From Nocardioidaceae bacterium (GTDB taxonomy: Bacteria; Actinomycetota; Actinomycetes; Propionibacteriales; Nocardioidaceae), in assembly GCA_013361955.1 (NCBI GenBank), contig JABFXA010000211.1:1-47427 (forward strand): a DNA stretch of 47,427 nt, given 5' to 3'. Position numbers and translations under genes: made by a program. Below, piece after piece: positions 1 through 47,427 of this stretch (position 1 is its first letter; each line of letters opens with the position of its first letter). A model generated the notes under the pieces. The model did no database searches. It was given only the letters and a program-made list of their open reading frames with translations, and was not told where the DNA came from.

Positions 1-238
1 CCACCGCCAGGCCCGCCGGCGGCCACCAGGCCACCACCGCCGAGCCGGCGGGGACCAGCCGGCCCGCCACCAGCCCGAACGCGGAGACCCCCAGCAACAC
101 CAGCACGGCGGAGACCACCCAGGCCCCGCCGCCGGACCGCGGGTCCCAGCGGTGCCCGGACGTGGCGTCGTCGACGCCGAGGCGCCCGGGTCGCCCGGGT
201 CGCGGCCGGGCAGAGGCGGCCGTCCGGTCCAGGCGCAT
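1..238 (-). CDS. N-terminus of a MASE1-type integral membrane protein (partial)
   Basis: Only the first 79 codons are inside the window; the gene runs off the left edge. An ATG at 236-238 (minus strand) is preceded by GGAGGCG at a good distance. A cytoplasmic Arg/Pro-rich N-terminus of about 40 residues is followed by a hydrophobic helix (WVVSAVLVLLGVSAFGLVAG) and then by VVAWWPPAGLAV. The W-P-P-A-G motif is typical of MASE1 sensory membrane domains, which usually head GGDEF/EAL, histidine kinase or PP2C proteins. The output domain is outside the window, so the function is unknown. The family call is an inference from a short stretch; the reading frame itself is well supported. Confidence 0.6.
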   Translation of the reverse strand, partial: MRLDRTAASARPRPGRPGRLGVDDATSGHRWDPRSGGGAWVVSAVLVLLGVSAFGLVAGRLVPAGSAVVAWWPPAGLAV

Positions 239-578
239 CCGTTCGCCTCCCCTCGTCTGGCCGGTTCCCGTCGTCGCCCGTCCGGGCGCGCGCGCTCCCC
301 CCGGCATCTTCACATCCCCGCGCTTCCGCCGCCCGGTGATCTGCGGACCGAGCATTCGGGCGCCCGATCGGGCATAGCGTGGTCAAGAAACGGGCCGATC
401 TTGTTTCCGGCCCGATCGGAAATCAGGCGGAGAAGGGCACAGCCATGGGCAAAACCGGCTCGCAACCTCGCACAACCCGGGCACCGGAGTGTGCCCACTC
501 GGGCTCGGTGATGCCCGAGCCCTCATGCAGACTGACGGCGTGGCACAGGTCACACGGCGACCGGCGGGAGGTGACCCG
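239..578. promoter_or_regulatory. Divergent regulatory region upstream of the DeoR gene
   Basis: No convincing gene lies here. A -10-like TAGCGT at 375-380 would start a transcript near 387 reading into the DeoR gene. A perfect 12-bp palindrome GCCCGATCGGGC (362-373) abuts it, and related half sites GGCCGATC (393-400) and CCCGATCGG (411-419) follow, which suggests an operator cluster for the DeoR protein. Downstream, two consecutive hairpins could form in the leader: GGGCAC/GTGCCC (479-496) and GGGCTCGG/CCGAGCCC (501-522). Operator assignment is inference. Confidence 0.4.
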
Positions 579-1340
579 GTGAAGGCGGACGAGCGACAGC
601 GGCAGATCCTGAGCCGCGCCCGCGCGGACGGCCGGGTCGACGTGGTCAGCCTCGCCGCCGACCTCGACGTGGCCGCCGAGACGGTACGCCGCGACCTGCG
701 CGAGCTCGTCGACCGCGGCGTGCTGCAGCGGGTCCACGGCGGCGCCTACCCGGTCGAGAGCGCCGGGTTCGAGAGCAACATCAAGCACCGCTCGACCTCG
801 CTGGTCGCGGAGAAGCGCCGGATCGCCGTGGCGGCCGCGGAGCGGCTGCACGGCGCCGAGACCGTGTACGTCGACGAGGGGGTCACGCCGCAGTTCGTCG
901 CCGAGGCCCTGCGCCCCGAAGGGCCGCTGACCGTCGTCACCGCCTCGTTGCTCGCGGCAGGCGCGCTGGCCGAGAACCCGAACGTCACCGTGCTGCTGCT
1001 CGGCGGCCGGCTGCGCGGCCGCACGCTCGCCACCGTCGACCACTGGGCGTTGCGGATGCTCGACGACCTGGTGCTCGACCTGGCGTTCCTCGGCGCCAAC
1101 GGCATCTCCCGCGACCACGGCCTGACCACCCCCGACCCGGCGGTCGCGGCGGTCAAGGGCCGGGTCGTGCAGCGGGCCCGGCGGCGGGTGTTCGTCGGCC
1201 TGCACACCAAGTTCGGGGCGGCCAGCTTCTGCCGCTTCGCGGAGATCTCGGACTTCGAGGTCCTCGTCACCGACACCGGGCTGAGCCCCAGCGAGGCGCG
1301 GCGGTTCTCGGTTCTCGGGCCCCAGGTGGTGCGCGCCTGA
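579..1340 (+). CDS. DeoR-family transcriptional regulator of the polyol operon
   Basis: A 253-aa regulator. The N-terminal winged helix (residues 1-60) has the DeoR pattern, with RQRQILSRARADGRVDVVSL leading into LDVAAETVRRDLRELVDRGV. The rest is the DeoRC sensor domain, an isomerase-like fold that in this family senses phosphorylated sugars or polyols (VYVDEGVTPQFVAEAL, then LLGGRLRGRTLATV, and FLGANGIS). I chose the GTG at 579 because GGGAGGTGA lies just upstream and the domain starts right there; an in-frame ATG at 525 is possible. It precedes the importer and dehydrogenase genes in the same direction, so it is most likely their local repressor and perhaps autoregulatory through the CCGATCGG palindromes at 362-419. 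Confidence 0.9.
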   Translation: MKADERQRQILSRARADGRVDVVSLAADLDVAAETVRRDLRELVDRGVLQRVHGGAYPVESAGFESNIKHRSTSLVAEKRRIAVAAAERLHGAETVYVDEGVTPQFVAEALRPEGPLTVVTASLLAAGALAENPNVTVLLLGGRLRGRTLATVDHWALRMLDDLVLDLAFLGANGISRDHGLTTPDPAVAAVKGRVVQRARRRVFVGLHTKFGAASFCRFAEISDFEVLVTDTGLSPSEARRFSVLGPQVVRA

Positions 1341-1421
1341 GGCGCCGCCGCCGAGAGCTCACCAGCAACACGGCACGACCCAGACATCGAGCACAGGGCT
1401 CGACTGCAACCGGAGGTAACG

Positions 1422-2798
1422 ATGGGTTCAAGGTCCAGCAGAAGGATCGCGATGGCGCTGGCACTGCCAGCGGTGGCGGGACTGGCGTTGTCCGGTTGCG
1501 CCGGCGCGGGTGGCGGCGGTGGCGGCGGCAACGGCGGGGGCGGTGACGACAAGTCCATCAACGTGCTGATGGTCGGCAACCCGCAGATGGTGGACATCGA
1601 GAAGCTGACGAAGGACACGTTCACCAAGGACACCGGCATCAAGGTGAACTACACGATCCTTCCCGAGAACGAGCTGCGCGACAAGGTCACGCAGGACGTC
1701 GCCACCGGCGCCGGCCAGTACGACGTCGCCACCGTCGGCGCCTACGAGGTGCCGATCTGGGCGAAGAACGACTGGCTGAACCCGGTCGACTCCTACGCCG
1801 ACGACGACTCGTCGTACGACAAGAGCGACCTGCTCGACCAGATGGTGAAGTCGCTGTCCGGCGAGGACGGCAAGCTGTACGGCCTGCCGTTCTACGGCGA
1901 GTCGTCGTTCCTGATGTACCGCAAGGACATCTTCGCGAAGAAGGGCCTGACGATGCCCGAGCGGCCGACCTGGCAGCAGGTCGCCGCCCTCGCCGCGAAG
2001 GCCGACGGCGCCGAGCCCGGCATGAAGGGCATCTGCCTGCGCGGCCTGCCCGGCTGGGGTGAGCAGTTCGCCCCGCTGACCACGGTCGTGAACACCTTCG
2101 GTGGCACCTGGTTCACCAAGGACTGGCAGGCCGAGGTCGACTCGCCGGAGTTCAAGCAGGCGGTGAACTTCTACGTCGACCTGATCAAGGCGCACGGCGA
2201 GCCCGGCGCCGCGTCGGCCGGCTTCACCGAGTGCCTCAACGCGATGAGCCAGAGCAAGGTCGCGATGTGGTACGACGCCACGTCGGCCGCGGGCTCGCTC
2301 GAGGACCCGAAGGTCAGCAAGGTCGCCGGCAAGGTCGGCTACGTGCAGGCACCGGTCGAGGAGACCAAGTCCTCCGGCTGGCTGTGGACCTGGGCGTTCG
2401 TGATGCCGAAGACCACGAAGAAGGCCGACTCGGCGTCGAAGTACATGCTCTGGGCGACCAGCAAGGACTACGAGAAGATCGTCGGCGAGAAGCTCGGCTG
2501 GTCCCGGGTGCCGGCCGGCAAGCGGGAGAGCACCTACTCGATCCCGGAGTACAAGAAGGCGGCCGCCGCCTTCGGCTCTCAGACGCTGCAGGCCATCGAG
2601 GAGGCCGACCCGGAGAACCCGGGCGTGCAGCCCCGGCCGACCGTCGGCGTCCAGTTCGTCGCGATCCCGGAGTTCCAGGACCTCGGCACCAAGGTGTCGC
2701 AGGACATCGCCGCGGCCATCGCCGGACGCGGGTCCGTCGACGACGCGCTGACCAAGGGTCAGTCGCTCGCCGAGGACGTCGCGAAGAACTACCAGTAG
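1422..2798 (+). CDS. ABC importer substrate-binding lipoprotein (sugar/polyol type)
   Basis: A 458-aa family-1 solute-binding protein. A twin-Arg-like basic start and hydrophobic segment end in the lipobox LSGC with the lipid-anchored Cys at about residue 26, followed by a Gly-rich linker (residues 28-42). The mature part has the usual binding-protein layout: INVLMVGNPQMVDIEKLTKD near the start, QYDVATVGAYEVPIWAKNDW, LPFYGESSFLMYRKDIFAKK and ATSAAGSLEDP. It binds the transported sugar or polyol at the outer membrane face and hands it to the two permeases that follow. The start is fixed by GGAGGTAACG before ATG. The dehydrogenases downstream point to mannitol, sorbitol or arabitol as substrate; this is inferred from context. 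Confidence 0.92.
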   Translation: MGSRSSRRIAMALALPAVAGLALSGCAGAGGGGGGGNGGGGDDKSINVLMVGNPQMVDIEKLTKDTFTKDTGIKVNYTILPENELRDKVTQDVATGAGQYDVATVGAYEVPIWAKNDWLNPVDSYADDDSSYDKSDLLDQMVKSLSGEDGKLYGLPFYGESSFLMYRKDIFAKKGLTMPERPTWQQVAALAAKADGAEPGMKGICLRGLPGWGEQFAPLTTVVNTFGGTWFTKDWQAEVDSPEFKQAVNFYVDLIKAHGEPGAASAGFTECLNAMSQSKVAMWYDATSAAGSLEDPKVSKVAGKVGYVQAPVEETKSSGWLWTWAFVMPKTTKKADSASKYMLWATSKDYEKIVGEKLGWSRVPAGKRESTYSIPEYKKAAAAFGSQTLQAIEEADPENPGVQPRPTVGVQFVAIPEFQDLGTKVSQDIAAAIAGRGSVDDALTKGQSLAEDVAKNYQ

Positions 2799-2885
2799 TC
2801 ACCACGCTCCGGCGCGAGGCGGGCGGGCTCGTACGCCCGCCCCGCGCCGGGCACCACCCAGCAGCACCGAACTCCGGGAGTCACC

Positions 2886-3875
2886 ATGAGTGCCACGGCA
2901 CCACCCGCCCACTCCACCGATGCTCTCGTCGCACCCGCCCACACGATGTCCCGCGGGGAGCGCTGGCGCCGGCGCGGCCCGCTGATGCCGGCGCTGGTCT
3001 TCACGATCATCGTCACGCAGATCCCGTTCCTGCTGACCATCGCCATCTCGACGCTGCACTGGAACGTGCTGCAGCCCGGCGAGAAGAACTTCCTCGGCCT
3101 GGGGAACTACAGCGCGTTCGCCGGCCTCGACAACTACGTCACGGTGTTCACCGACACCCGGCTGCGCAACGCGGTGGTCAACACCGTCGTGCTCACGGCC
3201 TCGGTGGTGGTGATCAGCCTGCTGCTCGGGCTGCTGCTCGCGGTGCTGCTGGACAAGAAGTTCCCCGGCCGCGGCATCGCCCGGACGCTGCTGATCGCGC
3301 CGTTCCTGGTGATGCCGGTGGCGTCCGCGCTGCTGTGGAAGCACGCGCTGTACAACCCCGACTACGGCCTGCTGAACGGCGCGCTCAACTGGCTCTGGCA
3401 GCTGTTCGGCGCCGACCAGGGGCCCACCATCGACTTCGTCTCGAAGTTCCCGATGCCGGCCGTGATCGCGGCGCTCGTGTGGCAGTGGACGCCGTTCATG
3501 ATGCTGATCCTGCTGGCCGGCCTGCAGTCGCAGCCCGGTGACGTGCTCGAGGCGGCGAAGATCGACCGGGCAAGCGGCGCGCAGACCTTCCGGTTCATCA
3601 CGCTCCCGCACCTGCGGCAGTACCTCGAGCTCTCCGCGCTGCTCGGCTCCATCTACGTGCTGCAGACCTTCGACGCGATCTACACGATCACCCAGGGCGG
3701 CCCGGGCTCGGCGACCACGAACCTGCCGTACGAGATCTACCTGACCATGTTCCGCAAGTACGAGTACGGCGAAGCCGCAGCCGCCGGAGTGGTCGTCGTG
3801 GTCGGAACCATCATCGTCGCGACGTTCGCCCTCCGGACCATCTCCTCTCTCTTCCAGGCGGAGGGCAACCGATGA
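2886..3875 (+). CDS. ABC polyol/sugar importer permease, first subunit
   Basis: A 329-aa inner-membrane permease (MalF/UgpA type). A cytoplasmic N-terminus of about 35 residues is followed by six predicted membrane helices. The EAA loop that docks the ATPase is visible as EAAKIDRASGAQTFRFITLP near residues 223-242. RBS GGGAGTCACC precedes the ATG. The stop overlaps a new ATG as ATGA (3872-3875), and the last 52 nt of this gene are the first half of the 104-bp repeat unit, so its C-terminal TISSLFQAEGNR is echoed in both minicistrons that follow. No ATPase gene is nearby; actinobacteria commonly use a shared MsiK-type ATPase for such importers. Confidence 0.93.
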   Translation: MSATAPPAHSTDALVAPAHTMSRGERWRRRGPLMPALVFTIIVTQIPFLLTIAISTLHWNVLQPGEKNFLGLGNYSAFAGLDNYVTVFTDTRLRNAVVNTVVLTASVVVISLLLGLLLAVLLDKKFPGRGIARTLLIAPFLVMPVASALLWKHALYNPDYGLLNGALNWLWQLFGADQGPTIDFVSKFPMPAVIAALVWQWTPFMMLILLAGLQSQPGDVLEAAKIDRASGAQTFRFITLPHLRQYLELSALLGSIYVLQTFDAIYTITQGGPGSATTNLPYEIYLTMFRKYEYGEAAAAGVVVVVGTIIVATFALRTISSLFQAEGNR

Positions 3876-3979
3876 ACAGCACCCAGCGCCCACCCGTCGT
3901 CGTGGGCACACTCCACCGAACGGCGACCTTCGCCCTCCGGACCGTCTCCTCTCCCTTCCAGGCGGAGGGCAACCGATGA
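3872..3979 (+). CDS. Minicistron 1 (35 aa) created by the 104-bp repeat
   Basis: An ATG overlapping the permease stop (ATGA) opens a 35-codon frame, MNSTQRPPVVVGTLHRTATF followed by ALRTVSSPFQAEGNR, whose second half copies the C-terminus of the permease. GGAGGG lies 6 nt before the ATG, so it should be translated by coupling. It ends in another ATGA overlap at 3976-3979. Because 104 is one less than a multiple of three, each repeat copy steps the ribosome into the next frame and re-creates the same junction. Whether the peptide does anything is unknown; it may only be a translation spacer. Confidence 0.55.
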   Translation: MNSTQRPPVVVGTLHRTATFALRTVSSPFQAEGNR

Positions 3980-4083
3980 ACAGCACCCAGCGCCCACCCG
4001 TCGTCGTGGGCACACTCCTCCGAACGGCGACCTTCGCCCTCCGGGCCATCTCCTCTCTCTTCCAGGCGGAGGGCAACCGATGA
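3976..4083 (+). CDS. Minicistron 2 (35 aa), near-identical copy of minicistron 1
   Basis: The second repeat copy encodes MNSTQRPPVVVGTLLRTATF followed by ALRAISSLFQAEGNR. It differs from minicistron 1 at four residues (H15L, T24A, V25I, P28L). It starts and ends in ATGA overlaps, and its stop overlaps the ATG of the second permease at 4080. The chain permease, minicistron 1, minicistron 2, permease is therefore joined by three identical 4-nt overlaps, each with a GGAGGG site inside a potential hairpin. Expression is predicted, not shown. Confidence 0.55.
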   Translation: MNSTQRPPVVVGTLLRTATFALRAISSLFQAEGNR

Positions 4084-4991
4084 GCACCGAGACCGTCGAC
4101 ACCAGCGTCAACCCGTTCGCCCCGGCACCGGAGCAGGAACCCGGCGTCACCCGGCGTCGCCGCAAGGCCAAGGACGACGCGGCCGCGACCGCCGGGCCCG
4201 GCTGGTCCCTGCTCGCGTGGGTGCTGACCCTGCTGTTCTTCGCACCGGTCGCGTGGATGGTGCTGACCTCGCTGCACACCGAGGCCGATGCCGCGACCAA
4301 CCCGCCGTCGATCTTCGCCGGGCTCACGCTCGACAACTACGCCGCGGTGTTCGACCGGGGCATCGCGACGTTCCTGATCAACTCCGCGACAGCCAGCATC
4401 GTGTCCACGCTGCTGGTGCTGGCGCTGGCGATCCCGGCGGCGTACGCGCTGTCGATCAAGCCGGTGGAGAAGTGGACCGACGTGATGTTCTTCTTCCTGT
4501 CCACGAAGTTCCTGCCGCCGATCGCGGCGCTGCTGCCGATCTACCTGATCGTCAAGCAGGTCGGGATGCTCGACAACGTCTACACGCTGGTGCTGCTGTA
4601 CACGTCGATGAACCTGCCGATCGCGGTGTGGATGATGCAGTCGTTCCTCGCCGAGGTGCCCAAGGAGATCCTCGAGGCGGCGCAGGTCGACGGGGCCGGG
4701 CTGAGCCGGATCCTGATCAGTATCGTCGCCCCGGTGACCGCACCCGGCATCGCCGCGACCAGCCTGATCTGCTTCATCTTCAGCTGGAACGAGTTCATGT
4801 TCGCGGTGAACCTCACCGCCACCCGAGCGTCGACCGCGCCGATCTTCCTGGTCGGCTTCATCTCCAGCCAGGGCCTGTTCCTCGCCAAGCTGTGCGCCGC
4901 CGCGACCGTGGTGTCCCTCCCGGTGCTGATCGCCGGCTTCGCGGCGCAGGACAAGCTGGTTCGCGGCCTCTCCCTGGGGGCGGTCAAGTGA
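4080..4991 (+). CDS. ABC polyol/sugar importer permease, second subunit
   Basis: A 303-aa permease of the MalG/UgpE type with six predicted helices after a 45-residue cytoplasmic N-terminus. The ATPase-docking EAA loop reads EAAQVDGAGLSRILISIVAP near residues 198-217. LPIAVWMMQSFLAEVP and ICFIFSWNEFMFAVNLT are typical of the family. The ATG at 4080 overlaps the stop of minicistron 2, and its GGAGGG site sits in the third copy of the repeat hairpin, so its translation probably depends on ribosomes arriving through the minicistrons. Its own stop overlaps the GTG of the next gene (GTGA at 4988-4991). Confidence 0.93.
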   Translation: MSTETVDTSVNPFAPAPEQEPGVTRRRRKAKDDAAATAGPGWSLLAWVLTLLFFAPVAWMVLTSLHTEADAATNPPSIFAGLTLDNYAAVFDRGIATFLINSATASIVSTLLVLALAIPAAYALSIKPVEKWTDVMFFFLSTKFLPPIAALLPIYLIVKQVGMLDNVYTLVLLYTSMNLPIAVWMMQSFLAEVPKEILEAAQVDGAGLSRILISIVAPVTAPGIAATSLICFIFSWNEFMFAVNLTATRASTAPIFLVGFISSQGLFLAKLCAAATVVSLPVLIAGFAAQDKLVRGLSLGAVK

Positions 4992-6466
4992 CGAAGCTGT
5001 CCACGGCCACGCTCGCCGAGCTCGGGTCCGGGATCGCCGTCCCCTCCTACGACCGCGCCGCGGTCCGGTCCGGGATCGTGCACTTCGGTGTCGGCGGCTT
5101 CCACCGCGCGCACCAGGCGATGTACGTCGACACCCTGATGAACGCCGGCGAGGCGCTCGACTGGGGCATCACCGGCGTCGGGGTGCTCCCCGGCGACCGG
5201 CTGATGGCCGACGCCCTGCACGCGCAGGACTGCCTGTACACGCTGGTGGTCAAGGACCCCGACGGCACCATGCACCCGCGGGTCGTGGGGTCGCTGGTGG
5301 ACTTCCTGTTCGCTCCCGACGACCCTGAGGCGGTGCTGGCCGCGCTCACCGACCCGGCCACCCGGATCGTGTCGCTGACGGTGACCGAGGGCGGCTACCA
5401 CGTGAACCAGGCGACCGGAGAGTTCGACGCCGACGACCCGTCGATCCAGGCGGACCTGCGCGACGGCGCGGTGCCGAGCACCATGTTCGGCTTCGTGACC
5501 GAGGCGCTCGCCCGGCGGCGGACCGCCGGCACCGAGCCGTTCACGGTGATGTCGTGCGACAACATCCAGGGCAACGGCGAGGTCGCGCACCGGATGGTCG
5601 GTGCGTTCGCGCGGCTCAAGGACCCCGACCTGGCGGCCTGGATCGAGGCGCACGTGGTGTTCCCGAACTCGATGGTCGACCGGATCACCCCGGTCACCAC
5701 CGACCACGACCGCGACGTGCTCGCCGACTCCTTCGGCATCGAGGACGAGTGGCCGGTGGTCTGCGAGCCGTTCACGCAGTGGGCGCTCGAGGACCGGTTC
5801 CCCACCGGCCGGCCGCCCTACGAGGACGCCGGCGTGCAGCTGGTCCCGGAGGTCGAGCCCTACGAGCTGATGAAGCTGCGGCTGCTCAACGCCAGCCACC
5901 AGGCGCTGTGCTACCTCGGCTACCTGGCCGGCTACCGCTACGCCCACGAGGTGTGCGCCGACCCGCTGTTCACCGGTTTCCTGCTCGGCTACATGGACGA
6001 CGAAGCGACGCCGACCCTCGCGCCCGTGCCGGGCGTCGACCTGACGACGTACAAGCAGCAGCTGATCGAGCGGTTCGCCAACCCGGAGATCCGCGACACG
6101 CTGGCGCGGCTGTGTGCGGAGAGCTCCGACCGGATCCCGAAGTGGCTGATCCCGGTGGTGCGCCACGAGCTCGACGCCGGCGGCCCGGTACGCCGCTCCG
6201 CGCTCGTGGTCGCCGCGTGGGCGCGGTACGCCGAGGGCGTCGACGAGGACGGCGCGCCGATCGACGTCGTCGACCGGCGCAAGGAGGCGCTGATGGCGCG
6301 GGCTGCGGAGCAGGCCACCGACCGGCTCGCGTTCCTGCGCGACCCCGACCTGTTCGGCGACCTGGTCCACGACGAGCGCTTCACCACCGAGTACGTCGCC
6401 GCGCTCGACTCCCTCCACGAGCACGGCGCCCGGGCCACCCTCGAGGCGTGGGAGAAGCAGGCGTGA
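4988..6466 (+). CDS. Mannitol 2-dehydrogenase family polyol dehydrogenase
   Basis: A 492-aa long-chain polyol dehydrogenase, expected to oxidise a hexitol or pentitol (mannitol to fructose, or arabitol to xylulose) with NAD. The N-terminal nucleotide-binding domain shows [19 protein letters not shown]. The family catalytic signature K-x4-N-x2-H is intact as KLRLLNASH at K296, N301 and H304, almost the same numbering as in the well-studied pseudomonad enzyme (K295, N300, H303). The GTG at 4988 is chosen because it gives the GTGA overlap with the upstream permease and starts at the family N-terminus. The related fructuronate reductases cannot be excluded, but the importer context favours a polyol. 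Confidence 0.9.
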
Positions 6467-7479
6467 TGCGCGGCGTCGTGCTGCCCGGCGACAGCACGGT
6501 CCGCCACGTCGAGCAGGAGGTGCCGACGCCGGGGCACGGCCAGGTGCTGCTGGCGATGAAGGCGTCGTCGATCTGCGGCAGCGACATACGGGCGATCTAC
6601 CGCGAGCACCTCGGCCACGGGCCCGAGGCCTACCAGGGCGTGATCGCCGGGCACGAGCCGTGCGGCCAGGTGGTCGCGGTCGGCCCGGGCTGCACGCGGT
6701 TGCGCGAGGGCGACCGGGTGGTCGTCTACCACATCGCCGGCTGCGGCCAGTGCGACGAGTGCCGCGCCGGGTACCTGATCGGCTGCACGGCGCCGACCCG
6801 TGCGGCGTACGGCTGGCAGCGAGACGGCGGCCACGCCGACTACCTGCTCGCCGAGGAGCGCACCTGCCTGGCCCTGCCGGACTCGCTGTCGTACGTCGAC
6901 GGCGCGCTGGTCTCGTGCGGGTTCGGCACGGCGTACGAGGCGCTGCTCCGGCTGGACGTCTCGGGCCGCGACAGCCTGCTGGTCACCGGCCTCGGCCCGG
7001 TCGGCCTGGCCGCCGCGATGCTGGCGCGGGCGATGGGCGCCGCGCCGGTCGTCGGCACCGACGTGTCCGCCGAGCGGCGTGCGCTGGCGGTCGACCTGGG
7101 CATCGTCGACGAGGCGGTGGACGCCGCCGAGGCGTCGTTCGCACCCACCTTCACGACCACCCTGGACGCCTCCGGCAACGCGACGGCACGACAGCTCGCG
7201 CTGGCCAGCACGGCGACGTGGGGCCGGTGCGCGTTCGTCGGCGAGGGCGGGCAGGTGTCCTTCGACGTGTCGCAGCAGCTGATCCACCGCCAGGTCACCT
7301 TGTACGGCTCGTGGGTCACCTCGATCGGGCACATGGCCGACCTGCTGCACCATCTCGACCGGTGGGCCCTGCACCCGGACCGGATCGTCACCGACACCTT
7401 CACGCTCGACGACGCGGCTGCGGCGTACGAGCTCGCCGACCGCGGGACGTCGGGAAAGGTCTGTCTCACCTTGGGTTGA
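6466..7479 (+). CDS. Zinc-dependent medium-chain alcohol/polyol dehydrogenase
   Basis: A 337-aa MDR-family dehydrogenase starting in a TGATG overlap with the previous gene. Catalytic zinc ligands are visible as C37 (SSICGSDI) and H63-E64 (IAGHEPCG). The structural zinc lobe is C93-x2-C96-x2-C99-x7-C107 ([15 protein letters not shown]). The Rossmann motif is [17 protein letters not shown]. Position as the last gene of the operon suggests a second oxidation step or a different polyol (sorbitol, threonine and xylitol dehydrogenases belong to this family). The substrate is not readable from the sequence. Confidence 0.88.
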
Positions 7480-7484
7480 GGCCC

Positions 7485-7490
7485 TAGCGT
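7485..7490 (+). promoter_or_regulatory. Leaderless -10 promoter element of the L,D-transpeptidase gene
   Basis: TAGCGT lies 7 nt before the ATG at 7498, with no ribosome-binding site between. This is the spacing expected if transcription starts at the ATG itself (leaderless mRNA), common in actinobacteria. Confidence 0.5.
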
Positions 7491-7497
7491 GTGCGGC

Positions 7498-8196
7498 ATG
7501 CACCCACTGCGACGCACTGCCTGCTGCCTGCTCGGCGTCGCGGCCCTCGTCCTGAGCACCGCCCCGGCCGACGCCGCGGCCGGGGCGGAGAAGGCCCAGC
7601 GGCGGCTCAACCAGCTCGGTTGCAACGCCGGCCCCGCCGACGGCCGGATCGAGACGCACACCCGCACCGCGATCACCCGCTTCCAGTCGGCCAACGGGCT
7701 CGCCCAGTCGGGCAGGCTCACCGACCGCACCAAGCGCCGGCTGTACGCCGCGCAGCAGGTGCGCTGCGACCGCAGGCCGGTGCCGGCGCGCTCGGCCACC
7801 GGCCGGCGGATCGTGGTCAGCCAGCGGCAGAACTACGTGTGGCTGGTCCGCGCCGACGGCAGCGTGGCCCGGCAGGGCCCGACCGTCGACAACCCGTCCG
7901 CGCTGCGCCCCGGCACCTACCGCGCCGGCCCGAAGTGCGGCCGCGCGGCGAAGATCCGCGACAACAGCGACGCCAGCGGGCGGCTTCGGCTGCAGAACTT
8001 CGTGCGCTTCGCACCGTGCGGCATCGGCTTCCACCGGGTCCCGCAGTACCGCTCCAACGGCGTACAGATCCATCCGGACTGGTACCTCGGCACCAACGCC
8101 AAGGAGTCGCACGGCTGCCTGCGGGTGAGCCGGTCGATGTCGTTCGCGATCTGGGGCTTCACCTCCCGCGGCACCCGGGTGGTGGTGAAGGGGTAA
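7498..8196 (+). CDS. Secreted L,D-transpeptidase with peptidoglycan-binding domain
   Basis: A 232-aa exported cell-wall enzyme. A signal peptide (basic MHPLRR, hydrophobic core, cleavage near ADAAAG) leads to a PG_binding_1 domain (about residues 28-78, ending ITRFQSANGLAQSGRLT) and a YkuD catalytic domain (about 95-232). The active-site motif SHGCLRVS holds the nucleophilic Cys, with the upstream His in VQIHPDWYLG. It should form 3-3 cross-links in peptidoglycan or attach proteins. I prefer ATG 7498 to GTG 7489 because of the leaderless promoter spacing. Confidence 0.87.
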   Translation: MHPLRRTACCLLGVAALVLSTAPADAAAGAEKAQRRLNQLGCNAGPADGRIETHTRTAITRFQSANGLAQSGRLTDRTKRRLYAAQQVRCDRRPVPARSATGRRIVVSQRQNYVWLVRADGSVARQGPTVDNPSALRPGTYRAGPKCGRAAKIRDNSDASGRLRLQNFVRFAPCGIGFHRVPQYRSNGVQIHPDWYLGTNAKESHGCLRVSRSMSFAIWGFTSRGTRVVVKG

Positions 8197-8214
8197 CCGC
8201 GTCGGCGGGTGGGG

Positions 8215-8220
8215 TAGAAC
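8215..8220 (+). promoter_or_regulatory. Leaderless -10 element (TAGAAC)
   Basis: TAGAAC lies 6 nt before the ATG at 8227. The same arrangement occurs at 7485, 22299 and 29758. Confidence 0.4.
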
Positions 8221-8226
8221 GACACC

Positions 8227-8595
8227 ATGAGCTTCGCGTTGAGCAGGTTGATGTCCACCGCCACGGCCACGTACGGCGTCTATGCGCTGGCCAACCCGCG
8301 GCACCTCGGCACCGCCGTCGACGCGAAGCACGCCGAGGACTACGACCTCCTGGCGCAGATCTTCGGCGTCCGCGACCTGGCCATCAGCAGCTTCGGGGTG
8401 ACCGGCCGCTCCGAGCACACGGTGGCCACCGCGATGCGGATCCGGATCATCTGCGACGTCGGCGACGCCGTGCTGCTGTCGGCACGGGCCCGCGACGACG
8501 AGGCCCGGGCCATGGTCCTCGGCGTCACGCTCGGCTGGGCCGCCCTCAACTTCCTCGCCCTGCGCCTCGACCGACGTCGGGCCAAGCGCGGCTAG
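8227..8595 (+). CDS. Small membrane protein of unknown function (DUF4267-like)
   Basis: A 122-aa protein with about three or four hydrophobic segments (TATATYGVYALANP, the stretch around LAISSFGVTG, ICDVGDAVLLSA, and MVLGVTLGWAALNFLALRL) and a basic C-terminus. The pattern, with a conserved-looking FGVRDLAI stretch and a mid-protein GDA, resembles short multi-pass proteins filed under DUF4267; this is from memory and not verified. It probably starts leaderless from TAGAAC at 8215 and lies 9 nt before the TauE-like gene, so the two may be co-transcribed. Confidence 0.7.
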   Translation: MSFALSRLMSTATATYGVYALANPRHLGTAVDAKHAEDYDLLAQIFGVRDLAISSFGVTGRSEHTVATAMRIRIICDVGDAVLLSARARDDEARAMVLGVTLGWAALNFLALRLDRRRAKRG

Positions 8596-8604
8596 CGGCA
8601 CCGC

Positions 8605-9381
8605 GTGGACTGGGGGTTCGTCCTCGTCGTCCTCGCTGCCGGCTTCGGCGCGGGCTTCGTGATGACGGCCGCCGGCGCGGGGTCGCTGGTCAGCTTCCCG
8701 CTGCTGGTCGCCGCCGGCCTGCCGCCGCTGGTCGCGAACACCTCGACCAACGTCGGCCTGGTGCCCGGCGGCCTGGCCGGCTCGTTCGGGTTCCGCCGCG
8801 AGCTCGCCGAGCACCCGGCCCTGGTCACCCGGGTCGCGGTCACCAGCGCCGCCGGCGCGCTCGCCGGCGGCGTGCTGCTGCTGGTGCTGCCGGCGTCGTC
8901 GTTCGACGTCGTGGTCCCGTACCTGGTGCTGGTCGCGGCCACCCTCGTCGGCCTCGGCCCGCTGATCTCCCGCGCGCTGACCCGTCGGGCGCTCCGCCGC
9001 GGCATCGAGCCGGGCCCCGACCGGGTGTCGATGGGCCCCCGCCTCACCGGCGCCTCCACCGTCGTCGGCGTGTACGGCGGCTACTTCGGCGCCGCGCAGG
9101 GCGTGCTCCTCGTCGCCCTGCTCGCGCTGACCCTCGACGTACCCCTGACGACCGTGAACGGCCTGAAGAGCATCGCCATCGTCTCCGCCAACCTCGCCGC
9201 CACCGTCGTCTTCGTGCTCTTCGCACCGCTCGACTGGGCCGCGGTCGGCCTGATCGCCGTCGGCTCGGTGACCGGCGCCTGGCTCGGCGCGCACGTCGGT
9301 CGGCGGCTGCCACCCTCGGTGTTCCGGGCGCTGGTGGTCGTGTTCGGCTGGGTCGTCGGCGTCCGGCTGCTGCTGACCTGA
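8605..9381 (+). CDS. TauE/SafE-family sulfite/anion exporter
   Basis: A 258-aa integral membrane protein with about eight helices. The inverted halves typical of TauE/SafE are visible: GFVMTAAGAGSLVSFPLLVA with VANTSTNVGLVPGG in the first half, and GVYGGYFGAAQGVLLVALLA with TTVNGLKSIAIVSANLAATV in the second. The family exports sulfite, sulfonates or other small anions; the substrate here is unknown. The GTG at 8605 begins the first helix. No strong ribosome-binding site is seen, consistent with coupling to the gene ending 9 nt upstream. Confidence 0.87.
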   Translation: MDWGFVLVVLAAGFGAGFVMTAAGAGSLVSFPLLVAAGLPPLVANTSTNVGLVPGGLAGSFGFRRELAEHPALVTRVAVTSAAGALAGGVLLLVLPASSFDVVVPYLVLVAATLVGLGPLISRALTRRALRRGIEPGPDRVSMGPRLTGASTVVGVYGGYFGAAQGVLLVALLALTLDVPLTTVNGLKSIAIVSANLAATVVFVLFAPLDWAAVGLIAVGSVTGAWLGAHVGRRLPPSVFRALVVVFGWVVGVRLLLT

Positions 9382-9411
9382 ACCGATTTCACCCGCGACG
9401 GGGGCGCGGGC

Positions 9412-9417
9412 TAGACT
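9412..9417 (+). promoter_or_regulatory. -10 element of the tRNA-Arg gene
   Basis: TAGACT lies 24 nt before the mature tRNA 5' end, with a weak TTCACC-like -35 about 18 nt further upstream (9388-9393). Confidence 0.5.
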
Positions 9418-9440
9418 CTGCGAGGCCCACGACGGGCCCG

Positions 9441-9513
9441 GCGCCTGTAGCTCAACGGATAGAGCATCTGACTACGGATCAGAAGGTTAGGGGTTCGAAT
9501 CCCTTCAGGCGCG
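9441..9513 (+). tRNA. tRNA-Arg (anticodon ACG)
   Basis: A complete cloverleaf. The acceptor stem is GCGCCTG (9441-9447) with CAGGCGC (9506-9512) and discriminator G9513. The D arm is GCTC/GAGC, the anticodon stem TCTGA/TCAGA with loop CTACGGA, giving anticodon ACG (read as ICG). The T arm has GGTTCGAAT. CCA is not encoded. The reverse-strand open frame across it is an artefact. Confidence 0.97.
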
Positions 9514-9760
9514 CAACGCGACCTTCTCAGCACGAGACCCCAGGTGACCCCAGGTGACCTGGGGTTCCTTGTATCTGACGGCGAGCCTGGAGAGGGGCGC
9601 CCAGCGGTCCAGCCGGATCTGACAGCAACCGTTGACGGCAACCCGCCGCCTCGCATCATCCCGGGTCGCCTTGAGCAGCGTCCGCACCTCGTCGACGCCG
9701 AGTGGCGTCCGCTCCTCCTTCGCCGGCCGCGGCACTCGAGCTGAATGCGTTCGCTCGCCA
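9514..9760 (-). pseudogene. Decayed tyrosine-recombinase (integrase) remnant next to tRNA-Arg
   Basis: On the minus strand the stretch SARVPRPAKEERTPLGVDEV followed by RTLLKATRDD (about 9655-9750) matches the start of the catalytic core of actinophage-type integrases, which typically read N-P...P-x-x-E-x-x-x-L-T-x-x-E-x-x-x-L-L-x-A-x-x-D. The homology then dissolves: no R-H-x-x-R-Y catalytic set remains in any frame. It directly follows the 3' end of tRNA-Arg, the usual attB of such integrases. I read it as the scar of an excised or degraded integrated element. The evidence is a short motif, so confidence is limited. Confidence 0.4.
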
Positions 9761-10046
9761 GGTGCAGGTGGACCGACACGAGGTAGCCGTGTCCGGCGTT
9801 CCCCCGGTGATCGGCAACGTCGAAGGGTTCATCGGTCTGGACGGTGATCTCCGGCGGGTCCGATGCCCGCTCTCGCCCCGCCTCTGTAGCCGTTCGTCGC
9901 TCGTCCCGTCTACGCCGCGCGCGTGGTGGTTGTCGGGGGTGTCATCCGGGTATGACCCAGCCTGGGCGCACACGTTCGCTGCCACCGAGCAGTCGACGCC
10001 TCATCGGGACGGTCCGAGGCCGAGATGGGAAAGGGATCGGCTGGCA
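9761..10046. promoter_or_regulatory. Gene-free stretch with a SigB-type promoter at 9928-9953
   Basis: No credible gene. GGTTGT (9928-9933), a 14-nt spacer and GGGTAT (9948-9953) form a very good general-stress (SigB/SigF) promoter pointing at the ANTAR gene at 10047. The rest is probably remnant of the integrated element. Confidence 0.6.
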
Positions 10047-10823
10047 ATGAGCAGCGACCAGCACAGTTCGGCCGCGTTCTTCGCGGCTGTCAGCAAGGAC
10101 CTGATGCAGCCAGGCGAGGCTGGACTGACCTTCGATCTGGTCGCCAAGGAAGCGATCGAGGTGGTTCCGGCGTGTGACCACTGCGCGTTCTCGCTCCGCA
10201 CCCGGTGAGGTCAGGTGTCCACGGTCGCGTCCAGCTCCCCGTCGGCGCGGCGCTGGGACGAGCTCCAGCACACCCTGCAACAGGGGCCCTGCGTCGACGC
10301 CGTCTGGGCGGACGACACCTACCTGGCCAAGGACCTGGCGCACGACCCGCGCTGGCCCCAGTGGAGCCCCCGCGTCGCGGCCCAAGGCGCCGGCTCGGTG
10401 CTGGCGATCCGACTCGCCTCCCCGGACGAGACCCTCGGCGCACTCAACATGTACGCCGACCGGGCCAACGCCTTCACCGCCGACGACGTCGACCTCGCGC
10501 TGATCTACGCCTCGCACGCCGCGGACGCGATGAGCACCGCCAAGCTGCTGACCGGCCTGCGGATCGCGGTGAAGAGCCGGCACCACATCGGCATCGCCCA
10601 AGGCATCCTGATGCTCCGCTACGACCTCTCCCAGGAGCAGGCGTTCGACACGCTCCGCCGCTACTCCAGTCAGACCAACATCAAGATCCGCGACCTCGCC
10701 GAGCTGGTCATCGAGACTCGTGGACTGCCCGACCTCGAGATCTTGGAGCGAGGCGACCCGACCCGCGATCACGACGCGGATCTTCCCGACAGCTCGGCCC
10801 AGGAGTCCACCTCCACGGGCTGA
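10047..10823 (+). pseudogene. GAF-ANTAR RNA-binding regulator interrupted by an in-frame TGA
   Basis: The first part (ATG 10047 to TGA 10206-10208, 53 aa) is the beginning of a GAF domain ending ACDHCAFSLRTR. The same frame continues after the stop with GQVSTVASSSPSARRWDELQ and GPCVDAVW, the rest of the GAF domain, and then a complete ANTAR domain near residues 170-225 of the joined protein (LRIAVKSRHHIGIAQGILML, RDLAELVIETRG). In relatives the junction usually reads R-R/G-G-x-V, so one CGA-to-TGA change explains it. ANTAR proteins bind nascent RNA as antiterminators. A GTG at 10215 behind GAGGTCAG could re-initiate a 202-aa product lacking half the GAF domain. A sequencing error is the main alternative. 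Confidence 0.75.
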
Positions 10824-11076
10824 GCCACCCGCCGGAGGTGAGGACAGCTCGCGACGCCTCGACCAGTTCGTCGACGACGAGGTACGCGGCTCATCAACGA
10901 CCAGCCGGCCACCGCACTGCGGGTGATGAGCTCACCCCGAACCGAGTCGACGGTGACGGTCCTCACCCCCGTTCGGGTCGGGTAAGCGGCGGTATCTTGA
11001 CCTCGGTTCTCTTGGGGTCAGACCTTGCCCTGGCTCGGCGGCCCCACGTAGTCGGCTGCCTGACCGGAGAGGTGAG

Positions 11077-12183
11077 ATGCGCGTGGAACGTGCCGTGTCG
11101 CTGTCCGCTGGGTTCGCTGTTGCGTGGTTGGCGCTGCTCGGCTTGCTCAGCTTTGTCGTGCCGCCGGACATTCACCTCGACGCGCTGGTCGCGCTAGCGC
11201 CCATGGCGGCGTGCGCTGCGCTGTCTGTGCGGGCGACGGCGGGGTTCGCGGTGGCGGCGCTCGTGCTGACCGTGTGGCTGGGCGCGCAGAACGGCGCGTG
11301 GGGGACCGGACAGCAGTGGGTCCGTCTGTTCGACGCCGTCGCGGTGAGCGCGGCCGCAGTCGTGATCGCGACGGTCCGCTCGCGGCGTGAGCGGCAGTTG
11401 AACCGGCTCACGAACATCTCGCAGATCGCTCAACAGGCGGTGCTTCCGGTCGTTCCCGCACAGGTCCCCGGCGTGGCCGTCGCGTCCCGGTACGAGTCCG
11501 CGTCGGAGGACGCGTTCGTCGGGGGTGACCTCTATGACTGTTCGTGGACGGAGGGCTACACCCGGTTCATCATCGGCGACGTACGCGGCAAGGGCATCGC
11601 CGCACTCGGGCAGGCAGCCCGCGTGATCCGATCGTTCCGGCAGGCCGCCGCGACCAAGGAGACCCTGCCCGAGGTCGTCGCGGACATGGACACCTACCTG
11701 CAGTCGTTCTTCGGGCCCGAAGACTTCGTCACCGCGGTCGTGGTCGACGTGACGACGCCGGACCAGCTGAAGATCGTCTCCTGCGGGCACCAGCCGGCGC
11801 TCCTCGTCCGGGCGAACGGGGACGCCGAGTTCCTGGATGCGCCGGCCGGGCTTCCGCTCGGGATCGGACACGACTCGGACCCGGTCACCATCCGCTGGGC
11901 CCCAGGAGACCGGCTGCTGCTCTACACCGACGGGATGAGCGAGGCCCGCGACCGGGCGGGTGCCTTCTTCCCGCTGCGGGCCCAGGCCGCACTGCTGCGC
12001 GAGGGCAGCCTCGAGGATGCATTGGACGCACTCCTGGAGCGCCTGTTCGGCCACGTTCCCAGCGGGCAGCTCGGAGACGACCTCGCGGCCGTCCTGTTGG
12101 AGAACGTCCCGACGTCCGTGTCCGGGCGCAGCAGCGGTGATGCGCTCACCGCCCTCCGGGACGACCCCCGGCTGGTTCCGTAG
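11077..12183 (+). CDS. Membrane-anchored PP2C/SpoIIE-type serine phosphatase (RsbU-like)
   Basis: A 368-aa protein. The N-terminal third (residues 5-105) has three or four hydrophobic helices; a linker with RSRRERQLNRL follows, then a PP2C/SpoIIE catalytic domain (about 130-345). Metal-binding acidic motifs are GGDLYDCSW, IIGDVRGKG, LLYTDGMSEARD and GDDLAAVLLE. Such proteins dephosphorylate STAS anti-sigma antagonists and so release a SigB-type sigma factor. The next gene is exactly such a sigma factor and a STAS gene follows. RBS GGAGAGGTGAG. A very similar paralogue lies at 33663-34760. A weak GGGTAA box is present at 10980-10985. Confidence 0.9.
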   Translation: MRVERAVSLSAGFAVAWLALLGLLSFVVPPDIHLDALVALAPMAACAALSVRATAGFAVAALVLTVWLGAQNGAWGTGQQWVRLFDAVAVSAAAVVIATVRSRRERQLNRLTNISQIAQQAVLPVVPAQVPGVAVASRYESASEDAFVGGDLYDCSWTEGYTRFIIGDVRGKGIAALGQAARVIRSFRQAAATKETLPEVVADMDTYLQSFFGPEDFVTAVVVDVTTPDQLKIVSCGHQPALLVRANGDAEFLDAPAGLPLGIGHDSDPVTIRWAPGDRLLLYTDGMSEARDRAGAFFPLRAQAALLREGSLEDALDALLERLFGHVPSGQLGDDLAAVLLENVPTSVSGRSSGDALTALRDDPRLVP

Positions 12184-12461
12184 GCCCGCCGCTGCGACCG
12201 CCGCACCAGGCAAGGAGCCCGTCGTGCCCCGTCGCAGGACAGGCGCGTCAGCCCGGCGAGCCCTGTCGCAGCCCCCGCCCGGTGAGGGCTGCCGTGCGTA
12301 CCTCCACGCGCGTCCCGCATTGACCGCAGTTCTGACTCGCCGCACGTCGCCGTTGGGGTTCTCTGCATTTTTGATGAGGTTGGGTCCCTTTCCTCGGGGT
12401 AACCACCTATCTGAGCAGGCTGGAGAAGACGGCGTGCAACTCCCCCTCGTCGGGAGCAGCG
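12184..12461 (+). promoter_or_regulatory. Intergenic region with SigB-type promoter at 12379-12402
   Basis: GTT at 12379-12381, a 15-nt spacer and GGGTAA at 12397-12402 fit the general-stress sigma consensus and drive the sigma gene at 12462. If real, the sigma factor is autoregulated, as in classic sigB operons. An AT-richer tract (GCATTTTTGATGAG) precedes it. Confidence 0.55.
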
Positions 12462-13295
12462 ATGTCCGAGCTCTCTGCCACGCCCAGCCGTGAGGCGAGC
12501 CCGCCCACCGACTCCCGGCGCAGCACGATCACGCACCGGAACCTCACGAAGGCCCACCACACCCCACCCGGCGCACGGCGAGAGCGGATCCTCGACGAGG
12601 TGGTGGCCGTGAACCTGCCGCTGGCGCGCTCCATCGCGCACCGGTACCAACGTCGCGGTGTCGATCTCGACGACCTGGAGCAGGTGGCCGCGGTCGGGCT
12701 GGTCTACGCCGTACGGCACTTCGACCTGGAACGGGAGAAGGACTTCTTGTCCTACGCGGTCCCCACCATCCGGGGACACGTCCGCAAGCACTTCCGCGAT
12801 GCCGGCTGGTCGGTGCGCCCACCGCGCCGGCTGCAGGACCTCGAGAGACAGATCTCGATCACCGTCGAGCAGCTCACCCAGGAGCACGGTCGCTCCCCGC
12901 GGCCGCGCGAGATCGCCGACCGCCTCGGGGTCGAGGTCGACGACGTGGTCGAGGCGCTCACCGTGAACGACCGCGGCTGCTTCACCCCCACCCATTACGA
13001 CGCCCCGCTGACCAACCCGGCCTCGGGCTCGACGGACTCGGGCCGGCTGAGCGACACCATCCCGGACGACGGACCGGACGACCGCGACGCCGCCGAGGCC
13101 CGGCTGCTGCTGGCCCCCGCCGTCAGGTCCCTGCCCGAGCGGGACCGCATCATCGTGCGGATGCGGTTCTTCGAGGGCCGGACCCAGTCCGAGATCGGCC
13201 AGGAGATCGGCGTCACACAGATGCAGGTCTCCCGGCTCATCACCCGCATCCTCAACGAGCTGCGAACCAAGATCGACGACGCACCGCGGGCCTGA
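12462..13295 (+). CDS. SigB/SigF/SigG-family RNA polymerase sigma factor (general stress)
   Basis: A 277-aa group-3 sigma factor. Region 2 (about residues 45-115) contains AVNLPLARSIAHRYQRRGVD, DLEQVAAVGLVYAVRHFD and SYAVPTIRGHVRKHFRD. Region 3 follows (RRLQDLERQISITVEQLTQE, GRSPRPREIADRLGV). Region 4 (about 215-265) contains LPERDRIIVRMRFFEGRTQS and IGVTQMQVSRLITRIL, the -35 recognition helix. It lacks the ECF truncation and the primary-sigma region 1. The neighbours, a PP2C phosphatase and a STAS protein, are the partner-switch regulators of this sigma class. No RsbW-type anti-sigma kinase is adjacent; the closest candidate is the HATPase protein at 35820. GGGAG precedes the ATG. Confidence 0.92.
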   Translation: MSELSATPSREASPPTDSRRSTITHRNLTKAHHTPPGARRERILDEVVAVNLPLARSIAHRYQRRGVDLDDLEQVAAVGLVYAVRHFDLEREKDFLSYAVPTIRGHVRKHFRDAGWSVRPPRRLQDLERQISITVEQLTQEHGRSPRPREIADRLGVEVDDVVEALTVNDRGCFTPTHYDAPLTNPASGSTDSGRLSDTIPDDGPDDRDAAEARLLLAPAVRSLPERDRIIVRMRFFEGRTQSEIGQEIGVTQMQVSRLITRILNELRTKIDDAPRA

Positions 13296-13350
13296 CCTGA
13301 CGTCGCCGCCCTCCCCTCGGTGCCGGCCGGCTCATCGACCCGCACGGATG

Positions 13351-13758
13351 CTAGGGCCTCGGCTCGATCGTCACGTTGATGACAGCGTCCATCCCCGTCA
13401 TCCTCATCACCCGGGCCACGGGCCCTTCGGTACAAGCGGCGGAGAGGCTGCCGCCTCGGCTGACGAGGTAGCGGCGCGCTGCCACGAGAGTGCCAAGCGC
13501 GTACGAATCCATGAACGAGACGGCCCGCAGGTCGAGTGTCACCTTCGATCCAGCAAGCAGGGTCGGCCCGAAGATGACGCTCCGCAAGCGAGGTGCGGTC
13601 GACAGATCGAGCTCGCCCGTGACGCGAACACGCGGCTCACCACTCGTGCTGCCGTGGACCTCGACGTTGAAGGGCGGCTCTCGGTGGTCCGTTGCGTCTC
13701 GGGTCCCTGTGGTCGGTTCGGTCACGTCAGCCTCCGCCTGCGGCCGATCGGCCGTCAT
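13351..13758 (-). CDS. STAS-domain anti-sigma factor antagonist
   Basis: A 135-aa protein on the opposite strand to the sigma gene, converging on it. The STAS domain (about residues 28-130) shows VRVTGELDLSTAPRLRSVI, VTLDLRAVSFMDSYALGTLV and MRMTGMDAVINV. The phosphorylatable residue of the antagonist, usually in D-S/T-S-G, falls in FMDSYALGT. It should bind an HATPase anti-sigma factor when unphosphorylated and be reactivated by a PP2C phosphatase such as the one at 11077. The start is uncertain: ATG 13758 fits the domain, ATG 13770 is also in frame, and the frame stays open to 14055. Confidence 0.85.
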   Translation of the reverse strand: MTADRPQAEADVTEPTTGTRDATDHREPPFNVEVHGSTSGEPRVRVTGELDLSTAPRLRSVIFGPTLLAGSKVTLDLRAVSFMDSYALGTLVAARRYLVSRGGSLSAACTEGPVARVMRMTGMDAVINVTIEPRP

Positions 13759-14076
13759 GGAACGGCGCATGGCTGGACCGTCTACCACACGGTATCTGTG
13801 GGTGACGCGAGCCGGAACATTTCGCACGACAAAGTTCCGACGGGACGCGCTCGCGCTGGCGGCGGGGGTCTTGTCGAGTGGACGTGGCGCGCAGCCTGGG
13901 CACGACGAAGGGTCCGGCCCTGGTTGCACGGCACCCCGACCCAGCGGCACCTCGCGCAGGGCGCCGTCGAGGTGCTCCTGGTCCCATCCGGTCCATACCA
14001 GCCATCCGGTGGCCGCGCTTGAAAGTCGAAGCGCTGGGCATAGACGGCTGGACACAGCACGTGGGAGGGATTCGGT
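13759..14076. other. Gene-free divergent region between STAS and DUF6458 genes
   Basis: No supported gene. TTGAAA (14019-14024), a 16-nt spacer and TAGACG (14041-14046) could be a housekeeping promoter for the gene at 14077. The minus-strand frame of the STAS gene is open through most of this region, but the extension resembles no protein and has no ribosome-binding site. Confidence 0.4.
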
Positions 14077-14295
14077 ATGGGTATCGGTTTAGGGATCGTC
14101 CTGGTGATCCTCGGGTTGATCCTGACGTTGAACGTCGTGAACGTCGACATCGGTTTCGTCGACGACAGCGCGCTCGGTTGGATCCTGCTGATCGTCGGAA
14201 TCGTCGCTCTGGTCCTGTCGCTGGTGATGAACCGTCAGCGCCGGACCACACATCACGTGGAGGAGCGGCGCATCGATGGTCCCCCGCGGGCATGA
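14077..14295 (+). CDS. Small two-helix membrane protein, DUF6458 type
   Basis: A 72-aa protein with two membrane helices, IGLGIVLVILGLILTLNVVN and LGWILLIVGIVALVLSLVM, joined by VDIGFVDDSA, and a charged C-terminal tail with two His. The pattern start-G-I-G-x-G, then V-N-V-D and I-G-W-I-L is that of DUF6458, an actinobacterial family of unknown function. GGGAGG lies before the ATG. It heads a run of three small genes reading in the same direction inside the stress block. Confidence 0.8.
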   Translation: MGIGLGIVLVILGLILTLNVVNVDIGFVDDSALGWILLIVGIVALVLSLVMNRQRRTTHHVEERRIDGPPRA

Positions 14296-14472
14296 CCTTC
14301 GCGCCCCTCTCGGTCACACGGCTCCACGGGACCTGGCGGGTCGTGTCGGTGTCACTGCGCGTCATTCCCGGAGGAGCCGTCCAGCTGAGCCTTGTCCGGC
14401 GACCGAGGGGCTCCGGTTCGCGGTCGCTCGCACGGCGCCACTGGCCGACCCTCGCGCGAGGTGTCTGGGCTG

Positions 14473-14685
14473 ATGACTGAGTTCAGCCAGTCGGTGCTCG
14501 TCGTCCTGGGGACCATCGCCGCGGTCGGCGCGCTGTTGTTCGTGATGGCGGCGCTGGAGCCGCGATCGCGCCCGCGGCACTCCTCCAGGTCGGTTCCCGG
14601 CGGCTTGACCGCGTGGTGGCAGGGGACATCGGAGCGGCTCCAGAGGACGTTGCACGGCCGGCGCCCCAAGAACCCGCTGGAGTGA
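14473..14685 (+). CDS. Small single-helix membrane protein, unknown function
   Basis: A 70-aa frame from ATG 14473. One N-terminal helix (SVLVVLGTIAAVGALLFVMA) is followed by a basic, Pro/Ser-rich cytoplasmic tail ending RRPKNPLE. The frame extends further upstream, but the helix fits the ATG. I recognise no family. Codon use is normal for the window. The upstream spacing lacks a strong ribosome-binding site, so translation may be weak or leaderless. Confidence 0.5.
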   Translation: MTEFSQSVLVVLGTIAAVGALLFVMAALEPRSRPRHSSRSVPGGLTAWWQGTSERLQRTLHGRRPKNPLE

Positions 14686-14819
14686 TCGGCCCGGACTGAG
14701 CCGGGTGGGGCCTCCCCCGTTCAGGCGGGAGTCCTTCTGGGTGCCGTCCGTGGTCCTGACCTTGTCCACGCGGCGGGCCCGGGTCACGCCTGCCGTGGGA
14801 GACTGGGAAGGAGGCTGCC

Positions 14820-15056
14820 ATGCACATCGTCATCCCACCGGGGCAGACCCTTTCAGATGTGTCGGTCGAGATCACCATCCTGCGCACCGAAGCGGCCGAG
14901 CTGCGCGACGCCCTGGACCGCGTGCTCGCGACGAACGACTCGAGCTGGCAGGTCACCACGACCTGGGCCGAGCAAGAGACCGACGTCAGGATGAGACTCA
15001 TCTTGCAGCCACCCCTTCGCCGGCAATCGCGGAGACGTCATCGCGAGCACCGTTGA
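14820..15056 (+). CDS. Small soluble protein, unknown function
   Basis: A 78-aa protein with one of the better ribosome-binding sites in the window (GGAAGGAGG, 7 nt before ATG). The middle (VSVEITILRTEAAELRDALD then RVLATNDSSWQV) reads as strand, helix, strand, and the end is very basic (RRQSRRRHREHR). No family recognised. It ends just before a strong bidirectional terminator. Confidence 0.6.
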   Translation: MHIVIPPGQTLSDVSVEITILRTEAAELRDALDRVLATNDSSWQVTTTWAEQETDVRMRLILQPPLRRQSRRRHREHR

Positions 15057-15098
15057 GCGGAAGCCCTGACCGTCCCGCCTGCTCCGCGTGCAGACGAC

Positions 15099-15133
15099 GA
15101 GCGGGCGCCGGACACTGGGTCCGGCGCCCGCTC
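15099..15133. terminator. Bidirectional intrinsic-type terminator hairpin
   Basis: A perfect 15-bp stem GAGCGGGCGCCGGAC / GTCCGGCGCCCGCTC with loop ACTGG, between convergent genes ending at 15056 and 15152. It lacks a U-tract, as is usual in high-GC actinobacteria. Confidence 0.85.
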
Positions 15134-15151
15134 TCTCGCGCTCGGGGTCGG

Positions 15152-15790
15152 CTACAGCCGCAGCTGCCCGAGGATCTGGTTCAGCAGATCGGTGATCTGC
15201 GTGAGCAGCCCGGACAGCGGCGTGCCGTCCAGCAGCCCCGCCACGGCGCAGAGCAGGTTGCCGAGCAGGTTGCCGGGGCCCGGGACCGCGACGATGTCGA
15301 GCACGACGCGGTTCAGGTGCACGGTGAGGCCGAGCAGGTTCAGGTCCAGCGGACCGAGCACCAGGTTCAAGATGTCGCACGACGCGGCTGCGGCGCCGGC
15401 GAGACCACGTCCGCCGACCGCGGAGACGGCCGAGCTCCCGTTGGCCCGCTTCACCGGGATGCTGACCTCCTGGGAGGCCGTGCGCAGTGTGCCACCCTTG
15501 CGCACCACCGCGTCGATCACGCCGTCGGCCATCAGCTTGCCGCCCTGCGTGCTGAACGACGTGGGTGTGAAGGTGCCGGTGACCCGGTGACCGTTGCTGG
15601 CCATGCCGACGATGCGAGACTTCACCAGCCCCTGCTCATTCTGCATGACCACCTTGCTCGCCGCAGAGTGCTTGGCAGCGCGTGAGGCCGTGGTGGCGCC
15701 GCTGGACGCGCCCGGTGACGACAGCACCAGCGCCAGCGCTATCAGGGTGGTGACCCCCAGCGCCATCGTTCTCTTCCCCAGTCGGAACAT
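15152..15790 (-). CDS. Secreted protein of unknown function
   Basis: A 212-aa exported protein. From ATG 15790 (behind GGGAGGGAACGTC) the N-terminus MFRLGKRTMALGV leads into a hydrophobic signal segment with cleavage near SSGATT. The mature part has a strand-rich middle (GHRVTGTFTPTSFSTQGGKL) and a hydrophobic C-terminal third rich in Leu, Gly and Asn: NLVLGPLDLNLLGLTVHLNR, then VPGPGNLLGNLLCAVAGLLD with two Cys (ASCDILN and NLLCAV) likely disulfide-linked. This C-terminal block recurs in many actinobacterial secreted hypothetical proteins; its function is not known to me. Transcribed away from the ECF sigma gene. Confidence 0.78.
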   Translation of the reverse strand: MFRLGKRTMALGVTTLIALALVLSSPGASSGATTASRAAKHSAASKVVMQNEQGLVKSRIVGMASNGHRVTGTFTPTSFSTQGGKLMADGVIDAVVRKGGTLRTASQEVSIPVKRANGSSAVSAVGGRGLAGAAAASCDILNLVLGPLDLNLLGLTVHLNRVVLDIVAVPGPGNLLGNLLCAVAGLLDGTPLSGLLTQITDLLNQILGQLRL

Positions 15791-16025
15791 GACGTTCCCT
15801 CCCATACAAGCTCGCCGACCCGATGCCAGCGAATTCCCATGGCCGTGTCCACGCGGCTGGGTCCCAAACGGCGTCAACGCTGAAAACGTTTCCTACCTTC
15901 GGTATGAGAACACGTTGCTGCGGGTGGAGCGGACCGCGCTCACCCGGCTGGTTGGCGGTGGTTGACCGAGAAGGGGCCTTTGCCCGTAACCTGCTCCCCG
16001 CCGCTGGAGGGCGGTGTGGAGGGTG
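15791..16025. promoter_or_regulatory. Divergent promoter region between secreted protein and ECF sigma genes
   Basis: Contains the AT-richer stretch GAAAACGTTTCC (about 15881) with an AACGTT palindrome, and a small dyad TACC-TTC-GGTA (15894-15904). These are plausible promoter or operator elements, but no clear -35/-10 pair can be assigned. Confidence 0.3.
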
Positions 16026-16628
16026 ATGCGGGACTTCGAGTCGGTGCTCGCGGCCGCTCGGGACGGTGACGAGGCCGCGTTCGTCGCGCTGTTCCGGTCG
16101 GTCCAGCCTGCGCTGCTGCGCTACCTCACGACGCTGGGTGGTCCGGTCGCGGAGGACGCCGCGGCAGAGACCTGGGTGTCCGTCGTGAAGGGGCTGACCC
16201 GCTTCGCCGGTGACGAGCACGGCTTCCGGGCCTGGGTGTTCACGATCGGCCACGCACGCCTCCGGGACGCCCAGCGAACTGCCTACCGGGCGCCGGTCCC
16301 GGTCGACGCGCACACCGAGCTCGCTGACCGGCCGTCGGCGGACGACGTGCTCGAGTCGGTCGGCGAGCTGCTCACCACCGAGGCCGCGCTCCGGCTGATC
16401 GCGAGGCTGCCGCGCGACCAGGCCGAGGCGGTGCTGCTGCGGCACGTGGCCGGCCTGGACGTGGCTCGCGTCGCCGAGGTGATGGGCAAGCGTCCAGGTG
16501 CGGTCCGGGTCGCGACCCACCGCGGTCTGCGCCGCCTGGCTGCGCTCTACGAGCACGTGGGTCCGGCGCAACCAGCCGAAGGGCCGGATGCGGGATGTAA
16601 CGCCCTGGGGACGCGGATCGATGACTGA
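16026..16628 (+). CDS. ECF-type RNA polymerase sigma factor
   Basis: A 200-aa sigma factor with only regions 2 and 4. Region 2: FVALFRSVQPALLRYLTTLG, VAEDAAAETWVSVVKGLTRF, and FRAWVFTIGHARLRDAQRT. Region 4: LIARLPRDQAEAVLLRHVAG then LDVARVAEVMGKRPGAVRVA with a helix-turn-helix. The ATG at 16026 follows GGAGGG. The next gene, 6 nt downstream, encodes a single-pass membrane protein, the typical cognate anti-sigma arrangement. The trigger is unknown. Confidence 0.9.
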   Translation: MRDFESVLAAARDGDEAAFVALFRSVQPALLRYLTTLGGPVAEDAAAETWVSVVKGLTRFAGDEHGFRAWVFTIGHARLRDAQRTAYRAPVPVDAHTELADRPSADDVLESVGELLTTEAALRLIARLPRDQAEAVLLRHVAGLDVARVAEVMGKRPGAVRVATHRGLRRLAALYEHVGPAQPAEGPDAGCNALGTRIDD

Positions 16629-16634
16629 GGTGAC

Positions 16635-17390
16635 ATGGTGAGCCAGCAGAACGACGACCGCGACGTACGCGTCGAGTCCATCGAACGGGATCTTCGGGTC
16701 CGCGCGGTTCTCGCTGCGGCTGCGGCGCCGACCGAGCCAGGTCCGGTGCCCGGTGAGCACGAGGCGTTGGCCGCCTTCCGCGCCGTCAACCCTCGCAGGA
16801 GGATCTTCATGCGTTCGCCCGTCCCCCGCGTCCGAGCAGCCGTGGCCGCGACACTCGGCGCCGGTGTGCTGCTCGCCGCCGGCACTGGTGCCGCAGCCGC
16901 CGGAGTGCTCCCCGGCGCCGCCCAGGACACCGCCCGCACCGTCCTCGACCGGGTCGGCATCGAGGTGCCCGGCTCGAACGAGCACTCGGCGGGCCACGCC
17001 GACCAGCGCGGCCACTCCACTCAGGCCCCGGGTCTCACCAAGGTCGGCGACGCCGCGAAGGCGAAGCCGGCGGGGACCGCCGACAAGGACCTGCCCGAGG
17101 CCTCCGAGCACGGACAGACCGTCTCCTCCACCGCGCGGAACACCGACGCGGAGGGCGCCGACCACGGCGAGGAGGTCTCCGGCGTCGCGTCTGACGGGCG
17201 CGCCCGCGGCGGCGGCGAGGCCGACGAGCACGCGCACCGCCCACCCGCCACGCAGCCTCCGGCCGCACAGCCCGAAGACCCCGGCGCCGCCGGAAGGGCC
17301 AAGGCGGACGCGGCCGGCACCGACGGCAGAGCCAACGCCGACGACGCCGGCGAGGGCCACCGGACCCAGGGAGGGACCGGGCGTCCCTGA
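16635..17390 (+). CDS. Putative membrane anti-sigma partner with long disordered exterior
   Basis: A 251-aa protein starting 6 nt after the ECF gene. Cytoplasmic residues 1-60 include RDVRVESIERDLRVRAVLAA and EALAAFRAVNPRRR, suited to bind the sigma factor, although no zinc His-x3-Cys-x2-Cys anti-sigma motif is present. One membrane helix follows (RAAVAATLGAGVLLAAGTGA). Everything beyond residue about 95 is a low-complexity, Ala/Gly/Glu/His/Asp-rich tail expected to lie outside the membrane and be unfolded. The role as anti-sigma factor is inferred from the operon. GTG 16638 is an alternative start. Confidence 0.65.
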   Translation: MVSQQNDDRDVRVESIERDLRVRAVLAAAAAPTEPGPVPGEHEALAAFRAVNPRRRIFMRSPVPRVRAAVAATLGAGVLLAAGTGAAAAGVLPGAAQDTARTVLDRVGIEVPGSNEHSAGHADQRGHSTQAPGLTKVGDAAKAKPAGTADKDLPEASEHGQTVSSTARNTDAEGADHGEEVSGVASDGRARGGGEADEHAHRPPATQPPAAQPEDPGAAGRAKADAAGTDGRANADDAGEGHRTQGGTGRP

Positions 17391-17413
17391 GCCCGATCCT
17401 TCAGCACCTGGAC

Positions 17414-17448
17414 GCGCGGGCCCACGGCTCCGACCCGTGGGCCCGCGC
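17414..17448 (+). terminator. Terminator hairpin after the ECF operon
   Basis: A perfect 14-bp stem GCGCGGGCCCACGG / CCGTGGGCCCGCGC with a 7-nt loop, followed by TTG. It begins 24 nt after the stop of the membrane partner gene. Confidence 0.85.
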
Positions 17449-17793
17449 TTGTCAGGCTTCGCTCCGCGAGATTCCACGGCGCGCGTGACCAGCGGCGCAG
17501 AGGCCCGGCGCGCCCGTCAGCTCCCGTGCGTCAGCCCGGGTGGTGCGCGGGGCCTCCGGCGCCCACTCCTCGAGCACCGGAGGTCCCGACCCCCGACCCC
17601 CCGGAGGGGGACAGTATTCGCGCACCACTGTGCACGGCAATGCCCCGATGGGACCCTTCAGGTCCCCTTCCGCCGTTTCCGGGGTGGTACCGGCGCTCCC
17701 GCGCCGCCGTCGGAGGGTAGCCGTGGAGACGCGGGAGCTGCCCAGATCGTCCCACTATGTCGTGGCGTTCGCAGCCCCCGGCACGGATCCGGT
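17449..17793. other. Gene-free region between convergent operons
   Basis: Open frames exist on both strands (for instance 85 codons from 17540 on the plus strand), but none has a ribosome-binding site or a recognisable product. I see no terminator for the M50 gene entering from the right. Confidence 0.4.
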
Positions 17794-20223
17794 CTAAGGC
17801 GGTGGCGAGGGCGCTGGCGTTGAGGTTTCCGGTTGCGGTGACGACGCCGACGAGGTGGCGGTGCTCGGGTCTGGCGGAGGCTCTGCGCTCGACGGCGTCG
17901 TGCTCGGAGCGTCGGAGGTGGTGGGATCGGGCGCCGGCGTACTCGACGGCGACCCCGCGGGCCCCGTACCGGGTGGGTCGGTGGAGGGGGAGCCGGCCGC
18001 CGTCTCGTCGGGCGTGACGGTCCCCGTGGACTGGGTGTCGGAAGGAGCCGGTGTCGAGGTGGAGGCGGTCGGTGCCGACGGCTCGTCGTCGAGGATGGCG
18101 ATGATCTCCGTCTTGAAGCCGTCGAGCTGGGCGGAGATCTCGGTCAGCGTGTACGTCGTGATGTGGTGACCGAACTGGATCAGGCGGTCCCAGACATCCG
18201 CTAGAGCGGTCAGCTGTTCCTGTCCAGGGGTGTTCTCGACGGAGAGCACGAGCTGGCTGGCGATCGCGGCGGTGATGCACTGGTAGCAGTCGTAGTTGGC
18301 GGCCACGGAGAGGTTCTGTGGGATCACCACGTGGGCGTCGTCCATGATCAGCACGACCTGGAAGGCGACGGCGACCGTCACGCAGTTCGAGCACGAGGCG
18401 TAGGCATGGGCCTCGTTGACGTTGTCGACCTCGTCGCCGGTGGCCCACACGAGCGCGAAGGCGACGTCGTAGACCACGGAGTCGTCGGTGGTGTTGAACG
18501 CCCCCGCCTGGTTGTCCCCCTCGGCGGGCGGTAGTGGCTTGTCGAACGGGAAGACCCACGGTTCGGTCGAGTCACCCGCGGATCCAGGCTGATTCGGCGC
18601 ACGCGTCTGACCGCTGACCTCGGCCGTACGCGGGACGAGGACCATGGCAAGCCGTGGGTGGGACTTGGTCGGCAGTGCCCGCCCCTGCTGGAACGTCGCC
18701 TGCAGCTGTGACCCCGCGGTCAGCCGGCCCGCTGCGGAGCCCCCCGCGGTCAGGTCGCGCTCAGCGGGAAGGGCCTGCGCGCGCAACGCCTGTGCCGGCT
18801 CAGCATCGGCGGGCTCCGCCGCGCCGGCGAGGACCGCGGTGAGCAGGCCTTTCTCGTCCGGCCCGATGGGTCGGTAGCTGCCCGGTCGCGGCGCCCAGGC
18901 CCAGGACAGCGCCGTTGCCACGGCTGCCACCAGGCCGACGGCGACGACCCGCTTGGTCACGGAGCCGCGGCTCCAGCGGACGAGCCCGTAGGTCCACCGT
19001 CGCCCGAGGCGTCCCAGGATGAGGAACCCCGCGAGCACCGGCAGGGCGACCGCCAGGACCTGCAGCGCGTGGCCGGTCACGTCCAGGAGAGTCCCGGTGC
19101 GCCACGCGTCGTGGACCGCGGCCGCGTCCTCCCGCCCGGCGGCCCACGCCGTCCCCACCACCCGCGGCAGCGAGGTCACCAGAGCGAGGAGCATGAACGC
19201 CATCAGCGGGATCGTGATGAGGACCCACGCGGTGATCACGCCGCGGGCCCAGGGCTTGAGGATCCGGTTCTCCGGGCGCGACCACCGGTGCGGCAGGAGA
19301 CCCAGCAGGGTCGGACGGATCCGGTGGTAGAGATCGGGTACGCCGGTGAGGTCGGCGAGCAGGTGGTAGCCGTCGAAGCGCAGCAGCGGCATCAGCTGTT
19401 GCACCATCTGCAGGGTCTGGGTCGCCACCAGCAGGAGCACGGCGTCCCACCGCGTCGCGTACCAGCACAGGAACGTCAGGACGACCACGACGGCGTTGAA
19501 GTACAGACCGCCGAGGTCGGTGCGGACGCGTCCGCCTCTTCCCAGCCGGTAGCTGTCGGTCACGTCGGTGTAGAACGCCGGCCACACCAGGTAGAGGCCG
19601 GCTCCGATCACCCCGGGGTCGGCGCCACCGTAGCGGGCCGCCGCGGCGTGCCCGAACTCGTGGAAGCCGCCGGAGAGCACGGTCACCACGAACACCAGGA
19701 CCAGCAGGTGCGGCCGCTGGAAGGCGTCGTACGCGGCGGGGCCGAGGCCTTGGCGGAAGAAGACCCACCACGTGACCGCCAGGAAGCCGACGACCACCCC
19801 GAACACGAGGGCCGGTCTGAAGAGCACCCGGAACGGGTCGGTCAGCCGACGTGTGGCGTGCGGATCGGTAACGGCGAACTTCAGCCGCAGCGCCAGCAGC
19901 GGGTTGGACTTCTTGACGGGTGGCTGGGACCCATCAGGCAGCCGGAGCAGGCCCAACGGTCGCAGGTGCTGGTCGACCAGCCCAGCCACCGTCTCCGGTG
20001 AGACCTGTCGGCGCATCGTCGCGCTGACGGTGCTCGCGATCTCCGCGCACGTCCGATCGCCGTCCACGGCCTCCAGCACCCGGTACAGCAGCGGGGTCAG
20101 CTGCAGGGTCTGCCCGTCGCTGCGACGAACCAGGGCCGGTGGGGTCCGGTAGCCGGACCCCACCATCGTGCCGAGGAGCTGGAGGTCGTCGGCACGCCGG
20201 GGCGCGTCGACGATCGTGGTCAC
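17794..20223 (-). CDS. M50 membrane metallopeptidase with N-terminal PqqD/RRE-like domain and exported CxxC domain
   Basis: An 809-aa protein. Residues 25-95 look like a PqqD-type winged helix (DGQTLQLTPLLYRVLEAVDG, VAGLVDQHLRPLGLLRLPDG), the fold that recognises leader peptides in RiPP pathways. Then come membrane segments and an M50 (site-2-protease/YydH-like) core: HEFGH at 188-192 gives the zinc ligands and catalytic Glu, LLRFDGYHLLAD near 281-291 the third ligand. More helices follow to about 445. The remaining 360 residues should be extracytoplasmic: a folded domain with two CxxC pairs (CSNC and CYQC) and a Ser/Thr/Pro tail. GTG 20223 overlaps the stop of the repeat-protein gene (GTGA), so the two are translated together. 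The substrate is unknown; the co-translated repeat protein is the obvious candidate. Confidence 0.82.
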   Translation of the reverse strand: MTTIVDAPRRADDLQLLGTMVGSGYRTPPALVRRSDGQTLQLTPLLYRVLEAVDGDRTCAEIASTVSATMRRQVSPETVAGLVDQHLRPLGLLRLPDGSQPPVKKSNPLLALRLKFAVTDPHATRRLTDPFRVLFRPALVFGVVVGFLAVTWWVFFRQGLGPAAYDAFQRPHLLVLVFVVTVLSGGFHEFGHAAAARYGGADPGVIGAGLYLVWPAFYTDVTDSYRLGRGGRVRTDLGGLYFNAVVVVLTFLCWYATRWDAVLLLVATQTLQMVQQLMPLLRFDGYHLLADLTGVPDLYHRIRPTLLGLLPHRWSRPENRILKPWARGVITAWVLITIPLMAFMLLALVTSLPRVVGTAWAAGREDAAAVHDAWRTGTLLDVTGHALQVLAVALPVLAGFLILGRLGRRWTYGLVRWSRGSVTKRVVAVGLVAAVATALSWAWAPRPGSYRPIGPDEKGLLTAVLAGAAEPADAEPAQALRAQALPAERDLTAGGSAAGRLTAGSQLQATFQQGRALPTKSHPRLAMVLVPRTAEVSGQTRAPNQPGSAGDSTEPWVFPFDKPLPPAEGDNQAGAFNTTDDSVVYDVAFALVWATGDEVDNVNEAHAYASCSNCVTVAVAFQVVLIMDDAHVVIPQNLSVAANYDCYQCITAAIASQLVLSVENTPGQEQLTALADVWDRLIQFGHHITTYTLTEISAQLDGFKTEIIAILDDEPSAPTASTSTPAPSDTQSTGTVTPDETAAGSPSTDPPGTGPAGSPSSTPAPDPTTSDAPSTTPSSAEPPPDPSTATSSASSPQPETSTPAPSPPP

Positions 20224-21614
20224 TGCGGTGCGGTGTCAGTGCCCGGCTCGACCGCCGCCTCGCCGGTCGCCGTCGGCTGCGTGCCCGGCTCGGGGGCCGC
20301 CTCCGTCGTCGGCGGAGCGGGCGTCGGGGCCGGGTCGTCCGCCGACGCGGTGTCGGTGTCAGGCGGCGCGACCGATCCCTGGTCGATGGCCGACGTCTGG
20401 TCGGAGGTGGCCACCGCGCTCCCGGTGATCGACTGGTTGATGATGGCGTCCTGCTGCGAGATGGCAGTCGCCGACGAGTCGTCCGAGAGGATGTTGGCGG
20501 AGACCGCGGCGTCGATCGGCGCCGCGACGTTGGCGTTGGCCGCGACCGCACCGTTGATGGGAGCAGCCAGATCGGCGTCCAGGTCGACGTTGACGTCCAC
20601 GTTGAGCAGGTCGCCCTTCAGCAGGTCGCCGGTGTCGAGCCCGCCGACCGTGTCCGTGACGTCGTCGACGATGTCGCCGACGGTCCCGATCACGTGCCCG
20701 GCGGCGTCGAGGACCTGTCCGGTCAGCGGGTCGAGCGCCCCGACCACGTTGCCGGCCGCATCCACGACGTTGCCCGTCGCGCCGTCCAGGACGCCCACCA
20801 CGTTGCCGGCCGCGTCCACGACGGTGGTGCCGTCGACCAGGTCGGTCACGGTGCCGAGCACGTCGCCCACCTGGTTCAGTACCTGACCCGTCAGCGGGTC
20901 CAGCACGCCGACGACGTTGCCGGAAGCGTCGACGACGTTCCCGGTCGCCCCGTTCAGGACCCCGATCACGTCGCCTGTCGAGTCGACGACAGAGGCGCCG
21001 TCGACCAGGTTCGTCACGCTGCCGACGATGGCGCCCGTCGAGTCGAGGACCAGACCCGTGGTCTCGTTGAGTGTCCCCACGACATTGCCGGCCGAGTCGA
21101 CGACGGTGCCCGTGGAGTCGTCCAACGTGCCGAGGATGTGGCCCGTGGAGTCCACCACCACGGTGCCGTCCACCGGGTCGGCCGCTGCGGCGTCCGCTAC
21201 GGCTGCAGGAGCGTCGGTCGCTGCCATCAACGACGGATGCTCGGCGGCGGCGGCGGCGGGTGCCGGGTCGGCGGTCCCGTCGGTCGTCGTGTCGGACTGG
21301 TCGATGTGGCTGTCCTGGAGGCCGGTGGCGATCGCGTCGGCTGTGACGGTCTGGTTGACGGCGACACCCTGGTCGGCCAGGGCCTGGGAGGTCGAGCCGT
21401 CGGACAACAGGTTGGCACTGACCGCCGCGTCGATCGGAGCCACGATGTTGGCGTTCAGGGCGACGGCGAGGTCGATCGGGGCCGCCCCGTCGATCGCCAG
21501 GTCCACGTCCGCCGCAAGATCCAGGATCGAGACGACTTCCTTGTCCGGCAGTGCAGTCGCGCCCTCGCTTGCCAGCTCCTCAGGCGTGAGCGGGGCGAAG
21601 TCTTCGGTGCTCAA
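20220..21614 (-). CDS. Repeat protein without signal peptide, partner of the M50 peptidase
   Basis: A 464-aa protein from TTG 21614, chosen because AGGGAGGGAGA lies 6 nt upstream; the frame extends to 21758 without another good site. Residues 1-40 form an acidic leader-like segment with LPDKEVVSILDL. Two related modules containing APIDAAVSANLLSD (residues 45-110) and APIDAAVSANILSD (about 330-400) flank a central array (about 151-325) of nine 18-19-residue units of the type V-V-D-x-x-G-N-V-V-G-x-L-D-x-x-T-G, arranged as three higher-order repeats of about 56 residues. The C-terminus is Pro/Ala/Thr/Glu-rich. No signal peptide, membrane helix, sorting signal or Cys. Probably exported or processed with the M50 protein; function unknown. 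Confidence 0.72.
   Translation of the reverse strand: MSTEDFAPLTPEELASEGATALPDKEVVSILDLAADVDLAIDGAAPIDLAVALNANIVAPIDAAVSANLLSDGSTSQALADQGVAVNQTVTADAIATGLQDSHIDQSDTTTDGTADPAPAAAAAEHPSLMAATDAPAAVADAAAADPVDGTVVVDSTGHILGTLDDSTGTVVDSAGNVVGTLNETTGLVLDSTGAIVGSVTNLVDGASVVDSTGDVIGVLNGATGNVVDASGNVVGVLDPLTGQVLNQVGDVLGTVTDLVDGTTVVDAAGNVVGVLDGATGNVVDAAGNVVGALDPLTGQVLDAAGHVIGTVGDIVDDVTDTVGGLDTGDLLKGDLLNVDVNVDLDADLAAPINGAVAANANVAAPIDAAVSANILSDDSSATAISQQDAIINQSITGSAVATSDQTSAIDQGSVAPPDTDTASADDPAPTPAPPTTEAAPEPGTQPTATGEAAVEPGTDTAPQ
20640..21170 (-). repeat. Degenerate repeats inside the repeat-protein gene (about 55 nt, higher order about 168 nt)
   Basis: Nine units of 18-19 codons encode Asp/Gly/Val-rich repeats. 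Units 1, 4 and 7 begin T/S-V-V-D, units 3, 6 and 9 end in V-T-N/D-L-V-D-G or a variant, giving three blocks of three. DNA motifs such as GACGTTGCC and GTCGACGAC recur across the blocks. Confidence 0.75.
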
Positions 21615-21959
21615 CGGGGTCTCCCTCCCTCGCACCCAGAACTCGTCCTGGGTGCGGACGTGCCCTCGGGACATCGCCTCCCGAGCAACATGCCGCGATC
21701 GGTACCCAGCTATGGCCGCGATCACACTCGGTAGCCACCACGCCAGTCGGTTCACCATCAGTTACAGACGACCGCACCGATGATTCCGCCCGCACCGGCC
21801 CCCGTCGCTTCCGAACGTTCGGCGGATCGGTCTAGACAGCGGTCGCACCCGGCAGGACCTCCACGGTGGTGCCGGCTTCGACGCGGCTCGCTCCAGAGCC
21901 GCGACGCTGGACCGACTACTGTCCTCGACCGACGGAGAACCGTCCGCCTCTGCTCCTGT
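21615..21959. promoter_or_regulatory. Upstream region of the repeat-protein/M50 operon
   Basis: No separate gene supported. On the minus strand GTGTGA, a 14-nt spacer and GGGTAC (around 21705-21731) loosely resemble a SigB-type promoter reading into the operon. The frame of the repeat protein stays open to 21758 and would add a hydrophobic stretch (WWLPSVIAAIAG) if an ATG there were used; that alternative start would give an N-terminal membrane segment. Confidence 0.35.
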
Positions 21960-22181
21960 TCAGAGGAACCCGTAGAGCCGGCGGATGAGGTCCATGCTCG
22001 GATACTCCGCCCCACGAACCTTCTCGAACAGCACGCTCGTGTACTCGTCGACCTCGTCGTCCCGCACGATCGCTTCGATCGCGTCCAGCATCGTCGCCGA
22101 CGGGTACGCATCCTCCTGGACTCGCTCGAGCAGATACTCGAGCATCTGACCGCGCAGATCGCTCTTCGATGATCGCGCCAT
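21960..22181 (-). CDS. Small soluble helical protein, unknown function
   Basis: A 73-aa protein with a clear ribosome-binding site (GGGAGGTC) before ATG 22181. The sequence is mostly helical and acidic: MLEYLLERVQEDAYPSATML, then DAIEAIVRDDEVDEYTSVLF. EDAYPS and GAEYPS occur about 35 residues apart, suggesting an internal duplication of a helical hairpin. No family recognised. It reads in the same direction as the repeat-protein/M50 pair but is separated from it by 345 bp, so operon membership is doubtful. Confidence 0.7.
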   Translation of the reverse strand: MARSSKSDLRGQMLEYLLERVQEDAYPSATMLDAIEAIVRDDEVDEYTSVLFEKVRGAEYPSMDLIRRLYGFL

Positions 22182-22298
22182 GAGCTGACCTCCCTCGAGG
22201 GTCAACCCGACGTTACGCCGCCGAACGGGAGACCAGGCAGTACGAATGTCACCGCCGGACGTGGATGCACGTCTCTGCCCGGCGAAGGCGCACGCTTC

Positions 22299-22304
22299 TA
22301 GCGT
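22299..22304 (+). promoter_or_regulatory. Leaderless -10 element (TAGCGT)
   Basis: TAGCGT lies 7 nt before the ATG at 22312, which starts the operon with the two-component system; no ribosome-binding site lies between. Confidence 0.5.
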
Positions 22305-22311
22305 CAGAGGC

Positions 22312-22494
22312 ATGACCCAGACCTCCACAGCAGCAGCGGCTGCGACAAGCTCCCGAGGCCGTTCCGACCACGGTGTGGTCGTGCTGACGACCGCCGACCT
22401 GGCCTCCGGGCTGGGGCTCGCCGGCCTCCACCTCGTCGTCGGCTCGGCCGTGGTCCTCGGTGCGTTCTGGACCCGTCGGCGCGGCGTAGCGTGA
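22312..22494 (+). CDS. 60-aa single-pass membrane peptide coupled to a histidine kinase
   Basis: A polar N-terminus of about 20 residues is followed by one hydrophobic helix (LASGLGLAGLHLVVGSAVVL) and a basic end (WTRRRGVA), so the C-terminus should be cytoplasmic. The stop overlaps the GTG of the kinase gene (GTGA at 22491-22494), so the two proteins are made together. Its position in front of a membrane sensor kinase suggests an accessory or sensing subunit. No family recognised. Confidence 0.65.
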   Translation: MTQTSTAAAAATSSRGRSDHGVVVLTTADLASGLGLAGLHLVVGSAVVLGAFWTRRRGVA

Positions 22495-23618
22495 GCGTCG
22501 TGTGGAGGGCGGCCGGCGCGAGGTGGCAGCGCAACATCTCCGTACTGATCTGGTCACCGGTGCTGCTCCTGGGGCCGTTGCTCACGCTCGGCAGTGGCTG
22601 GCGCGCGGTCTTCCAGCTCGCGCTGGTCGTGGTCATCGGCGGGTCCGCCCTGGTCATCGGTCTCACCGCGAGCCCCGACGGGCGTGACCCGCGACCCTAC
22701 GTCGCGCTGACCATCCTGGTGGCGGCGGCCTTCGCCGGCGCGACCCACGCCGACGAGCAGTGGCTGCCCGTCTGGGTGCTGGTCGGCAACGCGGTGCCGG
22801 TCGTGCTCCGCGGTCGCCGGCTGTCGATGGCCGCGGCGGTGGTCGTGGGCGGCTCCGCCTGGGCCGCCTGGTACGTCGTGCCGCACCAGGCCTCGCGGGT
22901 CTGGACGGAGGCCTTCGTCGTGCTGCTCGCGATCCTGGCCAACACCGCGTTCACCCGCCTGCTCGAGACGGTCGCCGAGCTTCGCCGCACCCGCGCCGAG
23001 CTGGCCCGGGTCGCGGTCGCCGAGGAGCGGGAGCGGTTCTCCCGCGATCTCCACGACCTGCTCGGGCACACCCTCTCGGTGATGGTGGTCAAGGCCCAGG
23101 CGGTCCGCCGGTTGGCGGCCACCGATCCCGAGGCCGCGGCCGCGCACGCCGCCGACATCGAGCACGTCGGCCGCACCGCCCTGCTCGACGTACGCCAGAC
23201 CGTGGACGCGATGCGCGCCCCCAGCCTCGCCGAGGAGCTGGCCGGCGCCCGCGACGCCCTCGAGGCGGCAGGGATCCGCGCGGTCGTCGACGCCGACGCC
23301 ACGGACGTTCCGGAGGACGTCGGCGCCGTGCTGGCCTGGGCGCTGCGCGAAGCGGTCACTAACGTGCTGCGCCACTCGGGGGCGAGCAGCTGCACCATCA
23401 CGGTCGCCGGCCGGGCCGACCGCACGGAGCTCGTGGTCGTCGACGACGGGGTGGGTGGGCCGGCCCGGCCGGCCGAGGGGGCACCGGCACGGGCCGGCGG
23501 GCTGGACGGGCTCCGTGACCGGGTCAGCGCGGCCGGCGGCTGGGTGGACGCCGCCTCCACCGGCGAAGGCTTCCGGCTGGTGGCCGGCGTGCCGGCTCGC
23601 GTGGGGGTCCGGCCGTGA
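22491..23618 (+). CDS. Sensor histidine kinase, DesK/NarL-partner type (HisKA_3)
   Basis: A 375-aa kinase. The N-terminal half has about five membrane helices (to about residue 160). The dimerisation domain HisKA_3 carries the phospho-acceptor His in RERFSRDLHDLLGHTLSVMV, and the HATPase domain shows LREAVTNVLRHSGAS (N box), VVVDDGVGG (G1) and GGLDGLRDRVSAAGG (G2). It should autophosphorylate and pass phosphate to the response regulator that overlaps its stop. Such pairs often sense membrane state and control ABC exporters, but no exporter is adjacent. Confidence 0.9.
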   Translation: MSVVWRAAGARWQRNISVLIWSPVLLLGPLLTLGSGWRAVFQLALVVVIGGSALVIGLTASPDGRDPRPYVALTILVAAAFAGATHADEQWLPVWVLVGNAVPVVLRGRRLSMAAAVVVGGSAWAAWYVVPHQASRVWTEAFVVLLAILANTAFTRLLETVAELRRTRAELARVAVAEERERFSRDLHDLLGHTLSVMVVKAQAVRRLAATDPEAAAAHAADIEHVGRTALLDVRQTVDAMRAPSLAEELAGARDALEAAGIRAVVDADATDVPEDVGAVLAWALREAVTNVLRHSGASSCTITVAGRADRTELVVVDDGVGGPARPAEGAPARAGGLDGLRDRVSAAGGWVDAASTGEGFRLVAGVPARVGVRP

Positions 23619-24220
23619 TCCGCATCCTGCTCGCCGAGGATCAGGCGATGATGCGCGGCGCGTTGTCGATCCTGCTCGGGCTCGAGCCCGACCTCGAGGT
23701 GGTGGCTGAGGTGGCGGACGGTGCGGACATCGTGCCGACCGCGCTGCGGCAGCACCCCGACGTGGCGCTGCTCGACATCGAGATGCCCCACGTCTCGGGC
23801 CTCGACGCCGCGGAGACGCTGGCGCGGGCCCTGCCGGAGTGCCGGGTGGTCATCGTGACCACCTTCGGCCGGCCGGGGTACCTGCAACGCGCGATGGCCA
23901 GCGGCGTCAGCGGTTTCCTGGTCAAGGACCAGCCCGCCGAGACGCTGGCCGACTCGATCCGCCGGGTCGCCTCGGGCGCCACCGTGGTCGACCCCGAGCT
24001 GGCCGGTTCGGCGCTGCGGTCGGCCGTCAACCCGCTGACCGCCCGCGAGCGCGACGTGCTCGCCGCGGCCGAGGACGGGTCGACGGTCGTCGACATCGCC
24101 CACCGGCTCTTCCTCAGTGACCGCACCGTGCGCAACTACCTCTCGGCCGCCATCGGCAAGACCGGCACCCGCAACAAGACCGAGGCCGCTCTCGTGGCGC
24201 GCAACAACGGCTGGCTCTAG
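23615..24220 (+). CDS. Response regulator, NarL/LuxR type (DesR-like)
   Basis: A 201-aa regulator. Its receiver domain (residues 1-118) carries the acidic pair in LLAEDQ, the phospho-acceptor Asp in VALLDIEMP and the conserved Lys in FLVKDQPAE. The C-terminal LuxR helix-turn-helix (about 138-200) reads LTARERDVLAAAEDGSTVVD then IAHRLFLSDRTVRNYLSAAI. The GTG overlaps the kinase stop (GTGA at 23615-23618), so it is the cognate partner. Target genes are not evident in the window. Confidence 0.92.
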   Translation: MIRILLAEDQAMMRGALSILLGLEPDLEVVAEVADGADIVPTALRQHPDVALLDIEMPHVSGLDAAETLARALPECRVVIVTTFGRPGYLQRAMASGVSGFLVKDQPAETLADSIRRVASGATVVDPELAGSALRSAVNPLTARERDVLAAAEDGSTVVDIAHRLFLSDRTVRNYLSAAIGKTGTRNKTEAALVARNNGWL

Positions 24221-24327
24221 CTCGACGACTCATACGAGTCGGGTGATGTCGGCGTCCGGTGATCGCACGATGTTGCGCACAACGGCCGGTGGGATCCACC
24301 ACTTCGGCCCCATCGAAAGGGTCCCTC

Positions 24328-24720
24328 ATGTTCAACGACAACGGTTCGTTCCTTCTGGCCCTGTTTGAGTTCTTCCTCTTCTTTGCCTGGTTCATGTGCC
24401 TGTTCTGGGTCCTCAGCGACATCTTCCGGAGCAGGGACCTGGGCGGGTTGGGCAAGACACTCTGGGTGATCTTCGTGATCGTCATCCCGTGGCTGGGCAT
24501 CCTGATCTACCTCATCGTCAGGGGGCACGGCATGCAGGAGCGTCAGCTGGAGCAGGCCAAGGAGGCCCAGGCGGCTCAGGCGGAGTACATCAAGTCCGTC
24601 GCCGGGCCGTCGTCGGGCGACGCCTCGAGCCAGATCGAGAAGGCCAAGGGCCTGCTCGACAGCGGAGCGATCACCCAGGCTGAGTTCGACCAGATCAAGT
24701 CGAAGGCGCTCGCGGCCTGA
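24328..24720 (+). CDS. PLDc_N/SHOCT-domain membrane protein
   Basis: A 130-aa protein with two membrane helices (LALFEFFLFFAWFMCLFWVL and TLWVIFVIVIPWLGILIYLI) in the layout of the phospholipase-D nuclease N-terminal (PLDc_N) domain, then a coiled-coil segment rich in Glu/Gln/Ala and a C-terminal SHOCT motif (KAKGLLDSGAITQAEFDQIK). SHOCT motifs mediate oligomerisation. No catalytic domain is present. The family is very common in actinobacteria and its role is unknown. Confidence 0.85.
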   Translation: MFNDNGSFLLALFEFFLFFAWFMCLFWVLSDIFRSRDLGGLGKTLWVIFVIVIPWLGILIYLIVRGHGMQERQLEQAKEAQAAQAEYIKSVAGPSSGDASSQIEKAKGLLDSGAITQAEFDQIKSKALAA

Positions 24721-24750
24721 CGTCCGTCCGCCGAGCTCGAGAGTGAGGCA

Positions 24751-25344
24751 GTGGCGGTCACCGGCATCGAGACTCGTCCCGTGGGTCCGGATGACCTGGC
24801 GGGCCTGGCCGCGCTCTTCGAGGCCTACCGGAACACCCGCCGGTGCTGGTGCATGTCGTTCTGCCTGAGCCGCACCGAGTTCGCGCTCGGCTGGCTGACC
24901 GGCGGCAACCGGCGCCGTTTCGAGGCCGCGACCGCCGAGGGGGTGACGATGGGGCTCCTGGCCTCGGTGTCGGGCGAGACCGTCGGGTGGTGTGCCTGCG
25001 GCCCGAGGTCCCGGTACGCCGGAGCCGGTGCCGCCCGGCCGCAGCTGCTGCGCGAGCACGATCCCGACGACGACGACGTGGTCTGGCTGGTGCCGTGCCT
25101 CTTCGTGCGAGCCGACCACCGGTCCCGAGGGATCACCCACACGCTCGTGCGCGCCGCGGTCGACGAGGCACGCCGCGAGGGCGCCGTGGCTGTCGAGGGC
25201 TGGCCCGTCACCGGTCCTGAGCGCGGCCTCGCGGACGCCCACCTCGGCCGGGAGAGCACGTTCGCGAGCCTCGGCTTCCGGTGCGTGTCGCGGCCGACGC
25301 CGAGCCGCGCGATCATGCGGCTCCCGCTCGTCGAGGAGCCGTAG
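24751..25344 (+). CDS. GNAT-family N-acetyltransferase
   Basis: A 197-aa acetyltransferase. The acetyl-CoA-binding core is LVPCLFVRADHRSRGITHTL with the R-x-x-G-I/x-T-like turn (HRSRGI), followed by AVDEARREGAVAVEGWPV. The N-terminal part carries a Cys/Trp-rich motif (RRCWCMSFC) seen in one GNAT subgroup that includes small-molecule modifiers. The GTG at 24751 starts the protein at the family position. The gene ends just before a strong terminator. Acceptor unknown. Confidence 0.82.
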   Translation: MAVTGIETRPVGPDDLAGLAALFEAYRNTRRCWCMSFCLSRTEFALGWLTGGNRRRFEAATAEGVTMGLLASVSGETVGWCACGPRSRYAGAGAARPQLLREHDPDDDDVVWLVPCLFVRADHRSRGITHTLVRAAVDEARREGAVAVEGWPVTGPERGLADAHLGRESTFASLGFRCVSRPTPSRAIMRLPLVEEP

Positions 25345-25364
25345 GCCGATCGCCGGGCCCGACG

Positions 25365-25419
25365 CACGAGGCCCCCTCGCACCGGGCGCCGCGCGGGGTC
25401 CGGTGCGAGGGGCCTCGTG
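25365..25419. terminator. Bidirectional terminator hairpin
   Basis: A 20-bp stem with one bulged C: left arm CACGAGGCCCC...CACCGG (25365-25385), right arm CCGGTGCGAGGGGCCTCGTG (25400-25419), loop 14 nt. It lies between convergent genes ending at 25344 and 25426. Confidence 0.9.
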
Positions 25420-25425
25420 GCAGCG

Positions 25426-27231
25426 TCAGCGGCACAGGAAGCGCTGCAGCCCGTCGAGGTCGTCGGTGTTGATCTGGTCGACACCGACCTGGACCAGCTT
25501 CGACCACAGCCGGTCACGCGCCGGGCCGGCCTGGTCCGGGGTCTCCCAGAAGCGCACCCGGTAGCCGTGGTCGTGCGCCTTGGCCACGATGTCCCGCAGC
25601 TTCTTCTCCTGGTCGGCCGGCATGTCGCCGGTCCCGTCCCAGGTGAAGCTCTTGGTCCAGTTGTCGCTGACCAGCGGCATGAACGACGACGGCAGGTTGC
25701 CGTCGAGGTCGCCGAGCCGGCCGTCGTACCCGGCGTACCGCTCGGGCTGCGCCAGCATCGCGGCCTTGTCCCGGTTGCCGCTGATCACGGCGGTGACCGC
25801 GCCGTCGTGCCTCTCCGAGGGGGTGAACGTCGTCATCAGCGTCGGGTGCTCGCGCAGCACCTGGTCGATGGCCTGCCAGGTCGGGCCGGCCGCCGACTTC
25901 ACGTCGACGAGGAGCTGGAAGGTGCCGCCCCAGCCCGGGTACTCGGTCCCGCCGTTCATCCGCCTGCGCGCCTCGAGGGGGGACAGGTAGAGCTTCTCGA
26001 GGGTGCGGCCGTGCGTGGTCTGCGTGCAGTCGTGGGTGACGAGGAGCTGCCCGTCCTCGAGGCACACGTCGGCCTCGACGCTCGTGAAGCCGTGGTCGAG
26101 CGCGTCCTGCAGCGGCCGCCTGTGCTCGTAGTCGTTGTGCGCGTGGGCCTGCTGCAGCGGGGTGGCCTGCGCCGGCGTGCCGTGGGCCACGGGCAGCTGG
26201 TAGCCGCGGTCGGCGAGCACCCGGCGGAGCCGGTCGGGGTAGTCGGTGATGAGGCCGTCGACACCGTCGTCGATGAGCTTGTTCATGGTCGGCTCGTCGT
26301 CGACGGTCCACGGGATCACCGTGATGCCGTGGCGGTGCGCTTCGTCGACCATCGAGCTGGTGACGTACGGCTGGTAGCCCGAGTCGGAGACCTTGCCGTT
26401 CTGCGGGAACCCGTGCACGGGCGAGAACGCGTCGGCGCCGAAGCTGTCGATCGCCTTGATCGGGTCGCCGCCGAAGTCGTCGATGTCGAGGCCCCCGAGC
26501 CACGGGGACCTGCCGGGCTTGCCGGTCTCGAGGAAGTCGTAGTTGGTCAGCGCGACCAGGGGCAGCCGCGGGTCGACCTGGCTCATCCGCATCAGCGAGC
26601 CCCAGTCGAAGCTCTGGATGGTGACCTGGGGCGCGATGTCGGCGGCCCGGATCTCGCGGTCGACGACCTGGACGAACTGCTCGCGGGGTGCGGTCTCGCT
26701 CGGTGCGCCCGCCTCGACCTTGGTCTCGACGTTCAGCTTCAGCGACCTGGCGTGGTAGGCCTTCACCAGGTCGAAGACCTCGCTGAGCAGCGGCATCCGC
26801 TCGCCGGGCGCGGTCTCCTGGCCCGGGAAGCCGGACTGGGCCTGGCTGCCGCAGTCGAGGGTGCGGACCTGGGCCAACGACAGCGTGTTGACGTACTTGC
26901 CGACGTACGGGTAGTCCGGGTCACCCGCCGTCGCGGGGTGGGTGTCCTGGCACTTGGTGCCGTTCACCTTGCGGTCGTGGGTGACCACGGCCTGGCCGTC
27001 CTGGGTGATCTGGACGTCGAGCTCGAGGGTGCTCACGCCGAGCCGGATGGCCTTGTCGAACGACGCGAGCGTGCTCTCGACGGTCAGGCCGATCCCGCCG
27101 CGGTGCGCCTGCAGGTCGAAGGTGGGCTTCTCGGTCGCCGCTTGCGCGGGGACCGACTGGACGGGCGCGACCGCGAGGGCCGCGCCGGTGAGGAGCGTGG
27201 CCACACCGGCCACGAGATTCCGAGACATCAT
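25426..27231 (-). CDS. Secreted two-domain glycerophosphodiesterase / PI-PLC-like phosphodiesterase
   Basis: A 601-aa exported protein with a Sec-type signal peptide (cleavage near PAQAA). Domain 1 (about residues 38-335) is a GDPD: AHRGG, then ELDVQITQDGQAVVTHD with the metal-binding E-x-D and H, and IPWTVDDEPTMNKLIDDGVD near its end. Domain 2 (about 355-600) begins HAHNDYEHRRPLQDALDHGF and SVEADVCLEDGQLLVTHD, typical of the PI-PLC/GDPD-related family. Both carry active-site His and acidic residues, so both may be catalytic. It likely releases glycerol phosphate or inositol phosphate from phosphodiesters outside the cell. The tandem fusion is unusual. ATG 27228 is an alternative start. Confidence 0.88.
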   Translation of the reverse strand: MMSRNLVAGVATLLTGAALAVAPVQSVPAQAATEKPTFDLQAHRGGIGLTVESTLASFDKAIRLGVSTLELDVQITQDGQAVVTHDRKVNGTKCQDTHPATAGDPDYPYVGKYVNTLSLAQVRTLDCGSQAQSGFPGQETAPGERMPLLSEVFDLVKAYHARSLKLNVETKVEAGAPSETAPREQFVQVVDREIRAADIAPQVTIQSFDWGSLMRMSQVDPRLPLVALTNYDFLETGKPGRSPWLGGLDIDDFGGDPIKAIDSFGADAFSPVHGFPQNGKVSDSGYQPYVTSSMVDEAHRHGITVIPWTVDDEPTMNKLIDDGVDGLITDYPDRLRRVLADRGYQLPVAHGTPAQATPLQQAHAHNDYEHRRPLQDALDHGFTSVEADVCLEDGQLLVTHDCTQTTHGRTLEKLYLSPLEARRRMNGGTEYPGWGGTFQLLVDVKSAAGPTWQAIDQVLREHPTLMTTFTPSERHDGAVTAVISGNRDKAAMLAQPERYAGYDGRLGDLDGNLPSSFMPLVSDNWTKSFTWDGTGDMPADQEKKLRDIVAKAHDHGYRVRFWETPDQAGPARDRLWSKLVQVGVDQINTDDLDGLQRFLCR

Positions 27232-27433
27232 GCGTCAGACCCTGGGCGCGGCGTCGTACGCCGAGGTGAATCAGGTACGACGTCCCGTCGACCGGCAGCC
27301 GCCAACTCTGTGGAGGGGCCCCGTCACCGGCTCTTCCGAGACCGGCAGCCGCAGGGATTGGTCGGCGATCGCGTGGGCACCGGGAGAGTGGTGTCGGTCA
27401 GCACGAGACCAGTCGTGCACCGGTCGCAGGCGG

Positions 27434-27449
27434 CCGGGTGGACACCCGG
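27434..27449. promoter_or_regulatory. Palindrome upstream of the H1-tail-like gene
   Basis: CCGGGTG-GA-CACCCGG (27434-27449), 18 nt before the ATG at 27467 and just ahead of its GGGGAGGG ribosome-binding site. With only 2 nt between the arms it suits an operator better than an RNA hairpin. Confidence 0.35.
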
Positions 27450-27466
27450 TGGGGAGGGAGCAGCAG

Positions 27467-27766
27467 ATGTTCGAGATCAAGAGCCGGTTGGGCTCTGTGA
27501 CGGACCAGCAGGCGTGGGCCGCGCGGGGTGCGTCGTTCATGGCCAAGGTGAAGGCCACCAAGCTGGTGTGGTTCCCGCCCGGACCCACCGCGGCGGGCGC
27601 GTCGGCGTCCTCGACGGCCACGAAGGCGACGAAGCGGACGACCGGTGCCGCGAAGAGGACGACGGGTGCCGCCAAGAAGTCGGCCGGCGCCAAGGCGACC
27701 GGTGCCACCAAGAAAGCCTCCGGTGGCGCCACGAAGGTGACCAAGGCGGCCCGCGGCAAGAAGTGA
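27467..27766 (+). CDS. Small basic protein with histone-H1-like Lys/Ala tail
   Basis: A 99-aa protein. Residues 1-45 (EIKSRLGSVTDQQAWAARGA, then KATKLVWFPPGP) form a short folded or partner-binding head that I do not recognise. Residues 46-99 are a low-complexity Lys/Ala/Thr/Gly tail with repeated T-G-A-A-K and T-K-A-like units (TKRTTGAAKRTTGAAKKSAG), resembling histone H1 and the C-terminal tails of actinobacterial HupB. DNA or RNA binding is therefore plausible. GGGGAGGG precedes the ATG. It ends 21 nt from the convergent membrane-protein gene. Confidence 0.75.
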   Translation: MFEIKSRLGSVTDQQAWAARGASFMAKVKATKLVWFPPGPTAAGASASSTATKATKRTTGAAKRTTGAAKKSAGAKATGATKKASGGATKVTKAARGKK

Positions 27767-27787
27767 CGCCGGCGGCCCGCCAGCGGG

Positions 27788-28180
27788 TCAACGCGTGGTC
27801 GAGCGCGCCTTCGCGACAGCCGCGACCACCAGGATGCTCAGGAGGAACACCAGCAGCAGGACCGGGGACAGCACGAGCAGCAACACCATGCCGACCACAG
27901 CGGCGACGATGGCGGCCCGAACCGCGGCACTCCCTCCCGACCACGCGCCCTTGAGGGCGGCCCACAGGGGGTTCTTTCCGCGCACGCCTGCCGCCGCCCC
28001 CTCGACGACCGCCCGTTGCTTCGCGGTCCCGGACGCCACGTCGTCGAGGCGGTCGGTCCACCCGTCGACGGTGCTCGACAGCGAGGCCGTGGCGCCCCCG
28101 AGCGCGTTGCTCAGCGTGTCGGTGAACAACGCTCCGGAGCGAGGTCTCCTGCCGGATGCAGCATCGGTCAGCATCGCCAT
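27788..28180 (-). CDS. Membrane protein of unknown function
   Basis: A 130-aa protein. The N-terminal 80 residues are polar (FTDTLSNALGGATASLSSTV, GWTDRLDDVASGTAKQRAVV) and the C-terminus has one or two hydrophobic helices (AAIVAAVVGMVLLLVLSPVL, LLVFLLSILVVAAVAKA). GGAGTG lies before ATG 28180. No family recognised. It is transcribed divergently from the TerC gene. Confidence 0.7.
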   Translation of the reverse strand: MAMLTDAASGRRPRSGALFTDTLSNALGGATASLSSTVDGWTDRLDDVASGTAKQRAVVEGAAAGVRGKNPLWAALKGAWSGGSAAVRAAIVAAVVGMVLLLVLSPVLLLVFLLSILVVAAVAKARSTTR

Positions 28181-28292
28181 CTCATCACTCCACGTGGGTC
28201 GGCCGGGCCGGGGAGGTGCGCCTCCTCAGCCCGGCCGACACTAGCCCGATCGGTTCGCCGCGTCGGCGGGATCCCCTGCCCGCGCCGTTTGA

Positions 28293-28298
28293 TACGGT
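28293..28298 (+). promoter_or_regulatory. -10 element upstream of the TerC riboswitch
   Basis: TACGGT would start transcription near 28305, exactly at the 5' side of the riboswitch. Confidence 0.4.
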
Positions 28299-28304
28299 TC
28301 CGCG

Positions 28305-28408
28305 CGTTGGAGGGGAGTACTCCCGCGTCCGGCCGTCGTCATCACGGACAGCCCTGCTGTCCCGGCGCCGGAGCCGACACCCGTCGGCGGAGGAGACCTC
28401 CGGAGGTC
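28305..28408 (+). promoter_or_regulatory. yybP-ykoY manganese riboswitch
   Basis: The leader of the TerC gene carries both hallmark stretches of this riboswitch: GGGGAGTA (28312-28319) on the 5' side and GGAGGAGACC (28389-28398) on the 3' side, with a two-helix-forming middle. The class senses Mn2+ and frequently precedes TerC genes in actinobacteria. The 3' stretch continues as CCTCCGGAGG (28397-28406), whose CCTCCGGAG can pair with the ribosome-binding CTCCGGAGG at 28416-28424. That gives a simple translational switch. Confidence 0.85.
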
Positions 28409-28430
28409 GACACTGCTCCGGAGGCATGGC

Positions 28431-29402
28431 TTGATCAGCTCGGTCCCCCCGTCCGCCTGGATCGCGACGCTCGTGCTGCTGGCGGCGATCGTGTTCGTCG
28501 ACCTGCGCGTCATCGCGCGGCGCGACGGGCAGCTGAGCCTGACGCAGTCGGTGCGCTGGGTCGCGTTCTACGTCGCGCTCGCGCTGGCCTTCGGTGCCGT
28601 CCTGGCGCTGGCTGTGGGAGGGCGCTCCGGCGCGGAGTTCTTCTCCGGCTACCTCACGGAGTACAGCCTCTCCGTGGACAACCTGTTCGTGTTCGTGATC
28701 ATCATGACCAGGTTCGCCGTACCCACCCCGGCCCAGGACAAGGTCCTCTACCTGGGCATCGTGCTCTCGATGCTGATGCGGGCCGCGTTCATCTTCGCCG
28801 GCGCCGCCCTCATCGCGGCCGCCTCCTGGACCTTCTACCTGTTCGGCCTGCTGCTCATCTACACCGCGGTGACGCTGCTCCGGGAGGACGACGAGCCCGA
28901 CTTCCAGGAGTACCGCCTGCTCCGGCTGCTCCGGCGGTTCCTGCCGATGACCCACGACTACCACCACGACCGCCTGTCCGTGCACATCGAGGGCCGCCGG
29001 CACTGGACGCCGCTGGTGATAGCAGTCGCTGCCATCGGCCTGGCGAACGTCATCTTCGCCTTGGACTCGATCCCGGCCATCTTCGGCCTGACCCAGGACG
29101 CGTTCGTCATCCTCACCGCCAACGCGTTCGCGTTGATGGGCCTCCGCCAGCTCTACTTCCTCGTCGGTGGTCTCCTCGACCGGCTGATCTACCTGAACGT
29201 CGGGCTGTCCGTGATCCTGGCCTTCATCGGGGTGAAGCTGATCGTCGAGGCGCTGCACGGGTCCCACATCGACCACGTCGGCTCGATCCCGCTGCCCGAG
29301 ATCGGGATCATCACGTCCCTCGCGTTCATCGTCTGCGTGCTGCTCGCCGCCGCGGTGGCGAGCCTCGCCAAGACGTGGGCCGACTCGCGGAGCTCGGCCT
29401 GA
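28431..29402 (+). CDS. TerC-family integral membrane protein (likely Mn2+ exporter)
   Basis: A 323-aa membrane protein with about nine helices. Conserved TerC acidic motifs are visible: FVDLRVIARRDG in helix 1, EYSLSVDNLFVFVIIMTRF, and NVIFALDSIPAIFGLTQDAF with FALMGLRQLYFLVGGLLDRL. TerC proteins metallate exported proteins or export manganese, in line with the riboswitch upstream. The TTG at 28431 is chosen: GGAGG ends 6 nt before it, while the nearby ATG at 28426 opens only ATG-GCT-TGA. The start/stop overlap ATGGCTTGATC is a curiosity that may add regulation. Confidence 0.9.
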   Translation: MISSVPPSAWIATLVLLAAIVFVDLRVIARRDGQLSLTQSVRWVAFYVALALAFGAVLALAVGGRSGAEFFSGYLTEYSLSVDNLFVFVIIMTRFAVPTPAQDKVLYLGIVLSMLMRAAFIFAGAALIAAASWTFYLFGLLLIYTAVTLLREDDEPDFQEYRLLRLLRRFLPMTHDYHHDRLSVHIEGRRHWTPLVIAVAAIGLANVIFALDSIPAIFGLTQDAFVILTANAFALMGLRQLYFLVGGLLDRLIYLNVGLSVILAFIGVKLIVEALHGSHIDHVGSIPLPEIGIITSLAFIVCVLLAAAVASLAKTWADSRSSA

Positions 29403-29524
29403 CGACACCCGGAGCGGTGCGTACCACCCCGAACGGGTGATCCCGCCGAGGGAGCGAGCGGGCAGATTGGCGTCGACCGGGCGACTCGGGCGCCACGTAC
29501 GCGACGCGCGAGCGAGGTCCTGCG

Positions 29525-29704
29525 ATGGCACAGAGGGTTGAGGTCCGACGAGTGACGGGAGCGCTCGCCGATGCGACCGGCAGGTCGGACGACGAGCTGC
29601 GACTGGCGTTCACGCTGGCGGTGGTCGTGGCGGGCTTCTTCACGGCGCTCCGGCTCCTGACGTTCCTGGGCGACCTGGGCGCCGGGGTGTTCGGTCGCTC
29701 CTGA
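29525..29704 (+). CDS. Small membrane protein (59 aa), unknown function
   Basis: A short gene from ATG 29525. Charged N-terminus (RVEVRRVTGALADATGRSDD), then one or two hydrophobic stretches (LRLAFTLAVVVAGFFTALRL, LTFLGDLGAGVF). GCGAGCGAGG upstream may serve as ribosome-binding site. It fills an otherwise empty gap in the same direction as TerC. No family recognised. Confidence 0.55.
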   Translation: MAQRVEVRRVTGALADATGRSDDELRLAFTLAVVVAGFFTALRLLTFLGDLGAGVFGRS

Positions 29705-29757
29705 GGATGTGCGGCGGCGGGTCCACCGAATCGACTGCGGCGATCCCCGACCCGACC

Positions 29758-29763
29758 TAGCCT
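29758..29763 (+). promoter_or_regulatory. Leaderless -10 element (TAGCCT)
   Basis: TAGCCT lies 6 nt before the ATG at 29770 with no ribosome-binding site between. Confidence 0.5.
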
Positions 29764-29769
29764 CTCCGC

Positions 29770-30168
29770 ATGGGGATGTTCTCGCGGAGGCGGTCGGCGG
29801 CGCCGTGGGAGCACTCCGGCCCGGCGTCCTCGGCCGAGGAACGACCCGTGACGCATGCCCACCTGCGCTGCATCTCCCGGGACGAGGACCACGCCGGGAC
29901 CCTCCTCCTCACCACGGAGCAGCTGATCTGGCGCGTCACCGACCCGGGGTTCCCGGACGCCGCGGGGTTCGCGGTCCCGCTCACCGACGTCAAGGGCGTC
30001 GACGACGTCGGGTCCGCCAGCTCCGGGGCGTTCTCCCTCGGCCTGCTCCTCGACGGCCACCTGGATGCGGTGCTGTTCCTCCCCCAGCGGCCCGACGACG
30101 CCGAGTCGGTCTCGGCGGCCAGCCAGATGCGCGCAGCCATCGAAGGTGCGCGGAGCGCCTGGTCGTAG
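29770..30168 (+). CDS. Conserved-looking soluble protein, unknown function
   Basis: A 132-aa protein with a mostly beta pattern: HLRCISRDEDHAGTLLLTTE, QLIWRVTDPGF, AVPLTDVKGVDDVGSASSGA, LGLLLDGHLDAVLFL, ending in an amphipathic helix (ASQMRAAIEGARSAW). Seven strands plus a C-terminal helix is the plan of PH/GRAM-like domains, so a bacterial PH domain is a reasonable guess. It converges on the receiver protein with 6 nt between stops. Confidence 0.65.
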   Translation: MGMFSRRRSAAPWEHSGPASSAEERPVTHAHLRCISRDEDHAGTLLLTTEQLIWRVTDPGFPDAAGFAVPLTDVKGVDDVGSASSGAFSLGLLLDGHLDAVLFLPQRPDDAESVSAASQMRAAIEGARSAWS

Positions 30169-30174
30169 GTCGCC

Positions 30175-30597
30175 TCAGGCCCCGGTGAGCGGTGGGTCCA
30201 GGCACTGCTCGCCGCGGTGCACGCGCCGGATCGACTCGATCACCAGGTCGAGGGGTCGGTCCTTCAGCAGGTAGCCGGACGCGCCGGCGTCCATCGCCGC
30301 ACGGTAGGTCGCCGTGCGGCTGTCGGCGGAGAGCACCAGGACGTGCGTCTCCTGGTGCCCGGCGCGGATCAGCCGGGTGGCCGCGATGCCGTCGAGCACC
30401 GGCATGCCCACGTCCATCAGGACCACGTCGGGGTCCAATTCGTCGACCAGCCTGATGGCGACAGCGCCGTCCTCGGCGGTTCCGCACACCTCGATGTCGG
30501 CGTCGGACGACAGCAGCTCGGCCAGCGTGCGGCGTACGACGTCGTGGTCGTCGACCACGAGCACCCGCACGGGACTGGGGGGATGCGATGCCGCCAC
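30175..30597 (-). CDS. Stand-alone receiver-domain response regulator
   Basis: A 140-aa protein consisting of one receiver domain: VLVVDDHDVVRRTLAELLSS, phospho-acceptor Asp in VVLMDVGMPVLDGIAATRLI, Thr/Ser switch in VLVLSADS, and Lys in YLLKDRPLDLV. It ends RRVHRGEQCLDPPLTGA where NarL-type regulators would continue into the LuxR DNA-binding domain, so the output domain is missing. GTG 30597 follows GGAGAGGAG. No frameshifted helix-turn-helix is found downstream; the plus-strand neighbour ends 6 nt away. It may act by protein-protein contact or be a deletion derivative. Confidence 0.85.
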   Translation of the reverse strand: MAASHPPSPVRVLVVDDHDVVRRTLAELLSSDADIEVCGTAEDGAVAIRLVDELDPDVVLMDVGMPVLDGIAATRLIRAGHQETHVLVLSADSRTATYRAAMDAGASGYLLKDRPLDLVIESIRRVHRGEQCLDPPLTGA

Positions 30598-30626
30598 CGG
30601 CCACTCCTCTCCCGAGCCGGGTCGAC

Positions 30627-30827
30627 TCAGGGAGCGACCTGGTGCACCGGCGGGCGGAGGCGTCGGTCGACAGCCGGGTCGGCGGCAGCCAGCCCGAGGG
30701 CGGCGTCGATCTGGCTCGCGGTCAGCGGGCCGGCGGCGTCCGAGCAGGCGATGATCAGGTCGGTGAGGATGAACACCTCGTCCAGCAGCTCCTGGTCGTG
30801 CAGCGGCACGTCGAAGGGATCGTTCAT
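30627..30827 (-). CDS. Small acidic helical protein, unknown function
   Basis: A 66-aa protein upstream of, and in the same direction as, the receiver protein. Sequence: DPFDVPLHDQELLDEVFILT, then DLIIACSDAAGPLTASQIDA, and ALGLAA. It is acidic and helical in its first 50 residues; similar small proteins are found next to regulators in related actinobacteria (from memory). It probably shares the transcript of the receiver gene, 29 nt apart. Confidence 0.6.
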   Translation of the reverse strand: MNDPFDVPLHDQELLDEVFILTDLIIACSDAAGPLTASQIDAALGLAAADPAVDRRLRPPVHQVAP

Positions 30828-31169
30828 CGTGACCCCACACCCGCTCCAGCTCAGGGTGTCGCGCCCCCGACCGGTGAAGAGGACGCCCGTCCGCTCAGGT
30901 TAATCCGGCCCCCGTCGGGATCCGATGGCCCGATGAGGTGATTGTTGGCTCCCCCACACTCGCCCGGACGATGCCCCGCTCGGACCGGCGGCCAGGCTGG
31001 ACCACTGGGGCAGCCGACGTTCGTCGTGGCCGGTCTGGGGGAACTGTCCGGTATGCCGAGCTCCGCTGGGCACCGCAGCCCACCCTCGGGAGCGGTCCGG
31101 GTCAGCCCCGCCTGGGCGTTCGCCCTCGCCTGCGGCTACGGCACCCGCACGGGCGTCCAGGTCGGCCAG
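30828..31169. other. Divergent intergenic region
   Basis: Holds the promoter side of the minus-strand pair and the uncertain 5' end of the zinc-ribbon gene, whose frame is open upstream to at least 30942. No strong hairpin or repeat seen. Confidence 0.35.
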
Positions 31170-31406
31170 ATGGTCTGCCCGGACTGCGAGACGAGCTGGA
31201 ACGCCAGCACGGACGGCGGGACCTGCTGGTGCTGTGGCGAGCCAGGCGAGGACGGCACCCTCCACGACCTGCTGTGGGTGCCACCCGAGGTCCGCAACCC
31301 GCTGCGGATCCGCGCCGAGTACGACGAGCACGTGCCCATCGCCGGCCCTACCTCACACGCCGCCATCCGCGCGGCCTCCGACCCCGCGGACACCGAGGCG
31401 AGCTGA
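31170..31406 (+). CDS. Small zinc-ribbon protein
   Basis: A 78-aa protein with two Cys pairs right at the N-terminus, MVCPDCETSW and GGTCWCCGEPGEDG, forming a zinc ribbon, followed by an acidic tail. The start is uncertain: ATG 31170 puts the zinc ribbon first; ATG 31053 (behind GGGGA) adds 39 residues without a recognisable pattern. Function unknown. It precedes the YihY gene by 57 nt. Confidence 0.65.
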   Translation: MVCPDCETSWNASTDGGTCWCCGEPGEDGTLHDLLWVPPEVRNPLRIRAEYDEHVPIAGPTSHAAIRAASDPADTEAS

Positions 31407-31463
31407 CCACCGCCGTACGACGGAGGGCCGTTTGGGGCGCGGGCGCCCGGGAACCGCGCTCGG

Positions 31464-32576
31464 ATGAGGAAGCACCCGAAGCGCCACGACGACCAGTCGG
31501 ACACCGGTCGTGACGCCCGCGCCGAGAGCACGGAGCAGCGTCTCGAGGAGTCCGGGCCGGAGAGCCCGACCGACCTGACCAAGCGGTCCTGGATGTACGT
31601 CCTGCGCAAGACCGCCCGCGAGTTCAGCGGCGACCAGTGCACCGACCTGGCCGCGGCGCTCACCTACTACGCCGTCCTGGCGCTGTTCCCGGCGATGATC
31701 GCGCTCCTGTCGCTGGTCGGCCTGGTCGACCAGGGACCCTCCACGGTCACGACGCTGCTGGACATCCTCCGGCAGGTCGGCGCCGGGTCCGCCGCCGACA
31801 CCCTCGAGCCCACGCTCCGGTCGCTGGCCGCCGCCCAGAACGCCGCCGGGTTCGCCTTCGTGGTGGGCCTCGCGACCGCCCTCTGGTCGGCGTCCGGGTA
31901 CGTCGGCGCGTTCGGCCGGGCGATGAACCGCATGTACGAGATCCGCGAGGGTCGGCCGATCTGGAAGCTGCGACCGCTGCAGCTGCTGGTCACCCTGGTC
32001 GCGCTGGTGCTCGCCGCGGCCGTCGCCATCGCGCTCGTCGTCAGCGGCCCCGCGGCCGACGCCGTCGGCAACGCGCTGGGCGTGGGCTCGACGGCGGTCG
32101 TGGTCTGGAACATCGCCAAGTGGCCGGTGATCCTGGTCGCGGTGATCGCGATCGTCGCGGTCCTCTACTACGCGACCCCGAACGTCGCCCAGCCGAAGTT
32201 CCGCTGGCTCAGCGTCGGCGCGGTGGTCGCGATCGTCACCTGGATCGTGGCCTCGGCCCTGTTCGGCTTCTACGTCGCCACGTTCTCGTCGTACAACAAG
32301 ACCTACGGTGCGCTCGCCGGTGTCGTCGTCTTCCTGCTCTGGCTGTGGATCACCAACCTCGCGCTGCTGTTCGGGGCGGAGCTCGACGCCGAGCTCGAGC
32401 GGGGCCGCGAGCTGCAGGCCGGGCTGCCCGCCGAGGAGTCCATCCAGCTGCCGCCCCGCGACACCCGGAACATCGAGAAGGCCGACGCCAGGGAGGCCGA
32501 GGACATCGAGCGCGCCCGCCAGATCCGTGAGCTGCACGAGCCCGAACCGAGCCGAGGAGGACGCAACGATGACTGA
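31464..32576 (+). CDS. YihY/virulence factor BrkB-family membrane protein
   Basis: A 370-aa protein with a charged N-terminus of about 50 residues, six membrane helices and a charged C-terminal tail of about 60 residues. Family hallmarks: DLAAALTYYAVLALFPAMIA, LWSASGYVGAFGRAMNRMYE, and NKTYGALAGVVVFLLWLWIT with NLALLFGAELDAE. The family was once called RNase BN and may act in lipid or envelope functions. The gene overlaps the following DUF3140 gene by 8 nt. Confidence 0.9.
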   Translation: MRKHPKRHDDQSDTGRDARAESTEQRLEESGPESPTDLTKRSWMYVLRKTAREFSGDQCTDLAAALTYYAVLALFPAMIALLSLVGLVDQGPSTVTTLLDILRQVGAGSAADTLEPTLRSLAAAQNAAGFAFVVGLATALWSASGYVGAFGRAMNRMYEIREGRPIWKLRPLQLLVTLVALVLAAAVAIALVVSGPAADAVGNALGVGSTAVVVWNIAKWPVILVAVIAIVAVLYYATPNVAQPKFRWLSVGAVVAIVTWIVASALFGFYVATFSSYNKTYGALAGVVVFLLWLWITNLALLFGAELDAELERGRELQAGLPAEESIQLPPRDTRNIEKADAREAEDIERARQIRELHEPEPSRGGRNDD

Positions 32577-32904
32577 GTCGCCCGTCGACGAGGAGCTCTG
32601 GCAGGAGTTCCACACGGTGGTCAACATGACCTCGCGCGAGCTCGGCGACTGGCTCCGCGAGAGCCGCGCCGGGACCGACACCGAGGCACTCCCGGACCGG
32701 GCGGGACCGCCCGTGGGGCGGCAGGTGCTGGCGATCCTCGGGAAGCGTCGCGCCGACCTCACCCGGGAGGACGTCGAGGTGATGGCCGGCGTCGTCGACC
32801 GGGTTCGCAGCCAACGCGGCGAGGAGCCCGAGCCCACGTCCGGCAACGCCGCCTGGCGCCACCACCTGATGGACCTCGGGCACGACCCGCTGAAGCCCGT
32901 CTGA
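32569..32904 (+). CDS. DUF3140 protein
   Basis: A 111-aa soluble protein. The sequence ELWQEFHTVVNMTSRELGDW, QVLAILGKRRADLTREDVEV and WRHHLMDLGHDPLKP matches the DUF3140 pattern as I know it (helical, found with stress genes and often with DUF2945-type hypervirulence-associated proteins). The ATG lies in the YihY 3' end behind GAGGAGG, so the two are translationally linked. Function unknown. Confidence 0.85.
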   Translation: MTESPVDEELWQEFHTVVNMTSRELGDWLRESRAGTDTEALPDRAGPPVGRQVLAILGKRRADLTREDVEVMAGVVDRVRSQRGEEPEPTSGNAAWRHHLMDLGHDPLKPV

Positions 32905-32989
32905 CGGCGCTCGTGCCGGCCGGTCGACCGCATGCCGACGACGGCGTGGGGTACGTCCAGGCCCGGCCGACACCGACCAGGAGATGTGG

Positions 32990-33490
32990 ATGAGCAACGA
33001 CGCGATCGTGCTGCTGCGCAACGACCACAAGGAGATCCGCAAGGTCTTCAAGGAGTTCCAGGCAGCCGGGGAGAACGCCACGGCCACCAAGCAGCGCCTG
33101 GTGGACAAGATGATCGAGCTGCTGACCGTGCACACCTACATCGAGAACGAGGTGATGTACCCGCAGGTCCGCGAGGCGCTGCCGGACCTCGAGGACGACG
33201 TCCTGGAGTCCTACGAGGAGCACCATGTGGCCGACGTCCTGGTCGTCGAGCTCGCCGCGATGGACGCCACCGACGAGAGGTTCACCGCCAAGACGACGGT
33301 GCTAATCGAGAACGTGACGCACCACATGGACGAGGAGGAGCAGGAGTGGTTCCCGCAGGTCCGCTCGGGCCTCGGCCGCAAGCGCCTCCAGGAGCTCGGC
33401 GAGGAGATGCTCGCCGCCAAGGAACGCGCCCCGCGGCGCCCGTCGCAGCCGAGCGCGTTGAAGAAGACCGTCGACGCGCTGATCTCCTGA
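32990..33490 (+). CDS. Hemerythrin (HHE) domain protein
   Basis: A 166-aa four-helix protein. Iron-ligand candidates are in LRNDHKEIRKVFKEF, LTVHTYIENEVMYPQV, YEEHHVADVLVVEL and ENVTHHMDEEEQEWFPQV, giving the H...H-x3-E...H...H-x3-E set of HHE domains that bind a di-iron centre and O2 or NO-related species. AGGAG sits 6 nt before ATG 32990; the ATG at 32984 is too close to it. The tail (RRPSQPSALKKTVDALIS) is basic. It lies between YihY/DUF3140 and the partner-switching block, in line with oxidative or nitrosative stress. Confidence 0.9.
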   Translation: MSNDAIVLLRNDHKEIRKVFKEFQAAGENATATKQRLVDKMIELLTVHTYIENEVMYPQVREALPDLEDDVLESYEEHHVADVLVVELAAMDATDERFTAKTTVLIENVTHHMDEEEQEWFPQVRSGLGRKRLQELGEEMLAAKERAPRRPSQPSALKKTVDALIS

Positions 33491-33618
33491 CGGCGGGGCT
33501 CCGCGTCGGCTGAGCGACGTCCCTGCCCGGCGGTACCGGGCGCTTCCGCGCCGGTGTTACGGTGTCCTGCCGGACGCTCAAGACGCGGTCGTTTCGGATG
33601 TCTTCGGAACGAGGACCG

Positions 33619-33666
33619 ATGCAGGACAACACCACCTGGCGTGCTGACGACGGGCACGTGTCGTGA
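33619..33666 (+). CDS. 15-aa leader peptide coupled to the PP2C phosphatase
   Basis: ATG 33619, preceded by GGAACGAGGACCG, opens MQDNTTWRADDGHVS and stops at TGA 33664-33666, which overlaps the GTG start of the phosphatase (GTGA). The phosphatase GTG has no ribosome-binding site of its own, so translation may enter through this peptide. Function beyond coupling is unknown. Confidence 0.4.
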   Translation: MQDNTTWRADDGHVS

Positions 33667-34760
33667 CCCCTGACCGGGTGATGCGGGCGAGCGCGGCAGC
33701 CGCGCTGGTGTGGCTGGTCCTCGTCCAGGTGGCGGACGCCCTGCTGCCCGGCGACGTGGTGCTCGACCCGCTCGTCGCGGTGTCCCCCCTGATCGCCTGC
33801 GCCGTGCTCTCCCCCAGGACGACGGCGCTGTTCGGAGCCGCGGCGGTTGCGGTGACGGTCGTGTCGGGCTTCGTCCACGACGCCTGGGGCACCGGCCAGC
33901 AGTGGGTGCTGCTGGCGGACGTCTGCGTCATCTCCGCCGCGGCCGTGGCGATCTGCGTGGCCCGGGTGCGCCGGGAGCGGAAGCTCGCGCGCGTCTCGCG
34001 GATCGCCGAGGTGGCCCAGCGCGCGGTGCTCCCGGTCGTCCCGGCCTTCGTCCAGGGGCTGGCGATCTCCACCCGGTACCTGTCCGCGACGGAGGACTCC
34101 GTCGTCGGCGGCGACCTCTACGACTGCTCCCTGACCGAGGGGTACACCCGGTTCATCGTCGGCGACGTGCGAGGGAAGGGCCTCGCGGCCGTGGAGCAGG
34201 CCGCCCGCGTGATCCGGGCGTTCCGCCAGGCGGCCGCCACCAAGGAGAGCCTCCCCGAGGTCGTCGAGGACATGGACTCCTACCTGCGGTTGTTCTTCAG
34301 CGACGAGGAGTTCGTGACCGCCGTGGTCATCGACGCCAGCACCCCGGGCGTGCTCACGCTGGCGAACTGCGGCCACCAGCCCGCGCTGCTGCTCCGCGCG
34401 AACGGGGACACCGAGCTGCTCGACGTGCCGCCCGCGGTGCCGCTCGGCCTGGGGTCCAGGCCGACCACGCGCACGTACCCCTGGGACGAGGGCGACCGGC
34501 TGCTCCTGTACACCGACGGCCTCACCGAGGCCCGCGACCAGCACCGCGCCTTCTTCCCGCTGCTCGACCACACCGACGTGCTGCGCGACGACAGCGTCGA
34601 GGACGCCCTGGAGGGGCTGATGGAACGGCTGCGCACGTTCGTGCCGGGGGGGCACCTCAACGACGACCTCGCCGCCATGCTCATGGAGCGGGTCCCCGCG
34701 CGGGTCGGGTCGACCCCGGTGACCCCGGACGGGACCGCCGGCTTCGCTCCCGTCAGCTGA
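33663..34760 (+). CDS. Membrane-anchored PP2C/SpoIIE-type phosphatase, paralogue of the 11077 gene
   Basis: A 365-aa protein with the same plan as the phosphatase at 11077: N-terminal membrane helices (to about residue 100, including WGTGQQWVLL), linker RVRRERKLARVSRIAEVAQ and catalytic domain. Acidic metal ligands are in GGDLYDCSLTEGYTRFIVGD, LLLYTDGLTEARD and LNDDLAAMLMERV. Long stretches such as QAARVIRAFRQAAATKESLP are nearly identical in both proteins. It likely activates a STAS antagonist, and a MEDS-STAS gene follows. The GTG start is coupled to a 15-aa leader peptide. Confidence 0.88.
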   Translation: MTPDRVMRASAAAALVWLVLVQVADALLPGDVVLDPLVAVSPLIACAVLSPRTTALFGAAAVAVTVVSGFVHDAWGTGQQWVLLADVCVISAAAVAICVARVRRERKLARVSRIAEVAQRAVLPVVPAFVQGLAISTRYLSATEDSVVGGDLYDCSLTEGYTRFIVGDVRGKGLAAVEQAARVIRAFRQAAATKESLPEVVEDMDSYLRLFFSDEEFVTAVVIDASTPGVLTLANCGHQPALLLRANGDTELLDVPPAVPLGLGSRPTTRTYPWDEGDRLLLYTDGLTEARDQHRAFFPLLDHTDVLRDDSVEDALEGLMERLRTFVPGGHLNDDLAAMLMERVPARVGSTPVTPDGTAGFAPVS

Positions 34761-34814
34761 TCGCCGTCGTCGCGACCCCTGCGTCGCGGTCAGGGTGTCG
34801 TCAGGTCGGCCGCC

Positions 34815-34906
34815 TAGCGTGGTCCCAGGTGGCTCCTCCGTCCTGAGGTCGTACCGCAGGGGAGCCACCGCTCCACCGCCGCCGGACGCCGAGGCCTGTC
34901 GGCGTC
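34815..34906 (+). ncRNA. Candidate small RNA or structured leader
   Basis: A -10-like TAGCGT (34815-34820) would start RNA near 34827. From 34828 the sequence folds as GGTGGCTCC (34828-34836) with GGAGCCACC (34861-34869), with an inner CCTG-A-GGT / ACC-G-CAGG helix. A second perfect hairpin GACGCCGA (34885-34892) / TCGGCGTC (34899-34906), loop 6 nt, closes it. A second -10-like TAGGCT (34920-34925) then serves the gene at 34940, so the 34827-34906 RNA could be separate. Prediction only. Confidence 0.4.
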
Positions 34907-34939
34907 GCACGGCCGGAACTAGGCTGAGGGTCGCTGGCG

Positions 34940-35836
34940 ATGCGAGGTGCTCTGGTGCTGGTGCAGTCGATGGACGACGCGCGGCCGGGTCAGCACCTGT
35001 GTCAGATGTACGACGACGAGCAGGAGCTGCGCGCGGCCGTCTGCGCGTTCGTCCGCGCCGGCCTGGCCGCGGACGAGCTGGTCCTCTACGTCACCGGCTC
35101 CGACGCCGCGACCGTCACGGCGTACCTCGCCGACGGGGGCGTCGACGGTGACACGGCGTACCGGCGCGGACAGATCCGGGTCGTGAGCGTGGCCGAGGAC
35201 GACGTCGACGCCGCCGGGTCCCGCGCCGGCGGCGTCGTGGACCGGCTGACGGCGATCCTGGCGGAGCGTCAGGCGCAGGGGTTCGCCGCGGCCCGGATGG
35301 CCTCGGAGGTCGACCTCCTCTTCGGCGAAGAGACGCAGGAGGAGATGGTCGAGAGGGAGCGACTCGGGGGCGGCCTGGTCGCGGCGCACCCGGTGGCCGG
35401 GCTGTGCCTCTACGACCGACGGCGGCACGAGACGGACTTCCTCGTGCGGGCGGCGGCCGTGCACGCCGGGCAGGTGGTGCCCGAGGGCGACTACTACCGC
35501 GACGACGTGCTGGCCATCGGCCGTCTCGACGGCGGGGACGGCCTGCGGGTGTCCGGCCAGGTGGACCTGTCCAACCGGGGCGCGCTCGAGGACGCGCTCG
35601 CGGCGACGGTCCTGTCCGGCACGGGTGAGATCGTGGTGGACCTGGCCGGGGCGTCGTTCCTCGACGTCGGCGCGATCCGGGTGCTGGCCGAGTCGGCCTG
35701 GCGGCACCCGGGGCGCCGGGTGGTGCTGCGCGCGCCGGCGACGTCGATCCAGCGGTCGCTGCGGCTGGTCGGCTGGGACCAGCTGCCCAACATGGTGGTG
35801 GACGGGGGTGACGGCAGCCATGGGCGTACGACATGA
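34940..35836 (+). CDS. MEDS-STAS regulatory protein
   Basis: A 298-aa protein. Residues 15-165 form a MEDS (DcmR-type sensory) domain: HLCQMYDDEQELRAAVCAFV, RAGLAADELVLYVTGSDAAT, and FAAARMASEVDLLF. Residues about 190-285 form a STAS domain: LRVSGQVDLSNRGALEDALA, IVVDLAGASFLDVGAIRVLA. MEDS domains are thought to sense small ligands; STAS domains antagonise anti-sigma kinases. The canonical phospho-Ser position reads FLDVGAI, with Val where Ser/Thr is usual, so it may be a non-phosphorylatable or ligand-switched antagonist. It overlaps the next gene by 17 nt. Confidence 0.85.
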   Translation: MRGALVLVQSMDDARPGQHLCQMYDDEQELRAAVCAFVRAGLAADELVLYVTGSDAATVTAYLADGGVDGDTAYRRGQIRVVSVAEDDVDAAGSRAGGVVDRLTAILAERQAQGFAAARMASEVDLLFGEETQEEMVERERLGGGLVAAHPVAGLCLYDRRRHETDFLVRAAAVHAGQVVPEGDYYRDDVLAIGRLDGGDGLRVSGQVDLSNRGALEDALAATVLSGTGEIVVDLAGASFLDVGAIRVLAESAWRHPGRRVVLRAPATSIQRSLRLVGWDQLPNMVVDGGDGSHGRTT

Positions 35837-36725
35837 CGCGCTGGTGTTCTCCAGCGAAGACGAGCTGGTCGACGGTACCCACGACCTGATCGAGCAGGGG
35901 CTGCAGGCCGGGGACCTGGTGGTGGTGCACGGGGGTGACGCCGGCGTCGGCGTGCTGCGCCGCGCGTGGGACGACGACCCGCGGATCACCTTCGCCGACC
36001 ATGCCCGGCTCTACGACCGGCCGATGCGCACGATCGGCGAGTTCCAGCGGATGCTGGACCACGAGAGCGCGGCCGGCCGCCGGGTCCGGGTCACCGGGCC
36101 GGTGCCGTTCGGTGAGGAGCCGAGGACGCGGCACGCCTGGATGAGCTACGAGGCGCTGGTCGACCGGGCGCTGGCTCCCTACGAGTTCGTGTCGCTGTGC
36201 CAGTACGACACCCGGGTGCTGGCCGCCGACCTGCTGGCCCACGCCCGGGCCACCCATGACCGGGTGGTCACCGCGGCCGGCGTGGAGGTCGGCGGACAGC
36301 GGCGGGCCGCGGTGCTCGCCGAGCTCGCCGGCGCGGACGGTCCGGACCCGCTGGAGTCCGAGCCGCCGGCGTACGACGGTGTGCTCACCGCCGCCGAGGA
36401 CCTGCCCGTGCTGCGCGACGCCTTCCGTACGGCGCCGGACGACCTCGTCATCGCGGTCAACGAGATCGTCACCAACGCGCTCCAGCACGCCCGTCCACCG
36501 GTCACCGTCCGGCTGCACCGCGGCCCCGACCGGTGGCTGTGCGTGGTCACCGACGACGGCCCCGGCCTCCCGGACCCCTTCCAGGGCGTCGACTCCCCGC
36601 TCCCCGGGAACCCCGACGCCGGCGGGCACGGGCTCTGGGTCGCGCGGCAGCTGTGCGACGACCTCACGATCGCCTCCGATCCCGGCCGCGGCGGCACCAC
36701 GGTCCGGCTCGTGCACCGGGCCTGA
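35820..36725 (+). CDS. MEDS-HATPase anti-sigma-type regulatory protein
   Basis: A 301-aa protein. The N-terminal MEDS domain (about residues 5-165: HDALVFSSEDELVDGTHDLI, EQGLQAGDLVVVHGG, and AWMSYEALVDRALAPYEFVS) is followed by an RsbW-like HATPase_c_2 domain (about 195-300: DLVIAVNEIVTNALQHARPP N box, VVTDDGPGLPDPF G1, and GGHGLWVARQLCDDLTIAS G2). Such kinases hold sigma factors and phosphorylate STAS antagonists. It may be the anti-sigma partner for the SigB-type factor at 12462, since no RsbW lies there. The start may be ATG 35820 or GTG 35808; both overlap the preceding gene. Confidence 0.87.
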   Translation: MGVRHDALVFSSEDELVDGTHDLIEQGLQAGDLVVVHGGDAGVGVLRRAWDDDPRITFADHARLYDRPMRTIGEFQRMLDHESAAGRRVRVTGPVPFGEEPRTRHAWMSYEALVDRALAPYEFVSLCQYDTRVLAADLLAHARATHDRVVTAAGVEVGGQRRAAVLAELAGADGPDPLESEPPAYDGVLTAAEDLPVLRDAFRTAPDDLVIAVNEIVTNALQHARPPVTVRLHRGPDRWLCVVTDDGPGLPDPFQGVDSPLPGNPDAGGHGLWVARQLCDDLTIASDPGRGGTTVRLVHRA

Positions 36726-36879
36726 GCGGGTCGACGCATCGCCCCCCACGCGCCGCGAGTCCTAGGATGAGCGCGAGCGGCCCGTCACGGGTGAGCGATC
36801 CGCAGCAGCCGCTCGGTAGCGTGCAAGGCCGTCCAGAGCGCCGGCCCGGGCGGCCTCGTCGTTGACGAGGGGAGCCCGG
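36726..36879 (+). promoter_or_regulatory. nar operon promoter and leader with SD-masking hairpin
   Basis: Two -10-like boxes, TAGGAT (36763-36768) and TAGCGT (36817-36822). The second would give a leader of about 50 nt. A perfect hairpin CCTCGTC-GTT-GACGAGG (36854-36870) ends inside the ribosome-binding stretch GAGGGGAG just before ATG 36880, so it could mask translation initiation of narG. No clear Fnr-type TTGAT-N4-ATCAA site seen. Confidence 0.45.
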
Positions 36880-39800
36880 ATGAGTGCGGACCGCAAGACC
36901 CCGGCAGTCGACGGAGCGGCCGCCTCGGCCCTCCTGAGCATGGGCCGCTACTTCACCCGGTGGGAGGAGTCCGACGACGGTCGCGTGGTGTACCGCGAGG
37001 GCGGCCGCGCGGGCGACGTGTTCTACCGCGACCGGTGGAGCCACGACAAGGTGGTGCGCTCGACCCACGGCGTGAACTGCACCGGCTCCTGCTCGTGGAA
37101 GGTGTACGTCAAGGACGGCATCATCACCTGGGAGAGCCAGCAGACCGACTACCCCTCGGTGGGACCCGACCGGCCGGAGTACGAGCCGCGCGGCTGCCCG
37201 CGCGGGGCGGCGTTCTCCTGGTACACCTACTCGCCGACGCGGGTGCGCCACCCGTACGTGCGCGGGGTGCTCCTCGACATGTACCGCGAGGCCAAGGGTC
37301 GCCTCGGCGACCCGGTGCTGGCCTGGGCGGAGATCACCGGCGACCCGGACCGCCGGCGGCGCTACCAGCGGGCTCGCGGCAAGGGCGGGCTGGTGCGCGC
37401 GTCGTGGAACGAGGCGGTCGAGATCGCCGCCGCCGCGCACGTGCACACGATCAAGACCTACGGCCCGGACCGGTGCGCCGGCTTCTCCCCGATCCCGGCG
37501 ATGTCCATGGTCTCGCACTGCGTGGGCACCCGGTTCGTGCAGCTCATCGGCGGGGTGATGACCTCCTTCTACGACTGGTACGCCGACCTGCCGGTGGCCA
37601 GCCCGCAGATGTTCGGCGACCAGACCGACGTCCCCGAGTCGGGCGACTGGTGGGACGCGACGTACCTGGTGCTGTGGGGATCGAACGTCCCGGTGACCCG
37701 CACGCCCGACGCGCACTGGATGGCCGAGGTCCGCTACCGCGGCACCAAGGTCGTCACGGTGAGCCCGGACTACGCCGACAACACCAAGTTCGCCGACGAG
37801 TGGGTGCCCGCACACGCCGGCACCGACGCAGCGCTCGCGATGGCGATGGGCCACGTCGTGCTCAAGGAGCACTTCGTCGACCGGCAGACGCCGTTCTTCG
37901 TCGACTACGTGCGCCGCTACACCGACCTGCCGTTCCTGGTCCGGCTGGACCCGCACGGCGAGGACGGCGCGTACGTGCCCGGCAAGTTCCTGACCGCGGC
38001 CGACCTGCCCGGTCACGAGGCACCCGAGGACGCGTGGAAGACGGTGCTGCTCGATGCGGCCACGGGCCGGCCGGTGGTGCCGAACGGCTCGATGGGCTTC
38101 CGGTACGCCGAGTCGGGCAAGGGCCGCTGGAACCTCGACCTGGAGGGCGTCACCCCGGCGCTCAGCGCGAGCCGGCCGGACGCGGAGCCGGTCGAGGTGC
38201 TGCTGCCGGCGTTCGTCGCGCCCGACGGCTCCGGCTCGGTGCTGCGCCGCAGCGTGCCGGCCCGCCGCGTCGGCGAGCACCTGGTCACCACCGTGCTCGA
38301 CCTGATGCTCGCCCAGTACGGCGTGGGCCGCGACCTGCCCGGCGAGTGGCCGAGCGGGTACGACGACGCGTCGACGCCGTACACCCCGGCGTGGCAGGCC
38401 GAGGTCACCGGCGTACCCGCGGAGCAGTGCACCCGCATCGCCCGCGAGCTCGCGGCCAACGCCGAGGAGTCCGGCGGCCGGACGATGATCGTGATGGGCG
38501 CCGGCATCTGCCAGTGGTTCCACGGCGACGCGACGTACCGGGCGATCCTCGCGCTGCTGGCGATCACCGGCAGCATGGGCCGCAACGGCGGCGGCTGGGC
38601 GCACTACGTCGGGCAGGAGAAGTGCCGCCCGATCACCGGCTGGATCTCGCTGGCCAACGCGCTGGACTGGTCGCGGCCGCCGCGCACGATGACCGGGACG
38701 TCGTACTGGTACATGCACACCGACCAGTGGCGCACCGACGGCTACTCGGCCGACTCGCTGACCTCGCCGCTCGCGAAGGGGCACCTCGCCGGCAAGCACA
38801 CCGCCGACACCATCGCGCAGTCCGCGCGGCTCGGCTGGATGCCGTTCTACCCGCAGTTCACCACCAACCCGATGCAGGTCGCCGAGGACGCCGAGGCCGC
38901 GGTCGCCGAGGGACGCGCCACCGACCCGGCCGGCTACGTCGCGCAGGCGCTGCACGACGGCACGCTGCGCCCGGCCATCGAGGACGTCGACGCCCCGGAG
39001 AGCTGGCCGCGCACGCTCGTGGTGTGGCGGTCCAACCTGATGGGCTCCTCGGCCAAGGGCAACGAGTACTTCCTCAAGCACCTGCTCGGCACCCACTCCA
39101 ACGTGCTCGGCAGCGAGAACCCGGAGGCGCCGCGGCCGGAAGAGGTGGCCTGGCACGACGAGGCGCCGGAGGGCAAGCTGGACCTGCTCGTCTCCGCCGA
39201 CTTCCGGATGACCTCGACCACGCTGCTCTCCGACGTGGTGCTGCCGGCCGCGACCTGGTACGAGAAGCACGACCTGTCCTCCACCGACATGCACCCGTTC
39301 GTGCACGCGTTCTCGCCGGCCATCGACCCGCCGTGGGAGGCGAAGACCGACTTCGAGGCCTTCCACCTGCTGGCCCGGCGGCTCTCCGACCTGGCCCGCA
39401 CCCACCTCGGGGTGCGCAAGGACCTGGTCAGCGTGCCGCTGCAGCACGACACCCCGGGTGAGACCGCCCAGCCGGGCGGTCGCGTCGACGACTGGCGCGC
39501 GAACGGCGCGGCCGGCACCCCGGGCCGCAACCTGCCGGTGTTCACCGTCGTCGAGCGCGACTACACGACCATCGCCGACAGGCTGGCCAGCGTGGGCCCG
39601 CTCGCGGACCGCCTCGGCTTCACCGTCAAGAACGTCACCTACCGGCTCGAGGAGCAGACCGCGCGGCTGGCCCGCGCCAACGGCGTGATGCTCGGCGGCG
39701 CCGGCGACGGCCGCCCCGCGATCGACACCGACGCCAAGCTCGCCGAGGCGATCCTGACCTTCTCCGGTACGACGAACGGCGAGCTCGCCGTGCAGGGCTT

Positions 39801-40590
39801 CCGGACGCTCGAGGAACGGGTCGGCAAGCCGCTGGTCGACCTGGCGGAGGGGTCGGAGGAGAAGCGGATCAGCTTCGCCGACACCCAGGTCGCGCCGGTG
39901 CCGGTGATCACCTCGCCGGAGTGGTCCGGGTCGGAGACCGGCGGCCGACGCTACGCGCCGTTCACGGTGAACATCGAGCGGCTGAAGCCGTTCCACACGC
40001 TCACCGGGCGGATGCAGCTCTACCTCGACCACGACTGGATGCTCGACCTCGGCGAGGGGCTGCCGACGTACCGGCCGCCGCTGGACATGCACCGGCTCTT
40101 CGGCGAGCCGCGCATCGGGCCCGACGGCGCGCGGCAGGTCACCGTCCGCTACCTGACGCCGCACTCCAAGTGGTCGATCCACTCGGAGTACCAGGACAAC
40201 CTGCTGATGCTGTCGCTGTCGCGCGGCGGGCCGACGGTGTGGATGAGCCCGGACGACGCGGGGTCGATCGACGTCTCCGACAACGACTGGGTCGAGTGCA
40301 CCAACGCCAACGGCGTGCTCGTCGCCCGCGCGATCGTGTCGCACCGGATGCCGGCCGGCGTCGTGTACGTCTACCACGCGCAGGAGCGCACCATCGACGT
40401 ACCGAAGTCCGAGGCGACCGGCCGGCGCGGCGGCATCCACAACTCGGTCACGCGGCTGCTGGTCAAGCCGACGCACCTGATCGGCGGCTACGCCCAGCTG
40501 TCCTACACGTTCAACTACCTCGGTCCCACCGGCAACCAGCGCGACATGGTCTCCACGATCCGCAAGCGGTCCCAGGAGGTGACCTACTGA
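36880..40590 (+). CDS. narG: Respiratory nitrate reductase alpha subunit (NarG)
   Basis: A 1236-aa molybdenum subunit that reduces nitrate to nitrite at the cytoplasmic side of the membrane in anaerobic respiration. The FS0 iron-sulfur ligands follow the NarG pattern H63-x3-C67-x3-C71-x34-C106 (HGVNCTGSCSW, GCPRG), and the Mo-coordinating Asp is D236 in YADLPVASPQ. The offset to the E. coli numbering is a constant +14. Full length, with no frameshift. The ATG at 36880 follows GAGGGGAG. The stop overlaps the narH start as TGATG. Confidence 0.97.
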   Translation: MSADRKTPAVDGAAASALLSMGRYFTRWEESDDGRVVYREGGRAGDVFYRDRWSHDKVVRSTHGVNCTGSCSWKVYVKDGIITWESQQTDYPSVGPDRPEYEPRGCPRGAAFSWYTYSPTRVRHPYVRGVLLDMYREAKGRLGDPVLAWAEITGDPDRRRRYQRARGKGGLVRASWNEAVEIAAAAHVHTIKTYGPDRCAGFSPIPAMSMVSHCVGTRFVQLIGGVMTSFYDWYADLPVASPQMFGDQTDVPESGDWWDATYLVLWGSNVPVTRTPDAHWMAEVRYRGTKVVTVSPDYADNTKFADEWVPAHAGTDAALAMAMGHVVLKEHFVDRQTPFFVDYVRRYTDLPFLVRLDPHGEDGAYVPGKFLTAADLPGHEAPEDAWKTVLLDAATGRPVVPNGSMGFRYAESGKGRWNLDLEGVTPALSASRPDAEPVEVLLPAFVAPDGSGSVLRRSVPARRVGEHLVTTVLDLMLAQYGVGRDLPGEWPSGYDDASTPYTPAWQAEVTGVPAEQCTRIARELAANAEESGGRTMIVMGAGICQWFHGDATYRAILALLAITGSMGRNGGGWAHYVGQEKCRPITGWISLANALDWSRPPRTMTGTSYWYMHTDQWRTDGYSADSLTSPLAKGHLAGKHTADTIAQSARLGWMPFYPQFTTNPMQVAEDAEAAVAEGRATDPAGYVAQALHDGTLRPAIEDVDAPESWPRTLVVWRSNLMGSSAKGNEYFLKHLLGTHSNVLGSENPEAPRPEEVAWHDEAPEGKLDLLVSADFRMTSTTLLSDVVLPAATWYEKHDLSSTDMHPFVHAFSPAIDPPWEAKTDFEAFHLLARRLSDLARTHLGVRKDLVSVPLQHDTPGETAQPGGRVDDWRANGAAGTPGRNLPVFTVVERDYTTIADRLASVGPLADRLGFTVKNVTYRLEEQTARLARANGVMLGGAGDGRPAIDTDAKLAEAILTFSGTTNGELAVQGFRTLEERVGKPLVDLAEGSEEKRISFADTQVAPVPVITSPEWSGSETGGRRYAPFTVNIERLKPFHTLTGRMQLYLDHDWMLDLGEGLPTYRPPLDMHRLFGEPRIGPDGARQVTVRYLTPHSKWSIHSEYQDNLLMLSLSRGGPTVWMSPDDAGSIDVSDNDWVECTNANGVLVARAIVSHRMPAGVVYVYHAQERTIDVPKSEATGRRGGIHNSVTRLLVKPTHLIGGYAQLSYTFNYLGPTGNQRDMVSTIRKRSQEVTY

Positions 40591-42269
40591 TGAGGGTGAT
40601 GGCGCAGGTCGGCATGGTGATGAACCTCGACAAGTGCATCGGCTGCCACACCTGCTCGGTCACCTGCAAGCAGGCGTGGACCAACCGGGCCGGCACGGAG
40701 TACGTCTGGTTCAACAACGTCGAGACCAGGCCCGGCCAGGGGTACCCGCGTCGCTACGAGGACCAGGAGACCTGGAAGGGCGGCTGGGAGCTCGACCGGC
40801 GCGGTCGGCTGCGGCTCAAGGCCGGGAGCCGGGTGAAGAAGCTGCTCGGCATCTTCGCGAGCCCGGTGCAGCCGGAGCTCTCCGACTACTACGAGCCGTG
40901 GACCTACGACTACCGGACCCTCGTCGAGGCGCCGCTCGGCGACGACTTCCCGGTGGCCCGGCCGAAGTCGCTGATCACCGGCGAGGACACCAAGATCACC
41001 TGGTCGGCCAACTGGGACGACGACCTCGGCGGCACCACCGAGCTCGGCCACCTCGACCCACTCGTGGAGAAGGTCCGGCGCGAGTCGGAGGACCGGATCC
41101 GGTTCGAGCTCGAGCAGACCTTCATGTTCTACCTGCCGCGGATCTGCGAGCACTGCCTGAACCCGTCGTGCATGGCGTCCTGCCCGTCCGGCGCGATCTA
41201 CAAGCGCACCGAGGACGGCATCGTGCTCGTCGACCAGGAGCGCTGCCGCGGCTGGCGGCAGTGCATCACCGGCTGCCCCTACAAGAAGATCTACTTCAAC
41301 CACAAGTCCGGCAAGGCCGAGAAGTGCACGCTCTGCTACCCCCGCGTGGAGGTCGGACTGCCCACGGTCTGCGCGGAGACGTGCGTGGGCCGGCTGCGCT
41401 ACCTCGGCATCTTCCTGTACGACGCCGACGCGGTCACCGCCGCCGCCTCCACCCCCGACCCGCAGGACCTGTACGACGCGCAGCTCGACCTGATGCTCGA
41501 CCCGGACGATCCCGACGTCATCGCCGCCGCCAAGGCCGGCGGCATCCCCGACGACTGGGTCGCAGCCGCCCGCCGCTCGCCGGTCTACGCGCTCGCGAAG
41601 ACGTACCGGGTGGCGCTGCCGCTGCACCCGGAGTACCGCACGATGCCGATGGTCTGGTACGTCCCGCCGCTCTCGCCGGTGGTCGACCTGCTCGCCGAGC
41701 AGGGCCACGACGCCGAGGACCGGGACACCCTCTTCGGCGCGATCGACGCGCTGCGGATCCCGGTCGAGTACCTCGCCGAGCTGTTCACCGCGGGCCGCAG
41801 CGAGACGGTCGCCGCCGTGCTCCGCAAGCTCGCCGCGATGCGCTCCTACATGCGCGGCGTCACCCTCGGCCGCGAGCCCGACGCGAGCATCCCGGCCTCG
41901 GTCGGGATGAGCGAGGAGTCGCTGTACGCGATGTACCGGCTGATGGCGATCGCGAAGTACGACGAGCGCTACGTGATCCCGACCGCGCACCTCGAGCAGG
42001 CCCACCAGCTCGAGGAGATCGGCTGCTCGCTCGACTACGACGAGGGCCCGGGCATGTACGAGTCCGGACCGTACGGCGAGGCCAGCGGCCGGCCCGCACC
42101 GGTCGCGGTGGAGACGTTCAACGCGCTCCGCCAACGGCAGACCTCCGACGCGACCACGTCGGCCGACGAGCTCCGCGGCCGGGTGAACCTGCTGAACTGG
42201 GACGGCAACGGGGCACCGCCGCAGGGGCTGTTCCCACCCCGCCACGACGTCGGCGGGGACCAGCCGTGA
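40590..42269 (+). CDS. narH: Respiratory nitrate reductase beta subunit (NarH)
   Basis: A 559-aa electron-transfer subunit with four iron-sulfur clusters. Cys groups: CIGCHTCSVTCK near residue 16, CEHCLNPSCMASCPSG, CRGWRQCITGCPYKK and CTLCYPRVEVGLPTVCAETC. The C-x2-W in the third group is the hallmark that makes one cluster [3Fe-4S] in NarH. It passes electrons from NarI haem to NarG. It starts inside the narG stop (TGATG) and ends in a GTGA overlap with narJ, so subunit synthesis is coupled. Confidence 0.97.
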   Translation: MRVMAQVGMVMNLDKCIGCHTCSVTCKQAWTNRAGTEYVWFNNVETRPGQGYPRRYEDQETWKGGWELDRRGRLRLKAGSRVKKLLGIFASPVQPELSDYYEPWTYDYRTLVEAPLGDDFPVARPKSLITGEDTKITWSANWDDDLGGTTELGHLDPLVEKVRRESEDRIRFELEQTFMFYLPRICEHCLNPSCMASCPSGAIYKRTEDGIVLVDQERCRGWRQCITGCPYKKIYFNHKSGKAEKCTLCYPRVEVGLPTVCAETCVGRLRYLGIFLYDADAVTAAASTPDPQDLYDAQLDLMLDPDDPDVIAAAKAGGIPDDWVAAARRSPVYALAKTYRVALPLHPEYRTMPMVWYVPPLSPVVDLLAEQGHDAEDRDTLFGAIDALRIPVEYLAELFTAGRSETVAAVLRKLAAMRSYMRGVTLGREPDASIPASVGMSEESLYAMYRLMAIAKYDERYVIPTAHLEQAHQLEEIGCSLDYDEGPGMYESGPYGEASGRPAPVAVETFNALRQRQTSDATTSADELRGRVNLLNWDGNGAPPQGLFPPRHDVGGDQP

Positions 42270-42904
42270 GGCGCCGGCGCGGCCCGTCCACGCGGGTGCT
42301 GCACCAGGTCGCCTCGTGGTGCCTCGACTACCCCGACGCCGACCTGCAGGCCGCGGTGCCGCGGCTGCGCGGCGCGCTCGCCGAGCAGCCGGAGGCGGAG
42401 CCCGTGCAGCAGCTCGGCCGGCTGGTCGAGCACCTGGCCCGCACTCCGCTGGCCGACCTGCAGCGGCACTACGTCGACGTGTTCGACCTGAGCCGCAAGC
42501 ACGCCCTGCACCTGTCGTACTGGACCGACGGCGACACCAGGCGCCGCGGCGAGGTGCTGGCCCGGTTCAAGTCCGCCTACCGCGCGTCCGGGTTCCTCGT
42601 CGACACCGGCGGCGAGCTGCCCGACCACCTGCCGATGGTGCTCGAGTTCGCCGCTGTCGCCGACCCCGACGCCGGCATGCGGCTGCTCGAGGAGTACCGG
42701 CCCAGCGTCGAGCTGCTCCGCATCGCGCTCGACGAGATCGCGTCGCCGTACGTCGACGCGGTGCGCGCGGTCTGCGCGACCCTGCCCGGGCCGTCGCCGG
42801 CCGACCGCGCCGCGGTGATGGCGATGGCCGCACCGCCGGTCGAGATGGTCGGGCTGGAGCCGTTCGACCCGCGACTGCTGCCGCTGCAGGAGACCCGGCC
42901 ATGA
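42266..42904 (+). CDS. narJ: Nitrate reductase assembly chaperone (NarJ)
   Basis: A 212-aa soluble chaperone needed for cofactor insertion into NarGH; not part of the final enzyme. The typical TorD/NarJ motif YVDVFDLSRKHALHLSYWTD is present, followed by RGEVLARFKSAYRASGF and ELPDHLPMVLEF. The GTG at 42266 overlaps the narH stop; the stop overlaps narI as ATGA (42901-42904). Confidence 0.95.
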   Translation: MRRRRGPSTRVLHQVASWCLDYPDADLQAAVPRLRGALAEQPEAEPVQQLGRLVEHLARTPLADLQRHYVDVFDLSRKHALHLSYWTDGDTRRRGEVLARFKSAYRASGFLVDTGGELPDHLPMVLEFAAVADPDAGMRLLEEYRPSVELLRIALDEIASPYVDAVRAVCATLPGPSPADRAAVMAMAAPPVEMVGLEPFDPRLLPLQETRP

Positions 42905-43644
42905 GCACCGTGCTGTGGGGCGTGCTGCCGTACCTGATGCTGGTGGTGCTGGTCGCCGGCAGCCTGTGGCGCTACCGCTACGACAAGTTCGGCTGGACCA
43001 CCCGCTCCTCGCAGCTCTACGAGTCGCGGCTGCTGCGGATCGGCTCGCCACTGTTCCACTTCGGGATCCTGCTGGTCGTGGTCGGCCACCTCGGCGGGCT
43101 GGTCGTCCCGGAGTCGTGGACGGAGGCGGTCGGGGTCAGCGAGGGCGTCTACCACGTCAACGCGCTGCTGTTCGGCGGGCTGGCCGGCGTCTGCACGCTG
43201 GTCGGCATCCTGATCCTGGTCTACCGGCGGCGCACCACCGGCCCGGTGTTCATGGCCACCACCAGGAACGACAAGCTGATGTACGTCGTGCTGGTGGCCG
43301 CCATCGTGCTCGGGCTCTGGACCACGCTGGTCAGCGTCGGCGCCGGCAGCGAGGCGCACAACTACCGCGAGACGGTGTCGCCGTGGTTCCGCTCGCTGTT
43401 CGTGCTGCAGCCCGACGTCGACTCGATGGCCGCGGCACCCGCGCAGTTCCAGGTGCACACGCTGGTCGGCATGCTGCTCTTCGCGATCTGGCCGTTCACC
43501 CGGCTGGTGCACGCGTTCACGGCGCCGGTGCACTACCTGTTCCGCCCGTACATCGTCTACCGCAGCCGCGACCGGCGTACCGCACCCGGCAGCCGTGCGC
43601 GGGACCGGTGGGCACCGGTCGGCACCCACGACCGGGACCGCTGA
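42901..43644 (+). CDS. narI: Respiratory nitrate reductase gamma subunit (NarI)
   Basis: A 247-aa membrane cytochrome b with five helices that oxidises quinol and feeds NarH. Haem-ligand His are at H53 and H63 (FHFGILLVVVGHLGG) and H186 and H204 (VHTLVGMLLFAIWPF, LVHAF), within a few residues of the E. coli positions. The end is basic. The ATG overlaps the narJ stop. Confidence 0.96.
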   Translation: MSTVLWGVLPYLMLVVLVAGSLWRYRYDKFGWTTRSSQLYESRLLRIGSPLFHFGILLVVVGHLGGLVVPESWTEAVGVSEGVYHVNALLFGGLAGVCTLVGILILVYRRRTTGPVFMATTRNDKLMYVVLVAAIVLGLWTTLVSVGAGSEAHNYRETVSPWFRSLFVLQPDVDSMAAAPAQFQVHTLVGMLLFAIWPFTRLVHAFTAPVHYLFRPYIVYRSRDRRTAPGSRARDRWAPVGTHDRDR

Positions 43645-43657
43645 GGAGGGTGCCGAG

Positions 43658-44872
43658 ATGACCGAGACCACTGCCGCCCCGACGACCACGACGGGCCAGA
43701 TGAAGAACCTGCTGCTGGCCACCGGGGCGTTCGCGATCTCCTTCTGGGCCTGGAACATGATCGCCCCGCTGGGCGTGCGCTACACCGAGCAGCTCGGGCT
43801 GAGCAGCAACCAGAAGTCGCTGCTGGTGGCGATCCCGGTGCTGGTCGGCTCGCTGGGCCGGGTCCCGGCCGGCGCGCTGACCGACCGGTTCGGCGGCCGG
43901 CTGATGTTCCCGGTGCTGATGCTGGTGTCGGTGCCGTTCGTGCTGCTGGTCGCGTTCGCCGGCAACCAGGACTCGTACGGGCTGCTGCTGCTGTTCGGGT
44001 TCTTCCTCGGCATCGCCGGCACCACGTTCGCGGTCGGCATCCCGTTCGTGAACGCATGGTTCGAACCGGCCCGGCGCGGCTTCGCGACCGGCCTGTTCGG
44101 CGCCGGCATGGGCGGCACCGCGCTGTCGGCCTTCTTCACGCCGCGCTTCGTCGAGTGGTTCGGCTACACGCAGACCCACGCGATCATCGCGGTCGCGCTC
44201 GCCGCCGTCGCGGTGCTGTGCTGGTTCACGATGCGCGACGCGCCTGCCTGGTCGCCCAGCACCGACCCGGTGGTGCCGAAGCTCGCGGCCGCGATGCGGC
44301 TCCCGGTCACCTGGCAGATGGCGTTCCTGTACGCCGTGGTGTTCGGCGGGTTCGTGGCGTTCTCGACGTACCTGCCGACGTACCTGAAGGACATCTACGA
44401 CTTCGACCTGACCGCCGCCGGCACCCGCACCGCGGGCTTCGCGATCGCCGCCGTGGTCGCGCGGCCGATCGGCGGCGTGCTCTCCGACCGGGTCGGCCCC
44501 CGCACCGTGGTCGCGACCTCGCTGACCGGCACCGCGGTGCTCGCGGTCGTGGTCGCGCTGCAGCCGCCGCTCGAGCTCCCGGCCGGGCTGTCGTTCGTCA
44601 CCCTGGCGTTCTTCCTCGGCCTCGGCACCGGCGGCGTGTTCGCCTGGGTCGCCCAGGCCGCACCGGCCGCGCGCGTCGGCAGCGTCACCGGGATCGTCGG
44701 CGCCGCCGGCGGCCTCGGCGGCTTCTTCCCGCCGCTGGTGATGGGCGCGACGTACACGCTGGTCTTCCCGGGCTACGGCCTCGGCCTCGCGCTGCTCGCG
44801 CTGGTGGCCTCGGGAGCGCTGGCCTCCACGCTCCTCGGCGTCCAACGGCACACACCGCAGCACGCGCGATGA
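43658..44872 (+). CDS. narK: Nitrate/nitrite transporter (NarK-type MFS)
   Basis: A 404-aa twelve-helix major-facilitator protein, 13 nt after narI behind GAGGAGGG. It should import nitrate for NarG and/or export nitrite. The MFS loop motif is GRVPAGALTDRFGGR. The second nitrate-signature-like glycine helix is GSVTGIVGAAGGLGGFFPPL. The first reads GLFGAGMGGTALSAFFTPRF, with Met where many NarK proteins have Asn. The stop lies only 4 nt from the stop of the convergent VOC gene, with no terminator between. Confidence 0.93.
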   Translation: MTETTAAPTTTTGQMKNLLLATGAFAISFWAWNMIAPLGVRYTEQLGLSSNQKSLLVAIPVLVGSLGRVPAGALTDRFGGRLMFPVLMLVSVPFVLLVAFAGNQDSYGLLLLFGFFLGIAGTTFAVGIPFVNAWFEPARRGFATGLFGAGMGGTALSAFFTPRFVEWFGYTQTHAIIAVALAAVAVLCWFTMRDAPAWSPSTDPVVPKLAAAMRLPVTWQMAFLYAVVFGGFVAFSTYLPTYLKDIYDFDLTAAGTRTAGFAIAAVVARPIGGVLSDRVGPRTVVATSLTGTAVLAVVVALQPPLELPAGLSFVTLAFFLGLGTGGVFAWVAQAAPAARVGSVTGIVGAAGGLGGFFPPLVMGATYTLVFPGYGLGLALLALVASGALASTLLGVQRHTPQHAR

Positions 44873-44876
44873 GCGG

Positions 44877-45290
44877 CTACGCCACGAAGAGGCAGAACGG
44901 GTGCCCGGACGGGTCGACGAGGACGTAGAGCGGCTCGTCGGGGTCGTCGGTGCGGTCCAGCCGCAGCCGGGCGCCCAGGCCCTCCGCGCGCTCGCGCTGC
45001 CGCTGCAGCTCCTCGACCGTCGGGACGGTGAGGTCGAGGTGCATCTGCATCGGGACGTCGTGCTCCGGCCAGGTGGTCGGCTCGAGGCGCGGCACCTCCT
45101 GGAAGGCGAGCGTGCGGGTGCCGTCGGCGTCGGTCAGCACCAACCAGTCGGCGTCGTCCGAGGAGCCGTCGGCCGGCGGCTCGTCGCCGGGCCGGTACTG
45201 CAGGCCGAGGAGCTCGCGGTAGAACTCCGCCAGGCCGCGGCAGTCGGTGGTGTCGATCGCGGTGTGCAGCAGTCGTGGGTAGTCAGCCAT
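44877..45290 (-). CDS. VOC (glyoxalase/bleomycin-resistance) family protein
   Basis: A 137-aa single VOC domain built of two beta-alpha-beta-beta-beta halves: LLHTAIDTTDCRGLAEFYRE, LLGLQYRPGDEP in the first and MQMHLDLTVPTVEELQRQRE with YVLVDPSGHPFCLFVA at the end. Metal-ligand positions (His in the first strand and in MHLD, Glu/Cys near the end) look partly conserved. The lineage resembles actinobacterial glyoxalase-like domain proteins of unknown substrate. Confidence 0.87.
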   Translation of the reverse strand: MADYPRLLHTAIDTTDCRGLAEFYRELLGLQYRPGDEPPADGSSDDADWLVLTDADGTRTLAFQEVPRLEPTTWPEHDVPMQMHLDLTVPTVEELQRQRERAEGLGARLRLDRTDDPDEPLYVLVDPSGHPFCLFVA

Positions 45291-45303
45291 GACCGCCACG
45301 CTG

Positions 45304-47211
45304 TCAGAAGCCACCGACCACCCGGGCGACCACGAACGGGTGGTCGCTGGTGCCGTCGTGCAGCGGCCCGCGGTCGACGGTGTAGTTGGTGAACCGGACC
45401 CCGCCGCGTCCGAAGATCCAGTCGATCTGCGCCCCCTGCGGCGGGTGGCAGCCGGGACCGCCACTGCCGCTCGCGGACTCGGCGAGGTTGCCGGCGGTGA
45501 GTGCGCAGTAGACGTCGTGGCGGTCGTTCATGTCACCGGTCAGGAACACCGGCGCGCCCTGGCGCGACAGCCGCTGCACCAGCGCGGCCTCGCGGGCCAC
45601 CGCCTCCGCGCGCCACCGCCCCTGCGCGGGGAACCGCCGGGTGTCGGCCGGGTTGTGCACGTTGACGAACACCGCCTCCTGGCCCGAGTCGCGGTCGCGC
45701 AGCCGCACGATCGGCATGTGCCGCGGGTGCCCGTCGAAGTACGGCACCGGGAAGGTGCGGCCGCGGACGAAGGTCCAGCGGTCGCGGCGGTAGGCGATGG
45801 CGTTCTCGGTGTCGCCGTGTGCCGAGTACGTCGCGTACGTCGACCCGGCCAGCGTCGCGAGCGCTTGCCACTGCGGCCGCTGCAGCTCCTGGAGGCCGGC
45901 CACGTCGACGCCGTACCGGTCCAGCAGGTCGACGACACCCGCGGCGCGGGACCGTCCGGACGCCAGCCCGGGCGCCTTGCCGGAGGCGGAGGTGTGGCTG
46001 CCGCCGAGCACGTTGAAGGTGGCCAGCGTGAAGCCGGCCTCGCCGTCGCCGTTGAAGTCGACGGGCTGCGAGCCGACGTCCTCCCGGCCGACGTTCTCCG
46101 CCAGCCACGGGCTCGGGTCGACGCTGTCGCGGTAGATCGAGCCGCCCTGCGGGTGCACCTCGAAGTGCAGGTGGCAGCCGGTCGCGTTGCCGAGGTCGCC
46201 GACCTCGCCGATCTGCTGGCCGGCCCGGACGGTCTGCCCGGCGGTCACGTCGAGCGCGCGCATGTGGCCGTACCAGGTGGTGAGCTGGCCGACGCCGGTG
46301 CTGACCTGCACCAGCCAGTGCCCCGCCCACGGCTGGTCGGTGCGCACCACCACGGTGCCGGCGGTGGCCGCGAGGACCGGGGTGCCGCAGGCCACCGAGA
46401 GGTCGGTGCCGGTGTGCTCGCGCGACCACATCCCGCCGTGGTTGCCGAAGTTGTGGTTGTCGCGGAAGCCGGAGCCCTTCGGCAGCGGGTAGACGACCGG
46501 TCCGCGCGCGGCCACCCCGGCGACGCAGCCGGCCCCGGACGACGCCGCCCCCTGGAACGACGCCGCGCTGGTGGCCGCCGCCGAGCCGGACGAGCCGAGC
46601 AGCTGTCGCGCGAGCGCCTCGTCGTCGGCGTACGCGTCGGGGAACGCGGAGCGCTGCACCCGCTGGGCGGCCACGGTGACCGGCATCGACTGCCAGCCCG
46701 GTACGGCGAGCAGCGACTCGTAGAACTTGTGCGCCGACGTGGTCGGGTCCATCAGCTGGCTCATCGTGCCCCACCACGGCCACTGCTGCTGGAAGATGCC
46801 GATCGAGCCGTGGTCGCTGCCGACCGCCTCGTGCGGCAGCGAGAGCGAGCGCTCGATGCCGCGCTGGAGGAACGAGAGGTCGCCGCCGCGGCCGTCGTTC
46901 GCGTAGTTGGTGAACCCGGACTCCTGGCTGGCGGTGGCCAGCGCCACCACGATGCCCTGCACCGGCACCTGCATCCGCCGGCCCTCGGCGACCACCGCCT
47001 GCGCGTTCGCGAGCTGCGCCGGGGTGAGGTCGCCGACCTTGCGCCCCGCCCCGGCGACGGGCGCCGGGCCGGCGGGCACGGTGTCACAGCCGCCGGACTC
47101 GTCGCTCATCGACCCCATCAGCGCGGACAGCAGGAACAGCGACCCGACGAAGAGGCCGCCGAGCACGAGCAGGACGACGACCCCCACGGTCGGTGCGCGG
47201 CGCCCGCTCAT
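45304..47211 (-). CDS. Three-domain exported protein: muramidase-like, M23 peptidase and EEP nuclease/phosphatase
   Basis: A 635-aa protein anchored by one N-terminal helix (TVGVVVLLVLGGLFVGSLFL). Residues about 55-210 resemble VirB1/Slt-like peptidoglycan hydrolases of conjugation systems (ATASQESGFTNY with catalytic Glu, SIGIFQQQWPWWG). Residues about 240-375 are an M23 endopeptidase (HTGTDLS and HLHFEVHPQGG zinc motifs). Residues about 390-635 are an endonuclease/exonuclease/phosphatase domain (TLATFNVLGG, GLQELQRPQW, LTGDMNDRHD, TSDHPFVVARV). Wall-cutting pairs of this type occur in actinobacterial integrative conjugative elements; the third domain could cut DNA or phospholipid. The fusion suggests the window edge lies in or near such an element. 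Confidence 0.88.
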   Translation of the reverse strand: MSGRRAPTVGVVVLLVLGGLFVGSLFLLSALMGSMSDESGGCDTVPAGPAPVAGAGRKVGDLTPAQLANAQAVVAEGRRMQVPVQGIVVALATASQESGFTNYANDGRGGDLSFLQRGIERSLSLPHEAVGSDHGSIGIFQQQWPWWGTMSQLMDPTTSAHKFYESLLAVPGWQSMPVTVAAQRVQRSAFPDAYADDEALARQLLGSSGSAAATSAASFQGAASSGAGCVAGVAARGPVVYPLPKGSGFRDNHNFGNHGGMWSREHTGTDLSVACGTPVLAATAGTVVVRTDQPWAGHWLVQVSTGVGQLTTWYGHMRALDVTAGQTVRAGQQIGEVGDLGNATGCHLHFEVHPQGGSIYRDSVDPSPWLAENVGREDVGSQPVDFNGDGEAGFTLATFNVLGGSHTSASGKAPGLASGRSRAAGVVDLLDRYGVDVAGLQELQRPQWQALATLAGSTYATYSAHGDTENAIAYRRDRWTFVRGRTFPVPYFDGHPRHMPIVRLRDRDSGQEAVFVNVHNPADTRRFPAQGRWRAEAVAREAALVQRLSRQGAPVFLTGDMNDRHDVYCALTAGNLAESASGSGGPGCHPPQGAQIDWIFGRGGVRFTNYTVDRGPLHDGTSDHPFVVARVVGGF

Positions 47212-47217
47212 CCGCGT

Positions 47218-47427
47218 CTAGGCCGCGTCATGGGCGTTCCGGGCCTCTCGGTCGTCGTCGGCCGGGCGGTAGACGGTGTAGACCTCCTCGCCGTCCACCC
47301 ACTCCGGCTCGACCGGCGGCGGGGGGAGCGCCTCGGCCGCGCGCGGTGCAAGGTCGGCCTGCCAGCGATCGTCGTCCTGCACCGCGCGCGGGGTCTGGGG
47401 GGCTGCCGCCACCGGCGCGGCAGCGGC
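47218..47427 (-). CDS. C-terminal end of an unknown protein (partial)
   Basis: The frame is open from the window edge to TAG 47218-47220, 6 nt before the three-domain gene. The visible 69 residues are Pro/Ala/Asp-rich (ALPPPPVEPEWVDGEEVYTV), a typical disordered tail. Spacing suggests one operon with the following gene. Nothing can be said about function. Confidence 0.6.
   Translation of the reverse strand, partial: AAAAPVAAAPQTPRAVQDDDRWQADLAPRAAEALPPPPVEPEWVDGEEVYTVYRPADDDREARNAHDAA

Follow-up and report, generated by a model that had tools for sequence, protein, structure and literature searches.

A gene pair in the window, the whole 47,427-nucleotide stretch of Nocardioidaceae DNA analyzed here, probably encodes a leader-guided maturation system, in which an RRE domain binds the leader of a repeat protein, an M50 membrane peptidase cuts it and the product reaches the cell surface. 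More broadly, the sequences point to actinobacterial RRE-M50 proteins and their leader-tagged partners as a widespread, apparently undescribed pathway for the processing, and perhaps the export, of surface proteins. The computations revealed an RRE fold, a conserved leader, conserved catalytic residues and, across the examined loci, an almost obligatory pairing of the two genes, and a CxxC part is fused to the peptidase or encoded nearby in many loci. The coordinates of all features are given in Table 1.

Table 1. Features of the gene pair and of the encoded proteins (window positions; residues are numbered within each protein).
Feature	Position	Strand	Remarks
RRE-M50 membrane peptidase gene	17794..20223	(-)	GTG start, 809 aa
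Substrate (repeat) protein gene	20220..21614	(-)	TTG start, 464 aa
GTGA stop/start overlap, both genes	20220..20223	(-)	4 bp
RRE (PqqD-like) domain, residues 14-93	19945..20184	(-)	Model pLDDT 87.5; PqqD 5sxy first in Foldseek
HEFGH zinc-peptidase motif, residues 188-192	19648..19662	(-)	H188, E189, G191, H192 invariant
FDGY, residues 283-286	19366..19377	(-)	D284 invariant
Presumed exterior beta-domain, residues 571-662	18238..18513	(-)	Six strands; predicted model, motif
CSNC, residues 611-614	18382-18393	(-)	In exterior beta-domain
CYQC, residues 646-649	18277-18288	(-)	In exterior beta-domain
Pro/Ser/Thr-rich C-terminal tail, residues 716-809	17797..18078	(-)	M50 protein sequence
Leader, residues 9-33	21516..21590	(-)	LTPEELASEGATALPDKEVVSILDL; consensus of 105 distinct leader windows
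N-module, residues 42-106	21297..21491	(-)	Hairpin motif SDGSTSQALADQ
Beta-flower/DUF3659 repeats, about residues 150-325	20640..21167	(-)	PF21785 E 6.6e-10, PF12396 E 5.1e-7
C-module, residues 346-412, copy of N-module	20379..20579	(-)	Hairpin motif SDDSSATAISQQ

The GTGA overlap between the repeat-protein and M50 genes described in the initial annotation was confirmed, and the gene pair with the identical 4-bp overlap was also present in all three named relatives found. The two genes do not occur mostly apart in other genomes: 23 of the 24 class genomes with a leader protein, as detected with the partner profile, also have the M50 gene. In the one exception (G216) the partner match begins 238 bp from a contig end, so that the contig would stop short of any M50 gene downstream. 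The RRE-M50 peptidase family was detected in 52 of the 296 sampled class genomes, 46 of them with E <1e-100, and in 25/296 genomes of the phylum sample. Flanks were fetched for the matches of the class search other than G238, G248:C446, G287, G351, G367, G173 and seven weaker than 1e-30, and for those of the phylum search other than G520:C23, G559:C6 and the weak matches. Searches of open-licence PMC papers listed no description of the pairing of RRE-M50 and leader proteins.

The leader follows the pattern L[ST]xxE[LI]xx[EQ]x[GA]xxLPx[RK]E, which was found in an upstream same-strand ORF at 71 of the 79 RRE-M50 loci, compared with 4/79 downstream, 7/79 antisense and 4/64 further upstream in the controls, whose denominators are uncorrected for contig ends. 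One leader ORF was present in 43 of these 71 loci, two in 17 and three in 11. Among the later-fetched loci the pattern was found in 14/20, compared with 1, 3 and 0 in the controls; the residue S entered the pattern after the first test of these 20 loci, and the count without S was also 14/20. The loci missed by the pattern comprise two with less than 200 bp of upstream sequence (L095, L108), three in which partner-like peptides are nonetheless present (L183, L189, L192), two with partner-like ORFs on the opposite strand (L178, L179) and one in which no partner was visible by eye (L182). The partner family consists largely of short peptides, with tandem copies that have a common leader and variable cores, and the partner peptides scanned gave no above-cut-off match in Pfam or NCBIfam. 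That the leader is conserved across 105 distinct partner windows is in keeping with the RRE domain recruiting these proteins. As predicted, the N-terminus of the repeat protein in the window is acidic and leader-like (10 D/E and 1 K/R in the first 40 residues), and no hydrophobic signal segment was visible by eye. One partner peptide showed a sub-threshold chaplin match (E 0.016, 15.5 vs 21 bits). The N/Q spacing in partner peptides peaks at 6, 14, 20 and 26 residues, but these peaks are exaggerated because the peptides are related to one another.

A PqqD/RRE-like N-terminus had been proposed for residues 25-95 of the M50 protein, and the modelled domain lies close to this position. In a Foldseek search with the model, PqqD 5sxy was the top PDB match and leader-bound RREs were among the next, none of them below E 0.001, which indicates the PqqD/RRE fold. 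Of 58 homologous domains, 19 matched Pfam PqqD at E<=1 (best 5e-4), the window's own not among them, and 15 matched the winged-helix family PKMT_2nd. When the RRE-domain profile was compared with solved structures, PqqD 3g2b appeared at E 0.071, ranked below TAB1-type chains.

The HEFGH motif was located where the initial annotation had placed it. H188, E189, G191, H192 and D284 are invariant in 19/19 aligned sequences, the window protein included, and we take D284 to be the likely third zinc ligand. PF02163 had no match in the window M50 protein, while two NCBIfam models aligned to it below their cut-offs, NF041824 with 97.8 bits over residues 29-300 (cut-off 300) and NF058609 (YydH/LiaK), which we presume to be the same family as EpeP, with 39.1 bits over residues 149-293 (cut-off 225). 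When the complete M50 protein was searched by sequence against solved structures, the single match obtained lay in the low-complexity tail.

The symmetric module-repeats-module body of the repeat protein was borne out, as aligning the N-terminal with the C-terminal part gave a score of 231, whereas the best of 300 shuffles reached 93. The protein contains no cysteine and had no match to solved structures in a sequence search. Its middle repeats match DUF3659 (PF12396) and reach 39.3 bits with Bflower_2 (PF21785), just above the gathering score of 38. Homologues from five loci (L003, L004, L008, L009, L010) were aligned, and a second alignment added L035-L039, L046 and L047. The beta-flower match was found in four of the six aligned members scanned and was lacking in two, and relatives exist that have both modules without beta-flower repeats. 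The repeats are a local, lineage-specific insertion between the two modules. This arrangement, a flower set between modules, differs from the beta-flower fold (PF21784-PF21786) as described in passages of PMC10584680.

The predicted CSNC and CYQC pairs of the M50 protein were both found, in a domain presumed to be exterior because the region that follows the last hydrophobic helix is acidic. This part repeats a beta-hairpin that resembles the substrate hairpin, with CxxC in place of SxxS. The hairpin pattern [SCT]xx[SC]x[AST]x[AS]x[AS]xQ was present in 69 of 130 leader-type ORFs and 28 of 79 M50 proteins, compared with 39 of 5055 other ORFs; among 34 of the latter that were listed, 25 are CxxC proteins and three are partner peptides without a leader-pattern match. 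By regular expression, CxxC hairpins are fused to the M50 protein or encoded downstream on the same strand in 49/79 loci and neither fused nor downstream in 30/79; in L091, L102 and L179 a CxxC hairpin lies elsewhere in the fetched stretch. The suggestion of a minimal two-component system is thus not upheld: a third part exists, the exterior CxxC domain, which is fused here and is a separate gene in other loci.

How the two hairpins are related was examined with profiles. The CxxC-hairpin profile matched no leader ORF at E<=1, and the reverse, substrate-hairpin profile matched 6/79 M50 proteins at the same threshold, so common descent of the SxxS and CxxC hairpins is not established. A direct comparison of the two profiles gave an hhalign probability of 31, above all 200 column-permuted controls, but since both sets were chosen by patterns sharing Ala/Gln positions, we do not count this result as proof of homology. 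An exterior repeat of L180 matched the substrate profile at E 2.6e-5, and this match reaches beyond the pattern-chosen positions. The full-model fold search gave a weak match to FapC 9u4u (E 6.3e-3, prob 0.57, TM 0.05/0.19). SpoIVFB was also among the fold-search matches.

The role of the M50 protein could also be explained in other ways. It is conceivable that the pair belongs to a RiPP-type pathway with the M50 protein as leader peptidase and the repeat protein as an outsized precursor, on which distant enzymes act or which stays unmodified, and that the product is a bioactive peptide and not a surface structure. The tandem short precursors with a common leader and variable cores would fit such a pathway, RRE and M50 both belong to the repertoire of RiPP pathways, RiPP peptidases supply the closest of the scored models, and a GNAT acetyltransferase gene identified by Pfam (24751-25344, opposite strand) lies 2.6 kb upstream. 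Among 20 selected window ORFs (9.9-29.5 kb), however, Pfam detected no modification gene besides this one, including no oxidoreductase, aminotransferase or methyltransferase of the kind that accompany daptides, and no radical-SAM or ABC gene, in agreement with the earlier statement that no radical-SAM or ABC exporter gene is adjacent. Likewise, inspection by eye of the 40 largest clusters from 59 loci revealed no widely recurring modification enzyme or exporter and no modification gene in more than a few loci; an ABC-type ATPase gene was seen in the fetched stretch of 5/59 (L010, L041, L044, L089, L099). The 464-residue substrate with its beta-flower repeats is also oversized for a precursor, those of known RiPPs being, to our knowledge, far smaller. 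We regard this explanation as unlikely.

Less probable still is a role of the RRE-M50 protein as membrane anchor or chaperone, in which it would hold its substrate without cleaving it. The RRE domain alone would be enough for recruitment, and the exterior domain is similar to the substrate hairpin, but the invariance of HExxH and D284 in the 19 aligned sequences suggests that catalysis is probably used. The protein might finally take part as site-2 protease in signalling by regulated intramembrane proteolysis, perhaps for an ECF sigma factor, with the repeat protein as ligand or sensor. Although an ECF sigma gene is located nearby (16014-16628(+)) and SpoIVFB was retrieved by fold, that gene lies on the strand opposite to the pair and the combination of RRE and leader does not fit. 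This highly improbable alternative was set aside because no sigma-factor cluster was present among those listed for the 59 loci compared.

In the leader-guided maturation that we prefer, the RRE domain, presumably on the cytoplasmic side, would bind the conserved substrate leader (LTPEEL...ALPDKEVVSIL), a step that we consider very likely, and the intramembrane M50 site would cut the leader off the substrate, which is likely at a somewhat lower level of confidence. Delivery of the beta-hairpin modules to the surface could then be carried out by the peptidase or proceed with its participation, although the chance of such export falls slightly short of even. There, the exterior CxxC domain, which consists of comparable beta-hairpins, might take up the delivered modules, anchor them or serve as their nucleus, and assembly of this kind is more doubtful. 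Against this reading stand the 30 loci in which no CxxC hairpin is fused or downstream by regular expression, the outcome of the reciprocal hairpin profiles, the weak FapC match, the ABC-type ATPase genes in five of 59 loci, and L182 with no partner visible. A bolder version, rather unlikely as a whole, would be an undescribed route by which monoderm actinobacteria secrete and assemble proteins: the RRE domain would read the LPx[RK]E leader, the M50 protein would both cleave the substrate and carry it through the membrane with neither Sec signal nor ABC pump, and disulphide-capped exterior hairpins, fused or encoded nearby, would serve as templates on which the SxxS hairpins polymerize at the surface. 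Under either version, large surface proteins would come within the scope of leader-peptide recognition, which is familiar from small modified natural products, and the peptidase family would gain a function; should the M50 protein itself transport the substrate, it would export proteins with no ATPase involved. Further substrates are easy to find by the leader motif.

The closest relatives of the system are daptide MpaP and EpeP. In MpaP an RRE precedes and is fused to an intramembrane site-2 protease, with leader-bearing short precursors nearby (passages of PMC10036551), and it shares these traits with the RRE-M50 loci; NF041824, the model of MpaP, aligns over residues 29-300 of the window protein. 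The window pair differs in its sub-cut-off score, its leader, the fused CxxC domain, the size of its substrate and the absence of the daptide enzymes from the ORFs scanned. EpeP is an M50 protease thought to perform both cleavage and export, and some product was still made after deletion of epeP (passages of PMC10885120); the window protein falls below the cut-off of NF058609. The proposal that the system is undescribed needs amending to this extent: an RRE-M50 leader peptidase has a precedent in MpaP, and an M50 protein with a presumed role in cleavage plus export has one in EpeP. TglG and TmoG of the pearlins are also membrane-bound M50 proteases acting on ribosomal peptides, but what they cleave off is a modified C-terminal residue of a scaffold peptide, as stated in the same passages.

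The Fap functional amyloid offers a parallel for the surface part, as it is a surface beta-protein with CxxC whose proposed nucleator and subunit share repeats (FapB/FapC; passages of PMC6173800). The likeness lies in the weak FapC match, the CxxC motif and similar hairpins in both parts, whereas Fap uses SecYEG, FapF and the C39-type FapD in place of an RRE-M50 protein and a substrate without visible signal peptide. With regard to fibrils of cross-beta type, the observations are limited to this weak FapC match and the N/Q periodicity of the peptides. Proteobacterial M50-HlyD fusions (L013, L015, L016) differ in that their N-terminus falls outside the RRE profile and a HlyD domain stands where the window protein has its CxxC domain; an RRE in two of these proteins seemed likely by eye and was unsupported by the profile. 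No ABC gene is annotated in these three stretches, for which the gene table is incomplete. The resemblance lies in an M50 gene next to that of a presumed secreted giant protein, in a setting of TolC, adaptors and giant surface-type proteins.

To characterize the family to which the partner of the M50 peptidase belongs, we analyzed 79 loci, comprising the window, three named relatives, two Streptomyces plasmids, 53 loci from searches of relatives, order and class, and 20 from a phylum search. The leader pattern, LPx[RK]xx[LVIMAS] with at least three acidic residues in the preceding 18, was applied to same-strand ORFs lying upstream of the peptidase core at a distance of up to 1700 bp. A matching ORF was found in 71 of the 79 loci, compared with control frequencies of 4/79 on the downstream side, 7/79 on the antisense strand and 4/64 for the interval 1700-3400 bp upstream. 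The pattern had been defined with knowledge of the 59 non-phylum loci; in the 20 phylum loci, uninspected before it was run, the leader was found in 14 and the respective controls gave 1, 3 and 0. Among 105 distinct leader windows, conservation extended beyond the pattern to L at -13 (61%) and -8 (84%), G/A at -3 (81%) and E at +4 (75%), as well as E/Q at -5 (92%), to which the acid filter contributes in part. One match was present in 43 loci, two in 17 and three in 11, counts that include a few chance matches (e.g., in L079 and L190). The distance from the motif to the C-terminus had a median of 57 residues (quartiles 47 and 195). A partner peptide of L190 (4933-5298, minus strand) showed a sub-threshold match to the chaplin family ChpA-C (E 0.016, 15.5 vs 21 bits).

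In the window, the features described in the initial annotation were recovered on the minus strand, namely the GTGA overlap of the repeat-protein stop with the M50 start and the HEFGH, CSNC and CYQC motifs. The leader-like N-terminus of the repeat protein is acidic as described (10 D/E vs 1 K/R among 40 residues), no signal peptide was seen by eye, and none of the 464 residues is a cysteine. The proposed module-repeats-module symmetry was likewise borne out, as the N- and C-terminal parts aligned with a score of 231 compared with a maximum of 93 in 300 shuffles. The middle repeats match Pfam Bflower_2 (39.3 bits, cut-off 38), whose beta-flower fold is described in excerpts of PMC10584680, and also DUF3659. 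In G003 and G004, two genomes of the window's genus, the partner has both modules without a beta-flower match, that of G004 with a different, Gly/Thr-rich repeat, so that leader and modules are the core and the beta-flower repeats an insertion.

Features of the window and motifs of the M50 protein
Feature	Position	Strand	Remarks
Repeat protein, 464 residues	20220-21614	minus	TTG start, GGAGG stretch before start
M50 protein, 809 residues	17794-20223	minus	GTG start, downstream of repeat-protein gene
HEFGH	residues 188-192		M50 protein
FDGY	residues 283-286		M50 protein
CSNC	residues 611-614		M50 protein
CYQC	residues 646-649		M50 protein
SpoIIE-type phosphatase, sigma factor and STAS-domain genes together	11077-14055		~4-7 kb from the pair
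Secreted-looking protein (by eye)	15152-15877	minus	C-terminal half Leu/Asn-rich; unmatched in Pfam and NCBIfam at E<=1
GNAT acetyltransferase	24751-25344		Pfam, window ORFs

The claimed pairing of the two genes held in a survey of 296 class genomes. The M50 profile matched 52 of them (E<=1e-20; 46 below 1e-100). Matches to the partner profile (E<=1e-5) came from 24 genomes, 23 of which also contained the M50. In the sole exception, G216, the partner match spans minus-strand positions 238-888 of its contig, which would place the M50 gene at or off the contig end. In G146, partner peptides and M50 are on separate contigs, the latter 157 bp from a contig end.

Several locus types were distinguished. 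Type A (28/79 loci by regex) combines module proteins carrying LPxKE with a CxxC domain fused to the M50; all 28 have such a partner among the leader matches. In type B, the M50 is fused to a MinD/ParA-like ATPase, the peptides have ~63-85 residues, and the separate CxxC protein has a signal-like N-terminus by eye. Type C has up to three tandem peptides of ~70 residues (GEELPDRE...NAAVAANVLSDNSVAYANAEQ); in several loci a CxxC gene follows immediately downstream. Type D has AELLPGREALG peptides, often two, and types E, F and G have other cores. The RRE-M50 proteins of L041-L045 and L104 form a subgroup whose C-terminal domain is a MinD/ParA-like ATPase (GKTT); they share a neighbouring ORF of ~259 aa, BTAD-type regulator-like by eye. 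Partners in L106 and L011 have GELLPERxxLS-type leaders followed by Gly-rich, in some cases His-rich, cysteine-containing cores unlike the hairpin cores.

The N-terminal domain of the M50 protein, modelled from 56 sequences (mean pLDDT 87.5), is predicted to have the order β-β-β-α-α-α. The domain models as the proposed PqqD/RRE-like fold: its first Foldseek match in the PDB was PqqD 5sxy (E 7.6e-3, prob 1.00, TM 0.53), with no match at E 0.001 or better. Ranks 2-4 were GdmN and Rv2067c, and subsequent matches included leader-bound TbiB1 (5v1u, 5v1v), leader-bound lasso synthetase B1 (6jx3), TglHI, PKMT1/2, MibB and heterocyclases, TruD among them. In Pfam, 19 of 58 homologous domains matched PqqD at E<=1 (best 5e-4) and 15 the winged-helix family PKMT_2nd; the window's own domain matched neither. 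A profile search of PDB sequences placed PqqD 3g2b (E 0.071) below unrelated chains. The best NCBIfam model was the daptide protease, at 97.8 bits over residues 29-300 and thus below its cut-off of 300.

The M50 protein is acidic after the last hydrophobic helix and basic in its N-terminal part, a distribution that fits, but does not prove, an N-inside, C-outside topology. In a model built from 24 sequences (mean pLDDT 77.1) and covering residues 1-715, six β-strands lie at 571-662. The CxxC stretches of this presumed exterior domain read CxxCx[TA]xAxAxQ and their substrate counterpart SxxSxAxAxAxQ. The joint pattern occurs in 69/130 leader-type ORFs, 28/79 M50s and 39/5055 other ORFs; of 34 of the latter, 25 were classed as CxxC proteins and 3 as partner peptides missed by the leader pattern. 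CxxC hairpins were detected in 49 of 79 loci, 28 as fusions and 21 encoded no more than 2.5 kb downstream in the same orientation. By regex, the other 30 have neither, L091, L102 and L179 having one elsewhere in the stretch. The two kinds of hairpin may be homologous; the substrate hairpin profile matched 6/79 M50s at E<=1 (best L180, 2.6e-5) and the CxxC profile no leader ORF at E<=1. PDB matches of the full M50 model, which include SpoIVFB and RRE proteins, began with functional amyloid FapC (E 6.3e-3, prob 0.57, TM 0.05/0.19), a likeness too weak to be relied on.

Across the 59 loci compared, clusters present in more than 8 loci were limited to the type A partner and to the M50 with its overlapping frames. 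Smaller clusters (3-8 loci) were judged by eye among at most the 40 largest; these included an ABC-type ATPase in 5/59 loci and no recurring modification enzyme. Consistent with the absence noted earlier, neither a radical-SAM nor an ABC gene was identified by Pfam among 20 window ORFs.

Given the RRE, the leader, HExxH/D284 (invariant in the aligned M50 sequences) and the lack of a widely shared exporter, the simplest chain would be that the RRE binds the partner leader and the M50 site then cleaves it. We infer that the M50 protein may also export the substrate, which would assemble on the exterior domain. RRE-M50 fusions have a precedent as leader peptidases in daptides, according to excerpts of PMC10036551, and the M50 protein therefore does not represent an entirely new enzyme type. 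As far as our searches of the open-licence PMC literature show, the new elements are the family of LPx[RK]E leaders, the absence of any modification enzyme shared widely among the loci, the CxxC hairpin part and a substrate that reaches 464 residues.

On Azospirillum and Burkholderia plasmids (L013:1-7587, L015:1-9563, L016:1-9533), an M50 gene adjoins genes encoding TolC, two adaptors and a giant surface-type protein, with no ABC gene among the annotated genes of these stretches. In L013 and L016, the two scanned with Pfam, the M50 is an M50-HlyD fusion. The giant proteins contain autotransporter repeats, Ig-like domains or DUF4347, and that of Burkholderia carries LEPR near its N-terminus.
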